Below are positions 1-64,000 of a stretch of DNA of 64,000 bases, piece after piece. Position 1 is the first letter of the stretch. Each line of letters begins with the position of its first letter. Origin of the DNA: Oscillospiraceae bacterium. Lineage in GTDB: Bacteria > Bacillota > Clostridia > Oscillospirales > Oscillospiraceae. The stretch is from positions 2,728,001-2,792,000 of the forward strand of contig AP025582.1 of NCBI GenBank assembly GCA_022846075.1, read 5' to 3'. The position numbers and the translations under genes are program-made. The notes beneath the pieces are model-generated. The model worked only from the letters and a program-made list of their open reading frames with translations. It was not told where the DNA came from and did not search any database.

Positions 1-884
1 TGGCGAATATAGCAGGTCAAAATGGCTCTTACCAGTTTGAAATCAGCAGAATCAATTTTCTTTGTAAGTCCATTGTTCATTTCAAGCCCATATTCCTCTA
101 ATGTTTCTCCATAACTAAAATCCATAAGGTCACTGTTGGAAACATCATCTATAAAGTTTAGAAACTGAGTTTCATAGACAGGAAACGGCATGGAAAATGC
201 ACCACTTTTCAGTTTTCTACTTCCTTCCCAGCGACAGGCGGTTTCCGCATGAACCGTTTCAAAGTAAGATATGTAATCACGAATTTTCTCCATCTCCATA
301 TCAACCCCCCCTTCATGTAAAGATATTATATCACATGGGGGTGTCCCCTTCCATGCCAACCTCGGTCCGTTTCCAAGTTGTGGAATAGCGCAAGATAAGG
401 CTGCCCGCCATTCCTTTGCTTTCGCTTCCGTGCTTTTCCTGTTTTGGCCGCTTGGTGAGGATACACAAATATAGGGGACGGCGGCGTTCTTGAAAAATCG
501 CTTAAAACATTTATAAGCATCGTTGCTATGAAATACCAGCAATTTTATATTGGGATATCGAGATAGGAACAGAGGGAGATTATTCGGCACTTCATCGGAT
601 ATGTCTTTGTCATTAGAGGTTTTACGCACAGCAGAAGCCAGTACATCCCAAAGCGCGATATGATATTTCTCCAGCAGTCTTTTCTTCCCACGGTCCGTTT
701 TATCTATCTTTTCTCCACACGCCATGAATAATATGTCCCAAAATTTATTGGAGGGGTCGGCATAGTATTTGCCATAGGTCAGCGACCTTCTGCCGGGAAG
801 CGTTCCCAAAATAAGAACAACCGAATTTTGGTCGATGCTTGCGGGTAAACCTTCGATTCGATTTTTTGACAGGCTACCGTCCAT
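1..884 (-). CDS. DNA-deoxyinosine glycosylase-like protein fused in frame to DUF6508 domain (partial at left edge)
   Basis: The reading frame runs from ATG 884 (GGAGGG ribosome site, 7-nt spacer) to the window edge with no stop. Residues ~1-165 resemble the hypoxanthine/deoxyinosine glycosylases of the uracil-DNA glycosylase superfamily: VLILGTLPGRRSLTYGKYY near the N-terminus, then NKFWDIL, and SSPSGQN in the place of the C-terminal active-site loop. That length equals a complete glycosylase. After a linker, residues ~196 onward (ATG at 299) match DUF6508 (GSRKLKSGAFSMPFP, LVRAILTCYIRQ). The linker encodes what looks like an extended -10 box and a strong ribosome site, so the DUF6508 part may also be made alone from 299 or 293. 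Base repair is the expected role of the first domain; DUF6508 has no known function. Lower GC than the rest of the window suggests acquired DNA. Confidence 0.65.
   Translation of the reverse strand, partial: MDGSLSKNRIEGLPASIDQNSVVLILGTLPGRRSLTYGKYYADPSNKFWDILFMACGEKIDKTDRGKKRLLEKYHIALWDVLASAVRKTSNDKDISDEVPNNLPLFLSRYPNIKLLVFHSNDAYKCFKRFFKNAAVPYICVSSPSGQNRKSTEAKAKEWRAALSCAIPQLGNGPRLAWKGTPPCDIISLHEGGVDMEMEKIRDYISYFETVHAETACRWEGSRKLKSGAFSMPFPVYETQFLNFIDDVSNSDLMDFSYGETLEEYGLEMNNGLTKKIDSADFKLVRAILTCYIR
305..333 (-). promoter_or_regulatory. Extended -10 box and ribosome site inside the glycosylase-DUF6508 linker
   Basis: On the minus strand TGATATAAT (333-325) is a perfect extended -10, followed by AAGGGGGGG (313-305) five bases before ATG 299. 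This is what a stand-alone DUF6508 gene would need. No convincing -35 is visible. Confidence 0.45.
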
Positions 885-953
885 GTTCATACCCTCCATT
901 AGACTATGTGTAGCTTAATGGTATCACGTATAGTTTACAAAAACAAATAAAAT

Positions 954-976
954 CCCTTACCCTAAGTTCGTAAGGG
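954..976 (+). promoter_or_regulatory. Short hairpin overlapping the ribosome site of the truncated XRE gene
   Basis: CCCTTAC (954-960) pairs with GTAAGGG (970-976) around a 9-nt loop. The 3' arm contains half of the GGGAGG ribosome site before ATG 987, so the stem could hide it. It may also be a regulator's operator. Confidence 0.3.
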
Positions 977-986
977 AGGATAACCT

Positions 987-1118
987 ATGAACACAACAAT
1001 GACTGTACGCAACCGGATATTGCAGCTATGCCACGAGCGGGAGATAACAATAAATGGTTTAGCCACAATATCCAGTTTACCCCCTTGTCCACCAAGAAGA
1101 AGGAATTTTGTCAACTGA
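987..1118 (+). pseudogene. Truncated XRE-family regulator (N-terminal 30 residues plus unrelated tail)
   Basis: ATG 987 has a good GGGAGG site and opens a 43-codon frame. Its first part, MTVRNRILQLCHEREITING followed by LATISSLPP, is the start of the common small clostridial XRE regulators, whose usual length is 65-110 residues with a full helix-turn-helix. Here the recognition helix is missing: after SLPP the frame reads a basic tail (PPRRRNFVN) and stops inside a long perfect inverted repeat that looks like a terminator. The break and the adjacent hairpin suggest a deletion or recombination that replaced the 3' part of the gene. It probably encodes no functional repressor. Confidence 0.5.
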
Positions 1119-1136
1119 CAAAATTCCTTCTTTTTG
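1097..1136 (+). terminator. Long perfect stem with T-run after the truncated XRE gene
   Basis: Seventeen-base arms 1097-1113 and 1116-1132 are perfectly complementary around a minimal loop and run into TTTT. The stop codon of the truncated XRE frame lies in the stem. Confidence 0.7.
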
Positions 1137-1254
1137 CTCCCGTGCCGCTCTGCTCCGAAATTTACACCTGGTTTCCAGCAAGGGTCCTAATGAATCCCGC
1201 GTCACTTTTAGCAATATAGACCAAAAGCTGGGACAGAATAGATATGCCCCCACG

Positions 1255-1312
1255 TTTGTATTGGCCTGGCTTTTTTGCTATGATGTGAACATAGGTTATT
1301 TGTATTGGCCTG
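1255..1312. repeat. Pair of 14-bp direct repeats upstream of the XRE membrane regulator
   Basis: TTTGTATTGGCCTG occurs at 1255-1268 and 1299-1312. Between them lies CTATG-N7-CATAG, a small inverted repeat. The 1119-1425 gap contains no other feature I can support. Confidence 0.4.
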
Positions 1313-1425
1313 CAATCCGCCAAAACAAATGCCCCGCAACTTATAGTTGCGAAACTTCCATGTTCATTTGGTGGAGTCCGGCCTCAAAAATTGTTATGCT
1401 GCAGCCATGGAAGGAGATGAGCGCT

Positions 1426-1977
1426 ATGACATTCGGGGAAAAGCTCCAACTGCTGCGGAAGCGGCAGGGTTTATCCCAGGAAAAGCTGGCGGAACAACTG
1501 GACGTATCCCGGCAGGCCATTTCCAAGTGGGAGCTGGGAGAGTCTCTCCCCGATACCGAAAACGTGGTCCAGCTCGGCAAGTTGTTTGACGTCTCAATCG
1601 ACTATTTATTAAAGGACGAGATCCTGCGGGAAGACGGGATTCCTGCGGCGCAAAACAACACGGCCGGCTCACAGCGTAAATTCCGCTCCAATATACAGCT
1701 TGTGATCGGCATCCTATGTACCGCCATCGGCTGTATTGGAAATATTGCGCTGATGGTTCTGTCCACCATGATAGAAGTCCATGTAACCAAAACGCGGATC
1801 CTGCCTGACGGCTCCGTTCAATCCTATGGCGGCGGAGACGTGCTTGGATATGACTTTGGGACGTTCATCAGCGAGTATCGGCTGCAGGCACTATTGGTGA
1901 TCTTTATTCTTCTCGTGATCGGCGGCATCGTGGCCATATGGATATCCCGCATGAGCTCAGACCGACAGCCCCTTTGA
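1426..1977 (+). CDS. XRE-family helix-turn-helix regulator with two membrane segments
   Basis: This 183-residue protein starts at ATG 1426 (AAGGAG nine bases upstream; the ATG at 1417 sits too close to that site). Residues ~1-62 form a classic Cro/C1-type helix-turn-helix: LRKRQGLSQEKLAEQL, then SRQAISKWE and SIDYLL. After a polar linker there are two hydrophobic stretches, roughly residues 90-115 (LVIGILCTAIGCIGNIAL) and 155-177 (LLVIFILLVIGGIVAIWI), so it is probably a membrane-tethered regulator. The segment between the two helices should face outside and could sense something. Targets are unknown; nothing adjacent is obviously co-regulated. A strong terminator follows, so it is probably monocistronic. 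Confidence 0.85.
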   Translation: MTFGEKLQLLRKRQGLSQEKLAEQLDVSRQAISKWELGESLPDTENVVQLGKLFDVSIDYLLKDEILREDGIPAAQNNTAGSQRKFRSNIQLVIGILCTAIGCIGNIALMVLSTMIEVHVTKTRILPDGSVQSYGGGDVLGYDFGTFISEYRLQALLVIFILLVIGGIVAIWISRMSSDRQPL

Positions 1978-2039
1978 TCCATCACCCAGGCCGGCAAATA
2001 CGATTCGCCCATCTATTTTGACTTTTTGACGCGAAAAAA

Positions 2040-2076
2040 GGACGCGCCGCATTCTGGATGCGGCGCGTCCTTTTTT
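2040..2076 (+). terminator. Rho-independent terminator after the XRE membrane regulator
   Basis: Arms of 13 bases (GGACGCGCCGCAT and its complement) around a 5-nt loop are followed by six T. Confidence 0.9.
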
Positions 2077-2183
2077 ATCTATATTTTTGCGACAGCGCAG
2101 GTGGTCTTTTGTGGAAAGTTCTCTCCGTCCGGCTTTCTCAATCACCCTCCGCCGTTTTGCGGAAAAGTCTTTTTCAGCGGCCC

Positions 2184-2972
2184 TCAGTGGTGCCTGTCCC
2201 CATGATGTTCCCCCGCGCCGCAGCCCTCGCCGGGAGACGTCCACGCCCCTCCGTTTCCCGCCCCGCTGCCGTGGGACCTGTGGCACTGCTCGATCTGCTC
2301 CTCGATCTCGCCGATGCCGCAGTGGGCGTATTCCGTAATGTCCACCCTGGGGTCCGCCGCCTGGAGCTCCAGCAGAGCCAGGTACTTCCCCGCCGTCACG
2401 CCGTGGCTGTGGGCCTCCTCCACCAGCGCGCCGTCCACCCCGTGGCAGGACACCCGGGCCTGTGCCCCCACCGAGGCGGAGGCCGTCTCGTCCACCAGGG
2501 TCAGCAGCCGCCCGGCCAAATCCTCGTCCTCAGACTGGACCGTGAGGGTGACGTAGTTCTCCCGCTCCAGGTAGGGCTCCAGATAACCGCTGTCCAACAG
2601 CGCCGCCACTGCCCGCTCCGCCGGCATCCCGTTCACGGTACCGGCCTCCAGCAGGGCGGCCCCCTCCGCGTTCAGGGCCCGGGCGGACACCACCCGCTCG
2701 AAGCGGTTCAGCGTCAGCTCCACCGACGGGTTCACGTCCATGCTCACCAGCGCCGCGGGGCTCAGCCAAAGCCAGCTCCCGCCGCTGGCCAGCGCCAGAA
2801 CCAGGCAGGCCGCCGCAGCGGCCAGAGCCCCCGCTTTCCCACGCTGTCCCGGCAGAGGCACCACGTCCCCCGGACGCCACTCCGGCCGGGCGGACACCGC
2901 CCGGAAGCCCCCCGATCCGTCCAGGACCACCGCCCTGCCCCCGTTACATTCCAACACCACGCCCGTCTTCAC
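2184..2972 (-). CDS. rsgI: RsgI-type anti-sigma-I factor with His-rich C-terminus
   Basis: Starts at GTG 2972, overlapping the sigI stop by four bases (GTGA), giving 262 residues. The N-terminal ~50 residues match the cytosolic RsgI sigma-binding domain (GVVLECNGGRAVVLDGSGGF). One transmembrane helix follows (residues ~65-88, ALAAAAACLVLALASGG), then the conserved extracytoplasmic RsgI region with SMDVNPSVEL; an Asn-Pro pair here corresponds to the autocleavage site described for clostridial RsgI. The extracellular tail is short and ends in a Gly/His-rich stretch (SHGSGAGNGG ... GEHHGDRHH) rather than a carbohydrate-binding module. It is expected to hold SigI at the membrane until an outside signal arrives. 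The His-rich end suggests metal sensing, which is inference. Confidence 0.85.
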   Translation of the reverse strand: MKTGVVLECNGGRAVVLDGSGGFRAVSARPEWRPGDVVPLPGQRGKAGALAAAAACLVLALASGGSWLWLSPAALVSMDVNPSVELTLNRFERVVSARALNAEGAALLEAGTVNGMPAERAVAALLDSGYLEPYLERENYVTLTVQSEDEDLAGRLLTLVDETASASVGAQARVSCHGVDGALVEEAHSHGVTAGKYLALLELQAADPRVDITEYAHCGIGEIEEQIEQCHRSHGSGAGNGGAWTSPGEGCGAGEHHGDRHH

Positions 2973-3643
2973 TCCGCCGCCTCCCCCTTGGGTAAAAATG
3001 CCCGGATCCCCGGGTGGTCCCCGGTCAGCAGGACCGCCAGGGCCGCAATATATTTTCGGTGCTTCTCCACCGTCTTTACCGACAGCCCAAACCGCCGGGC
3101 CAGCTCGCCCTGGGGGAGCCGTCCCGTCCGCCTGAAGCCGGTGCGCAAGGCCTCGTCCGCCGCCACGCAGGCGGCCAGCCGGAGGCACTGCGTCCTGGCC
3201 CGCCGCTGCCTGGGGCAGGCTTGGGGCAGCTCCGCGAAGGTCACCCCGCACAGGGCCAGATCCCGGTCAAACTGCTGGATCTCCTGGGCCAAGGCCTGCC
3301 GTTCCAGCTCCCGGTCCCAGACATCGACCACGGCCCGCTCCCCCTCCCGGAGGGGGACCACGTTTCCCGCGTGCCGCAGCTCCCGGCGGCTCTCATCCAA
3401 AAGGCGGTTGCGGATACAGACCTCGGCGAAGGGAAGAAAGGCCCCCCGGGGGGGAACGTACCGCCGGGCGGCCTCCGCGAAGGCCACCATGGACAGGCTC
3501 AGCCGGTCGTCATAGTCCAGCCCGGGCCCGCCCTGTGCGGCCTGCTTCTTCACAAAGGGCAGGTAGTCCCGCACCAGTTCCTCCATCGCCTGCCGGTCCT
3601 GCCCAGCGGCCAGGACCCGCGCTTCCAGCTCCTCCACTCCCAC
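2969..3643 (-). CDS. sigI: RNA polymerase sigma factor SigI
   Basis: A 224-residue sigma factor of the SigI group. Residues ~20-110 are sigma-70 region 2 (DYLPFVKKQA, DYDDRLSLSMVAFAEAARRY, FLPFAEVCIRNRLLDESRRE). The C-terminal part carries the DNA-binding helix-turn-helix typical of SigI (LARRFGLSVKTVEKHRKYI). The first codon is GTG 3643; a second GTG at 3637 is better spaced from AAGGGGG and may be the real start. It is translationally coupled to rsgI, as is usual. In other Firmicutes SigI serves heat or envelope stress or extracellular enzyme genes. The only obvious neighbour target is the divergent secreted His/Cys-rich protein at 3773. Confidence 0.9.
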   Translation of the reverse strand: MGVEELEARVLAAGQDRQAMEELVRDYLPFVKKQAAQGGPGLDYDDRLSLSMVAFAEAARRYVPPRGAFLPFAEVCIRNRLLDESRRELRHAGNVVPLREGERAVVDVWDRELERQALAQEIQQFDRDLALCGVTFAELPQACPRQRRARTQCLRLAACVAADEALRTGFRRTGRLPQGELARRFGLSVKTVEKHRKYIAALAVLLTGDHPGIRAFLPKGEAAE

Positions 3644-3772
3644 ACCCCCTTGGTTCTAGAATACGCCCGCCGGGCCGGTTTTCATAGGGCAAAATAATAT
3701 TTTTTCTCACCCTACGTTTTGAAACATCACATGCGTATCCTATCTCAGACAAAATGAAGGGAGATCCTTGCC

Positions 3773-4042
3773 ATGAAGCTGAAACAAACCCTGGCGGCCA
3801 CCGCCGCCTGCGCCCTCCTCCTGGGGGCGGTCACCCTCCCCGCCTCCGCCCACGGCGGGCGGCACCACAACGCCTCCCCCTCCTACGCCGTGTGCGCGGT
3901 GGAGGGCTGCGCCGAGACCGGCCGCCACACCCACGACGGCGTGACTTACTGCGGCTACGACCACGCGGGCGGGACCTGCACCGGTGCCTCCTGCTCCGGC
4001 TACGGCCACTCCTCCGGCCGCCACGGCGGGCGGCACTGCTGA
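3773..4042 (+). CDS. Small secreted His/Cys-rich protein
   Basis: 89 residues, with AAGGGAG ribosome site upstream of ATG 3773. A clear signal peptide occupies residues 1-26 (basic start, ALLLGAVTLPASA, cleavage after ASA). The ~63-residue mature part begins HGGRHH and holds about nine His and six Cys, in motifs such as VCAVEGC, GRHTHDG, TYCGY and a GRHGGRHC end. Such a composition suits metal binding or a disulfide-rich surface peptide. I know no named family. It is divergent from sigI-rsgI, whose anti-sigma factor also ends in a His-rich outside tail, so the two may act in one sensing circuit. A strong terminator follows. Confidence 0.75.
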   Translation: MKLKQTLAATAACALLLGAVTLPASAHGGRHHNASPSYAVCAVEGCAETGRHTHDGVTYCGYDHAGGTCTGASCSGYGHSSGRHGGRHC

Positions 4043-4047
4043 TCCTC

Positions 4048-4086
4048 ATGAGACGCCCCGGCGGCAAATCCGCCGGGGCGTCTCAT
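4048..4086. terminator. GC-rich inverted repeat after the secreted His/Cys-rich gene
   Basis: ATGAGACGCCCCGGCGG pairs perfectly with its complement further on (4048-4086), but only a weak T-run follows. Probably the first of two stacked terminators. Confidence 0.5.
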
Positions 4087-4153
4087 ATTCCCAGACCTTG
4101 TCTAAAAACCGTTTCTTTCTTCTCCCCCACATGTGGATCTGCCCAAACCCTTT

Positions 4154-4193
4154 CGACAGCGGGCCGGTGTTCCCACCGGCCCGCTGTCGTTTT
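4154..4193 (+). terminator. Strong terminator before the DUF1538 gene
   Basis: Sixteen-base perfect arms (4154-4169 and 4174-4189), TTCC loop, then TTTT. The remaining DNA of the 4043-4357 gap is AT-richer leader for the next gene. Confidence 0.85.
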
Positions 4194-4357
4194 CACAGTC
4201 CGGCCCCCGTGGCCTTCAGCCGTTAAGTTTCTGTAAATTGTTCACATACCGGTTCCTTTTGGGCCATAAATATGTTAATATTATGACAATAGGTTTTCAT
4301 CAGGCCCACCGCTTTTTCGCGGCGGCGCCGTTACGACATGTCAGAAAGAGGTGTTTC

Positions 4358-5908
4358 GTGGGTAGGCCGAATCAAATCATACTGGAAAAAAACCGCACCA
4401 TCCTGATGGAGAAGCTGAAGGAATCCATTTCCTCCGTGCTCCCCGTGACGGGGATCGTCTTTTTACTGTGCTTCACCATCTCGCCGGTGCCCAACGACCT
4501 GCTGATGGGCTTTGTTCTGGGGGCCGTAATGCTGATCCTGGGTATGGGCCTCTTTACCCTGGGGACCGACCTGGCCATGACCCCCATCGGAAACCACGTG
4601 GGCTCCGCCGTCACCAAGTCCCGCAGCGTGTGGATGATCGTGCTGGTGAGCCTGCTGGTAGGGATCTTCATCACCATGTCCGAGCCGGACCTCCAGGTTT
4701 TGGCGGAGCAGGTGCCCGGCATCCCCAACATGACATTGATCCTGGCCGTAGCCGTGGGCGTGGGCTTCTTCCTCGTGGTGGCCATGCTGCGCATGCTGCT
4801 GCGGATCAAGCTCTCCCACCTGCTCATCGCCGTCTATCTCTTCGTCTTTCTGCTGGCCCGGTTCGTCCCCCGGGAGTTTTTGTCGGTGGCCTTCGACTCC
4901 GGCGGCGTCACCACCGGCCCCATGACGGTGCCCTTCATCATGGCCCTGGGCGTGGGCGTGGCCGCCATCCGCAGCGACAGCAACGCCGAGAACGACAGCT
5001 TCGGCCTGGTGGCCCTCTGCTCCGCCGGGCCCATCATCGCCGTGCTGGTCCTGGGCATCGTCTACGGCGACGTGGCGGGGACCTACGTCCCCGTGGCCAT
5101 GCCCCAGATCGCCGACTCCAAGGAGCTGTGGCTGCTGTTTCTCACCGCCTTCCCCAAGTATCTCAAGGAAATGGCCCTGGCCCTGTGCCCCATCCTGGTC
5201 TTTTTCCTCCTGTTCCAGGTCACCAAGCTCCACCTGCCCAAGGGGGAGCTCATCAAGATCTGCGTGGGGCTGGTGTACACCTACGTGGGGCTGGTCCTCT
5301 TCCTCACCGGCGTCAATGTGGGCTTCATGCCCGTGGGCAGCTTCATCGGCCAGCTCATCGGCGGCATGTCCCACAACTGGATCATCATTCCCATCGGCAT
5401 GGTCATCGGCTACTTCCTGGTGGCCGCCGAGCCGGCGGTCCACGTCCTCAACCGGCAGGTCTACACCATCACCGCCGGCTCCATCCCCCAGAAGGCCCTC
5501 TCCACCAGCCTGTCCATCGGCGTCTCCATCTCCGTGGGTCTGGCCATGCTGCGGGTGCTGACCGGCCTGCCCATCCTGTATCTTCTGGTTCCGGGTTATC
5601 TGCTGGCCGGGGTCCTCACCTTCTTCTCCCCACCCCTGTTCACCGCCATCGCCTTTGACTCCGGCGGCGTGGCCTCCGGGCCCATGACGGCCACCTTCCT
5701 CCTCCCCCTGGCTATGGGGACCTGCAGCGGCGTGGGCGGCAACGTGGTGGTGGACGCCTTCGGCGTGGTGGCCATGGTGGCCATGACCCCCCTCATCACC
5801 ATCCAGCTGCTTGGGATCTACCACAAGTACCGCTTCCGCCCGGAAGAGGTCCAGGAGGAAGAGGCCGCTTCGGAGGACGAGGACGGCGGCGACATCATCA
5901 CATTTTAA
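4358..5908 (+). CDS. DUF1538 family membrane protein (duplicated)
   Basis: The likely start is GTG 4358, preceded by AGAGGTG; ATG 4406 is an alternative. The ~516-residue product is nearly all hydrophobic with roughly 12-14 membrane segments and a short acidic cytosolic tail. It is made of two homologous halves: FDSGGVTTGPMT near residue 178 recurs as FDSGGVASGPMT near residue 431. Both the repeats and the overall size match DUF1538, a family of inverted-topology transporter-like proteins with no assigned substrate. The next gene, 12 bases downstream, encodes a tandem PII-like protein, suggesting that transport is gated by a nucleotide- or metabolite-binding PII partner, as GlnK gates AmtB. 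Substrate unknown. Confidence 0.8.
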   Translation: MGRPNQIILEKNRTILMEKLKESISSVLPVTGIVFLLCFTISPVPNDLLMGFVLGAVMLILGMGLFTLGTDLAMTPIGNHVGSAVTKSRSVWMIVLVSLLVGIFITMSEPDLQVLAEQVPGIPNMTLILAVAVGVGFFLVVAMLRMLLRIKLSHLLIAVYLFVFLLARFVPREFLSVAFDSGGVTTGPMTVPFIMALGVGVAAIRSDSNAENDSFGLVALCSAGPIIAVLVLGIVYGDVAGTYVPVAMPQIADSKELWLLFLTAFPKYLKEMALALCPILVFFLLFQVTKLHLPKGELIKICVGLVYTYVGLVLFLTGVNVGFMPVGSFIGQLIGGMSHNWIIIPIGMVIGYFLVAAEPAVHVLNRQVYTITAGSIPQKALSTSLSIGVSISVGLAMLRVLTGLPILYLLVPGYLLAGVLTFFSPPLFTAIAFDSGGVASGPMTATFLLPLAMGTCSGVGGNVVVDAFGVVAMVAMTPLITIQLLGIYHKYRFRPEEVQEEEAASEDEDGGDIITF

Positions 5909-5920
5909 AGAGGAGCCGGC

Positions 5921-6601
5921 ATGAGTAATATGTACTATATGGTCACGATCACCAAGCGGGAATACGGGGAGGAATACCTGCGCTACCTGTACGGCGGCGG
6001 GGTCCACTGCCTGTCCGCCGCCCTGTGTGAGGGCACCGCCCAGCAGAAGACCCTGGACCTGCTGGGCTTGGAGAAAACGGAAAAGGTCATGATCTCCTCC
6101 ATCGTCTCCAAAGACCTGGCCGGTGAACTGCTGCGGGGCCTGATGCGGACCATGCGGATCGACGTGCCCGGAAACGGCATCGCCTTCACCGTCCCCCTCC
6201 AGAGCGTCGTCAACCACTCCAGCCTGAAACACCTCACCCAGGGCCAAAATTTTGAATCGGATAAGGAGCGCGAAATGGAAGAGAACCGTTACTCCCTCGT
6301 GGTCGTGATCGCCCAGAACGGGCATACGGAATCGGTGATGGACGCCGCCCGCAGCGCCAACGCGGGGGGCGGCACCATCGTGCACGCCAAGGGCATCAGC
6401 GAAAAGAGCGCCGCCCAGTTCTTCGGCATGTCCATCGCCTCGGAGCAGGACCTCATCTATATCGTCTCCAGGCAGAGGGACGAAAAAAACATCATGCGGG
6501 CCATCATGGAGCACGCCGTCGCCAAGGACGGGGGCGTGCAGGCCGTCTTTTCCCTGCCGGTGAACCAGGTGGTGGGCCTGCGCAGCCTCCTGGACGACTG
6601 A
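5921..6601 (+). CDS. Tandem PII-like signalling protein
   Basis: 226 residues containing two PII-like ferredoxin-fold halves. The first covers ~1-110 (MVTITKREYGEEYL, TEKVMISSIVSKDLAGELL, GIAFTVPLQSV). The second covers ~120-226 (SLVVVIAQNGHTESVMDAA, AGGGTIVHAKGISEKSA, GVQAVFSLPVNQVVGL). The phrase GGGTIVHAKG with a terminal PVNQVVGL is characteristic of PII-like regulators. It lies 12 bases after the DUF1538 gene, so the two are co-translated; a hydrophobic transporter next to a PII pair implies direct regulation at the membrane. The T-loop tyrosine of classical GlnB/GlnK is not recognisable, so modification by uridylylation is unlikely. The ligand is unknown. Confidence 0.8.
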   Translation: MSNMYYMVTITKREYGEEYLRYLYGGGVHCLSAALCEGTAQQKTLDLLGLEKTEKVMISSIVSKDLAGELLRGLMRTMRIDVPGNGIAFTVPLQSVVNHSSLKHLTQGQNFESDKEREMEENRYSLVVVIAQNGHTESVMDAARSANAGGGTIVHAKGISEKSAAQFFGMSIASEQDLIYIVSRQRDEKNIMRAIMEHAVAKDGGVQAVFSLPVNQVVGLRSLLDD

Positions 6602-6607
6602 CGTGAT

Positions 6608-6643
6608 AAAAAGCCGCCGCCCCGACCGGGGCGGCGGCTTTTT
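6608..6643. terminator. Bidirectional terminator between PII-like and GntR genes
   Basis: Perfect 16-base arms (AAAAAGCCGCCGCCCC and complement) around GACC, with A- and T-runs on both sides, serving the two convergent genes. Confidence 0.9.
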
Positions 6644-6649
6644 CGCGCG

Positions 6650-7330
6650 TCAGTGATAAAAGACCTGAAAGAACTCCTCATAGGTGTCCTTCAAAAATCC
6701 CAGGTGCTCCTTCATATAGAAATAGGCAAATTCCCCGTTCCCATCCCGGATGGCCTCATAGATCTTCTCATGCTGGCTCTGAAGCTTGGCCGCCACGCTC
6801 TTTTGACGAAAGGGGGGCACCAGCTTCACCATGGGCGGGGCGTTCTCCAGCTCCAGAAGCCGGTCGAACATGTCAATGAGCACCTGGTTGTGGGTGGCGG
6901 CAATGATGGCCCGGTGAAAGCCCTCCAGCTCATCCCCGCCGGCGCTGAGGTAGTCCCCGATAGCCCGGCGCTCCTCCTCGTCGGCCCGGAGAGCCACCTC
7001 CCGGGCCGCCTCCGGCTCCAGAAGAATGCGCAGGTTGGTGGAGTCCAGAAAGGTCTGGGGATAGCCCCCCTGGACCGCCTGGCTCTCCGCCAACTGCTGC
7101 CAGTCCATAAGCAGGTAGCTCCCCTTCCCTTTCACGGTTTGGATCACGCCCGTCTCCCCCAAAAGCCGCAGGGCCTCCCGCACCGTGATGCGGCTGACCC
7201 CCATCATCTCCATCAGCTCTTTTTCGCTGGGGAGCAAATCCCCCTTTTGGTAGATCCCCTGGGCAATCATGGTGTTGATCCGCTCCACCACTTGTTCATA
7301 AAGCTTTTTTCCCGAGGTCACTTTCGTCAT
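6650..7330 (-). CDS. FadR-type GntR transcriptional regulator
   Basis: 226 residues from ATG 7330 (GGGAGG eight bases upstream; the ATG at 7360 lacks a ribosome site). Residues ~1-75 are the winged helix of the GntR family (YEQVVERINTMIAQGIYQKG, LLPSEKELMEMMGVSRITVR, EALRLLGETGVIQTVKGKGS). The rest is an all-helical FCD-type ligand domain with possible metal ligands (ILLEPEAAREVAL, FHRAIIAATHN, QSQHEKIYEAI). FCD regulators usually answer to organic acids or amino-acid metabolites. It lies at the end of the oxidoreductase/EamA/permease block and has its own promoter, so it may control that block. Its ligand and operators are not evident. Confidence 0.85.
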   Translation of the reverse strand: MTKVTSGKKLYEQVVERINTMIAQGIYQKGDLLPSEKELMEMMGVSRITVREALRLLGETGVIQTVKGKGSYLLMDWQQLAESQAVQGGYPQTFLDSTNLRILLEPEAAREVALRADEEERRAIGDYLSAGGDELEGFHRAIIAATHNQVLIDMFDRLLELENAPPMVKLVPPFRQKSVAAKLQSQHEKIYEAIRDGNGEFAYFYMKEHLGFLKDTYEEFFQVFYH

Positions 7331-7371
7331 CTCTGGTTCCTCCCATCCCGGGTCTGTCATTCATGTCTTAC

Positions 7372-7400
7372 AGTATAACAGCGCCCGGAGGGAAATGCAA
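7372..7400 (-). promoter_or_regulatory. SigA-type promoter of the GntR gene
   Basis: Minus strand TTGCAT (7400-7395), 17-base spacer, TATACT (7377-7372), about 40 bases before ATG 7330. The -35 box abuts the large inverted repeat at 7399-7442. Confidence 0.7.
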
Positions 7401-7442
7401 ACGGAAACACCCGATCCGCTCCCGGATCGGGTGTTTCCGTTT
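7399..7442 (-). terminator. 20-bp perfect inverted repeat after the EamA gene
   Basis: Arms 7399-7418 and 7423-7442 are perfectly complementary. It sits 36 bases past the EamA stop and touches the GntR -35 box. The T-run is interrupted, so it could be a terminator, an operator, or both. Confidence 0.6.
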
Positions 7443-7477
7443 GGAGTTTAGAGAAAGGAGGTGTATCCAAAACAGTC

Positions 7478-8386
7478 CTAAGACTGTGTTTGGCCGGTTA
7501 ATTCCGCTTCCTTGGCCCGCTTTTCCTTCCGGGAGCTGTCCAGGGTGATGAAGCATACGCTGGTGAGGATGAGGACGCTGCCCACCACCACGCCCACGGT
7601 GACGGGGTCGGAAAACCATATGGTGCCGAAGACCACGCTCACCACCGGCTCCAGCATGGACAAAAACGAGGCGGTGGAGGCCCCAAGCTTCTGGATGCCG
7701 AACATCATGAGGAAGTAGCCCCCCACGGTGGCGAGGCCCGAGCAGACAATGAGCTGGAACCAGCTCACGGGGCTAGAGGGCACCGCCAGGTTCCCCGTGG
7801 CGGGGGCCAGGACGGCGAAGAGGAGGGTCCCGGGGAGGGAGACGTAGAAGAGCTTCACCTCCAGCGGCAGGTCGTTGGCGGGGCCCTTCTCGTTGGCGAT
7901 GAGGTAGGAGCCGTAGGTCAGCGAGGAGATGGCCGCCAGGGCGATGCCCAGCACGGGCAGGCTGCCGTTCTTGCCGGTGAGGAAGAACATTCCGGCGATG
8001 GAGACCACGATAGCCGCCACCTGGAGCTTGGAGAAGCCCTCCTTGAAGAGGGTGCCCATGACGATACACACCACCGTGGGATAGAGGAAGTGGAGCATGG
8101 TCACGGTGCCCACGGGCATGAAGAGGTAGGCGGTGTTGATGAGCATGGCGGTGGCCACCATGCCGGTGAGGCCCATCAGGACCACCTGGATGAGCTGGGG
8201 GCGGCTCACCTTCAGGGAGCGGCACCTGCCCAGGGAGACCGCCAGGGTCACCAGGGTGATGATGAGATTGGTGAAGAACATCAGGCTGAAGATGGGCAGG
8301 CCGTCCACCATCAGCTGCTTCTGCATGGAGGGCATGACGCCCAGGATGGTGGCCGAGGCCACCACCGCCAAGATTCCCTGTCCCAT
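7478..8386 (-). CDS. EamA/DMT-family transporter
   Basis: 302 residues with about ten hydrophobic segments arranged as two EamA (drug/metabolite transporter) halves, roughly 3-140 and 150-285. Recognisable features are GMVATAMLINTAYLFMPVG and TMLHFLYPTVVCIVMGTLF in half one, and GGYFLMMFGIQKLGAST followed by SFLSMLEPVVSVVFG in half two. Such proteins usually export amino acids or small metabolites. It begins nine bases after the 4Fe-4S protein gene, so it is the last gene of the oxidoreductase operon and may move that enzyme's substrate or product. The C-terminus is short and charged. Direction and substrate are unknown. Confidence 0.85.
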   Translation of the reverse strand: MGQGILAVVASATILGVMPSMQKQLMVDGLPIFSLMFFTNLIITLVTLAVSLGRCRSLKVSRPQLIQVVLMGLTGMVATAMLINTAYLFMPVGTVTMLHFLYPTVVCIVMGTLFKEGFSKLQVAAIVVSIAGMFFLTGKNGSLPVLGIALAAISSLTYGSYLIANEKGPANDLPLEVKLFYVSLPGTLLFAVLAPATGNLAVPSSPVSWFQLIVCSGLATVGGYFLMMFGIQKLGASTASFLSMLEPVVSVVFGTIWFSDPVTVGVVVGSVLILTSVCFITLDSSRKEKRAKEAELTGQTQS

Positions 8387-8395
8387 GGCGTCTCC

Positions 8396-8896
8396 TTACT
8401 GCCGGGCGGGGGCCCCGTTGACCCCCGCCTGGCGCAGGGCGGTCTGCCGGGCGTGGAAGTCGTTCTCGTCCAGCAGGGTCAGCGCCCCCGTGGGGCAGAC
8501 CTTCACGCAGGCGGGCGTCAGGCCGTTCTCCTGCCGGGTGATGCAGGCGTCGCACTTGCGCATCTTGCCGTTCAGATCGAAGGTGGGCACGCCATAGGGG
8601 CAGGCCATGGCGCAGGAGTGGCAGCCGATGCAGCGGGTGTTGTCGTAGAGGGTGAAGCCGGTGTCCGCGTCCTTGGTGAGGCACCCGCTGGGACAGCCCA
8701 CCACGCATGGGGCGTCGTCGCAGTGCATGCAGCTCACGGAGTAGAACTCCAGGTGACGTGCCGCCTCCAGCGTGAAGGTGTGGCGGAAGGGCTGCTCCCC
8801 GCCGGGGATGTCCACGTCGTTCTGGTCCATGCAGGCCAGGGCGCAGGCCCCGCAGGCGGAGCACTTTTCAGGGTCGAAAAAGAGGTATTTTTTCAT
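8396..8896 (-). CDS. 4Fe-4S electron-transfer subunit (DmsB/HydN-like)
   Basis: 166 residues, ATG overlapping the stop of the Mo subunit gene by four bases (ATGA). It has four ferredoxin-type cysteine groups: CSACGACALAC, CMHCDDAPCVVGCP, CIGCHSCAMACP and a final CDAC...CVKVCP, the arrangement that binds four clusters in the small subunits of DMSO-reductase-type enzymes. There is no signal peptide or membrane helix, so it should work in the cytosol, passing electrons between the FAD subunit and the Mo subunit encoded upstream. Confidence 0.9.
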   Translation of the reverse strand: MKKYLFFDPEKCSACGACALACMDQNDVDIPGGEQPFRHTFTLEAARHLEFYSVSCMHCDDAPCVVGCPSGCLTKDADTGFTLYDNTRCIGCHSCAMACPYGVPTFDLNGKMRKCDACITRQENGLTPACVKVCPTGALTLLDENDFHARQTALRQAGVNGAPARQ

Positions 8897-11028
8897 ACCG
8901 CATCATCCTTTCTCACCGCGCAGCGGGTGGAGCGGTAGGCCGGGAAGCCGGAATAGGGGTCCAGATGGTCGCCGTCCAGGATGCTGTTGGCGTCGGCCTC
9001 GGAATAGCCGTGGTAGAGGTTCACGAGCCCCTGGGGCATGGCGGGGGTGGGGTGGACGAAGACCCGGAGCTCCCCCCGCTCGGTGGAGATGACGATGCGG
9101 TCCCGCTCCTTGAGGCCCAGAGCGGCGCAGTCCTCCAGGCTCATGTCGGCGGTGGGGTCGGGCCGCAGGGAGCGGTTGTTGGGGCAGCCGTGGAGCCGGG
9201 AGTGGATGGCGTGGGGGATGCGGGAGCCGGAGGTGAAGGTGAAGGGATACTTCCTCTCGTCGGCGGCGTCCAGGGGGGGCGTATAGGTGGGCAGGGCGTC
9301 CAGGCCCCACTCGGGGTGGCTCTCGATGATGGAGGATTTGAGCTCGAACTTGCCCGTGGGGGTGCGCAGGCCCTTTTTCACGTGCTCCAGGGGCTCGAAG
9401 CGCTCCACCTCGGCCACCTTGATGGGCAGGTCGGCCTGCTTGAGCGCTTCGGTGGTCACGTCCAGGTCCCGGATGATGTCCTGGACGCAGGCCTCGTAGC
9501 CGGCCTTGAGGAGGTCGTCGTCCAAATCCAGGCGGTTGGCCAAATCGCAGAGGATGTCCACGTCGGACTTGGCCTCCCCCAGGGGGGGGATGACGGGATT
9601 GGTATAGATGGCCACGCCGCCAGGATAGGGCTTAAACTCCCCCCGTTCCATGGAGGTGCAGGCGGGCAGGACGATGTCGGCGTACTTGGCGGTGTCGGTG
9701 AGGAAGAGGTCGGTGTCCACGAAGAAGTCCAGCTTTTGGAGGGCGGCGAACATCCGCCCGTCGTCCGGCCACATACGGGCGTTCATGCCCAGGGCGAAGA
9801 CGGCCTTGACGGGGTAGGGCTCCCCGGTTTCAATCTGCCGGGGCAGGTCCATGGACTGCATCTCCCCCTCCAGGTGGTTCCACAGGGGGAAGCGGTCCCC
9901 GCCCACGGGGACGGGGGCGTCCTGGGGCCTGGTGCCGTACTGGAACTCCTCCTCGTGGAGGGGGAAGCCGCACTCCACGTGGATGTAGGTATGTACCACC
10001 GGGCTCTGGCAGCCGGGGCGGTCATAATTGCCGGTGATGGCCAGCAGGGAGATGATGGCCCGGTAATTCTGGAAGCCGTTTTTGTGGTGGGGAATGGGGG
10101 CGGAGGACTCATAGGAGGACATCCGCTCGCTGGAGGCGATGAGGTCGGCGGCCTTCACCACGTCGGCGTAGGGCACCCCCGTCAATTCCTCGATGTTCCC
10201 CTCGTGGAAGCCCTTGACGTACTCGGCGTACTCCTCGAAGCCGTAGACGTAGCTCGCGATGAACTCTTTGTCGATCTGCCCCCGGCTGATGAGCACGTTG
10301 GCGATGGCGTGGGCCAGGGCGCCGTCGGTGCCGCTGCGGGGCTGGAGGAACACGTCGGCCAGCTTTTCCGCCGCGGGGGTGTAGCGGGTGTCCACGATGA
10401 GGAACTTCACCCCCCGGGCCTTGGCCTCCATGGCCCGCTTGGCGGACATGTAGTTGGAGTAGAAGGGGTTGTAGGCCCAGCCCAGGAAGAGGTCACAGTG
10501 CGCCATGTCGGCGGCCCCCTGGTCCCCGGCGGCGGTCTTCCAGGCCATGAAGGCGGAGGTGTAGCAGGAGCTGGACTCGCTGCCGTAGTTGGGGGAGCCG
10601 AAGGAGTAGGCGAACCGCCGCAGCATGGGCCGGTACCACTTGGAGTAGCCGGAGTAGAAGGCCACGGACGCGGGGCCGTACTGGGCCTTGGCGGCGTTCA
10701 GCTTTTCGGTGATTTCAGCGTAGGCCTCGTCCCAGGAGATGGGCTCGAACTTGCCCTCCCCCCGCTGACCCACCCGGCGCAGGGGGGTCATGATACGGTC
10801 CTTGCGGTAGAGGTATTGCCGGTTGGCCAGGCCCTTGGTGCAGAGCTTTCCGTCGTTCTGGGGGTGGCCGTCGGTGCCCTCGATCTTGATGACTTGGCCG
10901 TCCTTCACGTAGCAGCTCAGGCCGCAGTGCATCCCCGGCGAGCAGATGTCGCAGATGGAGCGCTTGACCTGGATGCCGGTATCCGCCCCGGGGATTTTGG
11001 CCCGGAGGCGCCGTTCCTCGTTTGTCAT
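8893..11028 (-). CDS. Molybdopterin-dependent oxidoreductase, catalytic subunit (DMSO reductase superfamily)
   Basis: Real start is ATG 11028 (GGAGGG six bases upstream, four-base overlap with the FAD gene), giving 711 residues. The N-terminus has the cluster-binding cysteines (CDICSPGMHCGLSC, later KLCTKG). The molybdopterin guanine dinucleotide domains follow (SWDEAYAEITEKL, FLIVDTRYTPAA, PRSGTDGALAHAIANVL) and the C-terminal beta-barrel domain is complete (FTSGSRIPHAIHSR). The likely Mo ligand region is SSSCYTSAF, suggesting Cys; no in-frame selenocysteine UGA is present. There is no twin-arginine signal, so the enzyme is cytosolic. Substrate cannot be read from sequence. Gut relatives of this class reduce sulfur or nitrogen oxides or dehydroxylate catechols; the neighbouring permeases and C-S lyase point rather to an amino-acid-like compound. 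Confidence 0.85.
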   Translation of the reverse strand: MTNEERRLRAKIPGADTGIQVKRSICDICSPGMHCGLSCYVKDGQVIKIEGTDGHPQNDGKLCTKGLANRQYLYRKDRIMTPLRRVGQRGEGKFEPISWDEAYAEITEKLNAAKAQYGPASVAFYSGYSKWYRPMLRRFAYSFGSPNYGSESSSCYTSAFMAWKTAAGDQGAADMAHCDLFLGWAYNPFYSNYMSAKRAMEAKARGVKFLIVDTRYTPAAEKLADVFLQPRSGTDGALAHAIANVLISRGQIDKEFIASYVYGFEEYAEYVKGFHEGNIEELTGVPYADVVKAADLIASSERMSSYESSAPIPHHKNGFQNYRAIISLLAITGNYDRPGCQSPVVHTYIHVECGFPLHEEEFQYGTRPQDAPVPVGGDRFPLWNHLEGEMQSMDLPRQIETGEPYPVKAVFALGMNARMWPDDGRMFAALQKLDFFVDTDLFLTDTAKYADIVLPACTSMERGEFKPYPGGVAIYTNPVIPPLGEAKSDVDILCDLANRLDLDDDLLKAGYEACVQDIIRDLDVTTEALKQADLPIKVAEVERFEPLEHVKKGLRTPTGKFELKSSIIESHPEWGLDALPTYTPPLDAADERKYPFTFTSGSRIPHAIHSRLHGCPNNRSLRPDPTADMSLEDCAALGLKERDRIVISTERGELRVFVHPTPAMPQGLVNLYHGYSEADANSILDGDHLDPYSGFPAYRSTRCAVRKDDAV

Positions 11029-12287
11029 ACCATTCCCTCCAAAGTGTCGATGAAGTCGCCCTCCAGGCCGTAGCGCAGGAGCTGGCCCCGCTGTTCGGGG
11101 GTGAAGCCGCTCTTCTCCCCCCGCAGGACCTTGACGAGGTGGGCCTTCAAAATGCCGCTGATGCCGTAGTTGTCCAGGATGTTGAAGCCCACGGGCCAGC
11201 CGTCCTTCAGGACGGCCTGCAAATAGAAGCGCCGGTCGGGGCTGTAATACTGGTACACCTCGCCGGTGGCCCGGTTGTCCCCCAGGCCGATGAAGTCCAT
11301 ATCCAGGAAGTGGGTGATGTTGTGGAGGATGTTGCCGTCGGTCTCGTCCCCCACCCCCGCCATGTTCCGCCCGGCCACCCGGCCCTGGACGCCGGCGTTG
11401 GCCCACAGGCCGATGATTTGGGTCTGGCCGGACTGGAGGTTCCTGCCCTGGCAGCAGTCCCCGGCGGCGTACACGCCGGGGGCGGAGGTCTCCATTCTCT
11501 CGTTGACCACCACGCCCCGGTCGATGTTGACCTGGGCGGGGTCCAGCAGCCCGGTGGCGGCCCGGGTGCCGATGTTCAGCACCAGCAGGTCGGTGTCCAG
11601 GGTCTCGCCGTCGGCGAAGGTGACCCGGTAGCCCTCCGGGGTCTTTTCCGCCCCGGCCAGGGCCCGGCCGAAGGCCATTTGGATGCCCATTTTGTCGATG
11701 CGCTCCTCGATCATGGCGGAGACCTCTGGGTAGGCGGCCAGGGCGAAGATGTGGGGGGCCATGTCGGCCAGGGTGACCCGGATGCCCCGCTTTAACAGCA
11801 GCTCCGCCACCTTGATGCCCACCATGGACGCGCCAACCACCACGGCGGAGCGGTACTCCCGTTCTTCCAGGGCGGTTTTGAGGCCCACGGCGTCGTCCAC
11901 CGTCCGCATGCAGAAGGCCCCCTCCACCCCGGCGAAGGAGGGCGGCACGAAGGCGGTGGCCCCGGTGGAGACCAAAATCTTGTCGTAGCTCCGGGCCTCT
12001 CCGCTCTCCAGCGTCACCGTACGGCGCTGGGCGTCCACTTTGGCCGCACGGGTGCCGGTGAGGAAGCTGGCCTCGTACCGCTGTCCAATCTCGGCCAGGG
12101 TGCCGAAGGGGAACAGCCCCTCGTAGGGCAGCTTGCCCCCCACGTAGTAAGTGGTGAGCATGGGGTTGTAGGGGGGCAGGTCAGTCTCGGTATACACGTC
12201 CACCTGGGCGTCACACCCCGCCTGCCGGATGGCCGCCAGAGCTTGGTAGCCCGCGCAGCCGAAGCCGATGATGGCAAATCGTTTCAT
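11025..12287 (-). CDS. NAD(P)/FAD-dependent oxidoreductase (pyridine nucleotide-disulfide type)
   Basis: 420 residues. The N-terminus is an FAD-binding Rossmann fold (FAIIGFGCAGYQAL). A second Rossmann motif for NAD(P)H lies near residue 145 (AVVVGASMVGIKVAELLLK), and GVYAAGDCCQG is the second FAD contact. The C-terminal ~100 residues resemble the dimer domain of nitrite-reductase/NADH oxidase-like members; no redox-active CxxC is seen. It is the first gene of a tightly overlapping three-gene unit with the Mo and 4Fe-4S subunits, so it probably supplies or accepts electrons from NAD(P)H. A 306-bp leader with three large hairpins precedes it. Confidence 0.85.
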   Translation of the reverse strand: MKRFAIIGFGCAGYQALAAIRQAGCDAQVDVYTETDLPPYNPMLTTYYVGGKLPYEGLFPFGTLAEIGQRYEASFLTGTRAAKVDAQRRTVTLESGEARSYDKILVSTGATAFVPPSFAGVEGAFCMRTVDDAVGLKTALEEREYRSAVVVGASMVGIKVAELLLKRGIRVTLADMAPHIFALAAYPEVSAMIEERIDKMGIQMAFGRALAGAEKTPEGYRVTFADGETLDTDLLVLNIGTRAATGLLDPAQVNIDRGVVVNERMETSAPGVYAAGDCCQGRNLQSGQTQIIGLWANAGVQGRVAGRNMAGVGDETDGNILHNITHFLDMDFIGLGDNRATGEVYQYYSPDRRFYLQAVLKDGWPVGFNILDNYGISGILKAHLVKVLRGEKSGFTPEQRGQLLRYGLEGDFIDTLEGMV

Positions 12288-12325
12288 AGCTGTGTTCTCC
12301 TTTACGGAAGGCGTCTTCCAAAACT

Positions 12326-12370
12326 GGTGCTCAGGGAGGCCCCCTGCGCGAAGGGGCTTCCCTCAGCACC
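12326..12370 (-). other. Hairpin in the leader of the FAD oxidoreductase gene
   Basis: Eighteen-base arms (12326-12343 and 12353-12370) pair with two mismatches. It stands ~40 bases before ATG 12287. There is no T-run; role unknown. Confidence 0.5.
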
Positions 12371-12375
12371 CACCC

Positions 12376-12534
12376 GGAGCAGTTTGCGGAATAAACGGCA
12401 GGAAAGGAGGCCGGGAAAAATAGATACGTGACAAGGCGAAGGACGCCGACGGGCTGACGCCCGTCAAGGACGACAACGAAGTCACGTGCGATTTTTCCTG
12501 CCGAACTACTGCCGGTTATTTTGCAAGCTGCTCC
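12376..12534. repeat. 159-bp imperfect palindrome (MITE-like or structured leader)
   Basis: The two ~55-base ends are imperfect complements: GGAGCAG...TTGC at one end and its counterpart at the other, with shared blocks GTCACGT, ATTTTTC, GCCG and TTATT. The centre is a GC-rich loop with its own small hairpin (ACGGGCGTCAGCCCGT). It lies between a permease stop and the FAD gene. I do not see a second copy in the window. Confidence 0.6.
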
Positions 12535-12538
12535 AAGG

Positions 12539-12570
12539 GAGGAGGGATGCCGCAATGGGCATCCCTCCTC
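12539..12570 (-). terminator. Hairpin after APC permease 1
   Basis: Thirteen-base perfect arms (12539-12551, 12558-12570) 24 bases past the permease stop on the minus strand. It lacks a clean T-run, so termination may be partial. Confidence 0.5.
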
Positions 12571-12593
12571 TCGGGTGGATACGGAAGTTTTTC

Positions 12594-13931
12594 TTACTTG
12601 TTCAGTGCGGCGCCCTCCCGGCGGGCGAGCACGTGCTTGTAGCGGACCTGGGTGTAGACGAACAGCACCACCACGTAGACCACGCAGGCAATGCCGGCGG
12701 GCAGGGTCAGGTCGGACAGGTTGACGTAGGAGGTGCCGATCATCAGGATGCCCACGAAGATGAGCAGGATGTGGAGGGTGCCCTTCTTCATGTAGAAGTT
12801 GGACTTCCTGTACTCCTGGGGCAGGATGTCGGGGAGCTTCCAGCAGGCCAGGAGCACCATGAACTCGGTGATCATGTCGGTGCCGATGCCCATGTTGGAG
12901 ATGAGGGTCAGGTCCATGCCGGTGACGATGGGCAGGGCGCCCATGACAAAGAAGACGATGAGCAGGATGACGGGCACGCCGTTCTTGTTCTCCTCGGCGC
13001 ACTTCTCGGGGAGCCAGCCCTCCTTGGACGCGGCCTGGAGGCCCCGGGTCACCCAGGACAGGGTGCCGTTCAGGGTGGTCAGCAGGGCGAACATGGCGCC
13101 GCCGAAGACGAAGAACATGTAAAGCCAGGTGGGGAAGATCTCCTGGGCCACGTGGGTCAGGTTCTCAAAGGCCACGGTCTCGATGGGCAGCACACCGGAG
13201 GCCACGATGCCGATGAGGGCGTAGAACACGGCCACGATGGAGGTGGAGAGGATGATGACCTTGGGAATGGTGGTGGAGGGGTTCTCGATGTCGTCGCCGT
13301 TCTCGGCCACGAACTTGGCGCCGCCGCAGGCGAAGGAGAGCAGGGCCACGCCGGTGAGGAAGTTCTTGGGACCGTTGGGCATGATGTTCTGGGTGGCCAG
13401 AGACAGGGTGGACCAGTCCACCTTGGGCAGGCCGAAGGCGATGAACAGGAACAGGCTGATGAACAGGAAGGCCACCATGACCTTCTGGACGATGGCGGAG
13501 CTCTTCAGGCCCACCATGTTGACGATGGTGCACAGCACCAGGGCCCCCAGGGCGATGACGTTCTCGTTGAAGCCGGTGAAGATGGTGCAGAAGTAGCTGG
13601 CAAAGCCCTTGGCGAAGGTGGCGATGAGCACCTGGCTCAACACAAACATGCCGATGTACATGAAGCTGGCCTTGTCGCCCATCAGGCGCTTGACGTAGGT
13701 GTAGCCGGCGCCGGAGGCGGGGATGGTAGACGTGAGGATGATGAAGGGGATGCAGGTGGCGATGGCAAGCAGGGCGCCCAGGATGAAGGCGTAGGGTGTG
13801 CCGTGGCCGGTGAGGCCGATGACGATGCCGGTGAGTACCATGATGCCGGAGCCGATGATCTGGCCGATGGCCAGGCCCATACAATCGCTGAAATTCAGCT
13901 TCGTATGGCCGTTCGCGGGCTGTTTGCTCAT
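12594..13931 (-). CDS. APC-family amino acid permease (copy 1)
   Basis: 445 residues with ~12 membrane helices. It begins with a short hydrophilic end and then FSDCMGLAIGQIIGSGIMVL, the glycine-rich first helix of amino acid/polyamine/organocation transporters where the substrate carboxylate binds. ALLSFACGGAKFVAENGDD matches helix 6. It is a clear paralogue of the permease at 16276: both share the GLTGHGT, IATFAKGFASYF, MPNGPKNF and LSWVTRGLQ motifs. It lies 55 bases after the MalY/PatB gene, consistent with co-transcription. Most likely it brings in the amino-acid-like compound that the aminotransferase and oxidoreductase work on. The exact substrate is unknown. Confidence 0.85.
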   Translation of the reverse strand: MSKQPANGHTKLNFSDCMGLAIGQIIGSGIMVLTGIVIGLTGHGTPYAFILGALLAIATCIPFIILTSTIPASGAGYTYVKRLMGDKASFMYIGMFVLSQVLIATFAKGFASYFCTIFTGFNENVIALGALVLCTIVNMVGLKSSAIVQKVMVAFLFISLFLFIAFGLPKVDWSTLSLATQNIMPNGPKNFLTGVALLSFACGGAKFVAENGDDIENPSTTIPKVIILSTSIVAVFYALIGIVASGVLPIETVAFENLTHVAQEIFPTWLYMFFVFGGAMFALLTTLNGTLSWVTRGLQAASKEGWLPEKCAEENKNGVPVILLIVFFVMGALPIVTGMDLTLISNMGIGTDMITEFMVLLACWKLPDILPQEYRKSNFYMKKGTLHILLIFVGILMIGTSYVNLSDLTLPAGIACVVYVVVLFVYTQVRYKHVLARREGAALNK

Positions 13932-13986
13932 AGTGGTTCCTCCCTTAACTTTTGTGTTCCCTTTTCAAAAAAGCTCTCTCTCAGCT

Positions 13987-15156
13987 TTATTTGACGTAAT
14001 CGCGGTAGAAGCGCTCCAGGCCTTCCAGGCCCTCCTTCAAGGTTGCGTGGGTGCAGCCGATGTTCAGGCGCATGAAGCCCTCGGCCTGTTTTCCGTAGTG
14101 GCTGCCGTCACCCAGGGCAAGGCCGTACTCCTTGGCCAGGATGGAGGTCATCTCGCCGCTGGTTTTGCCGGCGCAGGCCATGTCCAGCCACATGAGGAAG
14201 GTGCCCTCGTGCCGGGTGACCTTCACCTTGGGCATGCGCTCGGACACGAAGCTGTTGACAAGCTCCACGCTCTGGCGGAGGTAGCCGCACACAGCGTCCA
14301 TCCAGGCGTCGCCGTGGGTGTAAGCCGCCTCCATGGCGGTGAAGGCCAGGTCGGCGGGGCCGAACATCCAACGGCTGTCGAACTCGTAGCGGACCTTGGC
14401 GCGGACGTCGGCGTTGGGGATCATGATGCAGGCGGAGACCATACCCGCCAGGTTAAAGCTCTTGCTGATGGCGGTGAAGATGACCAGCTTATCATGGACC
14501 TTCTCAAAGATACCCATGGGGGTGTACTTGCGGGTGAGGCCGTAATCCGCGTGGATCTCGTCGCTCAAGAGCCACACGTCGTACTTGACGCACAGGTCCG
14601 CCACCCGCTCCAGCTCTTCGGCCGTCCACACCCGGCCCACCGGGTTGTGGGGGTTGCAGAAGACTACGGCCTTTACGCCGTTCTTGAGCTCGTTCTCAAA
14701 GCGGTCGAAGTCGATGGTGAAGTAGTCGTCCTTGTGCTCCAGGGGGCAGTCCACCAGGGTGTGGCCGCTGTTCCGGATGGCGGCGAAGAAGGGGTCGTAA
14801 ACGGGGGTGAAGGTGAGCACCTTATCCCCCTTGTCCACCAGGGCGTCCAGGGCAAAGTAGATCCCCGTCACCACGCCGCAGGTCATGAACATCCACTCGG
14901 TATCGGGCGTCCAGCCGTAGCGGCGGCTCCACCAGCCCTGGATCGCCTGGAAGGTGGAGGGCAGAGGATCGGAGTAGCCGAAGACGGGGTGGTCACAGCG
15001 CTTTTTCAGCGCCTCGATAACCTCGGGCACCGTGGGGAAATCGGTGTCGGCGATCCAGAAGGGCAGCAGGCCGTCCTGCTGGCCAAAGCTGTTCTGGAAA
15101 TTCCACTTGATGCTGGTGGTCCCTCTCCGGTCCACCGCTTGGTCAAAATCGTACAT
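13987..15156 (-). CDS. MalY/PatB-type PLP enzyme (aminotransferase or C-S beta-lyase)
   Basis: 389 residues, full length for fold-type I aminotransferases of the MalY/PatB group. The start MYDFDQAVDRRGTTSIKWN is typical of cystathionine beta-lyase-like members. CNPHNPVGRVW and LLSDEIHADYGL hold cofactor ring contacts, and the PLP lysine is in AISKSFNLAG (about residue 232). The C-terminal MRLNIGC carries the carboxylate-binding arginine. The reaction is probably beta-elimination from an S-substituted cysteine (yielding thiol, pyruvate and ammonia) or transamination; sequence alone cannot decide. A very good promoter precedes it and an APC permease follows, suggesting uptake and cleavage of an S-conjugated or sulfur amino acid. 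Confidence 0.85.
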   Translation of the reverse strand: MYDFDQAVDRRGTTSIKWNFQNSFGQQDGLLPFWIADTDFPTVPEVIEALKKRCDHPVFGYSDPLPSTFQAIQGWWSRRYGWTPDTEWMFMTCGVVTGIYFALDALVDKGDKVLTFTPVYDPFFAAIRNSGHTLVDCPLEHKDDYFTIDFDRFENELKNGVKAVVFCNPHNPVGRVWTAEELERVADLCVKYDVWLLSDEIHADYGLTRKYTPMGIFEKVHDKLVIFTAISKSFNLAGMVSACIMIPNADVRAKVRYEFDSRWMFGPADLAFTAMEAAYTHGDAWMDAVCGYLRQSVELVNSFVSERMPKVKVTRHEGTFLMWLDMACAGKTSGEMTSILAKEYGLALGDGSHYGKQAEGFMRLNIGCTHATLKEGLEGLERFYRDYVK

Positions 15157-15256
15157 CAGAATAGGTCCTTTCTCTCATTGGGATTAGCTGCCGCGGGCCT
15201 CCCGGCCGTGAAGTCCGCATGGGCGGCAGGTTTTTTGCCGCCCCGACCTATCATGT

Positions 15257-15285
15257 ATTATAACAAGATAGGTTTAATTAAGCAA
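15257..15285 (-). promoter_or_regulatory. SigA-type promoter of the MalY/PatB gene
   Basis: Minus strand TTGCTT (15285-15280), 17-base spacer, perfect TATAAT (15262-15257), ~100 bases before ATG 15156. The surrounding 15157-15425 gap is AT-rich and otherwise empty. Confidence 0.8.
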
Positions 15286-15425
15286 CTTATTTGTTTACAG
15301 AATGTTCAAATTTGGCTCTTATTACAAGAATCATTTGGTTAAATTAGCGGATATGCACAAAAAATTGGTAAGTATGATGCCTTTTTACCTGTCCTACTAA
15401 TTTTCAAGTCAATACAAGTCAGCCA

Positions 15426-16112
15426 TTAGATTCCCAGCAGGGACAGCAGCCCCACCGCCACCGGGGGGACCAGCAGGGCGGGCAGCAGGTTGAGGGTCTT
15501 GAACTGCTTGATGTTCAGGATACTCAGCCCCGAGCTGAGGATGAGCACCCCTCCCACCAGAGAGATCTCGGTCAGAAGCTCCGGGGTGAGGTAGGGGGCG
15601 ATCAGGTTGGCCAGCAGGAAAATCCCCCCCTGCCAGCAGAAGAGCACCCCCGCCGCGATGGCGATGCCCATGCCGAAGGTAGACGAGAGCACGATGGAGG
15701 TGATGCCGTCCAGGATGGCGTTGGTAAAGAGATAGGTGTGGTCCCCGTGGAGGGCGCTCTCAATGGGCCCCAGGATGGACAGGGTCCCGAAACAATAGAG
15801 CAGGATGGCGGTGGACAGCCCCTTGGCCAGGTTGGAGCCCTTGGAGAACCTGGCCACCAGGGAATCGAAGGCCGTGTCCAGGCGCAGCCTGGTGCCGATG
15901 AGCCCGCCCAGGGCCAGGCTGACGATGAACAGCACATGATAACGGCTGTCGGGCATGGCCCCTACGATGGAATTGATGCCCAGGGCGGTGGCGGCCAGGC
16001 CCATGGCATCCATCATGATGTTCTGGTACCGCTCCCCGATGCCTTTCTTCAACGCGCTGCCCAACAGGCTGCCCAATAAAATGGCGCTTGTGTTGGCAAT
16101 GGTTCCGATCAT
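15426..16112 (-). CDS. DUF554 family membrane protein
   Basis: 228 residues with six or seven hydrophobic segments, matching DUF554 over its whole length: MIGTIANTSAILLGSLLGS at the N-terminus, the GERYQNIMMDAMGLAATALG loop, IGTRLRLD and the helix pair around LFTNAILDGITSIVLSS. The family is thought to be a transporter or channel and has no firm function. The gene has its own MerR-type promoter (19-bp spacer) nearly identical to that of the adjacent APC permease, so the pair is expressed under the same regulator. Its role may be export or tolerance of the same compound. Confidence 0.85.
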   Translation of the reverse strand: MIGTIANTSAILLGSLLGSALKKGIGERYQNIMMDAMGLAATALGINSIVGAMPDSRYHVLFIVSLALGGLIGTRLRLDTAFDSLVARFSKGSNLAKGLSTAILLYCFGTLSILGPIESALHGDHTYLFTNAILDGITSIVLSSTFGMGIAIAAGVLFCWQGGIFLLANLIAPYLTPELLTEISLVGGVLILSSGLSILNIKQFKTLNLLPALLVPPVAVGLLSLLGI

Positions 16113-16148
16113 ACAAGTTTCCTCCTTGCGGCAATTTTCGCAGTCTCC

Positions 16149-16179
16149 AGCCTAAACCCTCCACCTACCGGAGAGTCAA
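16149..16179 (-). promoter_or_regulatory. MerR-type promoter/operator of the DUF554 gene
   Basis: Minus strand TTGACT (16179-16174), 19-base spacer, TAGGCT (16154-16149). The spacer holds the dyad CTCC...GGTGGAG. The over-long spacer with a central dyad is the hallmark of promoters that need a MerR activator. Confidence 0.8.
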
Positions 16180-16199
16180 TACTTTTTTGTTAATGCAAG

Positions 16200-16235
16200 G
16201 AGAAAGGCCCGGCCATAAGCGGCCGGGCCTTTCTC
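16200..16235 (-). terminator. Terminator after APC permease 2
   Basis: Fifteen-base perfect arms (GAGAAAGGCCCGGCC and complement) around a 6-nt loop, 41 bases past the permease stop. Confidence 0.7.
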
Positions 16236-16275
16236 AGAGAGAGAAAAAGAAAACAAAAGAGGGTGGGCGCCCGGC

Positions 16276-17607
16276 TCAGCGGACCAGGCTCTCCCGCTTG
16301 GCCACCACGTGCTTGTAGCGCACCTGGGTGAAGATGAACAGGGCAACCAGATAGACGGCCAGGCACAGGTAGTTGATGGGGGTCAGGTCGGACAGGTTCA
16401 CGTAGGACGTGCCCAGCATGATGACGCCGATGCAGGCCAGGATGACCTTGAAGAGACGCTCGTCCATGTGGAACATGGAGCTCTGGAACTCCTTGGGGAA
16501 CTTCTTGGGCAGCTGCCAGCAGGCCACCAGGATCACGAACTCGGTGAGCACGTCGGTGCCCACGCCCATGTTGGAGATGGCGGTCAGGTCCATTCCGGTG
16601 AGGATGGGCACGGCGCCCACCACGAAGAAGACCAGCAGCAGGATGACGGGGGTGCCCGCCTTGTTTTCCTTGGCGCACCGCTCGGGCAGCCAGCCCTGGG
16701 TCGCGGCCACCTGGAGGCCCCGGGTCACCCAGGACAGGGTGCCGTTCAGGGTGGTGAAGAGGGCGAACATGGCGCCGCCCACCACGAAGAAGATATACAG
16801 CCAGGGCGGGAAGATCTGCCGGGCCACCAGGGTCAGGTTTTGGAACGCCACGTCCTCCACAGGGAGCACGCCGGCGGCCACGATACCCACCAGGGCGTAG
16901 AACACGGCCACCAGAACGGTGGCCAGGATGACCACCTTGGGAATGGTGCGGGAGGGGTTGGGGATGGCGTCGGCGTTCTCCGCGATGTACTTGGCGCCGC
17001 CGCAGGCGAAGGACAGCAGGGCCACGCCTGTGAAAAAGTTCTTGGGGCCGTTGGGCATCATGTTTTTCGCGGTGATGGTCAGGTTGCTCCACTCCACCTG
17101 GGGCAGGCCGAAGGCGGCGAAGAGGGCCAGGCTGACCAGCAGCACCGCCACCATCAGCTTTTGGGCCGTGGCGGAGTTCTTCAGGCCGATGATGTTCAGA
17201 GCCACGGCGATCGTCAGGGCCAGCATGGCGATGACCGCCTCGTTGAACTGGGGAAAAATCTGGCAGAAATAGCTGGCGAAGCCCTTGGCGAAGGTGGCGA
17301 TCAAAATCTGGCTCAGGACAAACATGCCCAGATAGAAAAAGCCCATCTTGTCGCCCAGCAGGCGGTTTGCGTAGGTGTAGGCCGCGCCCTTGGCGGGGAT
17401 GGATGAATGCAGGACCAGGAAGGGAAAGGCGTTGCACAGGGCCACCACGGCGCCCAGGATGAAGGCCAGGATGGTGCCGTGGCCGGTCAGGCCGATTACG
17501 ATGCCGGTGAGCACCATGATGCCCGAGCCGATGATCTGGCCGATGGCCATGCTCATACAGTCCGTAAAGGAGAGCATCTTTTTCCCGGAATTTCCGGTGT
17601 CACTCAT
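16276..17607 (-). CDS. APC-family amino acid permease (copy 2, MerR-controlled)
   Basis: Start is ATG 17607, with GAGGAGG upstream; longer readings run into the leader. The 443-residue, ~12-helix protein is a close paralogue of the permease at 12594, sharing CMSMAIGQIIGSGIMVL, GLTGHGT, FAKGFASYF, MPNGPKNF and LSWVTRGLQ, so one arose by duplication. It is transcribed from the MerR-type promoter at 17733-17763, just downstream of the merR-like gene. The substrate is probably an amino acid or a close analogue. Confidence 0.85.
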   Translation of the reverse strand: MSDTGNSGKKMLSFTDCMSMAIGQIIGSGIMVLTGIVIGLTGHGTILAFILGAVVALCNAFPFLVLHSSIPAKGAAYTYANRLLGDKMGFFYLGMFVLSQILIATFAKGFASYFCQIFPQFNEAVIAMLALTIAVALNIIGLKNSATAQKLMVAVLLVSLALFAAFGLPQVEWSNLTITAKNMMPNGPKNFFTGVALLSFACGGAKYIAENADAIPNPSRTIPKVVILATVLVAVFYALVGIVAAGVLPVEDVAFQNLTLVARQIFPPWLYIFFVVGGAMFALFTTLNGTLSWVTRGLQVAATQGWLPERCAKENKAGTPVILLLVFFVVGAVPILTGMDLTAISNMGVGTDVLTEFVILVACWQLPKKFPKEFQSSMFHMDERLFKVILACIGVIMLGTSYVNLSDLTPINYLCLAVYLVALFIFTQVRYKHVVAKRESLVR

Positions 17608-17732
17608 GTCGGTTTTCCTCCTCAAAATTCTCAAAAAAGAGAGCGATCTCGCGAAAATGCCGTCCCCCCCGGGGTCATGACTCCCGGAGGACACAGGCGG
17701 GTATGGCGTTGTCCAGACTGCCAGCCGGACCC

Positions 17733-17763
17733 AGCCTAAACCTTCCACCTGGTGGAGAGTCAA
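17733..17763 (-). promoter_or_regulatory. MerR-type promoter/operator of APC permease 2
   Basis: Minus strand TTGACT (17763-17758), 19-base spacer with the near-perfect dyad CTCCACCAGGTGGAAG, TAGGCT (17738-17733). It differs from the DUF554 promoter only inside the spacer. The regulator gene ends 59 bases upstream. Confidence 0.85.
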
Positions 17764-17821
17764 TGGCATTTTCGCTAAAATCGCTCTTTCTTTTTTGTTC
17801 AACTTTGGGGAGGGCCTTCCC

Positions 17822-18649
17822 TCAGCCGGGCCCCGGAGCCACGGGGATCTGGAGTTCGGTGATAAAATCCTCCGGCCGCTCGGTAAGGCCGAAGTCCAGC
17901 AGGGCAAATTCCGCCCCGTCCCCGGCGGGGACCATGCCACGGTTCCGCAGCAGCTCCAGCATCCGGGCGTACTGTCCCCCGGCGTCGGCGTGGGAGCCCC
18001 GGAAGCGCCACAGGGCCCACTTGCCCCCGGCCAGGGTCCCTCCCAGCCCTTGGGGGGCCTCCCCCGGGTCCAGCAGGCAGAAGAGGCTGCGGTAGCGGTC
18101 GAAGCGGCCCCGCTCCAGGTCCTCCCGCCCCATGGACAGTCCCACCTTGCCCAGAAAATAGCTGGGTGCCATGCCGCTGGTGTTCTCCAGGGAACGCAGG
18201 GGCAGCTCCAGGCTCTCCCCCGCCCGTAGGGGCTGGTCCAGCACGGCGATGGGCCTGGGGTCCATGTCCTGGAAGCGAAGCAGGTCCAGAAGAGAGGTGT
18301 CCATCACGTCGTCGATCTGCTTCACCCGTCCAGCCAACCGGGCCTTGGCGTTCTCCAGCGCGGCCAGCTGGCGGGTCACCGCCTCCTCCTGCCGCCGCAG
18401 CAGGTCCCGGATGCCCGCCGGGTCCCGGTGGGCCAGGGCGGCGCGGATGTCCTCCAGCCCTACCCCCTGGGTGCGCAGGTAGCGGATGGTGTTGAGCTGC
18501 TCGAACTGCTCCACCGAATAATAGCGGTAGTTGGTCTCCGGGTCCACCCGGACGGGGTGGAGGAGCCCCGCCTCGTCATAGTAGCGCAGGGTCCTGATGT
18601 TCATGCCGAAGAGCTTGGCCATCTCCCCGATGCGGAAAAGCTGTCCCAT
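17822..18649 (-). CDS. MerR-family regulator with GyrI-like effector domain
   Basis: 275 residues. The N-terminal winged helix is unmistakable (FRIGEMAKLFGMNIRTLRYY, then GLLHPVRVDPETNYRYYS). A coiled-coil dimer helix covers ~75-120, and the C-terminal ~150 residues look like the effector-binding GyrI/BmrR-type domain that recognises hydrophobic cations or other small organic ligands. No cysteines are arranged as in metal-sensing MerR. It directly precedes the permease whose promoter has the 19-bp MerR spacer; a second such promoter drives the DUF554 gene. The gene starts 24 bases after the upstream sigma-factor gene and is probably co-transcribed with it. Confidence 0.85.
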   Translation of the reverse strand: MGQLFRIGEMAKLFGMNIRTLRYYDEAGLLHPVRVDPETNYRYYSVEQFEQLNTIRYLRTQGVGLEDIRAALAHRDPAGIRDLLRRQEEAVTRQLAALENAKARLAGRVKQIDDVMDTSLLDLLRFQDMDPRPIAVLDQPLRAGESLELPLRSLENTSGMAPSYFLGKVGLSMGREDLERGRFDRYRSLFCLLDPGEAPQGLGGTLAGGKWALWRFRGSHADAGGQYARMLELLRNRGMVPAGDGAEFALLDFGLTERPEDFITELQIPVAPGPG

Positions 18650-18673
18650 GTTCTCTCTCCCCCTCTCGCCGTC

Positions 18674-19246
18674 TCACTGCTCCGCCTCTTCCCGGCGGGC
18701 CAGGATCAGCCTTTTGGCCTTGCCCCGGGCCCGGCTGAGATAGACCCGCACGCTTCCTTCCTCCACGCCCAGGTCCGCCGCAATCTCCGCGTCCCGCCGG
18801 TTCAGGAAGTACTTGGCCATCAGCAGGGAGCGGCTCCGCTCGTCCAGCTCTCCCATCACCTGGTAGAGCTCATCGACGCGCTCCATGCGGATGATCTCCT
18901 CCTCCGCCCCGCCGCCGTCCAGAGGGTCGGAGCGGTCCAGGGCCTCCTCAAAGGACACCCGCTTGTGGCGGTCCTGGTAGCGCAGGAAGTTTTTCGCCTG
19001 GTTCTCCGCCGCCACCACCACGTAGCTGGTGAGCCGGGGGCGGTTCAGCCGCCGCATGGTGTCGATGTGGTCGCACAGGGCCGCCGCCGTGTCGTGGAGG
19101 ATATCCTCCCATTCGTCCTTCCGGCCCCTGGCCACCAGGCTGATCTTGTAGTACATCAGGTCCCGGTATTCCGCGTAGATCTCCATCATAAAATTCCGGT
19201 CGCTTTCGTTTTCAATGGCAAGGATACAGCTTGGGTAAAAAATCAT
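18674..19246 (-). CDS. Sigma-70 family (ECF-like) RNA polymerase sigma factor
   Basis: 190 residues with region 2 (residues ~20-95: YRDLMYYKISLVARGRKDEW, EDILHDTAAALCDHI, NFLRYQD) and region 4 near the C-terminus (LDERSRSLLMAKYFLNRRDA, then IAADLGVEEGSVRVYLSRAR). The region between is short, as in ECF factors. It diverges from the DUF4367 gene at 19360, whose N-terminal cytosolic part and single membrane helix fit an anti-sigma partner. The start at 19246 has no strong ribosome site; the next Met (residue 20) is an alternative. Confidence 0.8.
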   Translation of the reverse strand: MIFYPSCILAIENESDRNFMMEIYAEYRDLMYYKISLVARGRKDEWEDILHDTAAALCDHIDTMRRLNRPRLTSYVVVAAENQAKNFLRYQDRHKRVSFEEALDRSDPLDGGGAEEEIIRMERVDELYQVMGELDERSRSLLMAKYFLNRRDAEIAADLGVEEGSVRVYLSRARGKAKRLILARREEAEQ

Positions 19247-19280
19247 TTTTCTCAGCCCCCTGAATCCGCATTCGGCATCG

Positions 19281-19309
19281 TTGCGTCCCGCTCCAATTTG
19301 TGGTAAAGT
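19281..19309 (+). promoter_or_regulatory. SigA-type promoter of the DUF4367 gene
   Basis: TTGCGT (19281-19286), 17-base spacer, TAAAGT (19304-19309), ~50 bases before ATG 19360. It lies in the 113-bp divergent gap with the sigma gene. Confidence 0.55.
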
Positions 19310-19359
19310 TTTTTGTTGTGTCGAAAATCGTCTATTGCCGCAAAAGAAGGGGTTTTATT

Positions 19360-20079
19360 ATGACCATTCGGGAAGAAAAAATCGAGCGCTACGAGGAGGC
19401 CCTCTTCACACTCTGGGCGGACGAGGTGGCCGTCCGGGAGGGCCGGGACCTGGAGCGGGAGAACGCCGCCCTGCGTCTGGACGCCAATTTCCGGGTGCCC
19501 GAGGAGGTGGTCCGCAGAGGGAGAGAGCTCATCTCCCGGAAGCTGGCCGCCCGCACCGCCCGGTCCGTGGGGCACCACGCCTGGAGGCTTGTCCACGCCG
19601 CGGCGCTGGTCTGCCTGTTCAGCATGCTGGCCTTCTCCGCGGCCTTCGCCGCCTCGCCCGCCTTCCGGGCCAATACGCTGAATCTGGTGATCGAGACATT
19701 TGACGAAGGGACAGATTTTCGGTTCTCGCCTATTCAAGAATCACAAGATTTCACTGTCGGTTGGCTACCAGAAAAATTTGTGATATCAGGAGAGCAACAA
19801 AACGGTCTTATTACACAGAAAGAATATACCTCAACTCTCGATGACAGCTTCATCATAATGAGCAAAATAGCAGGGCCAAGTACCAATCACACACTTGATA
19901 CCGAAGATGCAATACTCGAAGATACTTTAATTAATGAAAAGTCGGCGGTAATCATTACCAAGGGTAATGACACACAATTACTAATAGTAAATAAAGAAGA
20001 TTCTTGCTTCATGCAAATCATTTCTAGTGGGGTATCAAAATCTGATATAATTCATATTGCAGAAAATATTATTTTTTAA
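19360..20079 (+). CDS. DUF4367-type membrane protein, possible anti-sigma partner
   Basis: 239 residues from ATG 19360. Residues 1-~85 are charged and cytosolic, one membrane helix follows (~86-105, AALVCLFSMLAFSAAFAA), and the outside part contains the DUF4367 signature VGWLPEKFVI with a C-terminal region typical of that domain. Such genes usually sit beside ECF sigma factors, as here, and are thought to act as anti-sigma or sensor proteins. The base composition changes sharply: codons up to about 19690 are very GC-rich, those after it AT-rich, and the bias continues through the next gene. The outer domain therefore looks replaced by recombination. Confidence 0.75.
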   Translation: MTIREEKIERYEEALFTLWADEVAVREGRDLERENAALRLDANFRVPEEVVRRGRELISRKLAARTARSVGHHAWRLVHAAALVCLFSMLAFSAAFAASPAFRANTLNLVIETFDEGTDFRFSPIQESQDFTVGWLPEKFVISGEQQNGLITQKEYTSTLDDSFIIMSKIAGPSTNHTLDTEDAILEDTLINEKSAVIITKGNDTQLLIVNKEDSCFMQIISSGVSKSDIIHIAENIIF

Positions 20080-20147
20080 GTAACGTTTTTTGTCGAACGG
20101 TGTCTTCTATATGAGCTTAAGCTCAAAATAAAAGGAGGTCATCCGAC

Positions 20148-20555
20148 ATGAAAAAGCGTATTTCCAAGTTTCTCAGCATGCTCCTGGTACTTTCCTGCAT
20201 TACAGGCACCCTTTCTACCGCCACTGCCATAGAACCTCGTTACACTGGACTTTATAGTCTCACTGTCTCTTTGGATATTGCGGCAGGAGGAGCCTCAACA
20301 TCTTACGGATATGCTCTTCTCCGCAGTGGCTATACCGCAGACATGACCCTTACATTACAGCGTAGCAGCAATGGATATAGCTGGTCCTCTGTAAAAGAGT
20401 GGACTTCGTCTGGGTCTGGTACCATTTCTTTGGATAAGACCTATTACATCACTTCTGGCTACGATTATCGAGCTAAGTGTTCTTTGGTAGTCTACGACTC
20501 CAGCAATAGCATTGTTGACAACGTAACTAAATACTCCGCCACAGTCTCTTACTAA
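20148..20555 (+). CDS. Small secreted protein of unknown function
   Basis: 135 residues, AAAGGAGG ribosome site. A signal peptide covers residues 1-~28 (KKRISKFLSMLLVLSCITG...TATA). The mature chain is rich in Ser, Thr and Tyr and reads as a beta-sandwich-like domain (TADMTLTLQRSSNGYSW, KEWTSSGSGTISLDKTYY, YRAKCSLVVYD). Similar short secreted proteins are common in gut Clostridia, without known role. It follows the DUF4367 gene by 68 bases, shares its AT-rich composition, and may be secreted under control of the neighbouring sigma factor. Confidence 0.7.
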   Translation: MKKRISKFLSMLLVLSCITGTLSTATAIEPRYTGLYSLTVSLDIAAGGASTSYGYALLRSGYTADMTLTLQRSSNGYSWSSVKEWTSSGSGTISLDKTYYITSGYDYRAKCSLVVYDSSNSIVDNVTKYSATVSY

Positions 20556-20570
20556 GAAAGGAGCCTCTGC

Positions 20571-20921
20571 ATGGCACCCGAACAGAATCCGTCCCCGGTG
20601 ACCGCGGAAGCTCTGCTTCGCCGCCTGGGCCTGACGGGGAAGTTCACCGGCTTTCAAAGCGCCATCTGCCTGGTGGAGAAGGTGGTGGAGGATCCAACCA
20701 ACCTCAAGCTGGTCACCAAGCGGCTCTACCCTGAGACCGCCGCCCAGCTGGGCATTACTCCGTCCGCCCTGGAGCGCTCCGTCCGCACCCTTGTCCAGGT
20801 GTGCTGGAACAGAGGCGACCGCAAATACCTCGACCTGGTGGCGGGTTTCCACCTGACGGAACGCCCCTCCAACACCGAGTTCATCGACATCCTGGCCAAT
20901 TATCTGAGAAAAGCCGTTTAA
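20571..20921 (+). CDS. Spo0A-like C-terminal DNA-binding domain protein
   Basis: 116 residues, ribosome site AAAGGAG, 15 bases after the secreted protein gene. It corresponds to the output domain of sporulation regulator Spo0A without the receiver domain: LLRRLGLTGKFTGFQSAICL, then LVTKRLYPETAAQLGI, and the recognition helix region TPSALERSVRTLVQVCWNRG. Free-standing Spo0A output domains occur in Oscillospiraceae and probably bind 0A-box-like sites, perhaps as modifiers of sporulation. A strong terminator shared with the convergent Sel1 gene follows. Confidence 0.8.
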   Translation: MAPEQNPSPVTAEALLRRLGLTGKFTGFQSAICLVEKVVEDPTNLKLVTKRLYPETAAQLGITPSALERSVRTLVQVCWNRGDRKYLDLVAGFHLTERPSNTEFIDILANYLRKAV

Positions 20922-20925
20922 CAAG

Positions 20926-20956
20926 AAAGCCGGGCCTGCGGGCCCGGCTTTCTTTG
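20926..20956. terminator. Terminator between Spo0A-like and Sel1-repeat genes
   Basis: Arms AAAGCCGGGCC and complement around TGCG, with T- and A-rich flanks; serves both convergent genes. Confidence 0.85.
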
Positions 20957-20961
20957 TCTTC

Positions 20962-23900
20962 TCAGTGGAACAGCCTGCCGAAGAACCCCTTCTTCTTGGG
21001 CTTGGGCTCCTCTTTGGCCTCGGCCTGGGGCGCCGCGGGGGCGGCCTCCGGCCCGTCCGCCTGAGGGGCGGCTTCGCCCCGGTCCATGCGCTCCAGGGCC
21101 TTTTTGGCGTCCTCGTCCCCCTGGCCGGCGGCCTTCTCGTAGAACTCCCTGGCCTTCACCTGGCTCTTGGTCAGCCCGCCCAGGCCGCTTTCGTAGTATT
21201 CGCCCATCTTGTACTGGGCGCCGGGGTGGCCCTTGACGGACGCCTTCTGGAACCACTCCACCGCCTTGAGCCGGTCCTTGTGGACCCCGTCGCCCCGCTC
21301 GTAGCACAGCCCCACGCTGTACATGCCCCGGACGTTGCCCTGCCCGGCGGCCTTCTCAAACCAGAAGAAGGCCTTCTCCATGTCCTTGTCCACGCCGGTG
21401 CCCTGGGTGAAAAACCAGGCGATATTGCACTGGCCGTAGGGGTCGCCCCCCTCAGCGGCCAGCAGGTAGAGCCGGGCGGCCTCCTTCATGTCCTTGGCCA
21501 CCCCCTCCCCGTTTTCGTAGCAGTAGCCCAGGTTGCACTGGGCACGGGAGTAGTCCTGCTCGGCGGCCAGGGTATACCAGTGGACGGCCACTTCCTTGTC
21601 CACGGGCACGCCGATGCCCTCGTCATAACAGTAGGCCAGGTTGCACTGGGCACGGGCCTGGCCCTGCTCGGCGGCCAGGGTGTACCAGTGGACGGCCTCG
21701 GCCAGATCCTTTTCCACGCCGATGCCCATCTCGTAGCAGTAGCCCAGGTTGCACTGAGCACGGGGGTAGCCCTGCTCGGCGGCCTTGCGGTACCACCGCA
21801 CGGCCTCGGCCTTGTCCTCGGGGACGCCCTGGCCGGACTCGTAGCACCAGCCCAGATTGCACTGGCCGGCGTCGTCGCCCAGGTCGGCGGCCTTGCGGTA
21901 GCACTCCACCGCCTTTTCCCAGCTCTTGTCCACGCCCCAGCCCTGCTCGTAGCAGACCCCCAGGTTGCACACGGCGGGGGGATAATCCTGCTTGGCGGCG
22001 GCGGAGTAGAGGCGGAACGCCTCCTGGTAGTCCACCTCCACGCCCCGGCCCCGCTCGTAGCACCAGCCCAGGTTGCACTGGGCCCGGGGATAGCCCTGCT
22101 CGGCGGCCGCCCGGTACCAGCTCACGGCCTCCTCCCAGCTCTGGGGGACGCCCTTGCCCGCCTCGTAGCACCAGCCCAGGTTGCAGATGGCCCGGGGGTA
22201 GTTCTGCTCGGCGGCCGCCCGGTACCACTTCACGGCCTCCTCCCAGCTCTGCTCCGCGCCCTTGCCCGCCTCACAGCACCAGCCCAGGTTGCACTGGGCC
22301 CGGGGGTAGCCCTGCTCGGCGGCCGCCCGGTACCACTTCACGGCCTCCTCCCAGCTCTGCTCCACGCCCTCGCCGGCCTCATAGCACCAGCCCAGGTTGC
22401 ACTGGCCGGGGGCATAGCCCTGATCGGCGGAGCGGCGGTAATATTCCACCGCCTTCTCCCAGCTCTGTTCCACCTGGTCGCCCTCTTCGTAGAAGAGTCC
22501 CACCCGGCACAGGCCCCGAGGGAAGTTCTGCCCGGCGGCGGCGCTGAACCAGCGGAAGGCCTCAGCCAGGTCCTTCTCCACCCCCTTGCCGAACTCACAG
22601 CACCAGCCGTAGTTGCACATGCCGGGGGCGTAGTCGGCCTGGGCGGATTTCAGGTAGAGGGCGGCGGCCTGCTCCCAGCTCTGCTCCACCACCTCGCCGT
22701 TTTCATAGCACAGGCCCAGGCGGCACACGGCGGGGGGATAGTCCCGCACCGCGGCCCCCTGGTAGAGGCGCACGGCCTCCTCCATGTTCTGGTCGATGCC
22801 CTTGCCGTACTCACAGCACCAGCCCAGGTTGTTGAGGGCCCGGGGGTCCCCCTGGCCGGCGGCCTTGGCGTACCACTGCACGGCCTCGGTCCAGCTCTGC
22901 TCCACCCCCAGGCCGCTCTCATAGCACCAGCCCAGGTTGCACTGGGCACGGGCGAAGCCGTTGTCGGCGGCGGCCCGGTACCAGCGGATGGCGTCGGGCC
23001 AGCTCTGGGCGATGCCCTCCCCCGCCTCGTAGCACCAGCCCAGGTTGCACTGGGCGGGGGGATAGCCCTGGTCGGCGGAGCGGCGGTAGAGCTCCACCGC
23101 CTTCTCCCAGCTCTGCTCCACCCCGTCGCCCCGCTCGTAGCACAGCCCCAGGTTGCAAAGGGCACGGGGGTCGTCCTGGTCGGCGGCGGCCTGATACCAC
23201 TCCACCGCCTTGGCCTGGTCCTTTTCCACGCCCTCCCCGGCCTCGTAACACCAGGCCAGGTTGCACTGGGCGGGGGGATAGCCCCGCTGGGCGGAGGCCT
23301 CGTAGAGCTTCACGGCCTTTTCCCAGCTCTGCTCCACTCCCTCGCCCCGCTCGAAACACAGGCCCAGGTTGCAAAGGGCCCGGGGGTCCTGCTGGTCGGC
23401 GGCGGAGGAGTACCAGTAGATGGCGTCCTCCCAGCTCTGGGGCACGCCCTTGCCGAACTCGTAGCACCAGGCCAGATTGCACTGGCCCCGGGCGTAGCCC
23501 ATGTCGGCGGACTGCCGGTAGAGGCGGGTGGCCTCCTCCCAGCTCTGCTCCACGCCCTCCCCTGTCTCGTAGCACAGGCCCAGACAGCACACGGCGGGGG
23601 CGTACTCGGCCTCGGCGGCCTTGCGGTAGAGCTCCACGGCCTTTTCAAAGTCCTTCTCCACGCCCTCGCCCTGCTGGTAGAGCTGGCCCAGGGCGCACCA
23701 GCCGGCGGGGTCGTCCTGCTCCCCCACCTGCTTGAAATACTCGGCGGCCTTCTCCGGGTCCTTCTCCACCCCCAGCCCCCGCAGGTAGCACACGCCCATG
23801 CGGTAGATGGCGGGGGGATACTCCTGGTCCATGGCGGTCTCTATGTAGCGCAGAGCCTTGGCGTTGTCCCCTTTCTCCTGGGCCTGGTCCGCCAGGCACA

Positions 23901-24033
23901 GCCACCCGTAGCCGGAGACGTACTCCTCCTCCACGGGGATAAAAAAGGTCCCGCCGCACTCCGGGCACTTTTCCAGATTGGCGTCTTCGGTCACGTATCC
24001 GCAGTCCGGAGAGTCACAGCGAAAATACTCCAT
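20962..24033 (-). CDS. Giant Sel1-like repeat protein with N-terminal zinc ribbon
   Basis: About 1,023 residues from ATG 24033 (GAGG nine bases upstream; ATG 24048 is possible but lacks a ribosome site). It opens with a rubredoxin-like zinc ribbon (CDSPDCGYV ... KCPECGGTFF). After ~45 residues come 25 consecutive 36-residue Sel1 repeats, a helix-turn-helix solenoid with the consensus RAQCNLGWCYEAGEGVEQSW followed by EEAVKWYRAAAEQGYP. Most repeats keep two cysteines (QCNLGWC), which is unusual. The tail is Ala/Pro/Glu-rich and ends in a basic amphipathic motif (KPKKKGFFGRLFH) that could bind membrane or nucleic acid. Such solenoids are adaptor scaffolds; the partner is unknown. Neighbouring repeats are near-identical, suggesting recent expansion. 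Confidence 0.9.
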   Translation of the reverse strand: MEYFRCDSPDCGYVTEDANLEKCPECGGTFFIPVEEEYVSGYGWLCLADQAQEKGDNAKALRYIETAMDQEYPPAIYRMGVCYLRGLGVEKDPEKAAEYFKQVGEQDDPAGWCALGQLYQQGEGVEKDFEKAVELYRKAAEAEYAPAVCCLGLCYETGEGVEQSWEEATRLYRQSADMGYARGQCNLAWCYEFGKGVPQSWEDAIYWYSSAADQQDPRALCNLGLCFERGEGVEQSWEKAVKLYEASAQRGYPPAQCNLAWCYEAGEGVEKDQAKAVEWYQAAADQDDPRALCNLGLCYERGDGVEQSWEKAVELYRRSADQGYPPAQCNLGWCYEAGEGIAQSWPDAIRWYRAAADNGFARAQCNLGWCYESGLGVEQSWTEAVQWYAKAAGQGDPRALNNLGWCCEYGKGIDQNMEEAVRLYQGAAVRDYPPAVCRLGLCYENGEVVEQSWEQAAALYLKSAQADYAPGMCNYGWCCEFGKGVEKDLAEAFRWFSAAAGQNFPRGLCRVGLFYEEGDQVEQSWEKAVEYYRRSADQGYAPGQCNLGWCYEAGEGVEQSWEEAVKWYRAAAEQGYPRAQCNLGWCCEAGKGAEQSWEEAVKWYRAAAEQNYPRAICNLGWCYEAGKGVPQSWEEAVSWYRAAAEQGYPRAQCNLGWCYERGRGVEVDYQEAFRLYSAAAKQDYPPAVCNLGVCYEQGWGVDKSWEKAVECYRKAADLGDDAGQCNLGWCYESGQGVPEDKAEAVRWYRKAAEQGYPRAQCNLGYCYEMGIGVEKDLAEAVHWYTLAAEQGQARAQCNLAYCYDEGIGVPVDKEVAVHWYTLAAEQDYSRAQCNLGYCYENGEGVAKDMKEAARLYLLAAEGGDPYGQCNIAWFFTQGTGVDKDMEKAFFWFEKAAGQGNVRGMYSVGLCYERGDGVHKDRLKAVEWFQKASVKGHPGAQYKMGEYYESGLGGLTKSQVKAREFYEKAAGQGDEDAKKALERMDRGEAAPQADGPEAAPAAPQAEAKEEPKPKKKGFFGRLFH

Positions 24034-24066
24034 GCGATCAAACCTCATTTCTTAGCGTTTAGGTAG

Positions 24067-24096
24067 ATTATACACCGATGGGGCTGATCCGCACAA
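24067..24096 (-). promoter_or_regulatory. SigA-type promoter of the Sel1-repeat gene
   Basis: Minus strand TTGTGC (24096-24091), 18-base spacer, perfect TATAAT (24072-24067), about 35 bases before the start codon. Confidence 0.65.
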
Positions 24097-24100
24097 GAGT

Positions 24101-24135
24101 AAAAAAAGGTCCGGGCGCCTTTTCGCGCCCGGACC
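24101..24135 (-). terminator. Terminator after the winged-helix protein gene
   Basis: Eleven-base arms GGTCCGGGCGC and complement, followed on the minus strand by seven T, six bases past the stop at 24141. Confidence 0.9.
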
Positions 24136-24140
24136 TCTCC

Positions 24141-25334
24141 TCACAGCTTTTCCAATAGACAGCGGCGCAGGGTAAGCCGGCGGAAGGCCCCGTACTCCCC
24201 GGCCAGCTCCTCCAGCCGCCCCTCCTCCGCCCGGGAGAGGGGCTCCCACACCGTCAGGGCCGCATCCAGCCTGTCCCCCAGGGTCTTTCCCTTCCAGATC
24301 CCGATGACCCGGCCCCCCTTCAGGACGGCCCCCGGATTGGCCACCGTCCTCCATACCCGTTTTTGCAGGGCGGGGTCGGCCAGGACCACTTCCCGGTCCC
24401 TCAGGTCCAGGTAGGGGTCGTGGGGACCCAGCAGCAGGAACCGGTCCCCACCGTCCCCGGCGGCGGCCAGGGCCTCCAGCTCCTCCGCCAACAGGTACCG
24501 GGTCCTCCCCGCCACCCCCACGGGGACGGTCTCCGCCGATACGCTCTCCCACAGGCGTTTGGCCTGCCTGGGGGAGGCGCCCAGCCAGTCCTGGAAGGCC
24601 GCCGGCCCGGAAGGCCCGTAGCAGCGCAGGAATTTCCGCGCCAGCTCCCGCTCCGCCTCCGGCCGGGGGGCGGGGGCACGGCCCACCCAGTTCTGAAAGG
24701 AGGTAAAGGCGGGGCTGTTCCCCTCCCTGGCCCCGAACACCACCTTGGCCGAAAAGGCGCAGGGCCGCAGAAGGAAGGACACCGCCGCCCCGCCTACGGT
24801 CTGCCGGTCCGGGGCGCCGTACATGGAGGGGTCCTCCCACAGCGCCCGCTTCTCCGGGGGCAGGTCCTCCCCCACCAGCGCGGCCAAGGTCTGGTCCAGG
24901 GCCTCCTTGCTCTTCACCGTATGGTTGTCCAAATACCCCGCCGCCTTCTCCACCAAGGGGAGGAGCTCGTCAAAGGTCATCCCCAGGTGGTCCAGGGCCA
25001 GGCCGATCCCCCGGGTGTAGATCCAGGGCTCCTCCCCCGGCCGGGCCCGCAGGGCGTCCAGGAACACCCCGCTCTCCCCGGTGGGGAATACCATGGGGAC
25101 GCCCCGGCAGCTCCAGGCCTGGAGCAGCTCTTTTTCCTTATACAGGATGCTTTGCAGCCCCTCCTGCGTGCAGCCCTCCACCCGGTTGAAGAGGGCCGTC
25201 TCCCAGGCCCCCGGCGGGGAGTTCTGCACGCCGCAGGCCCCCGCGGCCGCCGCCTCTCCCCCCGGCGGCAGCTTCCGGTCCAGATGGTGGGCCCGAAGCC
25301 GGTAGCCCCGGACCTGTTCCAGCCCCACGTCCAT
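24141..25334 (-). CDS. Winged helix DNA-binding domain protein (HTH_42/DUF1006-like)
   Basis: 397 residues from ATG 25334; upstream codons in frame belong to non-coding or holin DNA. The start (VRGYRLRAHHLDRKLPPGG) and the layout, an N-terminal GVQNSPPGAWETALFNRV motif, a middle region and a C-terminal ALTVWEPLSRAEEGRLEELA, match the crosslink-repair glycosylase/winged-helix family of actinobacteria and clostridia (HTH_42). A QxQ-type catalytic motif of YcaQ is not evident, so glycosylase activity is uncertain. It has its own terminator and lies beside phage-like lysis genes without obvious functional link. Confidence 0.7.
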   Translation of the reverse strand: MDVGLEQVRGYRLRAHHLDRKLPPGGEAAAAGACGVQNSPPGAWETALFNRVEGCTQEGLQSILYKEKELLQAWSCRGVPMVFPTGESGVFLDALRARPGEEPWIYTRGIGLALDHLGMTFDELLPLVEKAAGYLDNHTVKSKEALDQTLAALVGEDLPPEKRALWEDPSMYGAPDRQTVGGAAVSFLLRPCAFSAKVVFGAREGNSPAFTSFQNWVGRAPAPRPEAERELARKFLRCYGPSGPAAFQDWLGASPRQAKRLWESVSAETVPVGVAGRTRYLLAEELEALAAAGDGGDRFLLLGPHDPYLDLRDREVVLADPALQKRVWRTVANPGAVLKGGRVIGIWKGKTLGDRLDAALTVWEPLSRAEEGRLEELAGEYGAFRRLTLRRCLLEKL

Positions 25335-25395
25335 TTCAGCGCCCCCCGTCTTTTTCCTGATGATACCACACCCCGGGCGGAAAGGCAAAGGCGGT

Positions 25396-25857
25396 TCAGT
25401 CCCCCAGCTTCTGGTCCACCTGGTCCCGCAGGGCCTTGGCCATCCGCTTGAGCCAGGCCGGCACCGGGGCCCCCATGGCCCCGGCGTTCTCCACGATGCT
25501 CCCCACCTCGGTGAGGATGTACCACACCACCACCAGCGGGCAGAGGAACACCGTATAGGCAAAGGGCAGGGCCGCCTCCGGCAGCCCTCCCAGGATGTGC
25601 CCCACCACCAGGTCCAGGATCCCCGAGATGGTCACGGCGGCCACGCACCCGGCCTTGTGCCAAAGCCCCTCCCGGGCCAGGGCGGAGGACCACTTCCCCG
25701 CCTTGCAGGCCGCGGCGGAGCCCGTCAGGTAGTCGATGGCCATGCACACCACCCAGGCCACGATGAGCCACCCAAACCACCCCCATAGGGCCGTGAGGGC
25801 CGCCAGGGCGGCGGTCACGGCGGCCTTGCCCCCCTTGATCCGCTCCTCCACCGTCAT
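25396..25857 (-). CDS. Phage-type holin
   Basis: 153 residues. Hydrophobic stretches at ~12-45 (AAVTAALAALTALWGWFGWLI), ~75-100 and ~105-125 (ALPFAYTVFLCPLVVVWYIL) and the loop MAIDYLTGSAAACKAGKWSS are typical of phage holin family 4 (TcdE/Cph1-like). The start overlaps the stop of the endolysin gene by four bases, the usual lysis-cassette coupling. It should form membrane holes that let the endolysin reach the wall. No structural phage genes are adjacent, so this is a remnant or a domesticated cassette. Confidence 0.85.
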   Translation of the reverse strand: MTVEERIKGGKAAVTAALAALTALWGWFGWLIVAWVVCMAIDYLTGSAAACKAGKWSSALAREGLWHKAGCVAAVTISGILDLVVGHILGGLPEAALPFAYTVFLCPLVVVWYILTEVGSIVENAGAMGAPVPAWLKRMAKALRDQVDQKLGD

Positions 25858-26537
25858 TTCCCCTCCTCCACCGGCCGCTCCAGCAGGCCCAGCCGATCCA
25901 GCCAGGTCAATACCTGAAGGCCCGGCTCATAGACCATCACCGCCCCCTGGGCGTTCATTTTCACCAGCCCCGCGCGGATGGCCTTGGCCGCCGCGGCCTG
26001 GAAGTCCTCCGGCATCTCCGCGACATAGTTGTAGATCTTCATCTCATCCTCCTCTTTCTCATAACCGGGCCGGGCCGCTCCGCCCACGTACTTCAGCGCC
26101 CTCCGCCGCCGGGCCACGGCGCCGCCGTTGGCCTCGTCCCCGTCGCCGGTGTTGCCGTCGATGGTGGTCACATACCCCGGCTCCACCTTCTCGCAGAGCC
26201 CCACGTGGTTCATGCACCCCGAGCGTCCGCCGTCGAACACGAAGAACACCAGGTCCCCCGGCCGGATATCCCCCTTGTCCACCGCCTGCCCCCGGGCCCG
26301 GTAGTCCCGGTACAGCTGGGTGCAGGAAGCGGTCTTGCCGCCCCCGTAAAAAAGGGCGCCCGCCCCGGCCTGCCGGAACAGCCACCACTGAAAGGTACAG
26401 CACCAGGGATACCAGCTCCCCGCCACCTCCCGGCCGTAATAGGCTGCGTTGTACTTCACCCGGTTGCTCCCCGCCGGGTCCTCCCGGACCCCCAGCTGAC
26501 TCCTGGCCAGCTCCAGCAATGTCTCCGCCGTCGCCAT
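25854..26537 (-). CDS. CHAP-domain endolysin
   Basis: 227 residues without signal peptide. The N-terminal ~150 residues are a CHAP/NlpC-like amidase domain: ETLLELARSQLGVREDP, the catalytic cysteine in WYPWCCTFQWWLF, the histidine in MNHVGLCEKV and the following asparagine in TTIDGNTGDGD. The C-terminal ~60 residues after an acidic linker (KEEDEMKIYNYVAEMPEDF) look like a small cell-wall-binding helical domain. With the overlapping holin it forms a complete lysis pair. The gene faces away from the IlvD/Edd dehydratase gene on the opposite strand. Confidence 0.85.
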   Translation of the reverse strand: MATAETLLELARSQLGVREDPAGSNRVKYNAAYYGREVAGSWYPWCCTFQWWLFRQAGAGALFYGGGKTASCTQLYRDYRARGQAVDKGDIRPGDLVFFVFDGGRSGCMNHVGLCEKVEPGYVTTIDGNTGDGDEANGGAVARRRRALKYVGGAARPGYEKEEDEMKIYNYVAEMPEDFQAAAAKAIRAGLVKMNAQGAVMVYEPGLQVLTWLDRLGLLERPVEEGK

Positions 26538-26586
26538 TCGTTCTCCTCCCCTCGCTTCGTCCTCTTTTTCTTGTCAGGAATTTGCA

Positions 26587-26615
26587 TTGACTTTTCGCCC
26601 CCGCCCTACTATTCT
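26587..26615 (+). promoter_or_regulatory. SigA-type promoter of the IlvD/Edd dehydratase gene
   Basis: TTGACT (26587-26592), 17-base spacer, TATTCT (26610-26615), 35 bases before ATG 26651. Confidence 0.7.
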
Positions 26616-26650
26616 TTTGTGTGTGAAATCAAAGGAAAGGCGGATGTCCT

Positions 26651-28366
26651 ATGATCAGCCAGGAACTGCGTAAGCTCTCCCCGGAGATCGACCCCCTGCG
26701 GATGGGCATGGGCTGGACCGTGGAGGACCTGTCCAAGCCCCAGGTGTTGGTGGAGAGCACCTTCGGGGACAGCCACCCCGGCTCGGCCCACCTGCTGGAG
26801 CTGGCAAATGAGGCCGTCCGGGGGGTGGCCCAGGCCGGGGGCCGGGCCGCCCGGTATTTCGCCACCGACATCTGCGACGGCATGGCCCAGGGCCACGACG
26901 GCATCAATTTCTCCCTGGCCTCCCGCTCCGCCATCTGCGACCTCATCGAGATCCACGCCTCCGCCACCCCCTTCGACGCCGCCGTGTTCCTGGCCAGCTG
27001 CGACAAGTCGGTGCCCGCCCAGCTCATGGCCATGGGGCGGCTGGACCTGCCCGCCGTCTTTGTCCCCGGCGGGGTCATGGCCCCCGGCCCCGACCGGCTC
27101 ACCCTGGAGCAGATCGGCACTTACTCCGCCATGTACCAGAGGGGGGAGCTCACCGGGGAGCAGTTCGCCTTCTACCAGCACCACGCCTGCCCCTCCTGCG
27201 GGGCCTGCTCCTTCATGGGCACCGCCTGCACCATGCAGGTGATGGCCGAGGCCCTGGGCCTGGCCCTCCCCGGCACCGCCCTCCTCCCCGCCGTGGGGGA
27301 CGCGCTGAAGGACGCCGCCTTCCAAGCCGGGCAGGCCGCCCTGGCCCTTGCGAAGGCCGGCCTCACCGCCCGGAAGCTTGTGACCATGGACTCCTTTGAA
27401 AACGCCGTCATGGTCCACGCCGCCATCTCCGGCTCCTCCAACGCCCTGCTGCACCTGCCCGCCGTGGCCCACGCCTTCGGCCTCACCCTGGACGCCGGCG
27501 ACATCGACCGGCTCCACCGGGGGGCCCATTATCTGGCCGATATCCGCCCCGCGGGCCGGTGGCCCGCCGAGTACCTCCACCGGGCGGGGGGCGTCCCCGC
27601 CGTGATGGAGGAGCTGCGGGGCCTCCTCCACCTGGACGCCCGCACCGTCACGGGCAAGACCCTGGGGGAGAACCTGGACGCGCTGAAGGCGAACGGCTGG
27701 TACGACCGCTGCCCCGCCCGCCTGGCGGAGGTCGGCCTTCGGCGGGAGGACATCCTCCGCCCCTATGACGACCCCATCAGCGCCGACGGGGCCATCGCCA
27801 TCCTCCGGGGCAACCTGGCCCCCCAGGGGGCCGAGGTGAAGCACACCGCCGTCCCCAGGGAGATGTTCCGGGCGGTGCTGAACGCCCGCCCCTTCGACTC
27901 CGAGGAGAAGGCCATCGCCGCCATCCTCCGCCATGACATCCGCCCCGGCGACGCGGTGTTCATCCGTTACGAGGGTCCCAAGGGCAGCGGCATGCCCGAG
28001 ATGTTCTACACCGGGGAGGCCATCTCCTCCGACCCCCAGCTCTCCGCCTCCATCGCCCTCATCACCGACGGCCGCTTCTCCGGGGCCTCCCGGGGCCCGG
28101 TCATCGGCCACGTCTCCCCCGAGGCCGCTGAGGGCGGCCCCATCGCCCTGGTGGAGGAGGGGGACCTCATTGAGCTGGACATCCCCGCCCGCCGCCTGGC
28201 CATCGTGGGCGCAAAGGGCGTCCGAAAGGCCCCCGAAGAGATGGAGGACATTTTAAAAGAGCGGAGGGCCCGCTGGGCCCCCCGCTCCCCCAAGTACACC
28301 GCCGGCGTCCTGGGCCGGTTCACCCGCTGGGCCGCCTCCCCCATGGAAGGAGCTTACCTGCCCTGA
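26651..28366 (+). CDS. IlvD/Edd-family dehydratase
   Basis: 571 residues, full length for the Fe-S dihydroxy-acid/sugar-acid dehydratase family. Cluster ligands are visible in [15 protein letters not shown] and in [36 protein letters not shown] and [13 protein letters not shown] are the conserved substrate and active-site region. The enzyme removes water from a 2,3-dihydroxy acid. It might be dihydroxy-acid dehydratase of branched-chain synthesis, but no other ilv gene is present and its N-terminus departs from IlvD, so a sugar-acid dehydratase is equally possible; an SDR dehydrogenase lies 1.7 kb downstream. It lies between two halves of a phage-like gene group on the other strand and overlaps the XkdX-like gene end by 13 bases. 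Confidence 0.8.
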
Positions 28367-28491
28367 GCCCCGGCGGACAAAAGCTCCTCCACCTCCGCTC
28401 CGGTGAGCCGTCCGGCCGCCGCCAGGGCGTCCAGCCGGGCCTTGTCCCACAGGCGGGGATAGTATTTCTTCGCCATCTCGTACACGCTCAC
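28354..28491 (-). CDS. XkdX-like small phage protein
   Basis: 45 residues beginning at GTG 28491, which overlaps the upstream stop by four bases (GTGA). It reads SVYEMAKKYYPRLWDKARL then DALAAAGRLTGAEVEELL, matching the layout of XkdX proteins encoded next to tail and holin genes in siphoviruses: an aromatic N-terminus followed by a short helical segment. It is convergent with the dehydratase gene. In phages the holin would normally follow directly, but here it is 2.5 kb away beyond the dehydratase gene. Confidence 0.55.
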   Translation of the reverse strand: MSVYEMAKKYYPRLWDKARLDALAAAGRLTGAEVEELLSAGAQGR

Positions 28492-28775
28492 AGCGCCACA
28501 CCTCCCATCGCCGCCAGGAAGTCCACATCGGCCCGGAGCCGCTCGGTCTCCGTGGGCTCCGGCACGGGGGGCCTGGGCCGTTCGGTGGGGGTGATCCCCA
28601 CCAGTCTGCCCTCCTCCAGGGTGAGCTCGCAGTAGCCCCCGCAGTCCCACACGGCCTGGGTCAGCTCTCCGGGCACCTCCACCCAGCCCTCCAGCCAGCA
28701 CTGGGTGCGGTGGCTCTGGCTCTGGACCCCCCGGCCCCCGTCGGCTCTGGGGGTCAGCTCGATAATGGTCATCAT
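28488..28775 (-). CDS. Hypothetical phage-like protein
   Basis: 95 residues with a GGAGGG ribosome site about ten bases before ATG 28775. The sequence (MMTIIELTPRADGGRGVQSQ, later QCWLEGWVEVPGELTQAVW, and a proline-rich end before RLRADVDFLAAMGGVAL) resembles the small tail-proximal proteins that precede XkdX in clostridial prophages; the final helix is typical. Translational coupling with the XkdX-like gene supports a phage origin. Function unknown. Confidence 0.55.
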   Translation of the reverse strand: MMTIIELTPRADGGRGVQSQSHRTQCWLEGWVEVPGELTQAVWDCGGYCELTLEEGRLVGITPTERPRPPVPEPTETERLRADVDFLAAMGGVAL

Positions 28776-28865
28776 GATTTTACATCCCTCCCTCTACCGC
28801 TCCGCGTTCCCTCCCATCCGGTTGCACGGGGCCGTACATCCTCCCACAAAAAGGAGTTTCCGCCT

Positions 28866-29864
28866 ATGAAAAAGATCCTCATGGTCGGCACCGGCGGCAC
28901 CATCGCCTCCGAGATGACCGAAGCCGGTCTGGTCCCCGAGCTCACCGGCGCCGATTTCCTGAAATACGTCCCCGCCGTCCGCCAGCTGTGCCAGGTGGAC
29001 TGCCTCCAGGTGTGCAACATCGACTCCACCAACATGACCCCCGCCCACTGGCGGCAGGTGGCCCAGGCCATCCAGCTCCGCTACGGCGGCTACGACGGCT
29101 TCGTGGTCTGCCACGGCACGGACACCATGGGCTACACCGCCGCCGCCCTGAGCTATCTCATCCAGGACAGCCCCAAGCCCATCGTCCTCACCGGCAGCCA
29201 AAAGCCCATCCACATGGACGTCACCGATTCCAAGACCAACCTCCTGGACGCCTTCACCGTGGCCTGCGACGGCCGGCTCCCCGGGGTGACGGTGGTCTTT
29301 GGCGGGGCAGTCATCCTGGGCACCCGGGCCCGAAAGACCTATTCCAAGAGCTTCGGCGCCTTCTCCAGCATCAACTACCCTGTTCTGGGGGTGGTCCAGG
29401 AGGGCCGGCTCATCCCCTACCTCCGCCCGGCCCCGGAGGGGACGGTGAAATTTTATCAGGAGCTTGACGAGAAGGTCTCCCTCCTGAAGCTCATCCCCGG
29501 GGTCTCCTCCGCCCAGCTGGCCTTCCTTCTCCGGGAGAGTGACGCCGTCATCATCGAGAGCTACGGCGTGGGCGGCGTCCCCGCCGGGGACCAGGGGGAG
29601 TTCTACCCGGTCATCCGCTCCGCCGTGGACGGGGGCAAGATCGTGGTGGTCACCACCCAAGTCCAGAACGAGGGCAGCGACCTGTCCGTTTACAACGTGG
29701 GCCACCGGCTGAAAAGCGACCTGGGGGTGCTGGAGTCCTACGATATGACCACCGAGGCGGTGGTGGCCAAGCTCATGTGGGCCCTGGGCCAGAGCCGGGA
29801 CAGTGAGCTGGTTTCCCGCCTCTTCTACACCCCCATCGCCGCCGATATCCTCTGCGGCCCCTGA
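28866..29864 (+). CDS. ansA: Type I L-asparaginase
   Basis: 332 residues from ATG 28866, with AAAAGGAG upstream. Both threonine catalytic motifs are present: KILMVGTGGTIAS at the N-terminus and FVVCHGTDTMGYTAAAL near residue 85. VLTGSQKPI and NEGSDLSVYNVG also fit the family. There is no signal peptide, so it is cytosolic asparagine to aspartate plus ammonia, low-affinity type I. The window also encodes AsnA, which makes asparagine from the same products. The gene appears to be transcribed alone. Confidence 0.9.
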   Translation: MKKILMVGTGGTIASEMTEAGLVPELTGADFLKYVPAVRQLCQVDCLQVCNIDSTNMTPAHWRQVAQAIQLRYGGYDGFVVCHGTDTMGYTAAALSYLIQDSPKPIVLTGSQKPIHMDVTDSKTNLLDAFTVACDGRLPGVTVVFGGAVILGTRARKTYSKSFGAFSSINYPVLGVVQEGRLIPYLRPAPEGTVKFYQELDEKVSLLKLIPGVSSAQLAFLLRESDAVIIESYGVGGVPAGDQGEFYPVIRSAVDGGKIVVVTTQVQNEGSDLSVYNVGHRLKSDLGVLESYDMTTEAVVAKLMWALGQSRDSELVSRLFYTPIAADILCGP

Positions 29865-30035
29865 GCCCTCCCGTGTTTCTCCACAAAAACGGAGATGATA
29901 TTTCAGTGAATATTCCAAACAGTTTTTCAGGAAACCACTATCTTTTTCAGATTTTTTCATCTATACTCATGAGTATGGACTGATGGTCCAGCAATCGCCG
30001 CTGCCAATCCGGCAGCAAGAAAAGGAGTGTTTTGA

Positions 30036-30809
30036 ATGGATTTGTTTGACCTTTCCGGAAAAGTGGCCATGGTGACCGGCGCCAGCGCGGGACTGGGTGC
30101 CGACGCCGCCCTGGCATATGCTCAGGCGGGGGCCGACGTGGCCCTGCTGGCCCGCCGGGCGGAAAAGCTCACCGCCGTCAAGGAAGAGATCGAAAAGACC
30201 GGCCGCAGGGCCATCGCGGTCCCCTGCGACGTCACCGACGAGGAGAGCGTGAAGGCCGCCGTCTCCGCCGTGCTCCAGGCCTTCGGCCGCATCGACATCC
30301 TCCTCAACAACGCCGGCGTGGCGGTCCGCGGGGGCGTGGACACCCTGAGCGTGGAGGACTGGAACAAGTCCTTCGACACCAACGTGAAGGGCATCTTCCT
30401 GATCAGCAAGTACGTGGTGCCCCAGATGAAGGAGCAGAAGTACGGCAAGATCGTCAACATCGCCTCGGTCAACGCCGTCATCGCCGACAAGAGCGACCTC
30501 TTCATCCGCCACTCCTACAACGCCTCCAAGGCGGCGGTGCTGGGCCTGACCAAGGGCATGGCCTGCTCCTACGCCCAGTACAACATCACCGTCAACGCCA
30601 TCGGCCCCGCCCTCTTCGAAACCGAGATGACCGCGGGCACCCTCTTCAAGTCCCAGGAGTTCCTCAACGGCTACAACACCCTCAACCCCGCCGGCCGCCC
30701 CGGCAAAAAGGGTGAGCTGAACGGCACCGTGCTCTACCTGTCCAGCGACGCCTCCAGCTACGTCCAGGGCCAGTTCATCATTGTGGACGGCGGCGGTGCC
30801 CTGGTCTGA
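30036..30809 (+). CDS. SDR-family oxidoreductase
   Basis: 257 residues, a classical short-chain dehydrogenase: cofactor motif TGASAGLG, NNAG, and catalytic YNASK with the upstream serine in NIASVNAV. After the Rossmann N-terminus the ARR pair suggests NADP preference. Its C-terminal IIVDGGGAL is standard. Overall it is most like gluconate 5-dehydrogenase or 3-ketoacyl reductase-type members, and substrate cannot be assigned. It has a long leader and its own perfect terminator, so it is monocistronic. The dehydratase gene 1.7 kb upstream could act on a sugar-acid product. Confidence 0.85.
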   Translation: MDLFDLSGKVAMVTGASAGLGADAALAYAQAGADVALLARRAEKLTAVKEEIEKTGRRAIAVPCDVTDEESVKAAVSAVLQAFGRIDILLNNAGVAVRGGVDTLSVEDWNKSFDTNVKGIFLISKYVVPQMKEQKYGKIVNIASVNAVIADKSDLFIRHSYNASKAAVLGLTKGMACSYAQYNITVNAIGPALFETEMTAGTLFKSQEFLNGYNTLNPAGRPGKKGELNGTVLYLSSDASSYVQGQFIIVDGGGALV

Positions 30810-30830
30810 TCCACTCTGAACCACCCGCAA

Positions 30831-30866
30831 AAACGCCCGGACGGCCATGGCCGTCCGGGCGTTTCT
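30831..30866. terminator. Perfect 34-bp palindromic terminator after the SDR gene
   Basis: AAACGCCCGGACGGCC and its complement meet with almost no loop. It also ends the convergent small membrane protein gene. Confidence 0.8.
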
Positions 30867-31099
30867 TACGCTCCGTAATACCGCAGCAGGTCCTCCACCA
30901 GCAGGCTTCCAATGAGCCCGCAGCCAAAGGCCACCAGCGCGGCGAACTGAAAGGCGTCCGCGTACTCGTAGAGCCGGGGCGCCATGCTGCCCCCCTGCCC
31001 CGCCCGGAACAGCAGGGCCAGGGTCCCCGCCAGCAGGATGCCGCACAAAACCAGCCCCCGCGTCAGCACGAACCGGGAGAGTCCCTTGTATGTAGACAT
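30866..31099 (-). CDS. Small membrane protein of unknown function
   Basis: 77 residues from ATG 31099 with a GAGGCGAAGG ribosome region. Two hydrophobic stretches (residues ~12-32, FVLTRGLVLCGILLAGTLAL, and ~48-68, FQFAALVAFGCGLIGSLLV) indicate a two-helix membrane hairpin, with a Tyr/Asp/Arg-rich cytosolic end (EDLLRYYGA). I recognise no family. It has its own promoter and shares a terminator with the SDR gene. Confidence 0.65.
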   Translation of the reverse strand: MSTYKGLSRFVLTRGLVLCGILLAGTLALLFRAGQGGSMAPRLYEYADAFQFAALVAFGCGLIGSLLVEDLLRYYGA

Positions 31100-31143
31100 T
31101 GTCTGCCTTCGCCTCACTTTCGTGGTGCTTCGTCGTCTTTTGT

Positions 31144-31172
31144 ATTGTAGCAAATGTGATTTTTGAAAACAA
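31144..31172 (-). promoter_or_regulatory. SigA-type promoter of the small membrane protein gene
   Basis: Minus strand TTGTTT (31172-31167), 17-base spacer, TACAAT (31149-31144). Confidence 0.6.
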
Positions 31173-31294
31173 CCGAAAGAAATTTCCAGCATAATTCGAG
31201 CTGATTCGACGGCGTTTTTGTTTCCAGTTGACCGATAAGGGGGAAGGGTCAACATAAGACACGTGCCTTGTCGATTTCGGGTGAAAACTCTTCG

Positions 31295-31323
31295 TATACA
31301 AATGTCCTCCAATACAATATAAT
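31295..31323 (+). promoter_or_regulatory. SigA-type promoter of the DUF6514-like gene
   Basis: TATACA (31295-31300), 17-base spacer, perfect TATAAT (31318-31323), 38 bases before ATG 31361. The same pair of boxes recurs at 54609-54637. Confidence 0.65.
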
Positions 31324-31360
31324 GTGGTCATATTGGTAAAAACGGGAGGCAGACTACAAT

Positions 31361-31633
31361 ATGAGGGAAGTTAAACTCGACCTGAAGTCCCTGTACCCGG
31401 ACCTGGAGACCTCGGGCCTCCACGACTACTCCATCCTGGTGGACGAGATGGACGTGGGCAGCTTTTCCTGTGAAAGTTACGGCGTTTGTGTGTCGTCGAA
31501 ACGCACGGAAGAGCGGATGGTGATTCCCCACATCACCATAAGCATCCCCCGCATCGATGAGCTCTTGGACAAGCTGATCCGCAACGACGTGGGTCCCACC
31601 CATCTCAAGGACGTGGTGGACGACTGGTTATAG
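31361..31633 (+). CDS. DUF6514-like small protein
   Basis: 90 residues, ribosome site GGGAGG. The sequence is soluble and mixed alpha/beta (YSILVDEMDVGSFSCESYGV, then HITISIPRIDELLDKLIRN) and ends VGPTHLKDVVDDWL. This ending and the YGV...I pattern resemble DUF6514, a small clostridial family of unknown function, but the match is from memory of the pattern. It has its own good promoter and a bidirectional terminator. Confidence 0.65.
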   Translation: MREVKLDLKSLYPDLETSGLHDYSILVDEMDVGSFSCESYGVCVSSKRTEERMVIPHITISIPRIDELLDKLIRNDVGPTHLKDVVDDWL

Positions 31634-31655
31634 GGGAAACTTTCACCATTACATC

Positions 31656-31697
31656 AAAAAAGGGCTCCGGCGGATTTGATTCCGCCGGAGTCCTTTT
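31656..31697. terminator. Bidirectional terminator between DUF6514-like and SGNH/AlgJ-like genes
   Basis: GGCTCCGGCGGA pairs with TCCGCCGGAGTCC (one bulge), flanked by A-run and T-run. Confidence 0.85.
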
Positions 31698-31699
31698 CT

Positions 31700-32707
31700 T
31701 CATCCGTTCCGCTCCGCCCAGTAGGCGGCGGTCTTTTCCCAGGCCGCGGCGTTCTCCGCCGTCTGCTCCCGGGGGGTATACCCCATGGCCAGCAGGACCT
31801 TTCCGGTGTAGTCCGAGAAGATTTTGGCCCCGTCGGCGTTCAAATGCCCGCCGTCGTAGAGGTGCCGCTCCGGGTCCAGCCCGATCTCCTCAAAGCTGTC
31901 CGCCCAGTTGGCAAAGACCGCCTCCGGGGCCAGCCGGGCCACGTCCTCCTCCAGCCTTTGATAGACCGCCTGGGTATACTGGCTGTATGTGGGGTTGACG
32001 GTGAGCACCAGATCCACCCCCGCCTCCCGGCAGACCTGGGCGATGCGCCCGAAGTCCTGGAGGTTCTGGAGGTAGACCTCCTCGCTCTGCCGCATGTCCC
32101 AGACCGCCGGCCCCTCCCAGGCCCGGTCGTACACCTGGTCCACGGCGGTGTGGCCCTTGAGCTGGTCGGCTTTGGGCGGGGTCAGGGCCTTCTTCACGTC
32201 CCCCGCCGTCAGTTCCTTCCAGCGGTCGTGGTAAAAGTACAGGTCGAAGAAGAGCCCCAGCCGCTTGTCCTCCTCCGCGGCGTCGAAAATGGCCCCCACC
32301 CGGTTGGCCCCCCAGGGCATATAGCCGATGTTGATCTGGGTATAGTTCTGATAGCGGTCAAAAAAGAGGGAGCTGCCCTCTATCACCACCACCGAGGGGC
32401 TCTGGGTCTTCAGAGCCTCCTTCAGATACCAGTACGTGATGGCCGGGGTCTGCTCCGACCCGCCCAGCACATACCCCGTCAGCCCGCTGCCCGCGTACAT
32501 GGCGCCGGGGTTCCAGTCGCAGTAGGCGTAGGAGCTGCCGAAAAACAGCACGTCGATGGAGTCCTCCGGCTCACAGAGGTAGGCGTCCCAGGTGGAGCCG
32601 TAGTCCGTGTGGGCGGGCCGGAGGACCGCCGCGATAAAGTTCAGCAGCAGGGCGGCCGTCAGGACAAAGGCCAGGGCGAACAGGGGTTCCTTCCACTTTT
32701 TTCTCAT
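31700..32707 (-). CDS. SGNH/AlgJ-DltD-like membrane-anchored protein, partner of MBOAT
   Basis: 335 residues: one N-terminal membrane anchor (residues ~8-28, FALAFVLTAALLLNFIAAVL) and a large outside domain. SIDVLFFGSSYAYCDWNPG holds the GDS-like nucleophile serine of SGNH hydrolases, and DGGHLNADGAKIFSDY carries the D-x-x-H-like catalytic block. Proteins of this shape pair with MBOAT acyltransferases and move acyl groups onto cell-surface polymers, as DltD does for teichoic acid and AlgJ/X for alginate. It lies 12 bases after the MBOAT gene and is co-transcribed. The polymer modified is unknown. Confidence 0.8.
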   Translation of the reverse strand: MRKKWKEPLFALAFVLTAALLLNFIAAVLRPAHTDYGSTWDAYLCEPEDSIDVLFFGSSYAYCDWNPGAMYAGSGLTGYVLGGSEQTPAITYWYLKEALKTQSPSVVVIEGSSLFFDRYQNYTQINIGYMPWGANRVGAIFDAAEEDKRLGLFFDLYFYHDRWKELTAGDVKKALTPPKADQLKGHTAVDQVYDRAWEGPAVWDMRQSEEVYLQNLQDFGRIAQVCREAGVDLVLTVNPTYSQYTQAVYQRLEEDVARLAPEAVFANWADSFEEIGLDPERHLYDGGHLNADGAKIFSDYTGKVLLAMGYTPREQTAENAAAWEKTAAYWAERNG

Positions 32708-32719
32708 GTCCGCGCCCCC

Positions 32720-34165
32720 TTAAAACTGCCCATAGATGAAGGACTGGGCGTCGTACCCGGAGCCGTAGCTGCCAAAGACCACCACGATCACCAGCAGCCC
32801 CAGGTACACGCACCACCGGACCCAGCGGGGGGCCTCCAGCACCCGGCGGGCCACGTCGGTCTTCTGCCGGGCGGCGTCCACGGCGAAGAGGAGGAGGAAG
32901 CCCGCCCCGGCGGCCAGGAACTCCCACCGGTCCATCCCCATACCGGACAGGGGCGGCACCCAGAGGGGCCCCGTCACCATCCCCCGGAGCACCGCCAGGG
33001 CGGCGGACACCGAGCCGGCCTTGAAAAACACCCAGGCCAGGGTGGCCAGGACGAACACGCAGAACATCTGCCAAAGAGCGGTGATTCTGCTGTCCTCCCC
33101 CAGGTGGAGGACAGCCCGGACCCGGGTCCGGGTCGGGGCGGTCAGGCCGCCCACCACCTGATAGATTCCGTTCAGCAGGCCCCACACCAGGAAGGACACC
33201 GCCGCCCCGTGCCACAGCCCGCTGACGGCAAAGACGGCCAGCAGGTTGAGATACTTCCTCGCCCGCCCCTTTCGGTTGCCCCCCAGGGGGATATAGAGGT
33301 AGTCCCGGAACCAGGTGGACAGGGAGATGTGCCACCGCCGCCAGAACTCGGCGATGGAGCGGGAGAAATAGGGGGTGCGGAAGTTCTCCATCAGGGTAAA
33401 GCCCATGGCCTTGGCCGAGCCCAGCGCCATATCGGAGTAGGCGGAGAAGTCGCAGTAGATCTGAATGGAGAAGGCGCAGGCGGCAGCGGCGACCTGGACC
33501 GCCCCAAACTGGTCCGGGGCGGCGAACACGGTGTCCACCACCGCCGCCAGCCGGTCGGCCAGCACCAGCTTTTGAAAGGCCCCCCACAAAAAGCGGAGAA
33601 GGCCCTCCCGCAGGTCGTCATAGCGGAACCGGTGGGTCTCATTGAATTGGGGAAGCAGCTGTTCCGCCCGGCCGATGGGCCCGGAGAGCAGATAGGGGAA
33701 AAAGGAGAGGAAAAGGGCGCACTTGACAAAGCTCCGCTCCGCCGGAAGCCTGCCCCGGTAGACGTCCATCAGGTACCCCATGGCGGCGAAGAGATAGAAG
33801 GAGATCCCGGCGGGCAGCAGCAGCTTGGGCACCGCGGGAGCCCAGTCCAGCCCCACCCAACCCAGGGCCCGGACCAGGAGGGAGGCCCCGAAGTCCAGGT
33901 ATTTGAACAGGAACAGCACCCCGATGAAAAGACACAAGGCCAGGACCAGCAGCCCCTTCCGGGGCCGCTTTTCCAAGGCCCGGGCGGCAAAATAGGTCAC
34001 CAGCGCCGCCCCCAGCAAGAAGGGGAAGCTCTCCGGACCGGCGCACAGATAGAAAAACCAGCTGCACGCCAGCAGCCAGCCGTTTCGGCCCCGGCCCGGC
34101 AGGAGAAAATACACCAGGGCCGTCAGGGGGAAAAAGAGAAAATAGCTCAGGGACAAAAAGCCCAT
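32720..34165 (-). CDS. MBOAT-family O-acyltransferase (AlgI/DltB-like)
   Basis: 481 residues from ATG 34165 (GGAGGGGAAGGC upstream), with about 11 membrane helices. Signature regions are ISFYLFAAMGYLMDVYRG, FCRM-like GSAKAMGFTLMENFRTPYF, EFWRRWHISLSTWFRDYLY and the invariant histidine in SGLWHGAAVSFLVWG. The family transfers acyl groups through the membrane to a surface polymer. Together with the SGNH/AlgJ-like protein it forms a two-gene wall or capsule O-acetylation (or D-alanylation) unit; no dltA/dltC is present here, which favours O-acetylation. Confidence 0.9.
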   Translation of the reverse strand: MGFLSLSYFLFFPLTALVYFLLPGRGRNGWLLACSWFFYLCAGPESFPFLLGAALVTYFAARALEKRPRKGLLVLALCLFIGVLFLFKYLDFGASLLVRALGWVGLDWAPAVPKLLLPAGISFYLFAAMGYLMDVYRGRLPAERSFVKCALFLSFFPYLLSGPIGRAEQLLPQFNETHRFRYDDLREGLLRFLWGAFQKLVLADRLAAVVDTVFAAPDQFGAVQVAAAACAFSIQIYCDFSAYSDMALGSAKAMGFTLMENFRTPYFSRSIAEFWRRWHISLSTWFRDYLYIPLGGNRKGRARKYLNLLAVFAVSGLWHGAAVSFLVWGLLNGIYQVVGGLTAPTRTRVRAVLHLGEDSRITALWQMFCVFVLATLAWVFFKAGSVSAALAVLRGMVTGPLWVPPLSGMGMDRWEFLAAGAGFLLLFAVDAARQKTDVARRVLEAPRWVRWCVYLGLLVIVVVFGSYGSGYDAQSFIYGQF

Positions 34166-34197
34166 GCCTTCCCCTCCGTTCGTCAAAATCAGATTTT

Positions 34198-34226
34198 ATT
34201 TTAACGGATAAGCGTCCGGCTGTCAA
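34198..34226 (-). promoter_or_regulatory. SigA-type promoter of the MBOAT operon
   Basis: Minus strand consensus TTGACA (34226-34221), 17-base spacer, TAAAAT (34203-34198), 33 bases before ATG 34165. Confidence 0.8.
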
Positions 34227-34283
34227 ACGGCGGGAGAGGGGCTCCGGGGGCCCTGGAGGGGGCCAGGGGCCGCCCGCCTCTCG

Positions 34284-34312
34284 TTGCGCCGGAAAATCAA
34301 ATATGCTATACT
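34284..34312 (+). promoter_or_regulatory. SigA-type promoter of the FHA-SEDS gene
   Basis: TTGCGC (34284-34289), 17-base spacer, TATACT (34307-34312), 36 bases before the gene. It is back-to-back with the MBOAT promoter. Confidence 0.75.
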
Positions 34313-34347
34313 GAAAAAACCTCGATTCAATCCCAACCATCAAGGAG

Positions 34348-36153
34348 GTGAGCGCCACGGACGCCCTTCTCTCCCTGCCCCAGACCCTTCTGGACGCGTT
34401 CCACCAGCTCTTGGCGGAGTATCCCGCCGCGGCAGGGTGGTATACCACCCTGGTCCGCTTCCTCTTTCCCATCCTGGCCCTCCTGATCCTGGTGAAGGCC
34501 ATCCGCTCCCTCCTCACCGTCCCCCACCTCCCCGAGGTGTGGGCCTACCTCTCCCTGCCCAACGGGGCCGGGACTCCCCTCACCCACTGGGAGAACACCC
34601 TGGGCCGCTCCCCCCAGGCCGACGTGGTGCTGGAATATCCCACCATCTCCCGCCAGCACGCCGCCCTCATCCGGGACCCCCACGACCAGTGGACGATCTA
34701 CGACCTGGACTCCAAGGGCGGCGTGGCGGTGAACGGCAAGCCGGTGGAGGACGCCGCCCCCATCCAGTACGGCGACGTGCTCTCCCTGGGGGGCGTGGAG
34801 ACCGTGCTCCTTCCCGTCTCCCCGGAGGAAAAGGCGGAGCGCCGTAAGCGCCGCAAGCAGGAGGCCAAGCCCGTCTCCCCCTGGGGAAGCCTCATCCTCC
34901 TCACCGTTTTCCAGGTCCTCACCGGCATCCAGCTCACCCTCTCTGAGGGGGCCGGTGCCACTCCCGTCCTCCCCTTCACCTTCCTGGCTCTCACCCTTCT
35001 GATGTGGGCCTACTTCCTCACCCTCCGGGCCCTGCGCCGGGTGGGCTTTGAGATGGAGACCATTGCCTTCTTCCTCTCCACCCTCTCCCTGGCCGTGGTG
35101 GCCTCCTCCAACACCCCCGCCCTCCCCAAGCAGTTTTTGTGCCTGGTGCTGGGGCTCGTCACCTTCCTGGTGCTGGGGGTCTTTCTCCGGGATTTGGAGC
35201 GGGCCAAAAAGATCCGCTGGCTCATGGCGGGGGCCGCCATCGGCCTGCTGGGCCTCACTCTCGTGCTGGGCAGCCGGAAGTTCGGCGCCACCAACTGGAT
35301 CACCATCGGCGGCATGTCCCTCCAGCCCTCGGAGCTGGCCAAGATCTGCTACATCTTTGCCGGCGCCGCCACCCTGGACCGGCTCTTCAAAAAGCGGAAC
35401 CTGGCCCTCTTCATTCTCCTCACCGGGGCCTGCCTGGGCTGTCTGGCCCTCATGAGCGACTTCGGTACCGCCGCCGTCTTTTTCGTCACCTTCCTGGTCA
35501 TCGCCTACCTCCGCTCCGGGGACTGGGCCACCCTGGGCCTCATCACCGGCGGGGCCGTGGGGGCCGTCATGGTCATCCTCAGCGTCAAGCCCTACATCCT
35601 CGCCCGCTTCGCCTCCTGGGGCCACGCCTGGGAGAACGCCAGCGTGGGCGCGGGCTACCAGCAGACCCGGGCCATGGCAGCGGCCGCCTCCGGCGGCCTC
35701 ATCGGCGTGGGCCCCGGGGAGGGCTGGCTCCACGTGGTGGGGGCGGGGGACACCGATTTGGTGTTCGGCATGCTCTGCGAGGAGTGGGGGCTCCTCATCG
35801 CCCTTCTGGCCGTCGTCTGCGTGGTCACCCTGGCGGTATTCGCCGTCCGCTCCTGCCGCACGGGCCGGTCCAGCTTCTACACCATCGCCGCCTGCGCCGC
35901 CACCTCCCTGCTGGTCTTTCAGACCTGCCTGAACGTCTTCGGCTGCATGGACCTGCTGCCCATGACCGGGGTCACCTTCCCCTTCGTCTCCAACGGCGGC
36001 TCGGCCATGATCGCCTCCTGGGGCCTGCTGGCCTTCCTCAAAGCCACCGACACCCGCCAGAACGCCAGCTTCGCCATCCGCCTGTCCTCCAAGCGGGAGG
36101 ACGCCGCCAACGCCGATTTGGCGCCCAGGGTATCCCCTGAGGGGGAGGAATGA
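34348..36153 (+). CDS. FHA-domain SEDS protein (FtsW/RodA/SpoVE family)
   Basis: ~600 residues. An N-terminal membrane helix (residues ~32-55) is followed by a cytosolic FHA phosphothreonine-binding domain (TLGRSPQADVVLEYPTISRQ, then LDSKGGVAVNGKPV). The SEDS glycosyltransferase core with about ten helices follows: RKFGATNWITIGGMSLQPSE, LMSDFGTAAVFF, ASGGLIGVGPGEG and the late motif MTGVTFPFVSNGGSA. SEDS proteins polymerise lipid II into glycan. The FHA domain implies control by a Ser/Thr kinase. The matching transpeptidase PBP is the next gene. Start is unclear: GTG 34348 touches the AAGGAG ribosome site, whereas ACG 34357 is correctly spaced from it. Confidence 0.9.
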   Translation: MSATDALLSLPQTLLDAFHQLLAEYPAAAGWYTTLVRFLFPILALLILVKAIRSLLTVPHLPEVWAYLSLPNGAGTPLTHWENTLGRSPQADVVLEYPTISRQHAALIRDPHDQWTIYDLDSKGGVAVNGKPVEDAAPIQYGDVLSLGGVETVLLPVSPEEKAERRKRRKQEAKPVSPWGSLILLTVFQVLTGIQLTLSEGAGATPVLPFTFLALTLLMWAYFLTLRALRRVGFEMETIAFFLSTLSLAVVASSNTPALPKQFLCLVLGLVTFLVLGVFLRDLERAKKIRWLMAGAAIGLLGLTLVLGSRKFGATNWITIGGMSLQPSELAKICYIFAGAATLDRLFKKRNLALFILLTGACLGCLALMSDFGTAAVFFVTFLVIAYLRSGDWATLGLITGGAVGAVMVILSVKPYILARFASWGHAWENASVGAGYQQTRAMAAAASGGLIGVGPGEGWLHVVGAGDTDLVFGMLCEEWGLLIALLAVVCVVTLAVFAVRSCRTGRSSFYTIAACAATSLLVFQTCLNVFGCMDLLPMTGVTFPFVSNGGSAMIASWGLLAFLKATDTRQNASFAIRLSSKREDAANADLAPRVSPEGEE

Positions 36154-36232
36154 TGTTTTCCCCCTTGGGGGGACGAGGGCATGGAGCCCCTGCCGGGGGC
36201 CCAAACCCGGTTTATGTTCTCAAGGACAGAGC

Positions 36233-36671
36233 CCTGGCCGGCATAGCCGGCCAGCCTACGCTAAAAACTTGCCACCGGCAAGTTTTCTGAACGCTGCGGT
36301 GGATGCCAAAAAAAGCGCCGAGTAAATATAAAACTGGTGACTCCTAATGACCGGCGCTCACGTCTGTCAACTCCGTCTCCTCTTAGCGCCGCTGCCGCTG
36401 ACTCCTGCTGTACAGAAACCTTTTGCAACTCATCGGCGCACCTAAGTAGGGGCAAATTTGTCAAATAGGCTTCCCCTGGGGGAAGGCTAAGGGCGTGCGC
36501 AACGACACGCATCAATCAAGTGCACGTCAGCGGCCGAACGGCGCAAGAGGGACCACGGGTCGCACAGACGCTCCCGTGCTTTTCCCCCTTTTTCGGGCAG
36601 TAGACCTTCTACTAAAAAGGAAACCTGCGAGCAGGTCAGCACCAAAGACTTTTCTTTGGGGGTCTGGGGCG
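36233..36671 (-). repeat. Composite intergenic repeat, copy A
   Basis: The gap 36154-36796 has no gene. It holds module delta (36233-36299, CTGGCCGGCATAGCCGGCC then GCTAAAAA...), a 25-base remnant of module gamma (36469-36493), module alpha inverted (36526-36590, around GACCACGGGTCGCACAGACG) and module beta inverted (36640-36671, AAAGACTTTTCTTTGGGGGT). These also occur near 49.1, 58.8 and 61.7 kb. Small open frames here are translations of the repeats. A palindromic sequence, ACGTCCCGACGTGC, follows at ~36715. Confidence 0.75.
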
Positions 36672-36796
36672 GCGTTTCTTTTCCTCGGGAAAAGAAATGT
36701 CCCCCAGATTTACGCACGTCCCGACGTGCAATCACTCAATGATAGAATATCCTTATCCTAACACCACCCAGTGGACATCCAGAAAGGAGGCCCCTC

Positions 36797-38152
36797 ATGC
36801 GCAAAATCGAAAAGCGGGCGGCGGTCTGCCTCCTGCTGGCCCTGGCTCTCCTGCTGGGCACCGGCCTCTTCGCCTTCCGCTTCGTCACCAGCGGGGGCAA
36901 GTGGGTCTCCTACCTCTCCACCTTCTCCGGCCGCCCCGCCTCGGGCCGGGTGCTGGACCGGGACGGAGATGTCTTGAGTTATGTCAACTCAGACGGCAGG
37001 CGGGTCTACTACGGCAACCCCGCCGTCCGCAAAGCCACCCTCCACGCCGTGGGGGACGCCCAGGGCCGCATCGGTACCGGGGCCCTGGTGGCCTTTTCCG
37101 ACCAGCTCTCGGGCTACAACCTCCTCACCGGCACCTACTCCCCACTGGGGGCGGGCAACGACCTCTACCTCACCATCGACGCCTACCTTAATTATGTGGC
37201 CCACCAGGCCATGAACGGCCGGAAGGGCACGGTGGCGGTCTACAACTATGAGACGGGGGAGGTGCTGTGTATGTACTCCGCCCCCACCTTCGACCCCGCC
37301 GATCCCCCCGCCGTTTTGGATGAGGACCCCGCCTATGACGGGGTTTATGTCAACCGCTTTCTGGGGGCCACCTATCCCCCCGGCTCGGTGTTCAAGCTGG
37401 TCACCCTGGCCGCCGCCATTGAGAACCTCCCCGATTTGGACGAGCGCACCTTCACCTGCACCGGCGCCACCGTGGTGGGGGGCGAGACCATCACCTGCCC
37501 CTCGGTCCACGGGGAGTTGGACGTGGAGAGTGCCCTGGCCCACTCCTGCAACGGCTATTTCGCCCAGCTGGCCGCGGAGCTGGGGCCGGACGCCCTGGCC
37601 TTCTACGCCGAGGAGGCGGGCCTCACCCACAGCTATACTGTCAGCGGCCTCAGCACCGCCAAGGGCCGCTTCGACCTCACCGACGCCACCGCCGGACAGG
37701 TGGGCTGGGCGGGGGTGGGGCAGTACAACGACTTGGTGAACCCCTGCTCCCTGCTGGTATATATGGGCGCCATCGCCCGGGGCGGCGAGGCCGCCGTGCC
37801 CCAGCTGGTGCTCAAGACCCAGTCCGCCCTGGACCTCCCCCTCACCTTTTACCTAAAGAAAAAGACCGGCCGCCTGGTGGAGGAAAAGACCGCCGAAAAG
37901 CTGGCCGACATGATGGCCAACAACGTCCAGACCGCCTACGGCGTGGGCCGCTTCCCCAATATGGACGTCTGCGCCAAGTCGGGCACCGCAGAGGTGGGCG
38001 GGGGCAAGGCCCCCCACGCCTGGTTCGCCGGCTTCCTCCGTGGGGAGGACACCCCCTACGCCTTCGTGGTGCTGGTGGAAAACGGCGGCTCGGGCTCCGA
38101 CGCGGCGGGGAACGTGGCCGCGAAGGTGCTGGACGCCCTGGTAAACGGATAA
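36797..38152 (+). CDS. Penicillin-binding transpeptidase (PbpA/FtsI type), SEDS partner
   Basis: 451 residues with GGAGG ribosome site. One N-terminal membrane anchor (VCLLLALALLLGTGLFAFRF), a short dimerisation region and a transpeptidase domain. All three active-site motifs are present: SVFK (in YPPGSVFKLVTLAAA), SCN (ALAHSCNGYFAQ) and KSGTAEV. Length matches the monofunctional PbpA class of actinobacteria and clostridia, which work with RodA-like proteins; here the FHA-SEDS gene is upstream on the same strand. A 640-bp repeat-rich gap separates them, and TGATAGAAT at 36740 may be an extended -10 giving the PBP its own promoter. Confidence 0.9.
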   Translation: MRKIEKRAAVCLLLALALLLGTGLFAFRFVTSGGKWVSYLSTFSGRPASGRVLDRDGDVLSYVNSDGRRVYYGNPAVRKATLHAVGDAQGRIGTGALVAFSDQLSGYNLLTGTYSPLGAGNDLYLTIDAYLNYVAHQAMNGRKGTVAVYNYETGEVLCMYSAPTFDPADPPAVLDEDPAYDGVYVNRFLGATYPPGSVFKLVTLAAAIENLPDLDERTFTCTGATVVGGETITCPSVHGELDVESALAHSCNGYFAQLAAELGPDALAFYAEEAGLTHSYTVSGLSTAKGRFDLTDATAGQVGWAGVGQYNDLVNPCSLLVYMGAIARGGEAAVPQLVLKTQSALDLPLTFYLKKKTGRLVEEKTAEKLADMMANNVQTAYGVGRFPNMDVCAKSGTAEVGGGKAPHAWFAGFLRGEDTPYAFVVLVENGGSGSDAAGNVAAKVLDALVNG

Positions 38153-38203
38153 ATGAACCAATTCCTGTCAATTATCATGAAATTCTGGTTATTCTATTTT
38201 CTG

Positions 38204-38243
38204 AATCCTCCCGCAAGACGTACGTCTTGCGGGGGGATTTTTG
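38204..38243 (+). terminator. Terminator after the PBP gene
   Basis: AATCCTCCCGCAAGACGT and its near-complement form an 18-base stem with a final T-run. Confidence 0.9.
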
Positions 38244-38308
38244 TTATTCGGTTTAACCCCCCCCCATTTTTCAGCCGGAATAAAATAAATAGAAAAAACC
38301 AACCATAA

Positions 38309-38351
38309 TGCGAACTGCTTCATACCCCATTTTTCGTGCAATGTTTATAAT
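38309..38351 (+). promoter_or_regulatory. Predicted Crp/Fnr-dependent promoter of the decarboxylase operon
   Basis: A perfect TATAAT (38346-38351) has no recognisable -35 box. An imperfect dyad GCGAA-CTGC-TTCAT (38310-38323) is centred about 41.5 bases before the expected start site, the place where class II Crp/Fnr activators bind. The first gene encodes a Crp/Fnr protein, so this may be autoregulation. ATTTTT(C/T)GTGC also occurs twice nearby (from ~38329 and ~38368). Confidence 0.4.
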
Positions 38352-38401
38352 TCTAAACGCTGGAGTGCATTTTTTGTGCCACCCCTGAGAAGGAGGACCC
38401 T

Positions 38402-39085
38402 GTGCTGAATGATTATTATTCTCCCTGGATCTCGTCCGACCTCTCCTCCTGGACCGCCATCGCCCGTCCGGAGTTTCTGGTCCCCATGCCCAAGGGGACC
38501 CACATCGAGCAAGGCCGCGACAACACGGGCTATATCTATCTGGTGGAGAGCGGCCAGCTTATGCAGACCGTCCTCTCCCAAAGCGGCACGGAACGCATCC
38601 TGATGTTCCTCGCCTCGGGCAGTCTGTTCAATGAGATGGGGCTGTTTGAGTCGGCGTTCACCTTCTATGCCGTTGACGCCCTGGTGGACTCCAGGCTCTA
38701 CCGTATCCCGCAGGACCGGTTCCTCCACTGCCTCCACCAGGACAACGACCTGTGCCTGGCGCTGATCCGTCAGCTGACTCGCAAGGTGGCCATTCTGGCC
38801 CACCAGACCTCCGACCTGGTGTTCGGCAACGCCTATCAGCGCATTGCCGCCGAGCTGCTGTATTTTGTCTGCAACCACGGCGTCCCCGTGCCCGGGGGTA
38901 CCATGATCGACATGGACATCACCCAGCAGTTCATCGCCAAGCGCATCAACACCTCCCGGGAGACCGTCTGCAAGGTTATGGGCAAAATGACGGCGGCGGG
39001 CATCCTGAAAAAAGAGCGGGGCCGCTATGTCATCCGCGATGAGGAGGCCCTGCACCGCGCCGTCGCCGCTCTGTGGGACACTTGA
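38402..39085 (+). CDS. Crp/Fnr-family regulator of the decarboxylase operon
   Basis: 227 residues from GTG 38402 (GAAGGAGG upstream). Residues ~20-130 form the cyclic-nucleotide-type beta-roll (PKGTHIEQGRDNTGYIYLVE, ASGSLFNEMGLFES). A dimer helix and a C-terminal winged helix with FIAKRINTSRETVCKVMGKM follow. No Fe-S cysteine set like Fnr is seen, so it probably senses a small molecule rather than oxygen, similar to CooA/CprK-type regulators of aromatic metabolism. It is the first gene of the putative UbiD operon and probably activates it when substrate is present. Confidence 0.85.
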   Translation: MLNDYYSPWISSDLSSWTAIARPEFLVPMPKGTHIEQGRDNTGYIYLVESGQLMQTVLSQSGTERILMFLASGSLFNEMGLFESAFTFYAVDALVDSRLYRIPQDRFLHCLHQDNDLCLALIRQLTRKVAILAHQTSDLVFGNAYQRIAAELLYFVCNHGVPVPGGTMIDMDITQQFIAKRINTSRETVCKVMGKMTAAGILKKERGRYVIRDEEALHRAVAALWDT

Positions 39086-39147
39086 GGCAAGCCCTCTCTT
39101 CGGCGAGAGACGAAGTTGATCAAACATTGGGGAAAGGAGGAAAAAAT

Positions 39148-39264
39148 ATGATTATGAACATGCCCGTCAGTTCCTTTTTTGTTTACTACGTGGGATATTT
39201 CCTGCAGGCCGCCGTCATCGTTGCCCTGGGCATTTACTGGTACAAAACAGAAGGCCGCAAATAG
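39148..39264 (+). CDS. Symporter small accessory protein
   Basis: 38 residues with a perfect AAAGGAGG site. It is one membrane helix (SSFFVYYVGYFLQAAVIVAL) followed by GIYWYKTEGRK. Tiny single-helix proteins of this kind are encoded directly before SSS or NSS symporters and are thought to be their accessory subunit. The SSS symporter gene starts 80 bases downstream. Confidence 0.75.
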   Translation: MIMNMPVSSFFVYYVGYFLQAAVIVALGIYWYKTEGRK

Positions 39265-39344
39265 CGTTCCGCAAACCGTTCTGCCCCTGACAGCGCCGAA
39301 GGGACCGCCGCACTGTACAGATACGAATGAGGAGGGATGACCGC

Positions 39345-40841
39345 ATGATTATTTTTTGTATCGTTGTCTTTTTAGTGGCCATGATCGTGGTTGGATACGT
39401 CGCCACAAAAAAAGTCAAAAACTCCAACGACTATTACCTCGGCAACAAGGAATTCGGCCCCTTTGCCACCGCGTTCAAATTCGCAAGCACCTGGGAAAGC
39501 GGCTCCAAACTGGTGGGTTCTCCGGGCCAGGCTTACGCCAGCGGCATGACCGCCTTTTTGCAGGGATTGACCTCTCCCCTGGCCTATTTCATGAGCTTCC
39601 GGGTCTTCGGCCCCCGTCTGAAGGCCGCCAGCGACTACTATGACGTCATCACCGTCCCCGAAATGCTGGGGAAGCGCTACCACAGCCAGACGGTACATAC
39701 CGTCAGCTCCCTGGCCCTGCTCGTGGGGCTGATGGGCACCCTTCTGGGCCAGTTCCAGTCCATCGGCAACGTGGTGGGCACTGTTCTGGAAATCCCCTAT
39801 GTGCCCGCCCTCGTCGGCGGCGTGGCCATCATCGGTTTGTACACCGTCTTCGGCGGCTACCGGGCCTCCGTGTGGACCGATATGGCCCAGGGCGCCTGCA
39901 TGGTGGGCGGCTCCATCCTGATCTTTTTCTTCGTCATCAAGGAGGCCGGAAACTGGTCCCTCCCCAGCCTGAATGAACAGCTGAACGCCATCCAGCCCAC
40001 CATGCTCCACCTCACCGGCGGGGCGGAGATGACGGTGCTGACCCTGTGCACCTTCCTCATCATCCCGCTGTTCATGGGCATCGCCCTGCCCCAGCAGTCG
40101 GTGGCCATCTTCTCCATGAAGGACCGCCGGGTGGGCAACGCCTCCCTTATCATCTGCGTGCTGTTCTCCACCGTGCTCATCTGGGGGCTCTACCTGGCGG
40201 CCATGACCGCCCGCACCATGGACGGTTTCGTGGTCCAGAGCCCCGACGCGGTGACCACCACCCTGGCCATCCAATACATGCCCGAGGTGCTGGCGGGACT
40301 GTTTATCACCGCCATCATGGCCGCTATCATGAGCACCTGCGACGGCGTGCTGCTGGTGGCCTCCTCCATCCTCACCCGGGACATCTTCCGCCGGATCAAG
40401 CCCGACGTCTATGAAAAGCACGCCGTGGCCTATAACCGCCTGGCCACCATGGTGGTGTGCGTCATTCCCCTTCTCATCGCCATCAAGCCCCCCGCCGCCG
40501 TATTCTGGGTGGTCTCCTTCGCCATGGCGCTGACGGTGTTTACCTTCGCCCTGCCCATGCTGGGCATCATCGCCATCCGCCGGGCCACCAAGGAGGCCGC
40601 TCTGGCCCAAATCATCGTGGTGGTCCTGCTCATCCCCGCCTGGGTGGTCTTCGGGCTGGATAAGAGCACGGGCATCTCCGCCCTGGCCATCGGTATGCTG
40701 GCCGCCCCGGTGGTCTTCTTCCCGGTGATGCTGCTGACCAAGCCCCCCGCCAGCGACCCGGAGACCGACCGACTCTGGGAGATCTACGGGGAGATTCGGG
40801 AGGAGCGGCGCAAGGCCAAGCTGGCCCGCAAAAAAGGATGA
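39345..40841 (+). CDS. Sodium:solute symporter (SSS family)
   Basis: 498 residues from ATG 39345 (GAGGAGG). About 13 membrane helices. SSS features are the start VVGYVATKKVKNSNDYYLGN, FASTWESGSKLVGSPGQAY, GLYTVFGGYRASVWTDMAQG and the sodium-site-like AIMSTCDGVLLVASSILTRD. It likely brings in the carboxylate used by the hydrolase and decarboxylase encoded downstream, in exchange for a sodium gradient. Relatives carry proline, pantothenate, acetate and others; the substrate is not readable. Confidence 0.9.
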   Translation: MIIFCIVVFLVAMIVVGYVATKKVKNSNDYYLGNKEFGPFATAFKFASTWESGSKLVGSPGQAYASGMTAFLQGLTSPLAYFMSFRVFGPRLKAASDYYDVITVPEMLGKRYHSQTVHTVSSLALLVGLMGTLLGQFQSIGNVVGTVLEIPYVPALVGGVAIIGLYTVFGGYRASVWTDMAQGACMVGGSILIFFFVIKEAGNWSLPSLNEQLNAIQPTMLHLTGGAEMTVLTLCTFLIIPLFMGIALPQQSVAIFSMKDRRVGNASLIICVLFSTVLIWGLYLAAMTARTMDGFVVQSPDAVTTTLAIQYMPEVLAGLFITAIMAAIMSTCDGVLLVASSILTRDIFRRIKPDVYEKHAVAYNRLATMVVCVIPLLIAIKPPAAVFWVVSFAMALTVFTFALPMLGIIAIRRATKEAALAQIIVVVLLIPAWVVFGLDKSTGISALAIGMLAAPVVFFPVMLLTKPPASDPETDRLWEIYGEIREERRKAKLARKKG

Positions 40842-40875
40842 TTCGCCGACAGGCAAAACAGGAGGTATCTCAACC

Positions 40876-41877
40876 ATGAAAATCGGCACCGCCACATGCG
40901 AAAAGGGCCAAAAGGCCACAGGTTACATCCACACCGCCTGGCTGGGGGACTGCAGCGAGGTCCGGGTCCCCGTCATGCTGGTCCGGGGCGCGCAGGACGG
41001 CCCCGTCCTGTGGATCAACGCGGGGGTCCACGGCCAGGAGGTCTCCGGCATCTTCGCCATCCACCGGCTCTTCGACCTTTTGGACCCCGCCCAGATCAGG
41101 GGCGCCGTCGTGGCCACCCCCGGCTGCAACCCGCTGGGGCTAAAAGGGCACAACAAATTCACCCCCGAGGACCAGCTGGACCTGGACCAGCAGTTCCCCG
41201 GCCGTCCGGATGGCTGGCTCAGCGAGCAGATGGCCTATCACTTCTTCCGCGAGGTGAAGGACACCGCCAACTACATGCTGGACCTCCACGCCCTGGGCGG
41301 CGTGGACGCCGCGCCCTACACCGTGTTCAAATCGGCGGCGGGGGTGGACCCCAAAATCAACGCCGACACCCAGGCCTTGGCCCTTTTGATGCAGGCCCCC
41401 TTCAACTGCCACGTGGACCTGACCACCGCCACCGGGGAGCTCCCCGGCTCGGTCATGGGGGCCCTGGACATCCAGTGTATCCTCAACGGCATCCCCGCCG
41501 TCATGGTGGAGATGGGCGCGGGGAACCGGGTGGTCTGGGAAAACGTGGACCGGGTCTGTGAGGGCATCCAGCGGGTCATGCGGTACATAGGCCTCCTGGA
41601 CGGCGAGGCCACTTTCATCCCGGGACAGAAAATCGTCACCAAACGCTGCTTCCCCACCAACACCCGGGGCGGCCTGGTCTTCCCCCAGGTCAAGCCAGGC
41701 TCCATCCTCAAGGGCGGTGCGCTGATCGCCCTGGTCAAGGACTACGTGGGCAACGTGCTGGAGGAGATCCGCGCCCCCCAGGATTGCATCGTCATTGGCA
41801 TCCTGGAAAACCCCATCGCCAACGCCGGCACAGTCATCACCGCCATGGGCCTGGAATGGTATGAGACCGACCAATGA
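40876..41877 (+). CDS. Succinylglutamate desuccinylase/aspartoacylase-family hydrolase
   Basis: 333 residues, M14-like zinc hydrolase. Zinc ligands appear in NAGVHGQEVSG (His and Glu) and in MLDLHALGG (His); substrate-side features are GCNPLGLKGHNKF and the MVEMGAGNR block that contains the catalytic glutamate. The C-terminal ~80 residues form the usual beta-barrel. Such enzymes cleave an amide, or sometimes an ester, bond of N-acyl amino acids and related conjugates. Placed between symporter and decarboxylase genes, it may free an aromatic acid from a conjugate before decarboxylation. No signal peptide is present, so it acts in the cytosol. Confidence 0.85.
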   Translation: MKIGTATCEKGQKATGYIHTAWLGDCSEVRVPVMLVRGAQDGPVLWINAGVHGQEVSGIFAIHRLFDLLDPAQIRGAVVATPGCNPLGLKGHNKFTPEDQLDLDQQFPGRPDGWLSEQMAYHFFREVKDTANYMLDLHALGGVDAAPYTVFKSAAGVDPKINADTQALALLMQAPFNCHVDLTTATGELPGSVMGALDIQCILNGIPAVMVEMGAGNRVVWENVDRVCEGIQRVMRYIGLLDGEATFIPGQKIVTKRCFPTNTRGGLVFPQVKPGSILKGGALIALVKDYVGNVLEEIRAPQDCIVIGILENPIANAGTVITAMGLEWYETDQ

Positions 41878-41893
41878 AGGGAGAAAAAACACC

Positions 41894-43207
41894 ATGATCA
41901 ACTCTCTGAGAGATTACATCGCCCTCCTGGATGAGCTGGGCTGGATCGACCACATCACTGATGAGGTGGAGCTTCTGCAAATCCCCACCATCATGAAGGA
42001 GCAGGAACAAAAGCGGCGCACCGTCCTGTTCGAGCATGTCAAGGGCTGCCGCTCCCCCCTTATCAATAACCTCTTCCCCAGCCGGGACTATCTGGGCCGG
42101 CTCTTCTCCTGCGAGGGCCGGGACGTGACCCGGGTGTTCGCCGAGCGCTACGAGGCCTCCATCCCCCCCGTCCTGGTGGACAGCGGCCCCGTCCAGGAAG
42201 TGGTCCTGAGCAAGGGGGAGTTCGACATCCGGGACTTCCCCTTCATCCAGCACAACGCCGGAGACGCCGGGCGGTACATCACCGCCGGCATGGTCATCGC
42301 CAAGGACCCTGTCACCGGCGTGCGCAATTTGTCCTTCAACCGCATGCAGCTCAAGGGCCCTGACCGCACCGGCTTCCGCATGTCCCCCACCCAAGACCTG
42401 GAAAACTACTACAACAAGGCCAAGAAACTGGGACGGAATTTGGAGATTGCCGTGGTCATCGGCAACAGCCCCTATGAGCTTCTGGCCGCGGCCTGTGGCC
42501 CGGCCCGGGACGTGGACGAGCTGGGGATCGCCGGGGCCCTCCGGGGCGCTCCGGTGGAGCTGGTCAAATGCAAAACCGTGGATTTGGAGGTCCCCGCCAA
42601 CGCCGAGCTGGTGCTGGAGGGCTACCTGGTCCCCGGCGAGATGGAGCCCGAGGGCCCCTTCGGGGACTTTATGGAGTTCAAAATCCAGATGATGGACAAC
42701 CCCATCCTCCACATCCAGACCGTCACCATGCGCAAAGACCCCATCGTCCAGTGCATCGGCGCCGGCTCCAAGGACGACGGCACCCTCCTGAGCACCCCCC
42801 GGGAGGCCCAGATTTACAACGTGCTCAAGGCCGCCAACGCCGACGTGACCGCCATCAACCTCAACCTGGTCAACAACTACCTCACCGGCGTGGCCGCCAT
42901 CCGCAAGCAGTTGGAGTACGAGCCCAAAAACCTCATCATGGCCGCCTTCGGCAGCTTCAAATTCCTGAAAAACTTCATCATTGTGGACCATGACGTGGAT
43001 ATCTTCGACCCCAAGGACGTCTTCTGGGCCCTCTCCACCCGCCTGCGGGCGGAGCAGGGGGTGATGGTGGTGCCCCACACCGTGGGCTTCGGACGGGACG
43101 ACCACGGCATCCACACCGCCAAGCTGGGCATCGACGCCACCGCGCCGCTGAACTGCTGGGATGAGTTTGCCCGGGTGCAGCCCCCCGCCTGGCCGCCGGA
43201 GTCCTGA
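41894..43207 (+). CDS. UbiD-family prenylated-FMN decarboxylase (LpdC-like)
   Basis: 437 residues from ATG 41894. Hallmarks of UbiD are present: the FDIRDFPFIQ region, NLSFNRMQLKG (arginine that contacts prFMN), GNSPYELLAAACG and MEPEGPFGDFMEF (catalytic glutamates), and TVTMRKDPIVQ. It belongs to the group that acts with UbiX-made prFMN and, often, a small LpdD chaperone: gallate, protocatechuate, 4-hydroxybenzoate or related aromatic acid (de)carboxylases. All these companions are in this operon, so an active, prFMN-loaded enzyme is likely. The natural substrate is unknown. Confidence 0.9.
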   Translation: MINSLRDYIALLDELGWIDHITDEVELLQIPTIMKEQEQKRRTVLFEHVKGCRSPLINNLFPSRDYLGRLFSCEGRDVTRVFAERYEASIPPVLVDSGPVQEVVLSKGEFDIRDFPFIQHNAGDAGRYITAGMVIAKDPVTGVRNLSFNRMQLKGPDRTGFRMSPTQDLENYYNKAKKLGRNLEIAVVIGNSPYELLAAACGPARDVDELGIAGALRGAPVELVKCKTVDLEVPANAELVLEGYLVPGEMEPEGPFGDFMEFKIQMMDNPILHIQTVTMRKDPIVQCIGAGSKDDGTLLSTPREAQIYNVLKAANADVTAINLNLVNNYLTGVAAIRKQLEYEPKNLIMAAFGSFKFLKNFIIVDHDVDIFDPKDVFWALSTRLRAEQGVMVVPHTVGFGRDDHGIHTAKLGIDATAPLNCWDEFARVQPPAWPPES

Positions 43208-43220
43208 GCGGCCCCCGCCG

Positions 43221-44564
43221 GTGGCCGGGGCCGGAACCGGGCCGGCGGGCGAACTGCTGCGCCTGTCCGGCCCCATGCTGCTGGGCAACCTGTTCCAACA
43301 GCTCTACTATCTCACCGACATCTGGATGATTGGCCGCTTCCTGGGACAGGACGCCACCGCCGCCGTTGGCGCGGTCATGCCCGCGGTCAATCTGCTGCTC
43401 ACCCTCCTCATCGGCCTGGCCGGCGGCGCCAGCGTCCTGTTCAGCCAGCGCGCCGGGGCGGGCGACCAGGCGGGGGAGCGGCGCTGCGTGGAGACCGCCG
43501 CCGTTCTCTGGCTGGCCGCCTCCGCGGCGGTCACCGCCCTGGGCCTGGCCCTCTCCCGCCCCGCCGTGACGGCCCTGGGGGTACCCCCCGCGCTGCGGGA
43601 GCCCGCACTGCGCTACCTGACCGTGGTCTTCGCGGGCACTGTCTTCAACAGCGGCTATAACACCCTAGCCGCCCTCCGCCGGGGCGCGGGGGACGCGGTG
43701 CGGCCCATGCTTTTTCTGGCCGCCTCCGCCGGGGCCAACATCGCTCTGGATTACCTCTTTCTCGTCCCCCTTGGCCTGGGGACGGCGGGGGCGGCTCTGG
43801 CCACGGCCCTGGCCCAGGCCATGGCCTGCGCGGGGCTTTACCGCTCCGTCCTGCGGACTAGCTCCCTCTACCGGCTCCGGCCGGGCCGGGTGCGCCCCGC
43901 CGCAGAAGACGTCCGGGCCATCCTGCGCCTGGGTCTGCCCGCCGCCCTCCAGCAGGCCGCGGCCTGCCTGGCCGCCTTCGCGGCCCAGATCATGGTCAAC
44001 TCCCTGGGGCCCCAGATGATTGCCGGCTACGCCGTAGCCCTCCGGGTGGAGAATTTTGTGGTCTTGCCCGCCGTCAGCCTGGAGCACTCCGTATGCAGCC
44101 TGACCGGGCGCAGCGTAGGCGCGGGGCGGGAGGAGCGAATTACCAAAGCCCTGGGCTGGGCGCTGGCCTTTTCCGCCGTGCTGGGCGGAGGGCTGTTCCT
44201 CTTGTTCCAAAGCCATTCCGGCGCCGTCATCTCTCTCTTCCTCCCCGGCGCGGGCGAGGCCGCCCGCCTGGGCGGGGCCTATCTCGCCGGCGCGGGCGCG
44301 GGCTACTGGGCCCTTCTGTGCACCTATGCCCTGGGCGGCGTGTTCCGGGGCCGGGGCAGAGCGGCCGTCCCCCTGGCGGCGGCCCTGCTGGGCTCCTGGC
44401 TCATCCGCCTGCCCGTCACCTGGCTCCTGCTGCGCCGGGGCGGCGGGGCCGACGCCCTTTGGCTGGGGGCGTTCCTGGGCTGGCTGGCCGGGCTCTTTCT
44501 GGAGCTGGCGGTTCTGGTCCGGGACCGGCGCCGCAACACGCGAAAAAGGAGCTGTTCGATTTGA
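43221..44564 (+). CDS. MATE-family efflux transporter
   Basis: ~447 residues with 12 hydrophobic helices. LSGPMLLGNLFQQLYYLTDI, VGAVMPAVNLLLTLLIGLAG and YNTLAALRRGAGDAVRPMLF are typical MATE. GTG 43221 is given as the start; ATG 43161 would overlap ubiD by 47 bases and encode an unconserved Pro/Arg-rich end, and neither has a good ribosome site. Its place between ubiD and ubiX suggests that it exports the decarboxylation product, probably a phenol-type compound, or a toxic conjugate. Unusually GC-rich and leucine/alanine-rich. Confidence 0.8.
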   Translation: MAGAGTGPAGELLRLSGPMLLGNLFQQLYYLTDIWMIGRFLGQDATAAVGAVMPAVNLLLTLLIGLAGGASVLFSQRAGAGDQAGERRCVETAAVLWLAASAAVTALGLALSRPAVTALGVPPALREPALRYLTVVFAGTVFNSGYNTLAALRRGAGDAVRPMLFLAASAGANIALDYLFLVPLGLGTAGAALATALAQAMACAGLYRSVLRTSSLYRLRPGRVRPAAEDVRAILRLGLPAALQQAAACLAAFAAQIMVNSLGPQMIAGYAVALRVENFVVLPAVSLEHSVCSLTGRSVGAGREERITKALGWALAFSAVLGGGLFLLFQSHSGAVISLFLPGAGEAARLGGAYLAGAGAGYWALLCTYALGGVFRGRGRAAVPLAAALLGSWLIRLPVTWLLLRRGGGADALWLGAFLGWLAGLFLELAVLVRDRRRNTRKRSCSI

Positions 44565-45133
44565 ATCTGGTCGTCGCCATCTCCGGCGCCACCGGCGCCA
44601 TTTACGGCGTCCGCCTGCTGGAAGTCCTCCACGCCATGCCCCAGGTGACCACCTACGCGGTCCTGAGCCACTGGGCCCGGCAGACCATCCCCCTGGAGAC
44701 CGGCCGCGCGCCCGAGGAGGTGCTGGCCCTGGCCGACCGGGTCTTCGACGACGATGACCTGGCCGCCGCCATCTCCAGCGGCTCCTTCCGCCACGACGGG
44801 ATGGCCGTGCTGCCGTGCAGCATGAAGACCCTCTCCGCCATTGCCAACGGCTACTCCGAGACCCTCATCGCCCGGGCCGCCGACGTGACGCTGAAGGAGC
44901 GCCGCCCCCTGGTGCTGGCGGTCCGGGAAACCCCCCTGAGCCCCATTCACCTGGAGAACATGCTCAAGCTGTCCCGAATCGGGGCCGTTATCATGCCCCC
45001 CGTGCCCAGCTTTTACAGCCGTCCCACCTCCCTGGAGCAGGTGGTGGACCAGTTCGTGGGCCGTGTGCTGGACAGCCTCGGGGTGGAAGGCCATTCCCTC
45101 TGCCGCCGCTGGGACGGCGCGCCGCCGCTCTGA
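44561..45133 (+). CDS. ubiX: UbiX-family flavin prenyltransferase
   Basis: 190 residues from TTG 44561, overlapping the MATE stop by four bases, with AAAAGGAG upstream. The N-terminal phosphate-binding loop VVAISGATGAIYGVRLLE and the later SMKTLSAIANGYSETLIARA, KERRPLVLAVRETPLS and MPPVPSFYSRP motifs match UbiX, which attaches dimethylallyl to FMN to make prFMN. Co-occurrence with the UbiD gene and the LpdD-like gene shows the cofactor is made inside the same operon. Confidence 0.9.
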   Translation: MNLVVAISGATGAIYGVRLLEVLHAMPQVTTYAVLSHWARQTIPLETGRAPEEVLALADRVFDDDDLAAAISSGSFRHDGMAVLPCSMKTLSAIANGYSETLIARAADVTLKERRPLVLAVRETPLSPIHLENMLKLSRIGAVIMPPVPSFYSRPTSLEQVVDQFVGRVLDSLGVEGHSLCRRWDGAPPL

Positions 45134-45157
45134 CAGCCTGAAAAGGAGGCGTTTTTC

Positions 45158-45541
45158 TTGACGCGCGAAAAAAAGGCCGGCCTGCTCCCCTTCCTGCTGG
45201 GATTGGCCCTGTGTCCCGGCCTGCCGGCAGTGGGGCTGCTGGCAGCCGCCCTGTGCCCCGAAGACCTGCCCGCCCTCTACTGGGCGGTGTCCCTCCTGCT
45301 GCTGGGACACCTGTTTTTGAGCTGTCTCACCAGCCGTCAGGCGGCGCGGCCCATCCTCTTCGCCCTGACCGCCTCGGCCAGGATGCTCTTCCTCCCCCCG
45401 GCGGCCACGCTCTTCCGGCAGATGTTTCAGGCCGTCTGTCTGGGCTCCCTGGCCGTCTTCCTCTTCACGGCGGCGGGAACGCTCCGAACCGCGTGGGTCC
45501 TGTCCCGCCGGGCCGGCTGGGAGGGCGGACGGAATGGATGA
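45158..45541 (+). CDS. Small membrane protein in the decarboxylase operon
   Basis: 127 residues from TTG 45158 (AAAAGGAGG upstream). Four hydrophobic segments are visible (LLPFLLGLALCPGLPAVGLL, WAVSLLLLGHLFLSCL, ILFALTASARMLFLP, FQAVCLGSLAVFLFTAAGTL). I recognise no family. It overlaps the LpdD-like gene by eight bases, so its product is made with the decarboxylase machinery and might take part in transport. Confidence 0.65.
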   Translation: MTREKKAGLLPFLLGLALCPGLPAVGLLAAALCPEDLPALYWAVSLLLLGHLFLSCLTSRQAARPILFALTASARMLFLPPAATLFRQMFQAVCLGSLAVFLFTAAGTLRTAWVLSRRAGWEGGRNG

Positions 45542-45953
45542 CGCCTCCCTCCTGCTCTCCTTCGGTCAGGGCCGCCACCGAATCACCGCCCGCGCCCTGG
45601 CCTGCGGGACCGACCTGCTGGTCAGTTTCACCGGCGGCGACACCCCCCACATCGGCGCCTGCGCCACCGCCGTGCCCCGGCCCAGTCTGCGCCCAGGCGG
45701 ACCCCCCTCGGCCAGCGCGTCGGTCCTCTGCGTCTCCGGTCACAAGGAGGACCTCCCCGCCCGGCAGGCCGCCCTGGCCTTAGCCTCGGCCTGCGGCTGC
45801 GTGGTCTGTGTCTGCGCGGGGTTCCACGTGGATAACGCGTCCCCTGCCGACATCGAACTGCTGCAGACAAACTTCACCTCTCTCCTGGAAGCGCTGACCA
45901 ATGCCTGCCGGGGTTGGCCCTCTCTCCGGCCGCCGGCAGACGGCAGACCCTAA
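45534..45953 (+). CDS. LpdD-like prenylated flavin chaperone
   Basis: 139 residues. Motifs GGDTPHIGACATAVPRPSL, VLCVSGHKEDLPARQAALAL and CAGFHVDNASPADIELL match the small LpdD/EcdD proteins (proteasome-assembly-chaperone-like fold) that help aromatic-acid UbiD enzymes become active with prFMN. Its presence separates this cluster from ubiquinone-type UbiD/UbiX pairs and favours a fermentative hydroxybenzoate- or gallate-type decarboxylase. It is the last gene of the operon, followed by a strong terminator. Confidence 0.8.
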   Translation: MDDASLLLSFGQGRHRITARALACGTDLLVSFTGGDTPHIGACATAVPRPSLRPGGPPSASASVLCVSGHKEDLPARQAALALASACGCVVCVCAGFHVDNASPADIELLQTNFTSLLEALTNACRGWPSLRPPADGRP

Positions 45954-45978
45954 AGCGGCGTTTCCACCTCTCTCTCCC

Positions 45979-46013
45979 GCCGGGCGGCAATTCCTTGCCG
46001 CCCGGCCCTTTTT
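45979..46013 (+). terminator. Terminator of the decarboxylase operon
   Basis: Twelve-base arms GCCGGGCGGCAA and complement around TTCC, then five T. Confidence 0.9.
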
Positions 46014-46055
46014 ATGCTAAAATGGGGGCCAAGCATCAAAGGGGGGCGTTTCTCC

Positions 46056-46955
46056 GTGACAAAGCCAAAGCTCATCGTCATCCTGGGCACCACCGCTTGC
46101 GGCAAAAGCGGCCTGGGCGTGGCCCTGGCCAAACGATATCAGGGGGAGATCGTCTCCGCCGACTCCCGGCAGGTATACCGGGGCCTCGATCTGGGCACCG
46201 GCAAGGTAACGCCGGAGGAGATGGAGGGTGTCCCCCACCACATGCTGGACGTGGTGGATCCCGGCCAGCCCTACTCCGTGGCCCAGTTCCAGCAGGGGGC
46301 CTACGCCGCCATCGACGGCATCGTCGGCCGGGGAAACCTCCCCTTCCTGGTGGGGGGCACCGGCCTCTACGTCCGGGCGGTGGCCGAGGGCTTCGTCTTC
46401 CACGCCGCGCCACCCGACCCCGCCCTCCGGGCGGAATTGGAGGCCCTCCCCACCGAGGAGCTGCGGGCCCGTCTCGCCGCCCGGGGCGTGGCCCTGGACG
46501 TGGACGCCTGGAACAACCGCCCCCGGCTGGTGCGGCTGCTGGAGAAGGCCCGGACCGGCGGCGACCCCCACGCCGAGGCGGAGCGGGACCCCCGCTACGA
46601 CGTTTTGACCCTGGGGGTCAATTTTCCCCGGGAGACGGTCTGCCGCCGCATCGACGACCGCCTCTTAGCCCGCCTGGACGCGGGCATGGTAGAGGAAGTG
46701 GCCGCCCTCCGCGCCGGGGGCGTCCCCGACGACTTCCTGGAGGGCCTGGGGCTGGAATACCGCTACATCCTGTGGTACCTCCAGGGGAAGCTCAAGACCG
46801 AGGATGAACTTGTGGACGAGCTGAGCCGGGCTATCAAGCGTTTCGCCAAGCGGCAGGTGTCCTGGTTCAAAAAGGACACGGACGTCCACTGGCTGGACAT
46901 GGAAGCCGACCCGGCGGCGGAGGCCGGGGCCCTCATCGATGCCTTCCTGGCCTGA
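46056..46955 (+). CDS. miaA: tRNA dimethylallyltransferase MiaA
   Basis: 299 residues from GTG 46056 (AAGGGGGG upstream). P-loop GTTACGKSG, the family motif SADSRQVYRGLDLGTGKV, DVVDPGQPYSVAQF and the DMAPP/tRNA region GGTGLYVRAV and RRIDDRLLARLDAGMVEE are all present. It adds an isopentenyl group to A37 of tRNAs that read UNN codons. Length is normal. It is not obviously linked to its neighbours. Confidence 0.92.
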   Translation: MTKPKLIVILGTTACGKSGLGVALAKRYQGEIVSADSRQVYRGLDLGTGKVTPEEMEGVPHHMLDVVDPGQPYSVAQFQQGAYAAIDGIVGRGNLPFLVGGTGLYVRAVAEGFVFHAAPPDPALRAELEALPTEELRARLAARGVALDVDAWNNRPRLVRLLEKARTGGDPHAEAERDPRYDVLTLGVNFPRETVCRRIDDRLLARLDAGMVEEVAALRAGGVPDDFLEGLGLEYRYILWYLQGKLKTEDELVDELSRAIKRFAKRQVSWFKKDTDVHWLDMEADPAAEAGALIDAFLA

Positions 46956-47071
46956 GCCCTCTTCAGAATTTCTTCATAATTCTTTACCAAATCCTCATGG
47001 TTTCGCTACTGTTTTCCTTCGATTTTTCGGGTAGACTGAAGTCACCCTTGAAAGACCGGAGGAAACCCATC

Positions 47072-47608
47072 ATGTTTTGGAAATTCAAAGAAAACGCCGC
47101 ATGGCTCGCCTGCATCTCCGACCTGCTGCCCGACGAGGCCGTGCAGTCCATGAAATCTCTGCCCCAGCACCGCCGGGGCTTCAGCTGCTACCACCACTCC
47201 CTGCTGGTGTCCTACGCCAGCTTCGTCCTCTGCCGCCGCCTGGGCTGGCGGGCCAAGGAGGCCGCCCGGGGCGCCCTGCTCCACGACCTCTACCTCTATG
47301 ACTGGACCGACCGCAGCCTCCACACCGGCCGGGACCACCTGAAAAATCATCCTGACACCGCCCTGGAAAACGCCAACGCCCGCTTCCTACTCACCAAGCG
47401 GGAGCAGGACATCATCGCCACCCACATGTTCCCCGTGACCCTCACGCCCTACCACTATTTGGAGTCCTTTGCCGTCAGCACCATGGACAAGGTGTGCGCC
47501 GTCATGGAGCTGCTGGGGATCCTCCCCGAGACCGTCCCCGCCCCCTACGCCCTGCCCCAGAACGCTTACGCCTATCAGGAACTCTCCCTGGGCCGGGCCA
47601 TCTCGTAA
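47072..47608 (+). CDS. HD-domain phosphohydrolase-like protein
   Basis: 178 residues from ATG 47072 with GGAGG upstream. HD-superfamily metal ligands are visible: YHHSLLVSY, LLHDLYLYDW, and TKREQDIIATHMFPV, with a final Asp in VSTMDKVCAV. This suggests a nucleotide or phosphate-ester hydrolase. The DxxT and other fine motifs do not allow a specific assignment. It is transcribed toward rubrerythrin, 57 bases further on. Confidence 0.8.
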   Translation: MFWKFKENAAWLACISDLLPDEAVQSMKSLPQHRRGFSCYHHSLLVSYASFVLCRRLGWRAKEAARGALLHDLYLYDWTDRSLHTGRDHLKNHPDTALENANARFLLTKREQDIIATHMFPVTLTPYHYLESFAVSTMDKVCAVMELLGILPETVPAPYALPQNAYAYQELSLGRAIS

Positions 47609-47664
47609 CGTATAACACCACAAAAAATGGACATGCTGATACCATCCATAAAGGGGGTATCACC

Positions 47665-48270
47665 ATGTCCGTTTCCTTTGAAAACAGCGAGACCAAACGC
47701 AATGTCCTCCGGGCCTTTGCCGGTGAGAGCCAGGCCCGCAACCGCTATACCTTCGCCGCCGGTCTGGCCAAGAAGAACGGCCTGGAGGTCATCGAGGCCG
47801 TCTTTACCTTCACCGCCGACCAGGAGCGGGCCCACGCCCGGGCCTTCTACGACTATCTGGAGAAGTGCTCCGGGGAGAACATCGCCATCGACGGCACCTA
47901 TCCCGTGGACCTCTACCCCACCCTGGTGGAGCACCTGCGGGCCGCCCAGCACAACGAGTACCAGGAGTGGGAGCACGACTATACCGGCTTCGCCCACGTG
48001 GCCAAGGAGGAGGGCTTCCCCGAGATCTCCCACCTCTTCTCCCAGATCGCCCGCATCGAGCAGGTCCACGGCGACCGCTTCGGCCTCTTCGCCGACCTGC
48101 TGGAGCGGGACAAGCTCTTTGTCAGCGAGGTGGAGTGCCAGTGGATGTGTCTCAACTGCGGCTATCTGGTCACCGCCACCCGTCCTCCTGAGATCTGCCC
48201 GGTGTGCAAGGAGGGGCAGGGGTATTTCATTCGGATGGAAATGGTTCCCTATCAAATGGCAAAGAGATAA
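47665..48270 (+). CDS. rbr: Rubrerythrin
   Basis: 201 residues. The N-terminal ferritin-like four-helix domain carries the di-iron ligands in FAGESQARNRYTF, FTADQERAHARAF, AQHNEYQEWEHDYT and ARIEQVHGDRF. The C-terminal rubredoxin-like domain has two CxxC pairs (CLNCGYL, CPVC). It reduces hydrogen peroxide with electrons from rubredoxin or NADH, protecting strict anaerobes. A convergent small gene overlaps its last 44 bases. Confidence 0.92.
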   Translation: MSVSFENSETKRNVLRAFAGESQARNRYTFAAGLAKKNGLEVIEAVFTFTADQERAHARAFYDYLEKCSGENIAIDGTYPVDLYPTLVEHLRAAQHNEYQEWEHDYTGFAHVAKEEGFPEISHLFSQIARIEQVHGDRFGLFADLLERDKLFVSEVECQWMCLNCGYLVTATRPPEICPVCKEGQGYFIRMEMVPYQMAKR

Positions 48271-48538
48271 GGATAGGCATCTCCGTCAAAAAGAGCAGGA
48301 TCTCCTCCGGGGTGGGCTCCTCCCCGGAACCGTGAAGGGGCGCCCAGGCGGAACGCTTTTGGGGCTTCTCGCTGGTCATGCCCCTGCGGTAGAGGTTCAG
48401 AATGCCCTGCCGCACCGTATCCACGTCGCAGTGCATACAGCGGGCCACCTCCGTGAAGATCCCCACAATGTGCCCCATCATCTCAGGCGTATCGTCCAAA
48501 AGGATGGCCCCCCAGTGGGGGCCTTTCTTTTTTGCCAT
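48227..48538 (-). CDS. Hypothetical protein overlapping rubrerythrin 3' end
   Basis: 103 residues with a strong AAAAGGAGG site. No recognised domain. The N-terminus is MAKKKGPHWGAILLDDTPEM, then a helical region with GHIVGIFTEVARCMHCDVDT and RQGILNLYRRGMTSEK, ending in an acidic/proline-rich tail. Its 3' end runs 44 bases into the rubrerythrin coding region on the other strand. The good ribosome site and helical composition argue for a real gene. Confidence 0.55.
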   Translation of the reverse strand: MAKKKGPHWGAILLDDTPEMMGHIVGIFTEVARCMHCDVDTVRQGILNLYRRGMTSEKPQKRSAWAPLHGSGEEPTPEEILLFLTEMPILISLPFDREPFPSE

Positions 48539-48615
48539 TTTTATCCCCTCCTTTTAACAGTATACCTCATTTAAGGCTTAATATCAGCCTCTTATTAGTT
48601 CTATTTTATGCCTTA

Positions 48616-48634
48616 GTTGAGCGGTAAAATCAAC
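48616..48634. promoter_or_regulatory. Possible XRE operator (GTTGA-N9-TCAAC)
   Basis: A dyad with 5-bp arms and a 9-base centre lies 21 bases before GTG 48655, in front of an XRE regulator gene. The same geometry occurs before the XRE gene at 58126. Confidence 0.35.
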
Positions 48635-48654
48635 TCAGAAGGGAGGGAATTACT

Positions 48655-48954
48655 GTGGACGTAGTGGCACATATTTATGAATTGCTAGACGCGCGCGGCT
48701 GGTCTGTATATCGTTTAAAAAAAGAATCCGGCTTGCCCCAGTCTACCCTCAGTAATTTCTCCCGTGGAACGGTCCCCAGTATTTCCACTTTGGAAACTAT
48801 CTGCAAGGCCTTGGGTATCACATTATCCCAGTTTTTTGCCGAAGAGGGTGAAGCGGTAATTTTAACACCTAACCAAAGGAAGTTTTTAGACCGCTTGAAT
48901 TGCCTCTCCCCAGAAAAGCAGGCGGCCTTGCTTCAATTCATGGATCAAATGTAA
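48655..48954 (+). CDS. XRE-family helix-turn-helix regulator
   Basis: 99 residues from GTG 48655 (GGGAGGG, seven bases upstream). Residues ~5-65 form a Cro/C1 helix-turn-helix (LLDARGWSVYRLKKESGLPQ, STLSNFSRGTVPSISTLETI, ALGITLSQFF). The C-terminal third is a short helix (SPEKQAALLQFMDQM) often used for dimer contacts. The gene is clearly lower in GC than its neighbours. A dyad before it may be its own operator. It is the family of the truncated regulator at 987. Confidence 0.85.
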   Translation: MDVVAHIYELLDARGWSVYRLKKESGLPQSTLSNFSRGTVPSISTLETICKALGITLSQFFAEEGEAVILTPNQRKFLDRLNCLSPEKQAALLQFMDQM

Positions 48955-48994
48955 AACAGGACGGAAACCGGTGAAGGTCTCCGTCCTGTTTTTT
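48954..48994 (+). terminator. Terminator after the XRE regulator
   Basis: AAACAGGACGGA and its complement around an 11-nt interior, followed by six T. Confidence 0.8.
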
Positions 48995-49004
48995 GTGGCT
49001 GCAC

Positions 49005-49680
49005 GTCGGGACGTGCGTAAATCTGGGGGACATTTCTTTTCGCTCTCAGGAAAGGGTGACCTGGCCGGCATAGCCGGCCAGCCTCCGCTAAAAATGCGCC
49101 ACCGGCGCATTTCCTTAACGCTGCGGCCCCAGACCCCCAAAGAAAAGTCTTTTGGTGCAAACCCGTTCGCAGGTTCCCTTTTTAGTAGCAGGTCTACTTC
49201 TCGTTGTTTGGGGGAAAAGCACGGGAGCGTCTGTGCGACCCGTGGTCCCTCTTGCGCCGCTCGGCCGCTGACGTGTTCTTGACAGAAGGGGGGTCTTTAG
49301 CCTTCCCCTCGGGGGAAGGTGGCCCGGCCTGCAGGCCGGGTCGGATGAGGGGAACTGCGGACACGGGAAAGGCCCTGCGAAACGATAGGTTCCCCTCATC
49401 AGTCTCGCTTCGCTCGACAGCTTCCCCCAGGGGAAGCCTAAGACCTGCCGAACCCCGGGGCCGCTACGAAGTGCGGCCCCGGGGTTTTCTTACCTTCTTG
49501 TGAACAGTTTGGGGAGGTTTCCAAAGAGAGGGGGACCGCAGTCCCCCTCCTTTGGCCGTTGAGAGTAGGGGTCCAGGGGGAGAGAGAGTCGGAACTCTCT
49601 CCCCCTGGTGCTTTTCTGGGGGGTCTGGGGGGAGGTCTTTTCCAGAAAAGACCTCCCCCCAGGACTTCCCCCACCTTCCG
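49005..49680 (+). repeat. Composite intergenic repeat, copy B
   Basis: The 48955-49690 gap has no gene and is a chain of repeats: palindrome GCACGTCGGGACGTGC near 49002, delta (49061-49126), beta (49122-49157), alpha (49210-49271), gamma (49297-49442, bounded by CTTCCCC...GGGGGAAGG and its inverse), zeta (49448-49490, CGCTACGAAGTGCGG hairpin) and epsilon (49500-49680, two large hairpins with CCAGGGGGAGAGAGAG and GGAGGTCTTTTCC). It ends 11 bases before the stop of the convergent EFR1 gene. Apparent small open frames are shadows of the repeats. Confidence 0.8.
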
Positions 49681-49690
49681 AAAGGCGGGC

Positions 49691-50512
49691 TTACAAAAAC
49701 ACCCGATCCTCCCCCCGCCGGGCATACCCCTCCTCCAGTTCGGTCTTATGGTAGAGATACCCCGCGTCATCGTAGTACTTGGCCCCCACGGGGCACTTCT
49801 TTACGCAGGCCCCGCATTTGATGCAGATGCCCACGTACTGGGCGGGGTCCTCGGCGCTGATGGACCCCATGGGGCACACCTTCACGCACAGCCCGCACTT
49901 GTCGCAGGCCTCCGAGGTCAGAGGCTTGACCTTGAGGATGTTCACCGGCGCGCCCGCCCGGTCCCGGGGCTGGTAGTACCCCCGGTAGGGCTTGGGCGTC
50001 CCCTCCACCTCCACTTCGGGGCTGTCGGACCCCGCAGCGGCCAGCTTTTCCGCCGCCCGCTCCCCCAGCTGCCGGGCCAGGGCTAAGTCCTGGGCGTCGG
50101 GCCGCCCGGCGGCCAGAGTGGTGGAGAAGGAGTGCTCCCCCACGAAGGCCCCGGCGGCCAGGGGCCGGAAGCCGTGGTCGGCCAGGATGTCTCTGAGCTC
50201 CACCAGGGAGTCGTCAAAGTTCCGGTTGCCGTAGGTCACCACAGGCACGGCGGCGGCTCCGTGCCCCGCCAGGGTGTCTAAGTACTTCAGCAGCACGTTG
50301 GGCACCCGCCCGGCGTAGGTGGGGGTCCCAAAGACCACCGCGTCGGTGTCCCGGAACTCCGGCTGCCCCTGCCGCGCGGCGGGCAGGGTGAAATCATAGG
50401 CCTCCACCTCCAGCCCCAGCTTTCCCGCCAGGGCCTCCGTCACCGCCCGGACCACCTTTTCCGTGGTGCCCGTGGCGCTCCAGTACATGGCCCAAACCCG
50501 CTCGATCTTCAT
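49691..50512 (-). CDS. EFR1-family flavodoxin-ferredoxin fusion
   Basis: 273 residues from ATG 50512. The N-terminal ~160 residues are a flavodoxin fold (WAMYWSATGTTEKVVRAV binds FMN phosphate; VVFGTPTYAGRVPNVLLKYL and VVTYGNRNFDDSLVEL). The C-terminal ~75 residues hold two 4Fe-4S motifs (CDKCGLCVKVCP, CIKCGACVKKCP). Such proteins move electrons between cofactors in anaerobes; the partner is unknown. It diverges from trkA, and its promoter shares a -35 box with the trkA promoter. Confidence 0.9.
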   Translation of the reverse strand: MKIERVWAMYWSATGTTEKVVRAVTEALAGKLGLEVEAYDFTLPAARQGQPEFRDTDAVVFGTPTYAGRVPNVLLKYLDTLAGHGAAAVPVVTYGNRNFDDSLVELRDILADHGFRPLAAGAFVGEHSFSTTLAAGRPDAQDLALARQLGERAAEKLAAAGSDSPEVEVEGTPKPYRGYYQPRDRAGAPVNILKVKPLTSEACDKCGLCVKVCPMGSISAEDPAQYVGICIKCGACVKKCPVGAKYYDDAGYLYHKTELEEGYARRGEDRVFL

Positions 50513-50561
50513 AGGTTTTCCCCTTTCTCTTCCTGTTTTATCCTGCCGCTTTTTTTCTTTC

Positions 50562-50590
50562 AGTATATCAGTCCCCCTTCCCACTTGCAA
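50562..50590 (-). promoter_or_regulatory. Promoter of the EFR1 gene sharing its -35 box with trkA
   Basis: Minus strand TTGCAA (50590-50585), 17-base spacer, extended -10 TGATATACT (-10 box 50567-50562). TTGCAA is self-complementary, so the same six bases serve the opposite promoter. Confidence 0.7.
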
Positions 50591-50612
50591 GTGCAAGCCA
50601 ATCTGATATAAT
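50585..50612 (+). promoter_or_regulatory. Promoter of trkA sharing its -35 box with the EFR1 gene
   Basis: TTGCAA (50585-50590), 16-base spacer, extended -10 TGATATAAT (-10 box 50607-50612), 42 bases before ATG 50655. Confidence 0.75.
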
Positions 50613-50654
50613 ACCCATTAGCAGCGCCCGGAACGGGCGGAGGGATGGGAATAT

Positions 50655-52019
50655 ATGAATATCATCATCGTGGGCGACGGCAAAGTGGGCGCCGCCCTGG
50701 CCGCGCAGCTTTCCACCGAGGGGCACGACATCACCATCATCGACTCCAATCCCCAGGTGGCGGGCCACAGCGCCGAAAAGCTGGACGTCATGGCGGTCAT
50801 CGGCAACGGGGCCTCCATGACCACCCTCCAGGAGGCGGGCACCGACAAGGCAGAGCTCCTCATCGCCGCCACCAGCCGGGACGAGCTGAACCTGCTGACC
50901 TGCCTGACGGCCAAAAAGCTGGGGGCCAAGCACACCATCGCCCGGGTCCGCAATCCGGAGTACGCCGACCAGCTGGTGGCCATGCGGGACGAGCTGGGCC
51001 TGTCCATGACGGTGAACCCGGAGCTCTCCGCCGCCTACGAAGCCTATCAGCTCCTCCAGTTCCCCTCCTTCCTCAAGCGGGAGTCCTTCGCCAAGGGCCG
51101 GGTGGAGATCGTGGCCATTCCGGTGGACGAGGGGTCCAAGCTGGCGGGCATCCCACTCTTCAAGCTCTACGAGATCGCCGGAGTCCAGGTCCTTGTGTGC
51201 GCCGTGGAGCGGGGAGAGGAAGTACATATCCCCTCCGGCGGCTTTACCCTGGAGGCGGGGGACACCATCTACGTCACCGCCGGCCTGGCCGACCTGGCCA
51301 AGCTGGTGAAAAACCTGAAGCTGGTGGACCGCAAGGTGAAGAACCTGCTGATCATCGGCGGCTCCCGCATCGCCTTCTACCTGGCCCACCGGTGCCTGGA
51401 CAGCGGCGTCTCGGTGAAGATCATCGAGCGGGACCACCAGCGCTGCGTGGAGCTGGCCGAAGTCCTCCCCGGCGCCGTCATCATCGAGGGGGACGGCTCC
51501 CGCCAGGACGTGCTGGACGCCGAGGGCCTGCGGCTGGCCGACGCCGTGGTCACCCTCACCGGCATGGACGAGGAGAACCTGGTCCTCTCCATGTTCGCCA
51601 GCCACGTGGGGGTGCCCAAGGTCATCACCAAGATCAACCGCATCGAGTACGCCGACGTGTTCCGCAAGCTGGGCATCGGCTCGGTCATCAGCCCCAAGGG
51701 CCTGTGCTGCGCCAACATCGTCCGCTACGTCCGGGCCATGTCCTCCGCCAGCGGCATCGACTCCGTGCTGGCCCTCCACTCCATCGTGGACGGCCAGGTA
51801 GAGGCCCTGGAGTTCCTGGCCGGGACGGAGACCCGACACTGCGGGGAGACGCTGAAGGACATCCCCCTGAAAAAAGGCATCCTGGTCTCCTGCATCACCC
51901 ACGAGGGAAAAACCATTCTCCCTAAGGGCGACAGCCGGTTTTACCCCGGTGACACGGTCATCGTGGTCACCGCCGGGGACCACGCCATCAGCGATCTGGA
52001 CGACATCTTCTCCGACTGA
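50655..52019 (+). CDS. trkA: Trk potassium uptake regulatory subunit TrkA
   Basis: 454 residues: two NAD-binding RCK_N domains (MNIIIVGDGKVGAALAAQL; second VKNLLIIGGSRIAFYLAHR near residue 227) each followed by an RCK_C domain. This four-domain layout is TrkA. It binds nucleotides and gates the TrkH potassium channel-like subunit, encoded 39 bases downstream. It is expressed from a strong extended -10 promoter. Confidence 0.92.
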   Translation: MNIIIVGDGKVGAALAAQLSTEGHDITIIDSNPQVAGHSAEKLDVMAVIGNGASMTTLQEAGTDKAELLIAATSRDELNLLTCLTAKKLGAKHTIARVRNPEYADQLVAMRDELGLSMTVNPELSAAYEAYQLLQFPSFLKRESFAKGRVEIVAIPVDEGSKLAGIPLFKLYEIAGVQVLVCAVERGEEVHIPSGGFTLEAGDTIYVTAGLADLAKLVKNLKLVDRKVKNLLIIGGSRIAFYLAHRCLDSGVSVKIIERDHQRCVELAEVLPGAVIIEGDGSRQDVLDAEGLRLADAVVTLTGMDEENLVLSMFASHVGVPKVITKINRIEYADVFRKLGIGSVISPKGLCCANIVRYVRAMSSASGIDSVLALHSIVDGQVEALEFLAGTETRHCGETLKDIPLKKGILVSCITHEGKTILPKGDSRFYPGDTVIVVTAGDHAISDLDDIFSD

Positions 52020-52058
52020 CCCGGCGAGGGGCGCGCCCCTACCTTATGACTTGGATGT

Positions 52059-53522
52059 GTGTGTGCATTGAATCGGAAAATGATTGGAAAGTTCCTGGGG
52101 TTCCTCCTTTTGCTGGAATGTCTCTTCCTCCTGCCCCCGGCCCTGATTTCCGCCATGGACGGGGAGGTGAGGGCCCTCCGGGCCATTTTTACCACCATGG
52201 CCATCTCGGCCGTGGTGGGCGGCGCCCTCTCTCTGGGCTGCCGCAACGCCCAGCGCAGCTTTTACGCCCGGGAGGGCTTCCTCATCGTGGCCCTGGGCTG
52301 GATCGTCCTGTCCATGGTGGGGGCCCTCCCCTTCTGGCTCTCTCAGGAAATCCCCCACTACGTGGACGCCGTGTTCGAGGTCATCTCCGGCTTCACCACC
52401 ACCGGGGCCTCCATCCTCACTAACGTGGAGGCCATGAGCCGGGGCCTCCTCTTCTGGCGCTCCTTCACCCACTGGCTGGGGGGCATGGGCATTCTGGTCT
52501 TCCTACTGGCGGTGGTGCCCACGGGCAAGGGGGGCTACTCCGTCCACCTCCTCCGGGCCGAGAGCCCCGGCCCCAGCGTGGGCAAGCTGGTGCCCAAGAT
52601 CCGCCAGACCGCCGCCATCCTCTACCTCATCTACGTGGCCCTGACGGTGCTGTGCGTGGCCTTCCTCCTGGCCGGCGGCATGTCCCTCTTCGACAGCCTG
52701 TGTACCGCCTTCGGCACCGCCGGCACCGGCGGCTTCGGGGTGAAGAACGACTCCATGGCCGGTTACAGCCCCTATCTTCAAAGCGTCTGCACCGTGTTCA
52801 TGGCCCTCTTCGGGGTCAATTTCAGCATCTACTTTCTCGTCCTCCTGGGCAAGTTCAAGCAGGTCCTCCACTCTGAGGAGCTGGGGGTCTACCTGGCCAT
52901 CCTCCTGGGCTCCATGGCCGTCATCACCGTGAACATCCTCCCCCTCTATTCCGGCGGCATCGGCGCCGCCTTCCACGACGCGGCCTTTACCGTCTCCAGC
53001 ATCATGACCACCACAGGCTTCGCCACGGCGGACTTCAACCTCTGGCCCCAGCTCTCCCGCAGCATCCTGGTGGTGCTGATGGTGGTGGGGGCCTGCGCCG
53101 GGTCCACCGGCGGCGGCATCAAGTGCGCCCGGCTGGTGCTCCTCTACAAGTCCCTGGTGGCCCGCATCCGCCAGACCTTGCGCCCACGCAGCGTCAACCT
53201 GGTCCGGGCCGAGGGCCACACGGTGCCCGACGAGGTCTTGCAGGGCGTGAGCACTTACATGTCCGCCTACTCCGCCATCGCCGTGGTCTCCTTCCTCATC
53301 CTGTCCCTGGACAACTTCTCCCTGGAGACCAACCTCACCGCCGTGCTGGCCTGCCTGAACAACATCGGCCCGGGCCTCGACATGGTGGGCCCCACCAGCA
53401 ACTATTCCCTGTTCTCAGACCTGTCGAAAATCGTCCTCATGCTGAACATGCTCCTGGGACGCCTGGAGATCTTCCCCATCCTGATCATGCTCTCCCCCCG
53501 GACCTGGCGGAAGGCCAACTGA
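52059..53522 (+). CDS. trkH: Trk potassium uptake membrane subunit TrkH
   Basis: ~487 residues, ~10-12 membrane segments with four pore repeats (ISGFTTTGASILTNVE, FGTAGTGGFGVKNDSMAG, VSSIMTTTGFATADFN and LACLNNIGPGLDMVG), the selectivity loops of the TrkH/KtrB family. The start is uncertain: GTG 52059, TTG 52068 or ATG 52080, none with a good ribosome site. Co-transcribed with trkA, it takes up potassium. Confidence 0.9.
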   Translation: MCALNRKMIGKFLGFLLLLECLFLLPPALISAMDGEVRALRAIFTTMAISAVVGGALSLGCRNAQRSFYAREGFLIVALGWIVLSMVGALPFWLSQEIPHYVDAVFEVISGFTTTGASILTNVEAMSRGLLFWRSFTHWLGGMGILVFLLAVVPTGKGGYSVHLLRAESPGPSVGKLVPKIRQTAAILYLIYVALTVLCVAFLLAGGMSLFDSLCTAFGTAGTGGFGVKNDSMAGYSPYLQSVCTVFMALFGVNFSIYFLVLLGKFKQVLHSEELGVYLAILLGSMAVITVNILPLYSGGIGAAFHDAAFTVSSIMTTTGFATADFNLWPQLSRSILVVLMVVGACAGSTGGGIKCARLVLLYKSLVARIRQTLRPRSVNLVRAEGHTVPDEVLQGVSTYMSAYSAIAVVSFLILSLDNFSLETNLTAVLACLNNIGPGLDMVGPTSNYSLFSDLSKIVLMLNMLLGRLEIFPILIMLSPRTWRKAN

Positions 53523-53561
53523 AGCCCCTTCCCACCCACCACTGCGGAAAAGGAGGTCCCC

Positions 53562-54470
53562 ATGCAGCTCCAGCAGCTTCAGTACTTCAAAGAGGTAGCC
53601 GACCACGGCAGCTTCAACAAGGCCGCCGACGCCCTCATGATGACCCAGCCCAATCTGAGCCGCGCCATCCAAAAGCTGGAGAGCGAACTGGGCCTGACCT
53701 TCTTCCTGCGGGACAACAAGGGGGTCCAGCTCACCGAGGAGGGAAAGATCCTCTACCAGTACGTCTGCGGCATCCTGGACCGCATGGAGATCATCCGCAG
53801 CATGTCCCAGAAGGAGGCCCCCCGGGTGCTGACGGTGTCCGCCTTCCCCACCCTCACCTCCTCCGGCCTCCTCCAGCAGCTCTATGAGCGCTACCGGAAA
53901 AACAGCATCCACTTCACCCTTCGGGAGGCCCGCATCTCCGAGATCATCGACGACGTCCACCAGCTGCGCTCGGAGCTGGGCATCATCCACGTCAACCAGG
54001 TCCAGCGCAGCCAGGTGCGCAACCTGCTGGAATACCGCCAGCTGGAGTTCCACCCCATCTGCAACGACACCTGGTACGCCTACCTGGGCCCCCACAGCCC
54101 CTTCTACCACCTGCCCCAGGTCCCCATCCGGGACCTGCTGGAATACCCCGTCCTCCGGGCCCCCGACGACTACTTCTCCCTGGTCACCTCCCATATGGTC
54201 ATCGACGGCGTCAGCCTTTTGAACGGCACCAAGCGGGTCCTCTTCCTCAATAACGAGGGGGCCATCATCAACCTCCTGCGCACCACCGACGCCTTTACCT
54301 TCGGCATGAGCTGGAACCGGGACTTCTACGCCGAGCTGGGCATCGCCTGCAAGCCCATCGTCAACTGCGACGTGGAGATCTCTTTGGGCTGGATCAAACG
54401 GAAGAAGGAGCGGCTGTCCGGCGAGGCCGAGCGCTTCGTCTCCCTGCTGGAAAAAAATTATACCCCCTGA
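53562..54470 (+). CDS. LysR-family transcriptional regulator
   Basis: 302 residues, GGAGG ribosome site. Winged helix at residues 1-60 (LQQLQYFKEVADHGSFNKAA, QPNLSRAIQKLESELGL, FFLRDNKGVQLTEEG), then the periplasmic-binding-protein-like effector domain. It lies after trkH and before a transporter/M20 hydrolase/B3-B4 unit on the same strand, separated by a terminator and a separate promoter; it may regulate that unit. Its signal is unknown. Confidence 0.85.
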   Translation: MQLQQLQYFKEVADHGSFNKAADALMMTQPNLSRAIQKLESELGLTFFLRDNKGVQLTEEGKILYQYVCGILDRMEIIRSMSQKEAPRVLTVSAFPTLTSSGLLQQLYERYRKNSIHFTLREARISEIIDDVHQLRSELGIIHVNQVQRSQVRNLLEYRQLEFHPICNDTWYAYLGPHSPFYHLPQVPIRDLLEYPVLRAPDDYFSLVTSHMVIDGVSLLNGTKRVLFLNNEGAIINLLRTTDAFTFGMSWNRDFYAELGIACKPIVNCDVEISLGWIKRKKERLSGEAERFVSLLEKNYTP

Positions 54471-54483
54471 ATCCGTACCTCCC

Positions 54484-54521
54484 AAAGCGGGGAGCCGTCT
54501 GATCGACGGCTCCCCGCTTTT
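54484..54521 (+). terminator. Terminator after the LysR gene
   Basis: Sixteen-base arms AAAGCGGGGAGCCGTC and complement with T-run. The rest of the 54471-54772 gap is AT-rich leader with the promoter below. Confidence 0.9.
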
Positions 54522-54608
54522 GCGTCCCGTTCTAAAAAGCATTGCTGGGCAATACTTTTTCTTTATTTCCCATATCGCAGGCATAACTGAGCTATATTTT
54601 ATTAAGAT

Positions 54609-54637
54609 TATACAACACAAGATCTAAACTTTATAAT
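54609..54637 (+). promoter_or_regulatory. SigA-type promoter of the transporter/M20 operon
   Basis: TATACA (54609-54614), 17-base spacer, perfect TATAAT (54632-54637). A 130-base leader follows. Confidence 0.65.
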
Positions 54638-54772
54638 TTATTTATGGAAAACACCCAACATCCGGCCGTTTGGAAAGGAGGTTTGGACACAGCGCCGCCG
54701 GATTGCCGCCCCTGTTGTTTGTGTCAGTTGTCAACGCGGACGTATCAGCCAAGTTGGAAAAGGAGGTTCCCT

Positions 54773-55939
54773 ATGCTGCCGATTTTTGCGCTCGCCGTCC
54801 TGTTAGCCATCTACGCCCTGGGTGAGATCGTCGCCCAGAAAACCAAAGCCGTGCTGTCCATGACCCTGGTCATCGCCCTGGTGCTCCTGGTCGGGTTCTG
54901 GTGCGGCCTGCCCCCCACCATCTTTGACGACGCCGCCATCCCCGGGGCCGGGATGCTCCTGGTGGGCATCCTCATCACCTCCCTGGGCACCCGCATCGAC
55001 TTCGCCGAGCTCCGCCGCCAGTGGAAGACCGTCATCATCGGCGTGGTGGGCGTCTCCATCGCCGTGGCGGGCATCATCCTGGTGGGCCAGTTCGTCATCG
55101 GCCGGGATATGGCCATGGCCGGGGCCCCCATCTTCGCCGGGGCCAACACCGCCTCCCTGGTGATGATCGACGCCCTGGGCAAAAAGGGCCTGAGTGAGCT
55201 GAGCACCTTCTGCATCCTCATGCTGGTCACCCAGAACTTCGTAGGCATCCCCGTGGCCTCCCAGCTCCTGCGGAAAGAGGCCAAGGATATGCTGGCCCGC
55301 CCCGACCAGCTCCGGCTCTACATGCACACCCAGGCCGACGCTGAGGAGGCCAAGCGCCGCAAGCCCCTCCAGCTCCCCGAGGTGTTCGCCAAGCCCTCGG
55401 TGTACCTGTGCAAGCTGGCCCTTGTGGCCACCGTGGCCAACGTGCTGGCAAGCCTCACCCAGGGCAAGATCCACTACTTCGTCTTCGCTCTGCTGCTGGG
55501 CATCCTCTTCTACGAGCTGGGCTTCCTGGAGGAGGACTCCCTCACCAAGAGCCACGCCAGTACCTTCATCCTCTTCATCACCACCGTGGTCATCTTCACC
55601 AACCTGGCCAACACCACCCCCCAGCAGGTGCTCAGCATGCTCCCCGCCCTTCTGCTGTGCCTGGGCATCGGCGTGGTGTTCGCCGTCGCCGCCGGCTTCG
55701 TGCTGGCTAAGGTCCTCAAGGTGGGCACCGGCCTGTCCATCTCCATCATCCTCACCTGCACCTTCGGCTTCCCCACCACCCTCTTCATGCCCCAGGAGGT
55801 GGCCCAGGCCATCGGCCGCACCAACGAGGAGAAAGCTGCCCTGCGCAACTACTTAGAGCCCAAGATGATCACCGGCGGCTTCGTCACCGTCACCATTTTC
55901 TCCGTCATTCTGGCCGGCATCGTGGCCGGGATGCTGTGA
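54773..55939 (+). CDS. Integral membrane transporter-like protein (GltS/DUF819-like)
   Basis: 388 residues from ATG 54773 (AAAAGGAGG upstream). About ten membrane helices, GMLLVGILITSLGTRIDFAE then IFAGANTASLVMIDALGKKG, and a second half with FALLLGILFYELGFLEED and SIILTCTFGFPTTLFMP. The layout resembles the sodium/glutamate-type and DUF819-like transporters (two inverted halves), but I cannot name the family surely. It precedes an M20 amino-acylase by 21 bases, suggesting uptake or release of an acyl-amino acid or its products. Confidence 0.7.
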   Translation: MLPIFALAVLLAIYALGEIVAQKTKAVLSMTLVIALVLLVGFWCGLPPTIFDDAAIPGAGMLLVGILITSLGTRIDFAELRRQWKTVIIGVVGVSIAVAGIILVGQFVIGRDMAMAGAPIFAGANTASLVMIDALGKKGLSELSTFCILMLVTQNFVGIPVASQLLRKEAKDMLARPDQLRLYMHTQADAEEAKRRKPLQLPEVFAKPSVYLCKLALVATVANVLASLTQGKIHYFVFALLLGILFYELGFLEEDSLTKSHASTFILFITTVVIFTNLANTTPQQVLSMLPALLLCLGIGVVFAVAAGFVLAKVLKVGTGLSISIILTCTFGFPTTLFMPQEVAQAIGRTNEEKAALRNYLEPKMITGGFVTVTIFSVILAGIVAGML

Positions 55940-55960
55940 CACCGGGAAAGGAGCTTTTTC

Positions 55961-57130
55961 ATGGTTCTGGAATTGGCCCATAAATATCACCCCTACATGG
56001 TGGACCTGCGCCGCCACTTCCATATGCACCCCGAGCTGAGCTTCCACGAGGTGGAGACCTCCAAACGGGTCCAGGCCGAGCTCACCAAGCTGGGCATCCC
56101 CTTCCAGGTGGTGCCGGGGAGCAACTGCGTGGTGGGCACCATCGAGGGCGGTAAGCCCGGAAAGACCCTGGCCCTCCGGGCGGACATGGACGCTTTGTCC
56201 ATCCAGGAGCTGTCCGACCCCCCCTATAAATCCACCGTCCCCGGCGCCATGCACGCCTGCGGTCACGACGGCCACACCGCCGCCCTCCTGGGGGCGGCCC
56301 ACATCCTCATGGACTGCCGGGACCAGCTCCAGGGCACCGTCAAGCTCTTCTTCGAGTCCGGGGAGGAACTGGGCGGCTCCATGGACACCCTGGAAAAAGA
56401 GGGATTTTTGAAGGGCCTGGACAACTGCTTCGGCATCCACATCTGGGCCGACGTGCCCGTGGGCAAGATCTCCTGTGAGCCGGGGGCCCGGATGGCGGGC
56501 ACCGACCTCTTCACCCTGAAAATCACCGGCAAGGGGGCCCACGCCTCCACCCCCAACCAGGGGGTGGACGCCATCGTGGCCGCCGCCTCGGTCATCATGA
56601 ACCTCCAGACCATCGTCAGCCGGGAGCTCTTCCCCCAGGACGTGGGGGTCATCACCATCGGCAAGCTGACGGCGGGCCAGCGGTTCAACTCCATCGCGGA
56701 CGAGGCCATTTTGGAGGGCAACCTGCGCTCCTTCGACCCCGTCATCCGGGACAATTACTGCAATATGATCAACCGTGTGGCGGAAAATACCGCCGCCGCT
56801 TTCCGAGCCAAGAGCGATATGATATACTATCTCAAGGGCACCCCGCCCCTCATCAACACCAAGGAGGGGGCCGACTTCGGCAAGTCCGTCGCCGTCAAGC
56901 TCCTGGGGGAGGACTGCGTGGCCGACCTGCCCCCCCTCATGGCCGGGGAGGACTTCGCCACCTTCATGGAGAAGGTGGGCGGCACCTTCATGTTCGTGGG
57001 CGGCGGCTTCCCCGACCGGGAGAACGCCCCCCACCACAACGGAAACTTCGACATCCACGAGGACTCCCTCTGGATCACCGCCGCCATCCACGCCCAGTAC
57101 GCCATCGACTACTTGAGACAGGACCCCTGA
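55961..57130 (+). CDS. M20-family metallo-aminoacylase/amidohydrolase
   Basis: 389 residues. Metal ligands: LRADMDALSIQE (Asp and catalytic neighbour), HACGHDGHTAALL (His ligands), ESGEELGGS (Glu pair) and a C-terminal GEDFATFMEKVGG. It corresponds to the amidohydrolases of the HipO/AmhX/IAA-amino acid hydrolase type, which cut N-acyl amino acids to acid plus amino acid. It is co-transcribed with the upstream transporter and the B3/B4 protein. Confidence 0.88.
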   Translation: MVLELAHKYHPYMVDLRRHFHMHPELSFHEVETSKRVQAELTKLGIPFQVVPGSNCVVGTIEGGKPGKTLALRADMDALSIQELSDPPYKSTVPGAMHACGHDGHTAALLGAAHILMDCRDQLQGTVKLFFESGEELGGSMDTLEKEGFLKGLDNCFGIHIWADVPVGKISCEPGARMAGTDLFTLKITGKGAHASTPNQGVDAIVAAASVIMNLQTIVSRELFPQDVGVITIGKLTAGQRFNSIADEAILEGNLRSFDPVIRDNYCNMINRVAENTAAAFRAKSDMIYYLKGTPPLINTKEGADFGKSVAVKLLGEDCVADLPPLMAGEDFATFMEKVGGTFMFVGGGFPDRENAPHHNGNFDIHEDSLWITAAIHAQYAIDYLRQDP

Positions 57131-57174
57131 CGGGCAAGCCCGTCCCGGCCCGGAAAAGATAGGAAGTGCGCCCC

Positions 57175-57834
57175 ATGCTGAACATCCGAAAAGACCCCGC
57201 CCTCACCCAGCGCGGCATCCCCTTCGGCCTGGTGGAGGTCCGCTACCCCGACCCCGCCGCCTGGCGGGCGGAGGACTTCTACGCCCTGGCCGAAACCGAG
57301 CTAGCCGGATTGAAGGAACGCTTCGCCCAATACGACCGCAAGGCGGTCTTTTCGGAGCACCCCTACTCCCGCTTCTTCAAGAAGTTCAAAAAGACCTACC
57401 CCGTCATGCTCCAGCTGGAATCCTTTCTCCTCAAGGGCCGCCCCTTTCCCAGCTCCAGCCCCGCGGCGGAGGTGCCCTTCCTGGCCGAGCTTATGACTCT
57501 GGTTCTCTCCGGGGCCCACGACGTCCAGGAAGTCCAGGGAGAAATCCGGCTCTATTCCGCCCTGGAAAAGGAGCCCTTTCCCGGCATGCGGGGGGAGGAA
57601 GCCCACACCTACCCCGGCGACGTCTGCGGCCGGGACGAGGGGGGCGTCATTTTCAGCATGATTGCCGGGGCGGACGAGCGCACCTGCGTCAAGCCCGGCA
57701 GCCGCCATGTGTTCTACCCCGTGTTCGGCGTCCCGGACCAGTCCGCGGAGGCCTTGCGGGAGCCCATGGAGCAAATCGCCCGCTACGCCCGGGTGCTCTC
57801 CCCCGGGGCGGAAGTGGAATACATGGTTCTATGA
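57175..57834 (+). CDS. B3/B4 (PheT-like) tRNA-binding domain protein
   Basis: 219 residues; ATG 57175 is favoured over GTG 57166, which abuts the AGGAA site. The second half (VLSGAHDVQEVQGEIRLYSA, GEEAHTYPGDVCGRDEGGVI, FSMIAGADERTCVKPGSRHV) resembles the B3/B4 editing domain of the phenylalanyl-tRNA synthetase beta subunit. Stand-alone relatives are widespread, perhaps with roles in trans-editing or amino-acid chemistry; function is not established. It ends the operon of the transporter and M20 hydrolase. Confidence 0.75.
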   Translation: MLNIRKDPALTQRGIPFGLVEVRYPDPAAWRAEDFYALAETELAGLKERFAQYDRKAVFSEHPYSRFFKKFKKTYPVMLQLESFLLKGRPFPSSSPAAEVPFLAELMTLVLSGAHDVQEVQGEIRLYSALEKEPFPGMRGEEAHTYPGDVCGRDEGGVIFSMIAGADERTCVKPGSRHVFYPVFGVPDQSAEALREPMEQIARYARVLSPGAEVEYMVL

Positions 57835-57840
57835 GCGGAA

Positions 57841-57870
57841 AAGAGCCGCCCCCGGTTGGGGGCGGCTCTT
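57841..57870. terminator. Bidirectional terminator between B3/B4 and XRE genes
   Basis: AAGAGCCGCCCCC and its complement around GGTT, T-rich flanks. Confidence 0.85.
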
Positions 57871-57871
57871 C

Positions 57872-58126
57872 TTATTCGTCGTTCGATAAAATTTCGTCCG
57901 TGGTGACGCCCAAAACCTGGGCCAGCCCTTTTAACTCCACGTCCGTCACAAACCGCTTTCCGCACTCGATTTGCTGGATCGCGTTTTTTCCCAGGTCCAC
58001 GTCAATGAGCTGGAGCCTGTCGGCCAGCATCCGCTGTGACACCTTTCCGGGCAGTTGAAGCCGCAGCTTTGCTATCTTGGGGCCGGAAATATTCATTTTT
58101 CCATCTTCGGCTTTATTTTTAAACAC
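57872..58126 (-). CDS. XRE-family helix-turn-helix regulator
   Basis: 84 residues from GTG 58126 (GAGGGT upstream; ATG 58096 is a possible later start). The helix-turn-helix is PKIAKLRLQLPGKVSQRMLA, then AIQQIECGKRFVTDVELKGL and VLGVTTDEIL. The region between differs from the typical XRE turn, with an insertion that looks like QLIDVDLGKN. It diverges from a small gene at 58235 and a dyad lies between, so it may repress both. Confidence 0.75.
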   Translation of the reverse strand: MFKNKAEDGKMNISGPKIAKLRLQLPGKVSQRMLADRLQLIDVDLGKNAIQQIECGKRFVTDVELKGLAQVLGVTTDEILSNDE

Positions 58127-58140
58127 GCTTCTACCCTCAT

Positions 58141-58159
58141 TGACATTGAATACTTGTCA
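58141..58159. promoter_or_regulatory. Possible XRE operator (TGACA-N9-TGTCA)
   Basis: A dyad in the 108-bp gap between the divergent XRE gene and the gene at 58235. TTGACA begins one base earlier and may be a -35 box of the rightward promoter. Confidence 0.4.
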
Positions 58160-58234
58160 TTTTAAGTAGAATTATATGTTATATTTTCCCTCAAGATGAC
58201 CTTTACCACGGGTCAATTTACGGAGGGCTATAAA

Positions 58235-58486
58235 ATGCTGGACGAAGCACTGGAAGAACTGTTTCAAGCCGCTACGGACTTTTTGGACGGGGAATTGGCC
58301 CAAACGCAGGAATACTTAGACCTGTTAAAGGAGCGCTCCGACCTGGAAGATGCGTTGATGCGAGTGTACGACTCCCGCTTCAGCCGGTTCCTGTTCAACT
58401 ATTCCATGTGCATTTTGATGGAGGAAGATATCGTGGCCCGCCACTATTTTGAGCAGGGCTACCTGGCCGCCGGCGGGGGCGTCTGA
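58235..58486 (+). CDS. Hypothetical helical protein divergent from XRE
   Basis: 83 residues from ATG 58235 (GGAGGG seven bases upstream; an earlier ATG 58196 has no site). Very acidic and helical: MLDEALEELFQAATDFLDGE, then LDLLKERSDLEDALMRVYDS and SRFLFNYSMCILMEED. No family recognised. It may be the target of the divergent XRE regulator. The repeat-rich region begins directly after it. Confidence 0.6.
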   Translation: MLDEALEELFQAATDFLDGELAQTQEYLDLLKERSDLEDALMRVYDSRFSRFLFNYSMCILMEEDIVARHYFEQGYLAAGGGV

Positions 58487-58499
58487 CGGACGCCCGGGA

Positions 58500-58716
58500 A
58501 GTTGAGGGGTTATTCTTTCTGGAAAGAATAGCCCCCCAAGCCCCCCAAGAAAGCACTCGGGGGAGAGAGTTTCGACTCTCTCTCCCCCGAGGCCCCCACT
58601 CTCAACGACCAAAGGAGGGGGACTGCGGTCCCCCTCCCTTTGGAAACCTCCCCAAGTTGTTCACAAGAGCGGGAGAAAACCCCAGGGCCGCACTTCGTAG
58701 CGGCCCTGGGGTTCGT
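58500..58716 (-). repeat. Inverted copy of modules epsilon and zeta (left arm of copy D)
   Basis: Epsilon (58500-58672, GGGGGAGAGAGTTTCGACTC) and zeta (58676-58716, GGGCCGCACTTCGTAGCGG) appear in reverse order and orientation to the copies at 58982-59210. They begin 14 bases after the hypothetical gene's stop. This and the next two features fill the gene-free 58487-59222 stretch. Confidence 0.8.
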
Positions 58717-58785
58717 TTTCCTATCTCCAAAGCCTTCTCTTGGGGTTGTCTGTCCGTTAGCGGCTGTACCCGACCATGCGCGCCC

Positions 58786-58979
58786 TTAGCCTTCCCCTCG
58801 GGGGAAGGTGGCAGCCCGAAGGGCTGACGGATGAGGGGAACTGCGGATATGGAAAAGGCTCCGCGAAACGACAAGTTCCCCTCATCAGTCTGCTTCGCAG
58901 ACAGCTTCAACGACTTCGCTTGCATCAAGTGGCTCTAAGCTATCGCTAAGGGCCACTAGACCCCAGGGGAAGCCTAAGT
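58786..58979 (+). repeat. Module gamma with internal insertion (centre of copy D)
   Basis: Starts TTAGCCTTCCCCTCGGGGGA and ends CCAGGGGAAGCCTAAG as in copies B and C. A ~55-base stretch (AACGACTTCGCTTGCATCAA...) interrupts the end near 58910-58963. Confidence 0.75.
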
Positions 58980-58981
58980 CC

Positions 58982-59210
58982 TGCCGAACCCCGGCGGCGC
59001 TACGAAGTGCGGCGGCGGGGTCGTCCCATGCTCTTGTGGACAGCCTGGGGTGGTTTCCAAAGGAGGGGAAACCGCAGTTTCCCTCCTTTGGTCGTTGAGA
59101 GAGGGTCCAGGGGGAGAGAGTCGAAACTCTCCCCCTGGTGCTTTTCTGGGGGGTCTGGGGGGAGGTCTTTTCCAGAAAAGACCTCCCCCCAGCTTTCCCC
59201 CACCTTCCAA
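58982..59210 (+). repeat. Modules zeta and epsilon (right arm of copy D)
   Basis: Zeta 58982-59024 and epsilon 59036-59210 follow gamma in the same order as in copy B. Together with the inverted left arm they flank gamma as ~220-bp inverted repeats. The right end is 12 bases before the icd stop codon. Confidence 0.8.
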
Positions 59211-59222
59211 AAGGTGAAACTC

Positions 59223-60437
59223 TTACCCCAGCCGCTTCTCCAGCTCCCCCCGGATGGCCTTCAAAAACTCCACACTGGTAACAGCCTTGGCGGGGCTCTT
59301 CCCCTCCCAAAGCCCGGCCAGATCCTTGGTCATGGTACCGCCCTCAATGACGGCCACGCAGGCCTCCTCCAGCTTCCCGGCGAACTCCCCCAGGGCGGGG
59401 ATGCCGTCCAGCTCCCCCCGCTTCCGCAGGGCTCCGGTCCAGGCGAAGATGGTAGCCATGGGGTTGGTGGAGGTCTCCTCCCCCTTGAGGTACTTGTAAT
59501 AGTGCCGGGTGACAGTGCCGTGGGCCGCCTCATACTCGTAATTCCCCTCGGGGGAGACCAGCACGGAGGTCATCATGGCCAGGGAGCCGAAGGCGGTGGA
59601 CACCATGTCGCTCATCACGTCGCCGTCGTAGTTCTTGCAGGCCCAGATGAAGCCCCCCTCGGAGCGGATGACACGGGCCACGGCGTCGTCGATGAGGGTG
59701 TAGAAGTACTCGATGCCCAAAGCGTCGAACTTGTCCTTGTACTCGGCGTCGAAGATCTCCTGGAAGATGTCCTTGAACCGGTGGTCGTACTGCTTGGAGA
59801 TGGTGTCCTTGGTGGCGAACCACAAATCCTGCTTGGTGTCGATGGCGTACTGGAAGCAGGACCGGGCGAAGGAGGAAATGGACTGGTCGGTGTTGTACTG
59901 GCCCTGAAGGACGCCGGGGCCCTGGAAATCAAAGATGGTCTGGCGCTTCTCCGTCCCGTCGGCGGCGGTAAACACCAGCTCCGCCTTCCCCGGCCCCTTG
60001 GGCTGGAACTCGCTGTTTTTGTACACGTCGCCGTAGGCGTGGCGGGCGATGGTGATGGGCTTTTTCCAGTTCTTCACCACCGGGGAGATGCCCTTGACCA
60101 TGATGGGGGCCCGGAACACCGTGCCGTCCAGGATGGCCCGGATGGTGCCGTTGGGGGACTTCCACATCTGGGAGAGCTTGTACTCCTCCACCCGCTGGGC
60201 GTTGGGGGTGATGGTGGCGCACTTCACCGCCACGCCGTATTTCTTGGTGGCCTCGGCGGAGTCCACCGTCACCTGGTCCTTCGTCTTTTCCCGCTCGGGG
60301 AGTCCCAGGTCGTAATACTCGGTTTTTAACTCCACGAAAGGCTCCAGAAGTTCCTGCTTGATCTCGCCCCAGAGGATACGGGTCATCTCGTCCCCGTCCA
60401 TCTCCACCAGGGGGGTGGTCATTTTGATCTTATCCAT
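59223..60437 (-). CDS. icd: NADP-dependent isocitrate dehydrogenase
   Basis: 404 residues from ATG 60437 (GGGGGAG upstream). It is the eukaryote-like type II enzyme: [15 protein letters not shown] start, [17 protein letters not shown] (substrate serines region), [38 protein letters not shown] and [20 protein letters not shown]. It oxidises isocitrate to 2-oxoglutarate, making NADPH. Length is normal. A strong promoter precedes it; composite repeat copy D follows. Confidence 0.93.
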
Positions 60438-60466
60438 GGGTAGCTCCCCCTTTTCGCATTTGTCAC

Positions 60467-60495
60467 AGTTTACCACGATGAAGTAAATAAGTCAA
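60467..60495 (-). promoter_or_regulatory. SigA-type promoter of icd
   Basis: Minus strand TTGACT (60495-60490), 17-base spacer, TAAACT (60472-60467), 30 bases before ATG 60437. Confidence 0.75.
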
Positions 60496-60551
60496 CGCCC
60501 GGCCCCGGCGCATAGGATGGCGGGAAACTGAATTGACGAGGTGTACCCGCC

Positions 60552-61517
60552 ATGCTGAAAAAACTGCTTTCCGCCCTCCTGTGCGCCCTTTTCCTTCTCC
60601 CCTCCGCCCTTGCGGTGGACGGGATGGACGTCAGCGTCTTTCAGGGGGACATCAACTTTAACGCCGCCCGTGCCGACGGCATCGAGTGCGTCTATATCCG
60701 CTCCAGCTACGGCCAGTCCGGCGTGGACGAGACCTTCCGGCAGAATTACTCCCGAGCCTCCGCCGCCGGGCTCTCCTTCGGCTTCTACCACTACCTGGAG
60801 GCCCGCACTCCCGCCGCCGCCCGCTTGGAGGCCGAGCATTTCGCCGCCCTCCTCCGCCCCCTGACCTACGACTGCCGCCCCGCCCTGGACTTTGAGAACT
60901 ACCGGAGCCTGGACGAGGCCCAGGCCACCGCGGTGGCCCTGGCCTTCCTCCAGCGAACGGAGGAGCTTTTGGGGGAGCGGCCCATGATCTACGCCGACAC
61001 CTACACCGCCTCCACCCGGCTGGAGGACGCCCTGGCCGCCTACCCCTACTGGGCGGCGGAGTGGGACGTGGAGACCCCGGATCTCGCCGGCACCCCCTGG
61101 ACCGACTGGACCGGCTGGCAGTATACCGACCGGGGGCTGGTCAGCGGGGTCAACGGTTACGTGGACCGGGACCGGTTCACCGACGGCGTTTTCCTGGCCG
61201 AAGAGGAGGCCGCCTTCCGCTACACCGTCCGCCCCGGCGATACCCTCTGGGCCCTGGCCATCCGCTACGGCACCACCGTGGACGCCCTTGTCAGACTCAA
61301 CCACATCCAAAACCCCGACCTTATCTACGTGGGTCAGGTCTTGCGCATCCCCGGCCAGGCCCCGGAATATGAGACCTACACCGTCCGCCCCGGCGACACC
61401 CTCTGGGGCCTGTCCATCCGCTACGGTACCACCGTGGCGGAGCTGGTGGAGCTGAACCACATTCAGAATCCAGATTTGATTTATGTTAACCAAGTTTTGC
61501 GGATCCCGGTGCGGTGA
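60552..61517 (+). CDS. Secreted GH25 lysozyme with two LysM repeats
   Basis: 321 residues. A signal peptide covers residues 1-~21 (LLSALLCALFLLPSALA). The GH25 muramidase domain follows to ~205, with catalytic features DVSVFQGDINF, YHYLEARTP, ALDFENYRS and YWAAEWDV. Two near-identical LysM domains (YTVRPGDTLWALAIRYGTT and YTVRPGDTLWGLSIRYGTT) then bind peptidoglycan. It cuts glycan strands outside the cell, for growth, spore biology or competition. It is monocistronic; repeat copy C follows at once. Confidence 0.92.
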   Translation: MLKKLLSALLCALFLLPSALAVDGMDVSVFQGDINFNAARADGIECVYIRSSYGQSGVDETFRQNYSRASAAGLSFGFYHYLEARTPAAARLEAEHFAALLRPLTYDCRPALDFENYRSLDEAQATAVALAFLQRTEELLGERPMIYADTYTASTRLEDALAAYPYWAAEWDVETPDLAGTPWTDWTGWQYTDRGLVSGVNGYVDRDRFTDGVFLAEEEAAFRYTVRPGDTLWALAIRYGTTVDALVRLNHIQNPDLIYVGQVLRIPGQAPEYETYTVRPGDTLWGLSIRYGTTVAELVELNHIQNPDLIYVNQVLRIPVR

Positions 61518-61522
61518 GGGCT

Positions 61523-61896
61523 AGTCGCACGTCGGGACGTGTGTGTTTCTGGAGGGCGTTTCTTTTCCCGAGGAAAAGAAACGCCCCTCAGACCCCCAAA
61601 GAAAAGTCTCTGGTACAGCCCTGGCCACAGTTTCCCTCTTTCGTAGAAAGTCTACTGCCCGAAGCCAGGGGGAAAAGCACGGGAGCGTCTGTGCGACCCG
61701 TGGTCCCCCTTGCGCCGCTGCCGCTGACACGTGCTTGATACCGCCTGGTCTTTAGCCTTCCCCCCGGGGGAAGGTGGCAGCCCGAAGGGCTGACGGATGA
61801 GGGGAACTACGGACATGGGAGAGGCTCTGCGAAACGATAGGTTCCCCTCATCAGTCTCGCTTCGCTCGACAGCTTCCCCCAGGGGAAGCCTAAGAC
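61523..61896 (+). repeat. Composite intergenic repeat, copy C
   Basis: Directly after the lysozyme stop: palindromic GCACGTCGGGACGTGTG, module beta (61585-61613, GACCCCCAAAGAAAAGTC), alpha (61668-61730) and gamma (61751-61896). Order alpha-gamma is the same as in copy B, but zeta and epsilon are missing. The rest of the 61518-62062 gap (61897-62001) is C-rich and otherwise empty. Confidence 0.8.
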
Positions 61897-62001
61897 CTTA
61901 CGAACCTCAGGCCTGTTACAAAGCTTAGGGTTGAGATTCCTCCCCCTCCTGCGCAAGCGGGACAATGACCCAAAGCCGCCACCCCAAGCCCGCCACCCCC
62001 C

Positions 62002-62030
62002 TTGCCTTTTCCGCAGAAAACCCTTATAAT
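62002..62030 (+). promoter_or_regulatory. SigA-type promoter of asnA
   Basis: TTGCCT (62002-62007), 17-base spacer, perfect TATAAT (62025-62030), 32 bases before ATG 62063. Confidence 0.8.
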
Positions 62031-62062
62031 GGGTCTACTTGCGAAAAAAGGAGCCAAAACAT

Positions 62063-63076
62063 ATGGCCAAGACCGTCATCCCAGAGGGTTACGCCCCCTC
62101 CCTGAACCTCTACGACACCCAAAAGGCCATCGGCCTGCTCAACCGCCTCTTCGAGGACACCCTGGCGGGCGCCCTCAACCTCCGCCGGGTCTCCGCCCCC
62201 CTCTTCGTGGAGGCCAGCTCCGGCCTGAACGACGACCTCAACGGCGTGGAGCGGCCCGTCTCCTTCGACGTGCCCTTCGCCGCCAAGGACGCCCAGGTGG
62301 TCCACTCCCTGGCCAAATGGAAGCGCATGGCCCTCTACCGCTACCACTTTTCCGTGGGGGAGGGGCTCTACACCAACATGAACGCCATCCGCCGGGACGA
62401 GGAGCTGGACAATCTCCACTCGGTCTACGTGGACCAGTGGGACTGGGAAAAGGTCATCGCCCCCCGGGACCGCACCGAGGAGTTCCTGCGCCGGACGGTG
62501 AAGGATATCGCCCAGGCCATGCGGGAGACCCAGCTCACCCTCCGCTCCGCCTTCCCCGTCCTCACCAAGCTGCCCCTGATGGCCGGGGAGGTCTCCTTCG
62601 TCACCGCCCAGGAGTTGGAGGACCTCTGGCCCCAGCTGCCGCCGAAGGAGCGGGAGCGCCGCTACGTGCAGGACCACCCCCTCACCTTCCTCATGGGCAT
62701 CGGCGGGGCCCTCAAGTCCGGCAAGCCCCACGACGGCCGTGCCCCCGACTACGACGACTGGAGCCTGAACGGCGACCTTCTGGTGTGGAACGAGGTGCTG
62801 GAGGACGCCCTGGAGCTCTCCTCCATGGGCATCCGGGTGGACCCCGACGCCCTGGACCGCCAGCTCACCCTGGCCGGCTGCGACGCCCGGCGGGAGCTGC
62901 CCTTCCACAAGCTGCTCCTGGCGGGCAAGCTGCCCCTCACCATCGGCGGGGGTATCGGCCAGTCCCGGCTTTGCATGTACCTGCTGGGCAAGGCCCACAT
63001 CGGGGAGGTCCAGGCCGGTATCTGGGACCCGGACACCACCGACGCCTGCGAATCCGCCGGGGTCATCCTGCTCTGA
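62063..63076 (+). CDS. asnA: Aspartate-ammonia ligase (ammonia-dependent asparagine synthetase)
   Basis: 337 residues from ATG 62063 (AAAGGAG upstream). AsnA motifs: VSAPLFVEASSGLNDDLNG, VSFDVPF, VVHSLAKWKRMALYRY, GEGLYTNMNAIRRDE, HSVYVDQWDWEKVI, and the class II synthetase-like GIGGALKSGKPHDGRAPDYD and GGGIGQSRLCMYLLGKAHIG. It makes asparagine from aspartate, ATP and ammonia. Asparaginase at 28866 does the reverse in effect. Confidence 0.93.
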   Translation: MAKTVIPEGYAPSLNLYDTQKAIGLLNRLFEDTLAGALNLRRVSAPLFVEASSGLNDDLNGVERPVSFDVPFAAKDAQVVHSLAKWKRMALYRYHFSVGEGLYTNMNAIRRDEELDNLHSVYVDQWDWEKVIAPRDRTEEFLRRTVKDIAQAMRETQLTLRSAFPVLTKLPLMAGEVSFVTAQELEDLWPQLPPKERERRYVQDHPLTFLMGIGGALKSGKPHDGRAPDYDDWSLNGDLLVWNEVLEDALELSSMGIRVDPDALDRQLTLAGCDARRELPFHKLLLAGKLPLTIGGGIGQSRLCMYLLGKAHIGEVQAGIWDPDTTDACESAGVILL

Positions 63077-63085
63077 TCCAACCAC

Positions 63086-63125
63086 AAAAAGCCCCCTGTC
63101 CCGATACGGGACAGGGGGCTTTTTT
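63086..63125. terminator. Bidirectional terminator between asnA and the alpha/beta hydrolase
   Basis: AAAAAGCCCCCTGTCCCG and its complement around a 3-nt loop. Confidence 0.93.
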
Positions 63126-64000
63126 ATCGCAGTACCTCCGCCATCAGCTCGTTGAAGCGCCCGCTCTCGCTCCACTGGGGGAAATGGCAGGACGCCTCAA
63201 ACCAGAAAAACCGTTTTTCGGTCCGGATGGTCTCATAGTACTCCCACGCCAGGGCCGAGGACACGTGGGCATCGTACCGGCCCTCCACAAAGATCACCGG
63301 CGCGCCATAGGCGCGGACGTCCTCAAAATCGGTCTCCATAAGCTCCGGCCATAGCCGCTGAAGGGACTGAAGCGACCCCTTTTGCCGCCCCATCAGGTCC
63401 TTGAGCCCATATTGGCCCGAAAACAGGAAGGGGGCAACAAGGCTGTTATAGCTCCTCTTCCCGTAGAGGGAGCCCCCCTGCTTCACCACCTGCCCCGTGA
63501 CGAACAGCAGGTCGTCCAGCCAGTGTTCCCCGGTGTAGGCGCAGTCGATGCCCCTCAGCTTTTCCAGCGTCTTGCCCGAGGCTCCGGCGCAGGCGAAGTC
63601 ATAGGCCCTGCGGCAGGATTCCTTCATATGGACCACCTGGCCGCAGCCCACGTAGGCCCGGACCAGCTCCGGGTGCCGTTGGAGGAACCGCAGGCCAAGC
63701 ACGCTCCCCCAGGAGTGCCCCACCAGGTACAGCTTTTCCTGGTGGAACCGCTCCAGCAGATACCGGGTCAGCGCCAGGAGGTCCTCCAGGAACACCTCGA
63801 TGGTCACCCGCTCCCCGCCGCCGAAGGGGTAATAGGACTTCCCCGTCCCCCGCTGTTCCCAGACGGCCACGGTGAAGTCCCGCTCCAGCGCCCGGTTGTA
63901 CTTGCGCACCAGCGGCAGCGCTGCGTCGCCGGGACCGCCGTGGAGGTACAGCAGCAGCGGGGCGTCCCGCCGATCCGCCCGCACCGACACATACTGGGGC
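63124..64000 (-). CDS. Alpha/beta hydrolase, proline iminopeptidase-like (5' end beyond window)
   Basis: At least 292 codons, reading in from the right edge. The oxyanion motif LLLYLHGGPGDAALPL, WEQRGTGKSYYPFGGG and the nucleophile elbow LVGHSWGSVLGLRFLQRH are those of proline iminopeptidase-like alpha/beta hydrolases; the acid is in VEGRYDAHV and the histidine in SCHFPQWSES. The likely start is outside the window, since residues before ATG 63990 (PQY) continue the frame. Substrate unknown; probably peptide or ester cleavage. Confidence 0.82.
   Translation of the reverse strand, partial: PQYVSVRADRRDAPLLLYLHGGPGDAALPLVRKYNRALERDFTVAVWEQRGTGKSYYPFGGGERVTIEVFLEDLLALTRYLLERFHQEKLYLVGHSWGSVLGLRFLQRHPELVRAYVGCGQVVHMKESCRRAYDFACAGASGKTLEKLRGIDCAYTGEHWLDDLLFVTGQVVKQGGSLYGKRSYNSLVAPFLFSGQYGLKDLMGRQKGSLQSLQRLWPELMETDFEDVRAYGAPVIFVEGRYDAHVSSALAWEYYETIRTEKRFFWFEASCHFPQWSESGRFNELMAEVLR

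Follow-up and report, generated by a model that had tools for sequence, protein, structure and literature searches.

The window, a 64,000-nucleotide stretch of Oscillospiraceae contig AP025582.1 from what is probably a gut anaerobe, contains a nine-gene operon at positions 38402–45953, with all genes on the plus strand. In order, they encode a Crp/Fnr-family regulator, a 38-amino-acid peptide, an SSS sodium:solute symporter, a zinc hydrolase, a UbiD decarboxylase, a MATE-family exporter, UbiX, a small membrane protein and an LpdD-type protein. Gene calls, Pfam searches and a hairpin scan bore out the genes, order, close spacing and end terminator given in a preliminary description of the locus, and the operon is real. 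Seven of the nine proteins passed the Pfam cut-off (HTH_Crp_2, SSF, AstE_AspA_cat, UbiD, MatE, Flavoprotein and PAC_bac); the 38-amino-acid peptide and the small membrane protein had no family match in this search. The intergenic gaps measure 62 bp between crp and the peptide gene, 80 bp between the peptide and SSS genes and at most 34 bp thereafter, a spacing that suggests a single transcript for all nine genes. The operon ends at a terminator (45979–46006, plus strand) with a 12-pair stem, 10 GC pairs and a T run, and another strong hairpin with a T run (38203–38240, plus strand, 17-pair stem) lies upstream of it. Since the scan found 10 hairpins against 7.9 expected in shuffles, only these two long stems carry much weight. 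A promoter scan upstream of crp returned no match. Riboswitch searches likewise gave none between 33000 and 48000 (E up to 0.5), and in seven relative loci two group II intron pieces were the only matches at gathering scores.

The operon and the upstream hairpin lie within a block (38153–46013) bounded by the penicillin-binding-protein gene pbp (36797–38152) and by miaA (46014–46955). In the congener loci L055 and L060 these two genes are near-adjacent, with gaps of 29 and 33 bp, so that two of the 11 further congener loci obtained have an empty site. The best explanation of this comparison is that the cassette was horizontally acquired as one block, in keeping with its earlier description as self-contained. 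GC content differs from gene to gene, and composition was not counted as evidence of transfer.

Three close relatives of the hydrolase (L018, L019 and L020; 52–62% identity) were retrieved by hydrolase similarity alone, from Bacillota MAGs named Desulfitobacteriaceae, Peptococcaceae and Clostridiaceae. The core of hydrolase, 38-amino-acid peptide, SSS symporter and UbiD recurs in all three. The link between hydrolase and UbiD is thus not due to chance, and the suspected tie between the two genes is upheld by hydrolase, symporter and UbiD standing together in three of three such distant relatives. The order hydrolase-ubiD-ubiX-lpdD, for which conservation had been considered, is not maintained: the L018 contig carries ubiX (52%) and lpdD (34%) about 12–18 kb farther downstream, past insertion sequences; the L019 contig yielded neither, and the L020 contig stops at ubiD. 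None of these three loci gave a match to the Crp regulator, the MATE exporter or the small membrane protein.

The Crp/Fnr-family regulator (38402–39085, 227 aa; HTH_Crp_2 3.6e-15, cNMP_binding 8e-14) has cysteines only at positions 110, 118, 157 and 190 and therefore no N-terminal cysteine cluster. The hydrophobic 38-amino-acid peptide (39148–39264) is a conserved partner of the symporter, as a similar small peptide is encoded directly 5′ of the SSS gene in L019 (tblastn) and in L018 and L020 (by eye). The symporter itself (39345–40841; PF00474 8.6e-56, 190 bits against a cut-off of 22.8) is panF/putP-like and falls under both equivalog cut-offs (panF, 213.9 against 328 bits; putP, 170.7 against 515.5 bits). 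The MATE-family exporter (about 43221–44564; PF01554 1.4e-45, 155.3 bits against 24.9) has an alternative ATG start at 43161 that would overlap ubiD. The small membrane protein (45158–45541) has three hydrophobic stretches and no Pfam or NCBIfam match.

The hydrolase (40876–41877, 333 aa; PF24827 1.5e-19) is of the AstE/AspA type. Residues H52, E55, H138 and E212 were invariant in all four aligned sequences and also aligned with DoeB; the first three correspond to the zinc ligands and E212 to the catalytic glutamate of AstE/AspA hydrolases. The Asn-Arg pair before FPG, which presumably has a binding role in AstE/AspA hydrolases, is absent: NLNR is replaced by DLDQ in the window and by DLDQ, DMDM or DMDQ across the close group, whereas the pair is retained in nine of 12 more distant family rows, DoeB included. 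For this alignment 13 distant loci were supplied, L015 and L017 had no row, and L004, L009 and L013 were left out. The protein also carries a GELPG insert. Among solved relatives and NCBIfam models, its matches fall in the branch of the DoeB/EutE N-acetyl-diaminobutyrate deacetylases, and the sequence matches included no characterised aspartoacylase. In this respect the label aspartoacylase-like zinc hydrolase is corrected. Assignment as a DoeB deacetylase was rejected, the TIGR02994 score being 81.7 bits against a cut-off of 402.7. A structure model of moderate confidence (pLDDT 63.1) adopts the family fold, with 3cdx and 6twm as leading matches and CphZ (8ein) later.

Close hydrolases are rare. 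With matches accepted up to E 1e-90, they were found in one of 391 genomes of the class, the organism's own, and in three of 398 genomes of the phylum, namely its own and two with 38–41% identical copies and no UbiD nearby. Distant members of the subfamily lie next to genes for a molybdenum oxidoreductase or for fumarase/PrpD, and the DNA examined for them gave no UbiD match. Hydrolase matches occurred in 565 plasmid records; of the five listed, two were examined. A metC gene is annotated on an Aminobacter plasmid, and a MetC-like protein was seen by eye in a Cupriavidus locus.

UbiD (41894–43207, 437 aa; PF01977 1.5e-64, 217.4 bits against 23.3) also exceeds the cut-offs for PF20696 and PF20695. 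Its E-R-E/D network is present as R150, E253 and D258: R150 aligns with R155 of AnInD, E253 and D258 are invariant in a four-sequence alignment, and D258 stands opposite AnInD E266 (by eye from alignments). Membership in the LpdC/VdcC type of hydroxyarylic acid decarboxylases (gallate/vanillate type) was rejected because the score of 253.7 bits on the VdcC model NF041204 falls far short of the required 650; the VdcB model gave 259.2 against 290 bits, and identity is 26% to VdcC versus 38% to HmfF. The nearest solved relative is the furan-2,5-dicarboxylate decarboxylase PtHmfF. The full-length alignment has R150, E253 and R303 in common, the last corresponding to HmfF R304. The structure concerned, PDB 6h6v, is HmfF (PMC8988006). 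At the ring-contact position UbiD carries Asp295 where HmfF has its specificity histidine H296, and the place of HmfF R331 is taken by Leu330 or Tyr329, so that an HmfF-type furandicarboxylate decarboxylase was rejected too. The genome's other UbiD (815891–817177 of the contig) retains the histidine. In alignments, Asp295 occupies the position of N318 in the pyrrole-2-carboxylate decarboxylase PA0254. According to the PA0254 report (PMC7976604), N318 lies within hydrogen-bond distance of a ring nitrogen of bound imidazole, and pyrrole-2-carboxylate is fully decarboxylated only by the wild type and N318D. Indole-3-carboxylate decarboxylase has Val opposite Asp295, or Phe by eye in another alignment. 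The AlphaFold model of UbiD (pLDDT 40.7) was too poor for pocket inspection.

Among the UbiDs found, the closest (G535, 67% identity) has no close hydrolase, which indicates that the UbiD reaction need not require one. Both of the nearest UbiDs outside the clade, G844 and G683, have adenine-deaminase-like and formiminotransferase (FTCD) genes as neighbours; at one of the two loci FTCD_C, creatininase and isochorismatase genes are present as well. Both carry the G-S-x-[DE]-D motif that is seen in the window UbiD. The grouping of the window clade with these xanthinase-like UbiDs received FastTree support of 0.994–0.995 but only 77/95 (bootstrap/SH-aLRT) from IQ-TREE, where the node carried no star. 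Molybdenum enzymes, RidA and tryptophanase-like genes lie near clade members. UbiD matches occurred in 421 plasmid records; of the eight listed, three were examined. An alphaproteobacterial UbiD with the identical E-D pair has a different gene context.

Genes for cofactor supply complete the operon. UbiX (44561–45133; TIGR00421 252 bits against 108.9), a flavin prenyltransferase, has a TTG start, and its 5′ end overlaps the MATE stop. The last gene (45534–45953; PF21758 8.9e-34) encodes a predicted LpdD-type prFMNH2-binding chaperone. A five-sequence profile matched the solved LpdD chains 8pzh, 8po5 and 8p4w at E of about 1e-11 (8pzh_A, 1.1e-11), while the single-sequence query gave 0.0073. 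Designed Pizza proteins, which had a better E than LpdD in phmmer, were discarded as spurious; the profile search returned LpdD alone. The metal-site histidines H35 and H61 of LpdD correspond to H39 and H70 and are invariant in all five LpdD rows; D63 aligns with Glu72, followed by Asp73.

Taking together the gene content, the catalytic residues of hydrolase and UbiD, the conserved core and the block insertion, all of which are read from the sequence, we infer a substrate class, an order of the two reactions, a direction for UbiD, export and regulation. The proposal, to which we give about even chances, is that this acquired catabolic cassette serves uptake, hydrolysis and prFMN-dependent decarboxylation of an N-heteroaromatic acid derivative. 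The symporter and small peptide would import a polar compound, and the zinc hydrolase would cleave an amide (or ester) bond to give a carboxylic acid. UbiD, with prFMN supplied by the operon's UbiX and LpdD, would remove CO2 from an N-heteroaromatic acid with a ring like that of pyrrole or imidazole, not a phenolic one. Export of the decarboxylated product, which may be cationic, is the probable task of the MATE pump, and the Crp-like protein is the probable sensor of the compound. Asp295 and the neighbours of related UbiDs point to a nitrogen-containing ring acid as the probable substrate, and away from a plant phenol. Against this reading stand Arg303, which is common to the dicarboxylate enzyme HmfF, the G535 UbiD, the modest IQ-TREE support, the alphaproteobacterial UbiD and the lack of a MATE match in the relatives' loci. 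Indole as the ring was considered from the tryptophanase-like genes near UbiD in L018 and G535, but indole-3-carboxylate decarboxylase has Val or Phe opposite Asp295. Breakdown of a mercapturate or cysteine conjugate was considered from the metC gene and the MetC-like protein.

The same compound could be processed in another order, with the hydrolase following UbiD, its substrate then being a ring-opened or N-acyl product, or with the hydrolase on a branch parallel to that of UbiD. The G535 UbiD and the distant hydrolases beside molybdenum oxidoreductase or fumarase/PrpD genes fit this arrangement, which we nevertheless think unlikely: the operon contains no recognised ring-opening enzyme, and hydrolase and UbiD are its only catabolic enzymes. 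Less probable still is the model favoured initially, in which the hydrolase frees an aromatic or phenolic acid from a hippurate-like conjugate and the free benzoate-type acid is decarboxylated as in LpdB/C/D. UbiX and LpdD are present, and UbiD is linked to hydrolase and symporter, but the VdcC and VdcB scores and the closer identity to HmfF argue against a gallate or hydroxybenzoate enzyme, the relatives' neighbours resemble N-heterocycle or amino acid genes, and the missing Asn-Arg pair weakens a hippurate-type substrate. The preliminary interpretation as a whole is partly supported. A furan acid from heated food, released by hydrolysis of, for example, a furoyl-amino acid conjugate, would suit PtHmfF as closest solved relative and the matching Arg303; given the two replaced HmfF residues and the genome's other, His-bearing UbiD, which would fit better, we regard it as very improbable. 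We give similarly little credence to purine-pathway salvage, in which the hydrolase would split the amide of aminoimidazole carboxamide or of its aspartyl (succinyl) derivative, UbiD would convert the aminoimidazole carboxylate so formed to aminoimidazole, and MATE would export it. A carboxylase role for UbiD, which would activate an N-heterocycle or phenol so that it can be degraded, is the least credible: tryptophanase-like and molybdenum genes near some clade members could supply a free ring compound and then act on it, but no acid-consuming step is recognised after UbiD in the window, which does have an exporter.

The N-heteroaromatic cassette overlaps several known systems. PMC12507026 names Tong et al. 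2023 as having identified the xanthinase (clostridial purine) pathway clusters. G844 and G683, which fit such clusters in gene content, are the closest non-clade UbiDs found, but they lack such a hydrolase match, and the nine operon proteins include no formiminotransferase, amidohydrolase or creatininase. Compared with the gallate decarboxylase LpdB/LpdC/LpdD of L. plantarum (PMC10865409), UbiX and LpdD with its two metal-site histidines are kept, whereas UbiD is of another type and hydrolase, symporter and MATE are added. The DoeB/EutE deacetylase (6twl, 6twm) shares fold, zinc ligands and catalytic Glu with the hydrolase, but the hydrolase scores far below the DoeB model cut-off, has the NLNR motif and Arg replaced, and carries the added GELPG insert. 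PA0254/HudA combines an N-heteroaromatic acid with prFMN chemistry and tolerates Asp at the ring-contact position, although it belongs to a distant, Fdc-type branch according to PMC7976604. Among the matches listed from open-licence PMC literature, no title or abstract opening mentioned an operon that combines an AstE/AspA hydrolase with UbiD.

The cassette is a portable unit that joins an AstE/AspA subfamily, a UbiD clade and a symporter, and offers a directly testable enzyme pair with its own cofactor supply. UbiD is also a decarboxylase candidate in xanthinase-like purine clusters; were the salvage route true, it would be a purine-remnant pathway that stands apart from both the xanthinase route and the reductive uric acid route. 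With an N-heteroaromatic acid as substrate, the operon would give anaerobic Bacillota a further step for nitrogen-ring compounds that works without oxygen.

Gene calls in the window bore out the preliminary description of the operon (38402-45953), with all nine genes present as named and ordered: crp, a 38-aa peptide, an SSS symporter, an AstE/AspA-type zinc hydrolase, UbiD, a MATE exporter, UbiX, a small membrane protein and LpdD. Seven of the nine proteins passed the Pfam cut-off; neither the 38-aa peptide nor the small membrane protein matched a family in Pfam or NCBIfam. From the SSS gene to lpdD, intergenic gaps are at most 34 bp or the genes overlap. A 12-pair terminator lies downstream of lpdD, the last gene, and a scan upstream of crp detected no promoter. 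The genome is a single contig of 3.23 Mb. The operon is flanked by pbp (36797-38152) and miaA (46014-46955), and miaA was present in all 16 genomes of the genus. We compared 12 miaA loci including our own, the four further matches being without a locus. At two of the 11 other loci (L055 and L060), pbp lies immediately 5′ of miaA, its stop codon 29 and 33 bp before the miaA start, and none of the operon genes was matched; around miaA in the remaining nine, pbp was unmatched in the sequence examined. On this comparison, the operon is a single inserted block between pbp and miaA. Because these two sites are empty and the hydrolase was matched in only two of the 16 congeners (E ≤1e-10; our genome and one 29% homologue), the cassette is judged accessory within the genus.

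Searches at wider ranks gave few hydrolases. At the family level, 15 of 250 genomes had a match (E ≤1e-20), namely our own and 14 at 26-30% identity. At E ≤1e-90, only our own genome matched among 391 of the class, and three of 398 matched in the phylum: our own and two from one genus, with 38-41% identical copies. The order of one of the latter had 3 matches in 13 genomes (E ≤1e-80). Hydrolases of 52-62% identity were found at three loci, all in MAGs: Desulfitobacteriaceae (L018), Peptococcaceae (L019) and Clostridiaceae (L020). The L019 genome was the only match among 113 genomes of its class (E ≤1e-80).

These three contigs were retrieved by hydrolase similarity alone, and all three carry the same order: hydrolase, small peptide (recognised by tblastn in L019 and by eye in L018 and L020), SSS symporter, a protein of about 200 aa, and UbiD. 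Identities to the window for L018, L019 and L020 are 62, 50 and 61% for UbiD and 41, 44 and 41% for SSS, respectively. No counterpart of the ~200-aa protein (L018 8134-8760, L019 12636-13223, L020 9258-9872) was noticed among the window's operon genes; the L018 and L019 copies had no Pfam or NCBIfam match, and one copy tested gave no convincing solved relative. The window's Crp, MATE, UbiX, membrane protein and LpdD were unmatched in the three contigs as first retrieved, and the L020 contig stops at UbiD. Beyond the core, L018 carries a DAO-type oxidoreductase, three molybdenum-hydroxylase subunits and RidA (by Pfam), ETF and insertion sequences (by eye), and further along UbiX (52%) and LpdD (34% to the window, both by similarity) and molybdenum-maturation genes (by eye). 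All four genomes, our own and those of L018, L019 and L020, yielded one or more LpdD-family matches; the L020 genome has two, one of which, on another contig, lies beside a GntR gene with 47% identity to its L018 counterpart.

The UbiD closest to that of the window, at 67% identity, was found in genome G535, which with our own (two copies) made up the two matches among 371 genomes of the class (E ≤1e-100). Around it lie genes for a tryptophanase-like protein (74% identity to its L018 counterpart), RidA, a molybdopterin oxidoreductase, a member of the Na+/H+ antiporter family and UbiX (54%). In G535 a hydrolase was matched neither at E ≤1e-90, in a class search that apparently covered it, nor in the 20 kb examined. 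Group II intron pieces (L069 8844-9139) adjoin this UbiD gene. The phylum search (E ≤1e-120) returned three of 398 genomes: our own, G844 and G683. By Pfam, the G844 UbiD neighbours Adenine_deam_C, FTCD_N, FTCD, FTCD_C, Creatininase and Isochorismatase. On its 9-kb contig, the G683 UbiD neighbours Adenine_deam_C, FTCD_N, FTCD and a Cyclase-family protein, and adjoins fragments similar to UbiX (44% over 102 aa) and LpdD (39% over 67 aa) of the window; FTCD_C, creatininase and isochorismatase were absent among the proteins seen there. In these two xanthinase-like clusters (L046 3-9521; L047 819-7417), adenine-deaminase-like and FTCD genes thus stand alongside UbiD; L046 adds FTCD_C, creatininase and isochorismatase, and L047 a cyclase-family gene and UbiX/LpdD pieces. 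The G844 and G683 gene content is consistent with the route from xanthine to glycine that PMC3519856 and PMC12507026 set out. Excerpts of the 2012 paper (PMC3519856) give the genes for its steps as unassigned, and those of the 2025 paper (PMC12507026) credit Tong et al. 2023 with the gene cluster since identified. The UbiDs of L046 and L047 are candidate aminoimidazole-carboxylate decarboxylases of a xanthinase-type purine pathway. IQ-TREE recovered the focal UbiD clade at 96/95, and its union with the xanthinase-like pair received 77/95, which is not strong support; FastTree placed them together at 0.994-0.995. Three annotated plasmid UbiDs (34-36%), examined among 421 matching records, adjoin Asp/Glu-racemase-family, hutC or urocanate hydratase genes; these contexts are histidine-flavoured, yet outside the focal clade.

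Among solved structures, PtHmfF, a furan-2,5-dicarboxylate decarboxylase, is clearly closest to the window UbiD (1.7e-80), followed by AnInD (2.8e-41). In the alignment the R-E-D network is kept and HmfF R304 is retained as R303, whereas HmfF His296 is replaced by Asp295; R331 corresponds to Leu330 (HMMER) or Tyr329 (MAFFT). In the pyrrole-2-carboxylate decarboxylase PA0254, N318 is equated with HmfF H297, which is His296 in our count (numbering off by one), and its side chain is within hydrogen-bond distance of an imidazole nitrogen; complete decarboxylation of pyrrole-2-carboxylate was confined to the wild type and N318D, as excerpted from PMC7976604. All five clade UbiDs (window, L018, L019, L020, G535) and the two from xanthinase-like clusters share G-S-x-[DE]-D at this position. 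Among nine other aligned UbiDs, the ring-contact position is Asp in one (Pseudohalocynthiibacter) and His in HmfF, Thalassospira and our genome's second UbiD. Since the latter retains the HmfF-type His, a different (furan or dicarboxylic) acid is suggested for it. Its cluster at 804-820 kb (L053 4168-4590, 9763-11751, 15892-17235, 18589-19803) includes LpdD, a DctM-type permease and aconitase X.

The window hydrolase retains H52, E55, H138 and E212. Among 12 more distant family members aligned (11 loci and DoeB, an N-acetyl-diaminobutyrate deacetylase), nine have an Asn-Arg pair before F-P-G. Window-type hydrolases instead have D-[LM]-D-[QM], with K94 in place of the DoeB Arg, and an additional GELPG...GALD stretch. 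Four 38-41% copies from one genus (L027-L030) show the same motif form and insert, and 34% copies from Aminobacter and Cupriavidus the motif form, as read from their sequences. Window-type hydrolases form their own subfamily. As the pair is missing, hippurate-like substrates are less likely, provided that it grips the leaving group's carboxylate, as we presume for the AstE/AspA fold. UbiD was unmatched in the sequence examined around the L027-L030 hydrolases. Those of L027-L029 adjoin a fumarate-reductase-like flavoprotein, with fumarase and PrpD also in L027 (by Pfam) and L028; the L030 copy adjoins tripartite-type transporter genes, assigned by eye. On Aminobacter plasmid pSR7, the hydrolase (L070 8929-9966) adjoins a nitrilase-related hydrolase and a molybdopterin oxidoreductase, with metC, cysteine dioxygenase and rhodanese genes some kb away.

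In the pathway we propose, the SSS symporter and small peptide would import a compound, the hydrolase would cleave its amide or ester bond, UbiD, with prFMN provided by UbiX and LpdD, would decarboxylate an N-heteroaromatic acid, and MATE would export. Its directly established parts are gene content, residues, linkage and insertion alone, as read from the genomes. LpdD is described as only rarely beside UbiD in an excerpt of PMC10865409. We regard the operon as a real, conserved and portable predicted catabolic unit and, in our judgement, as a variant form of the UbiD operon.
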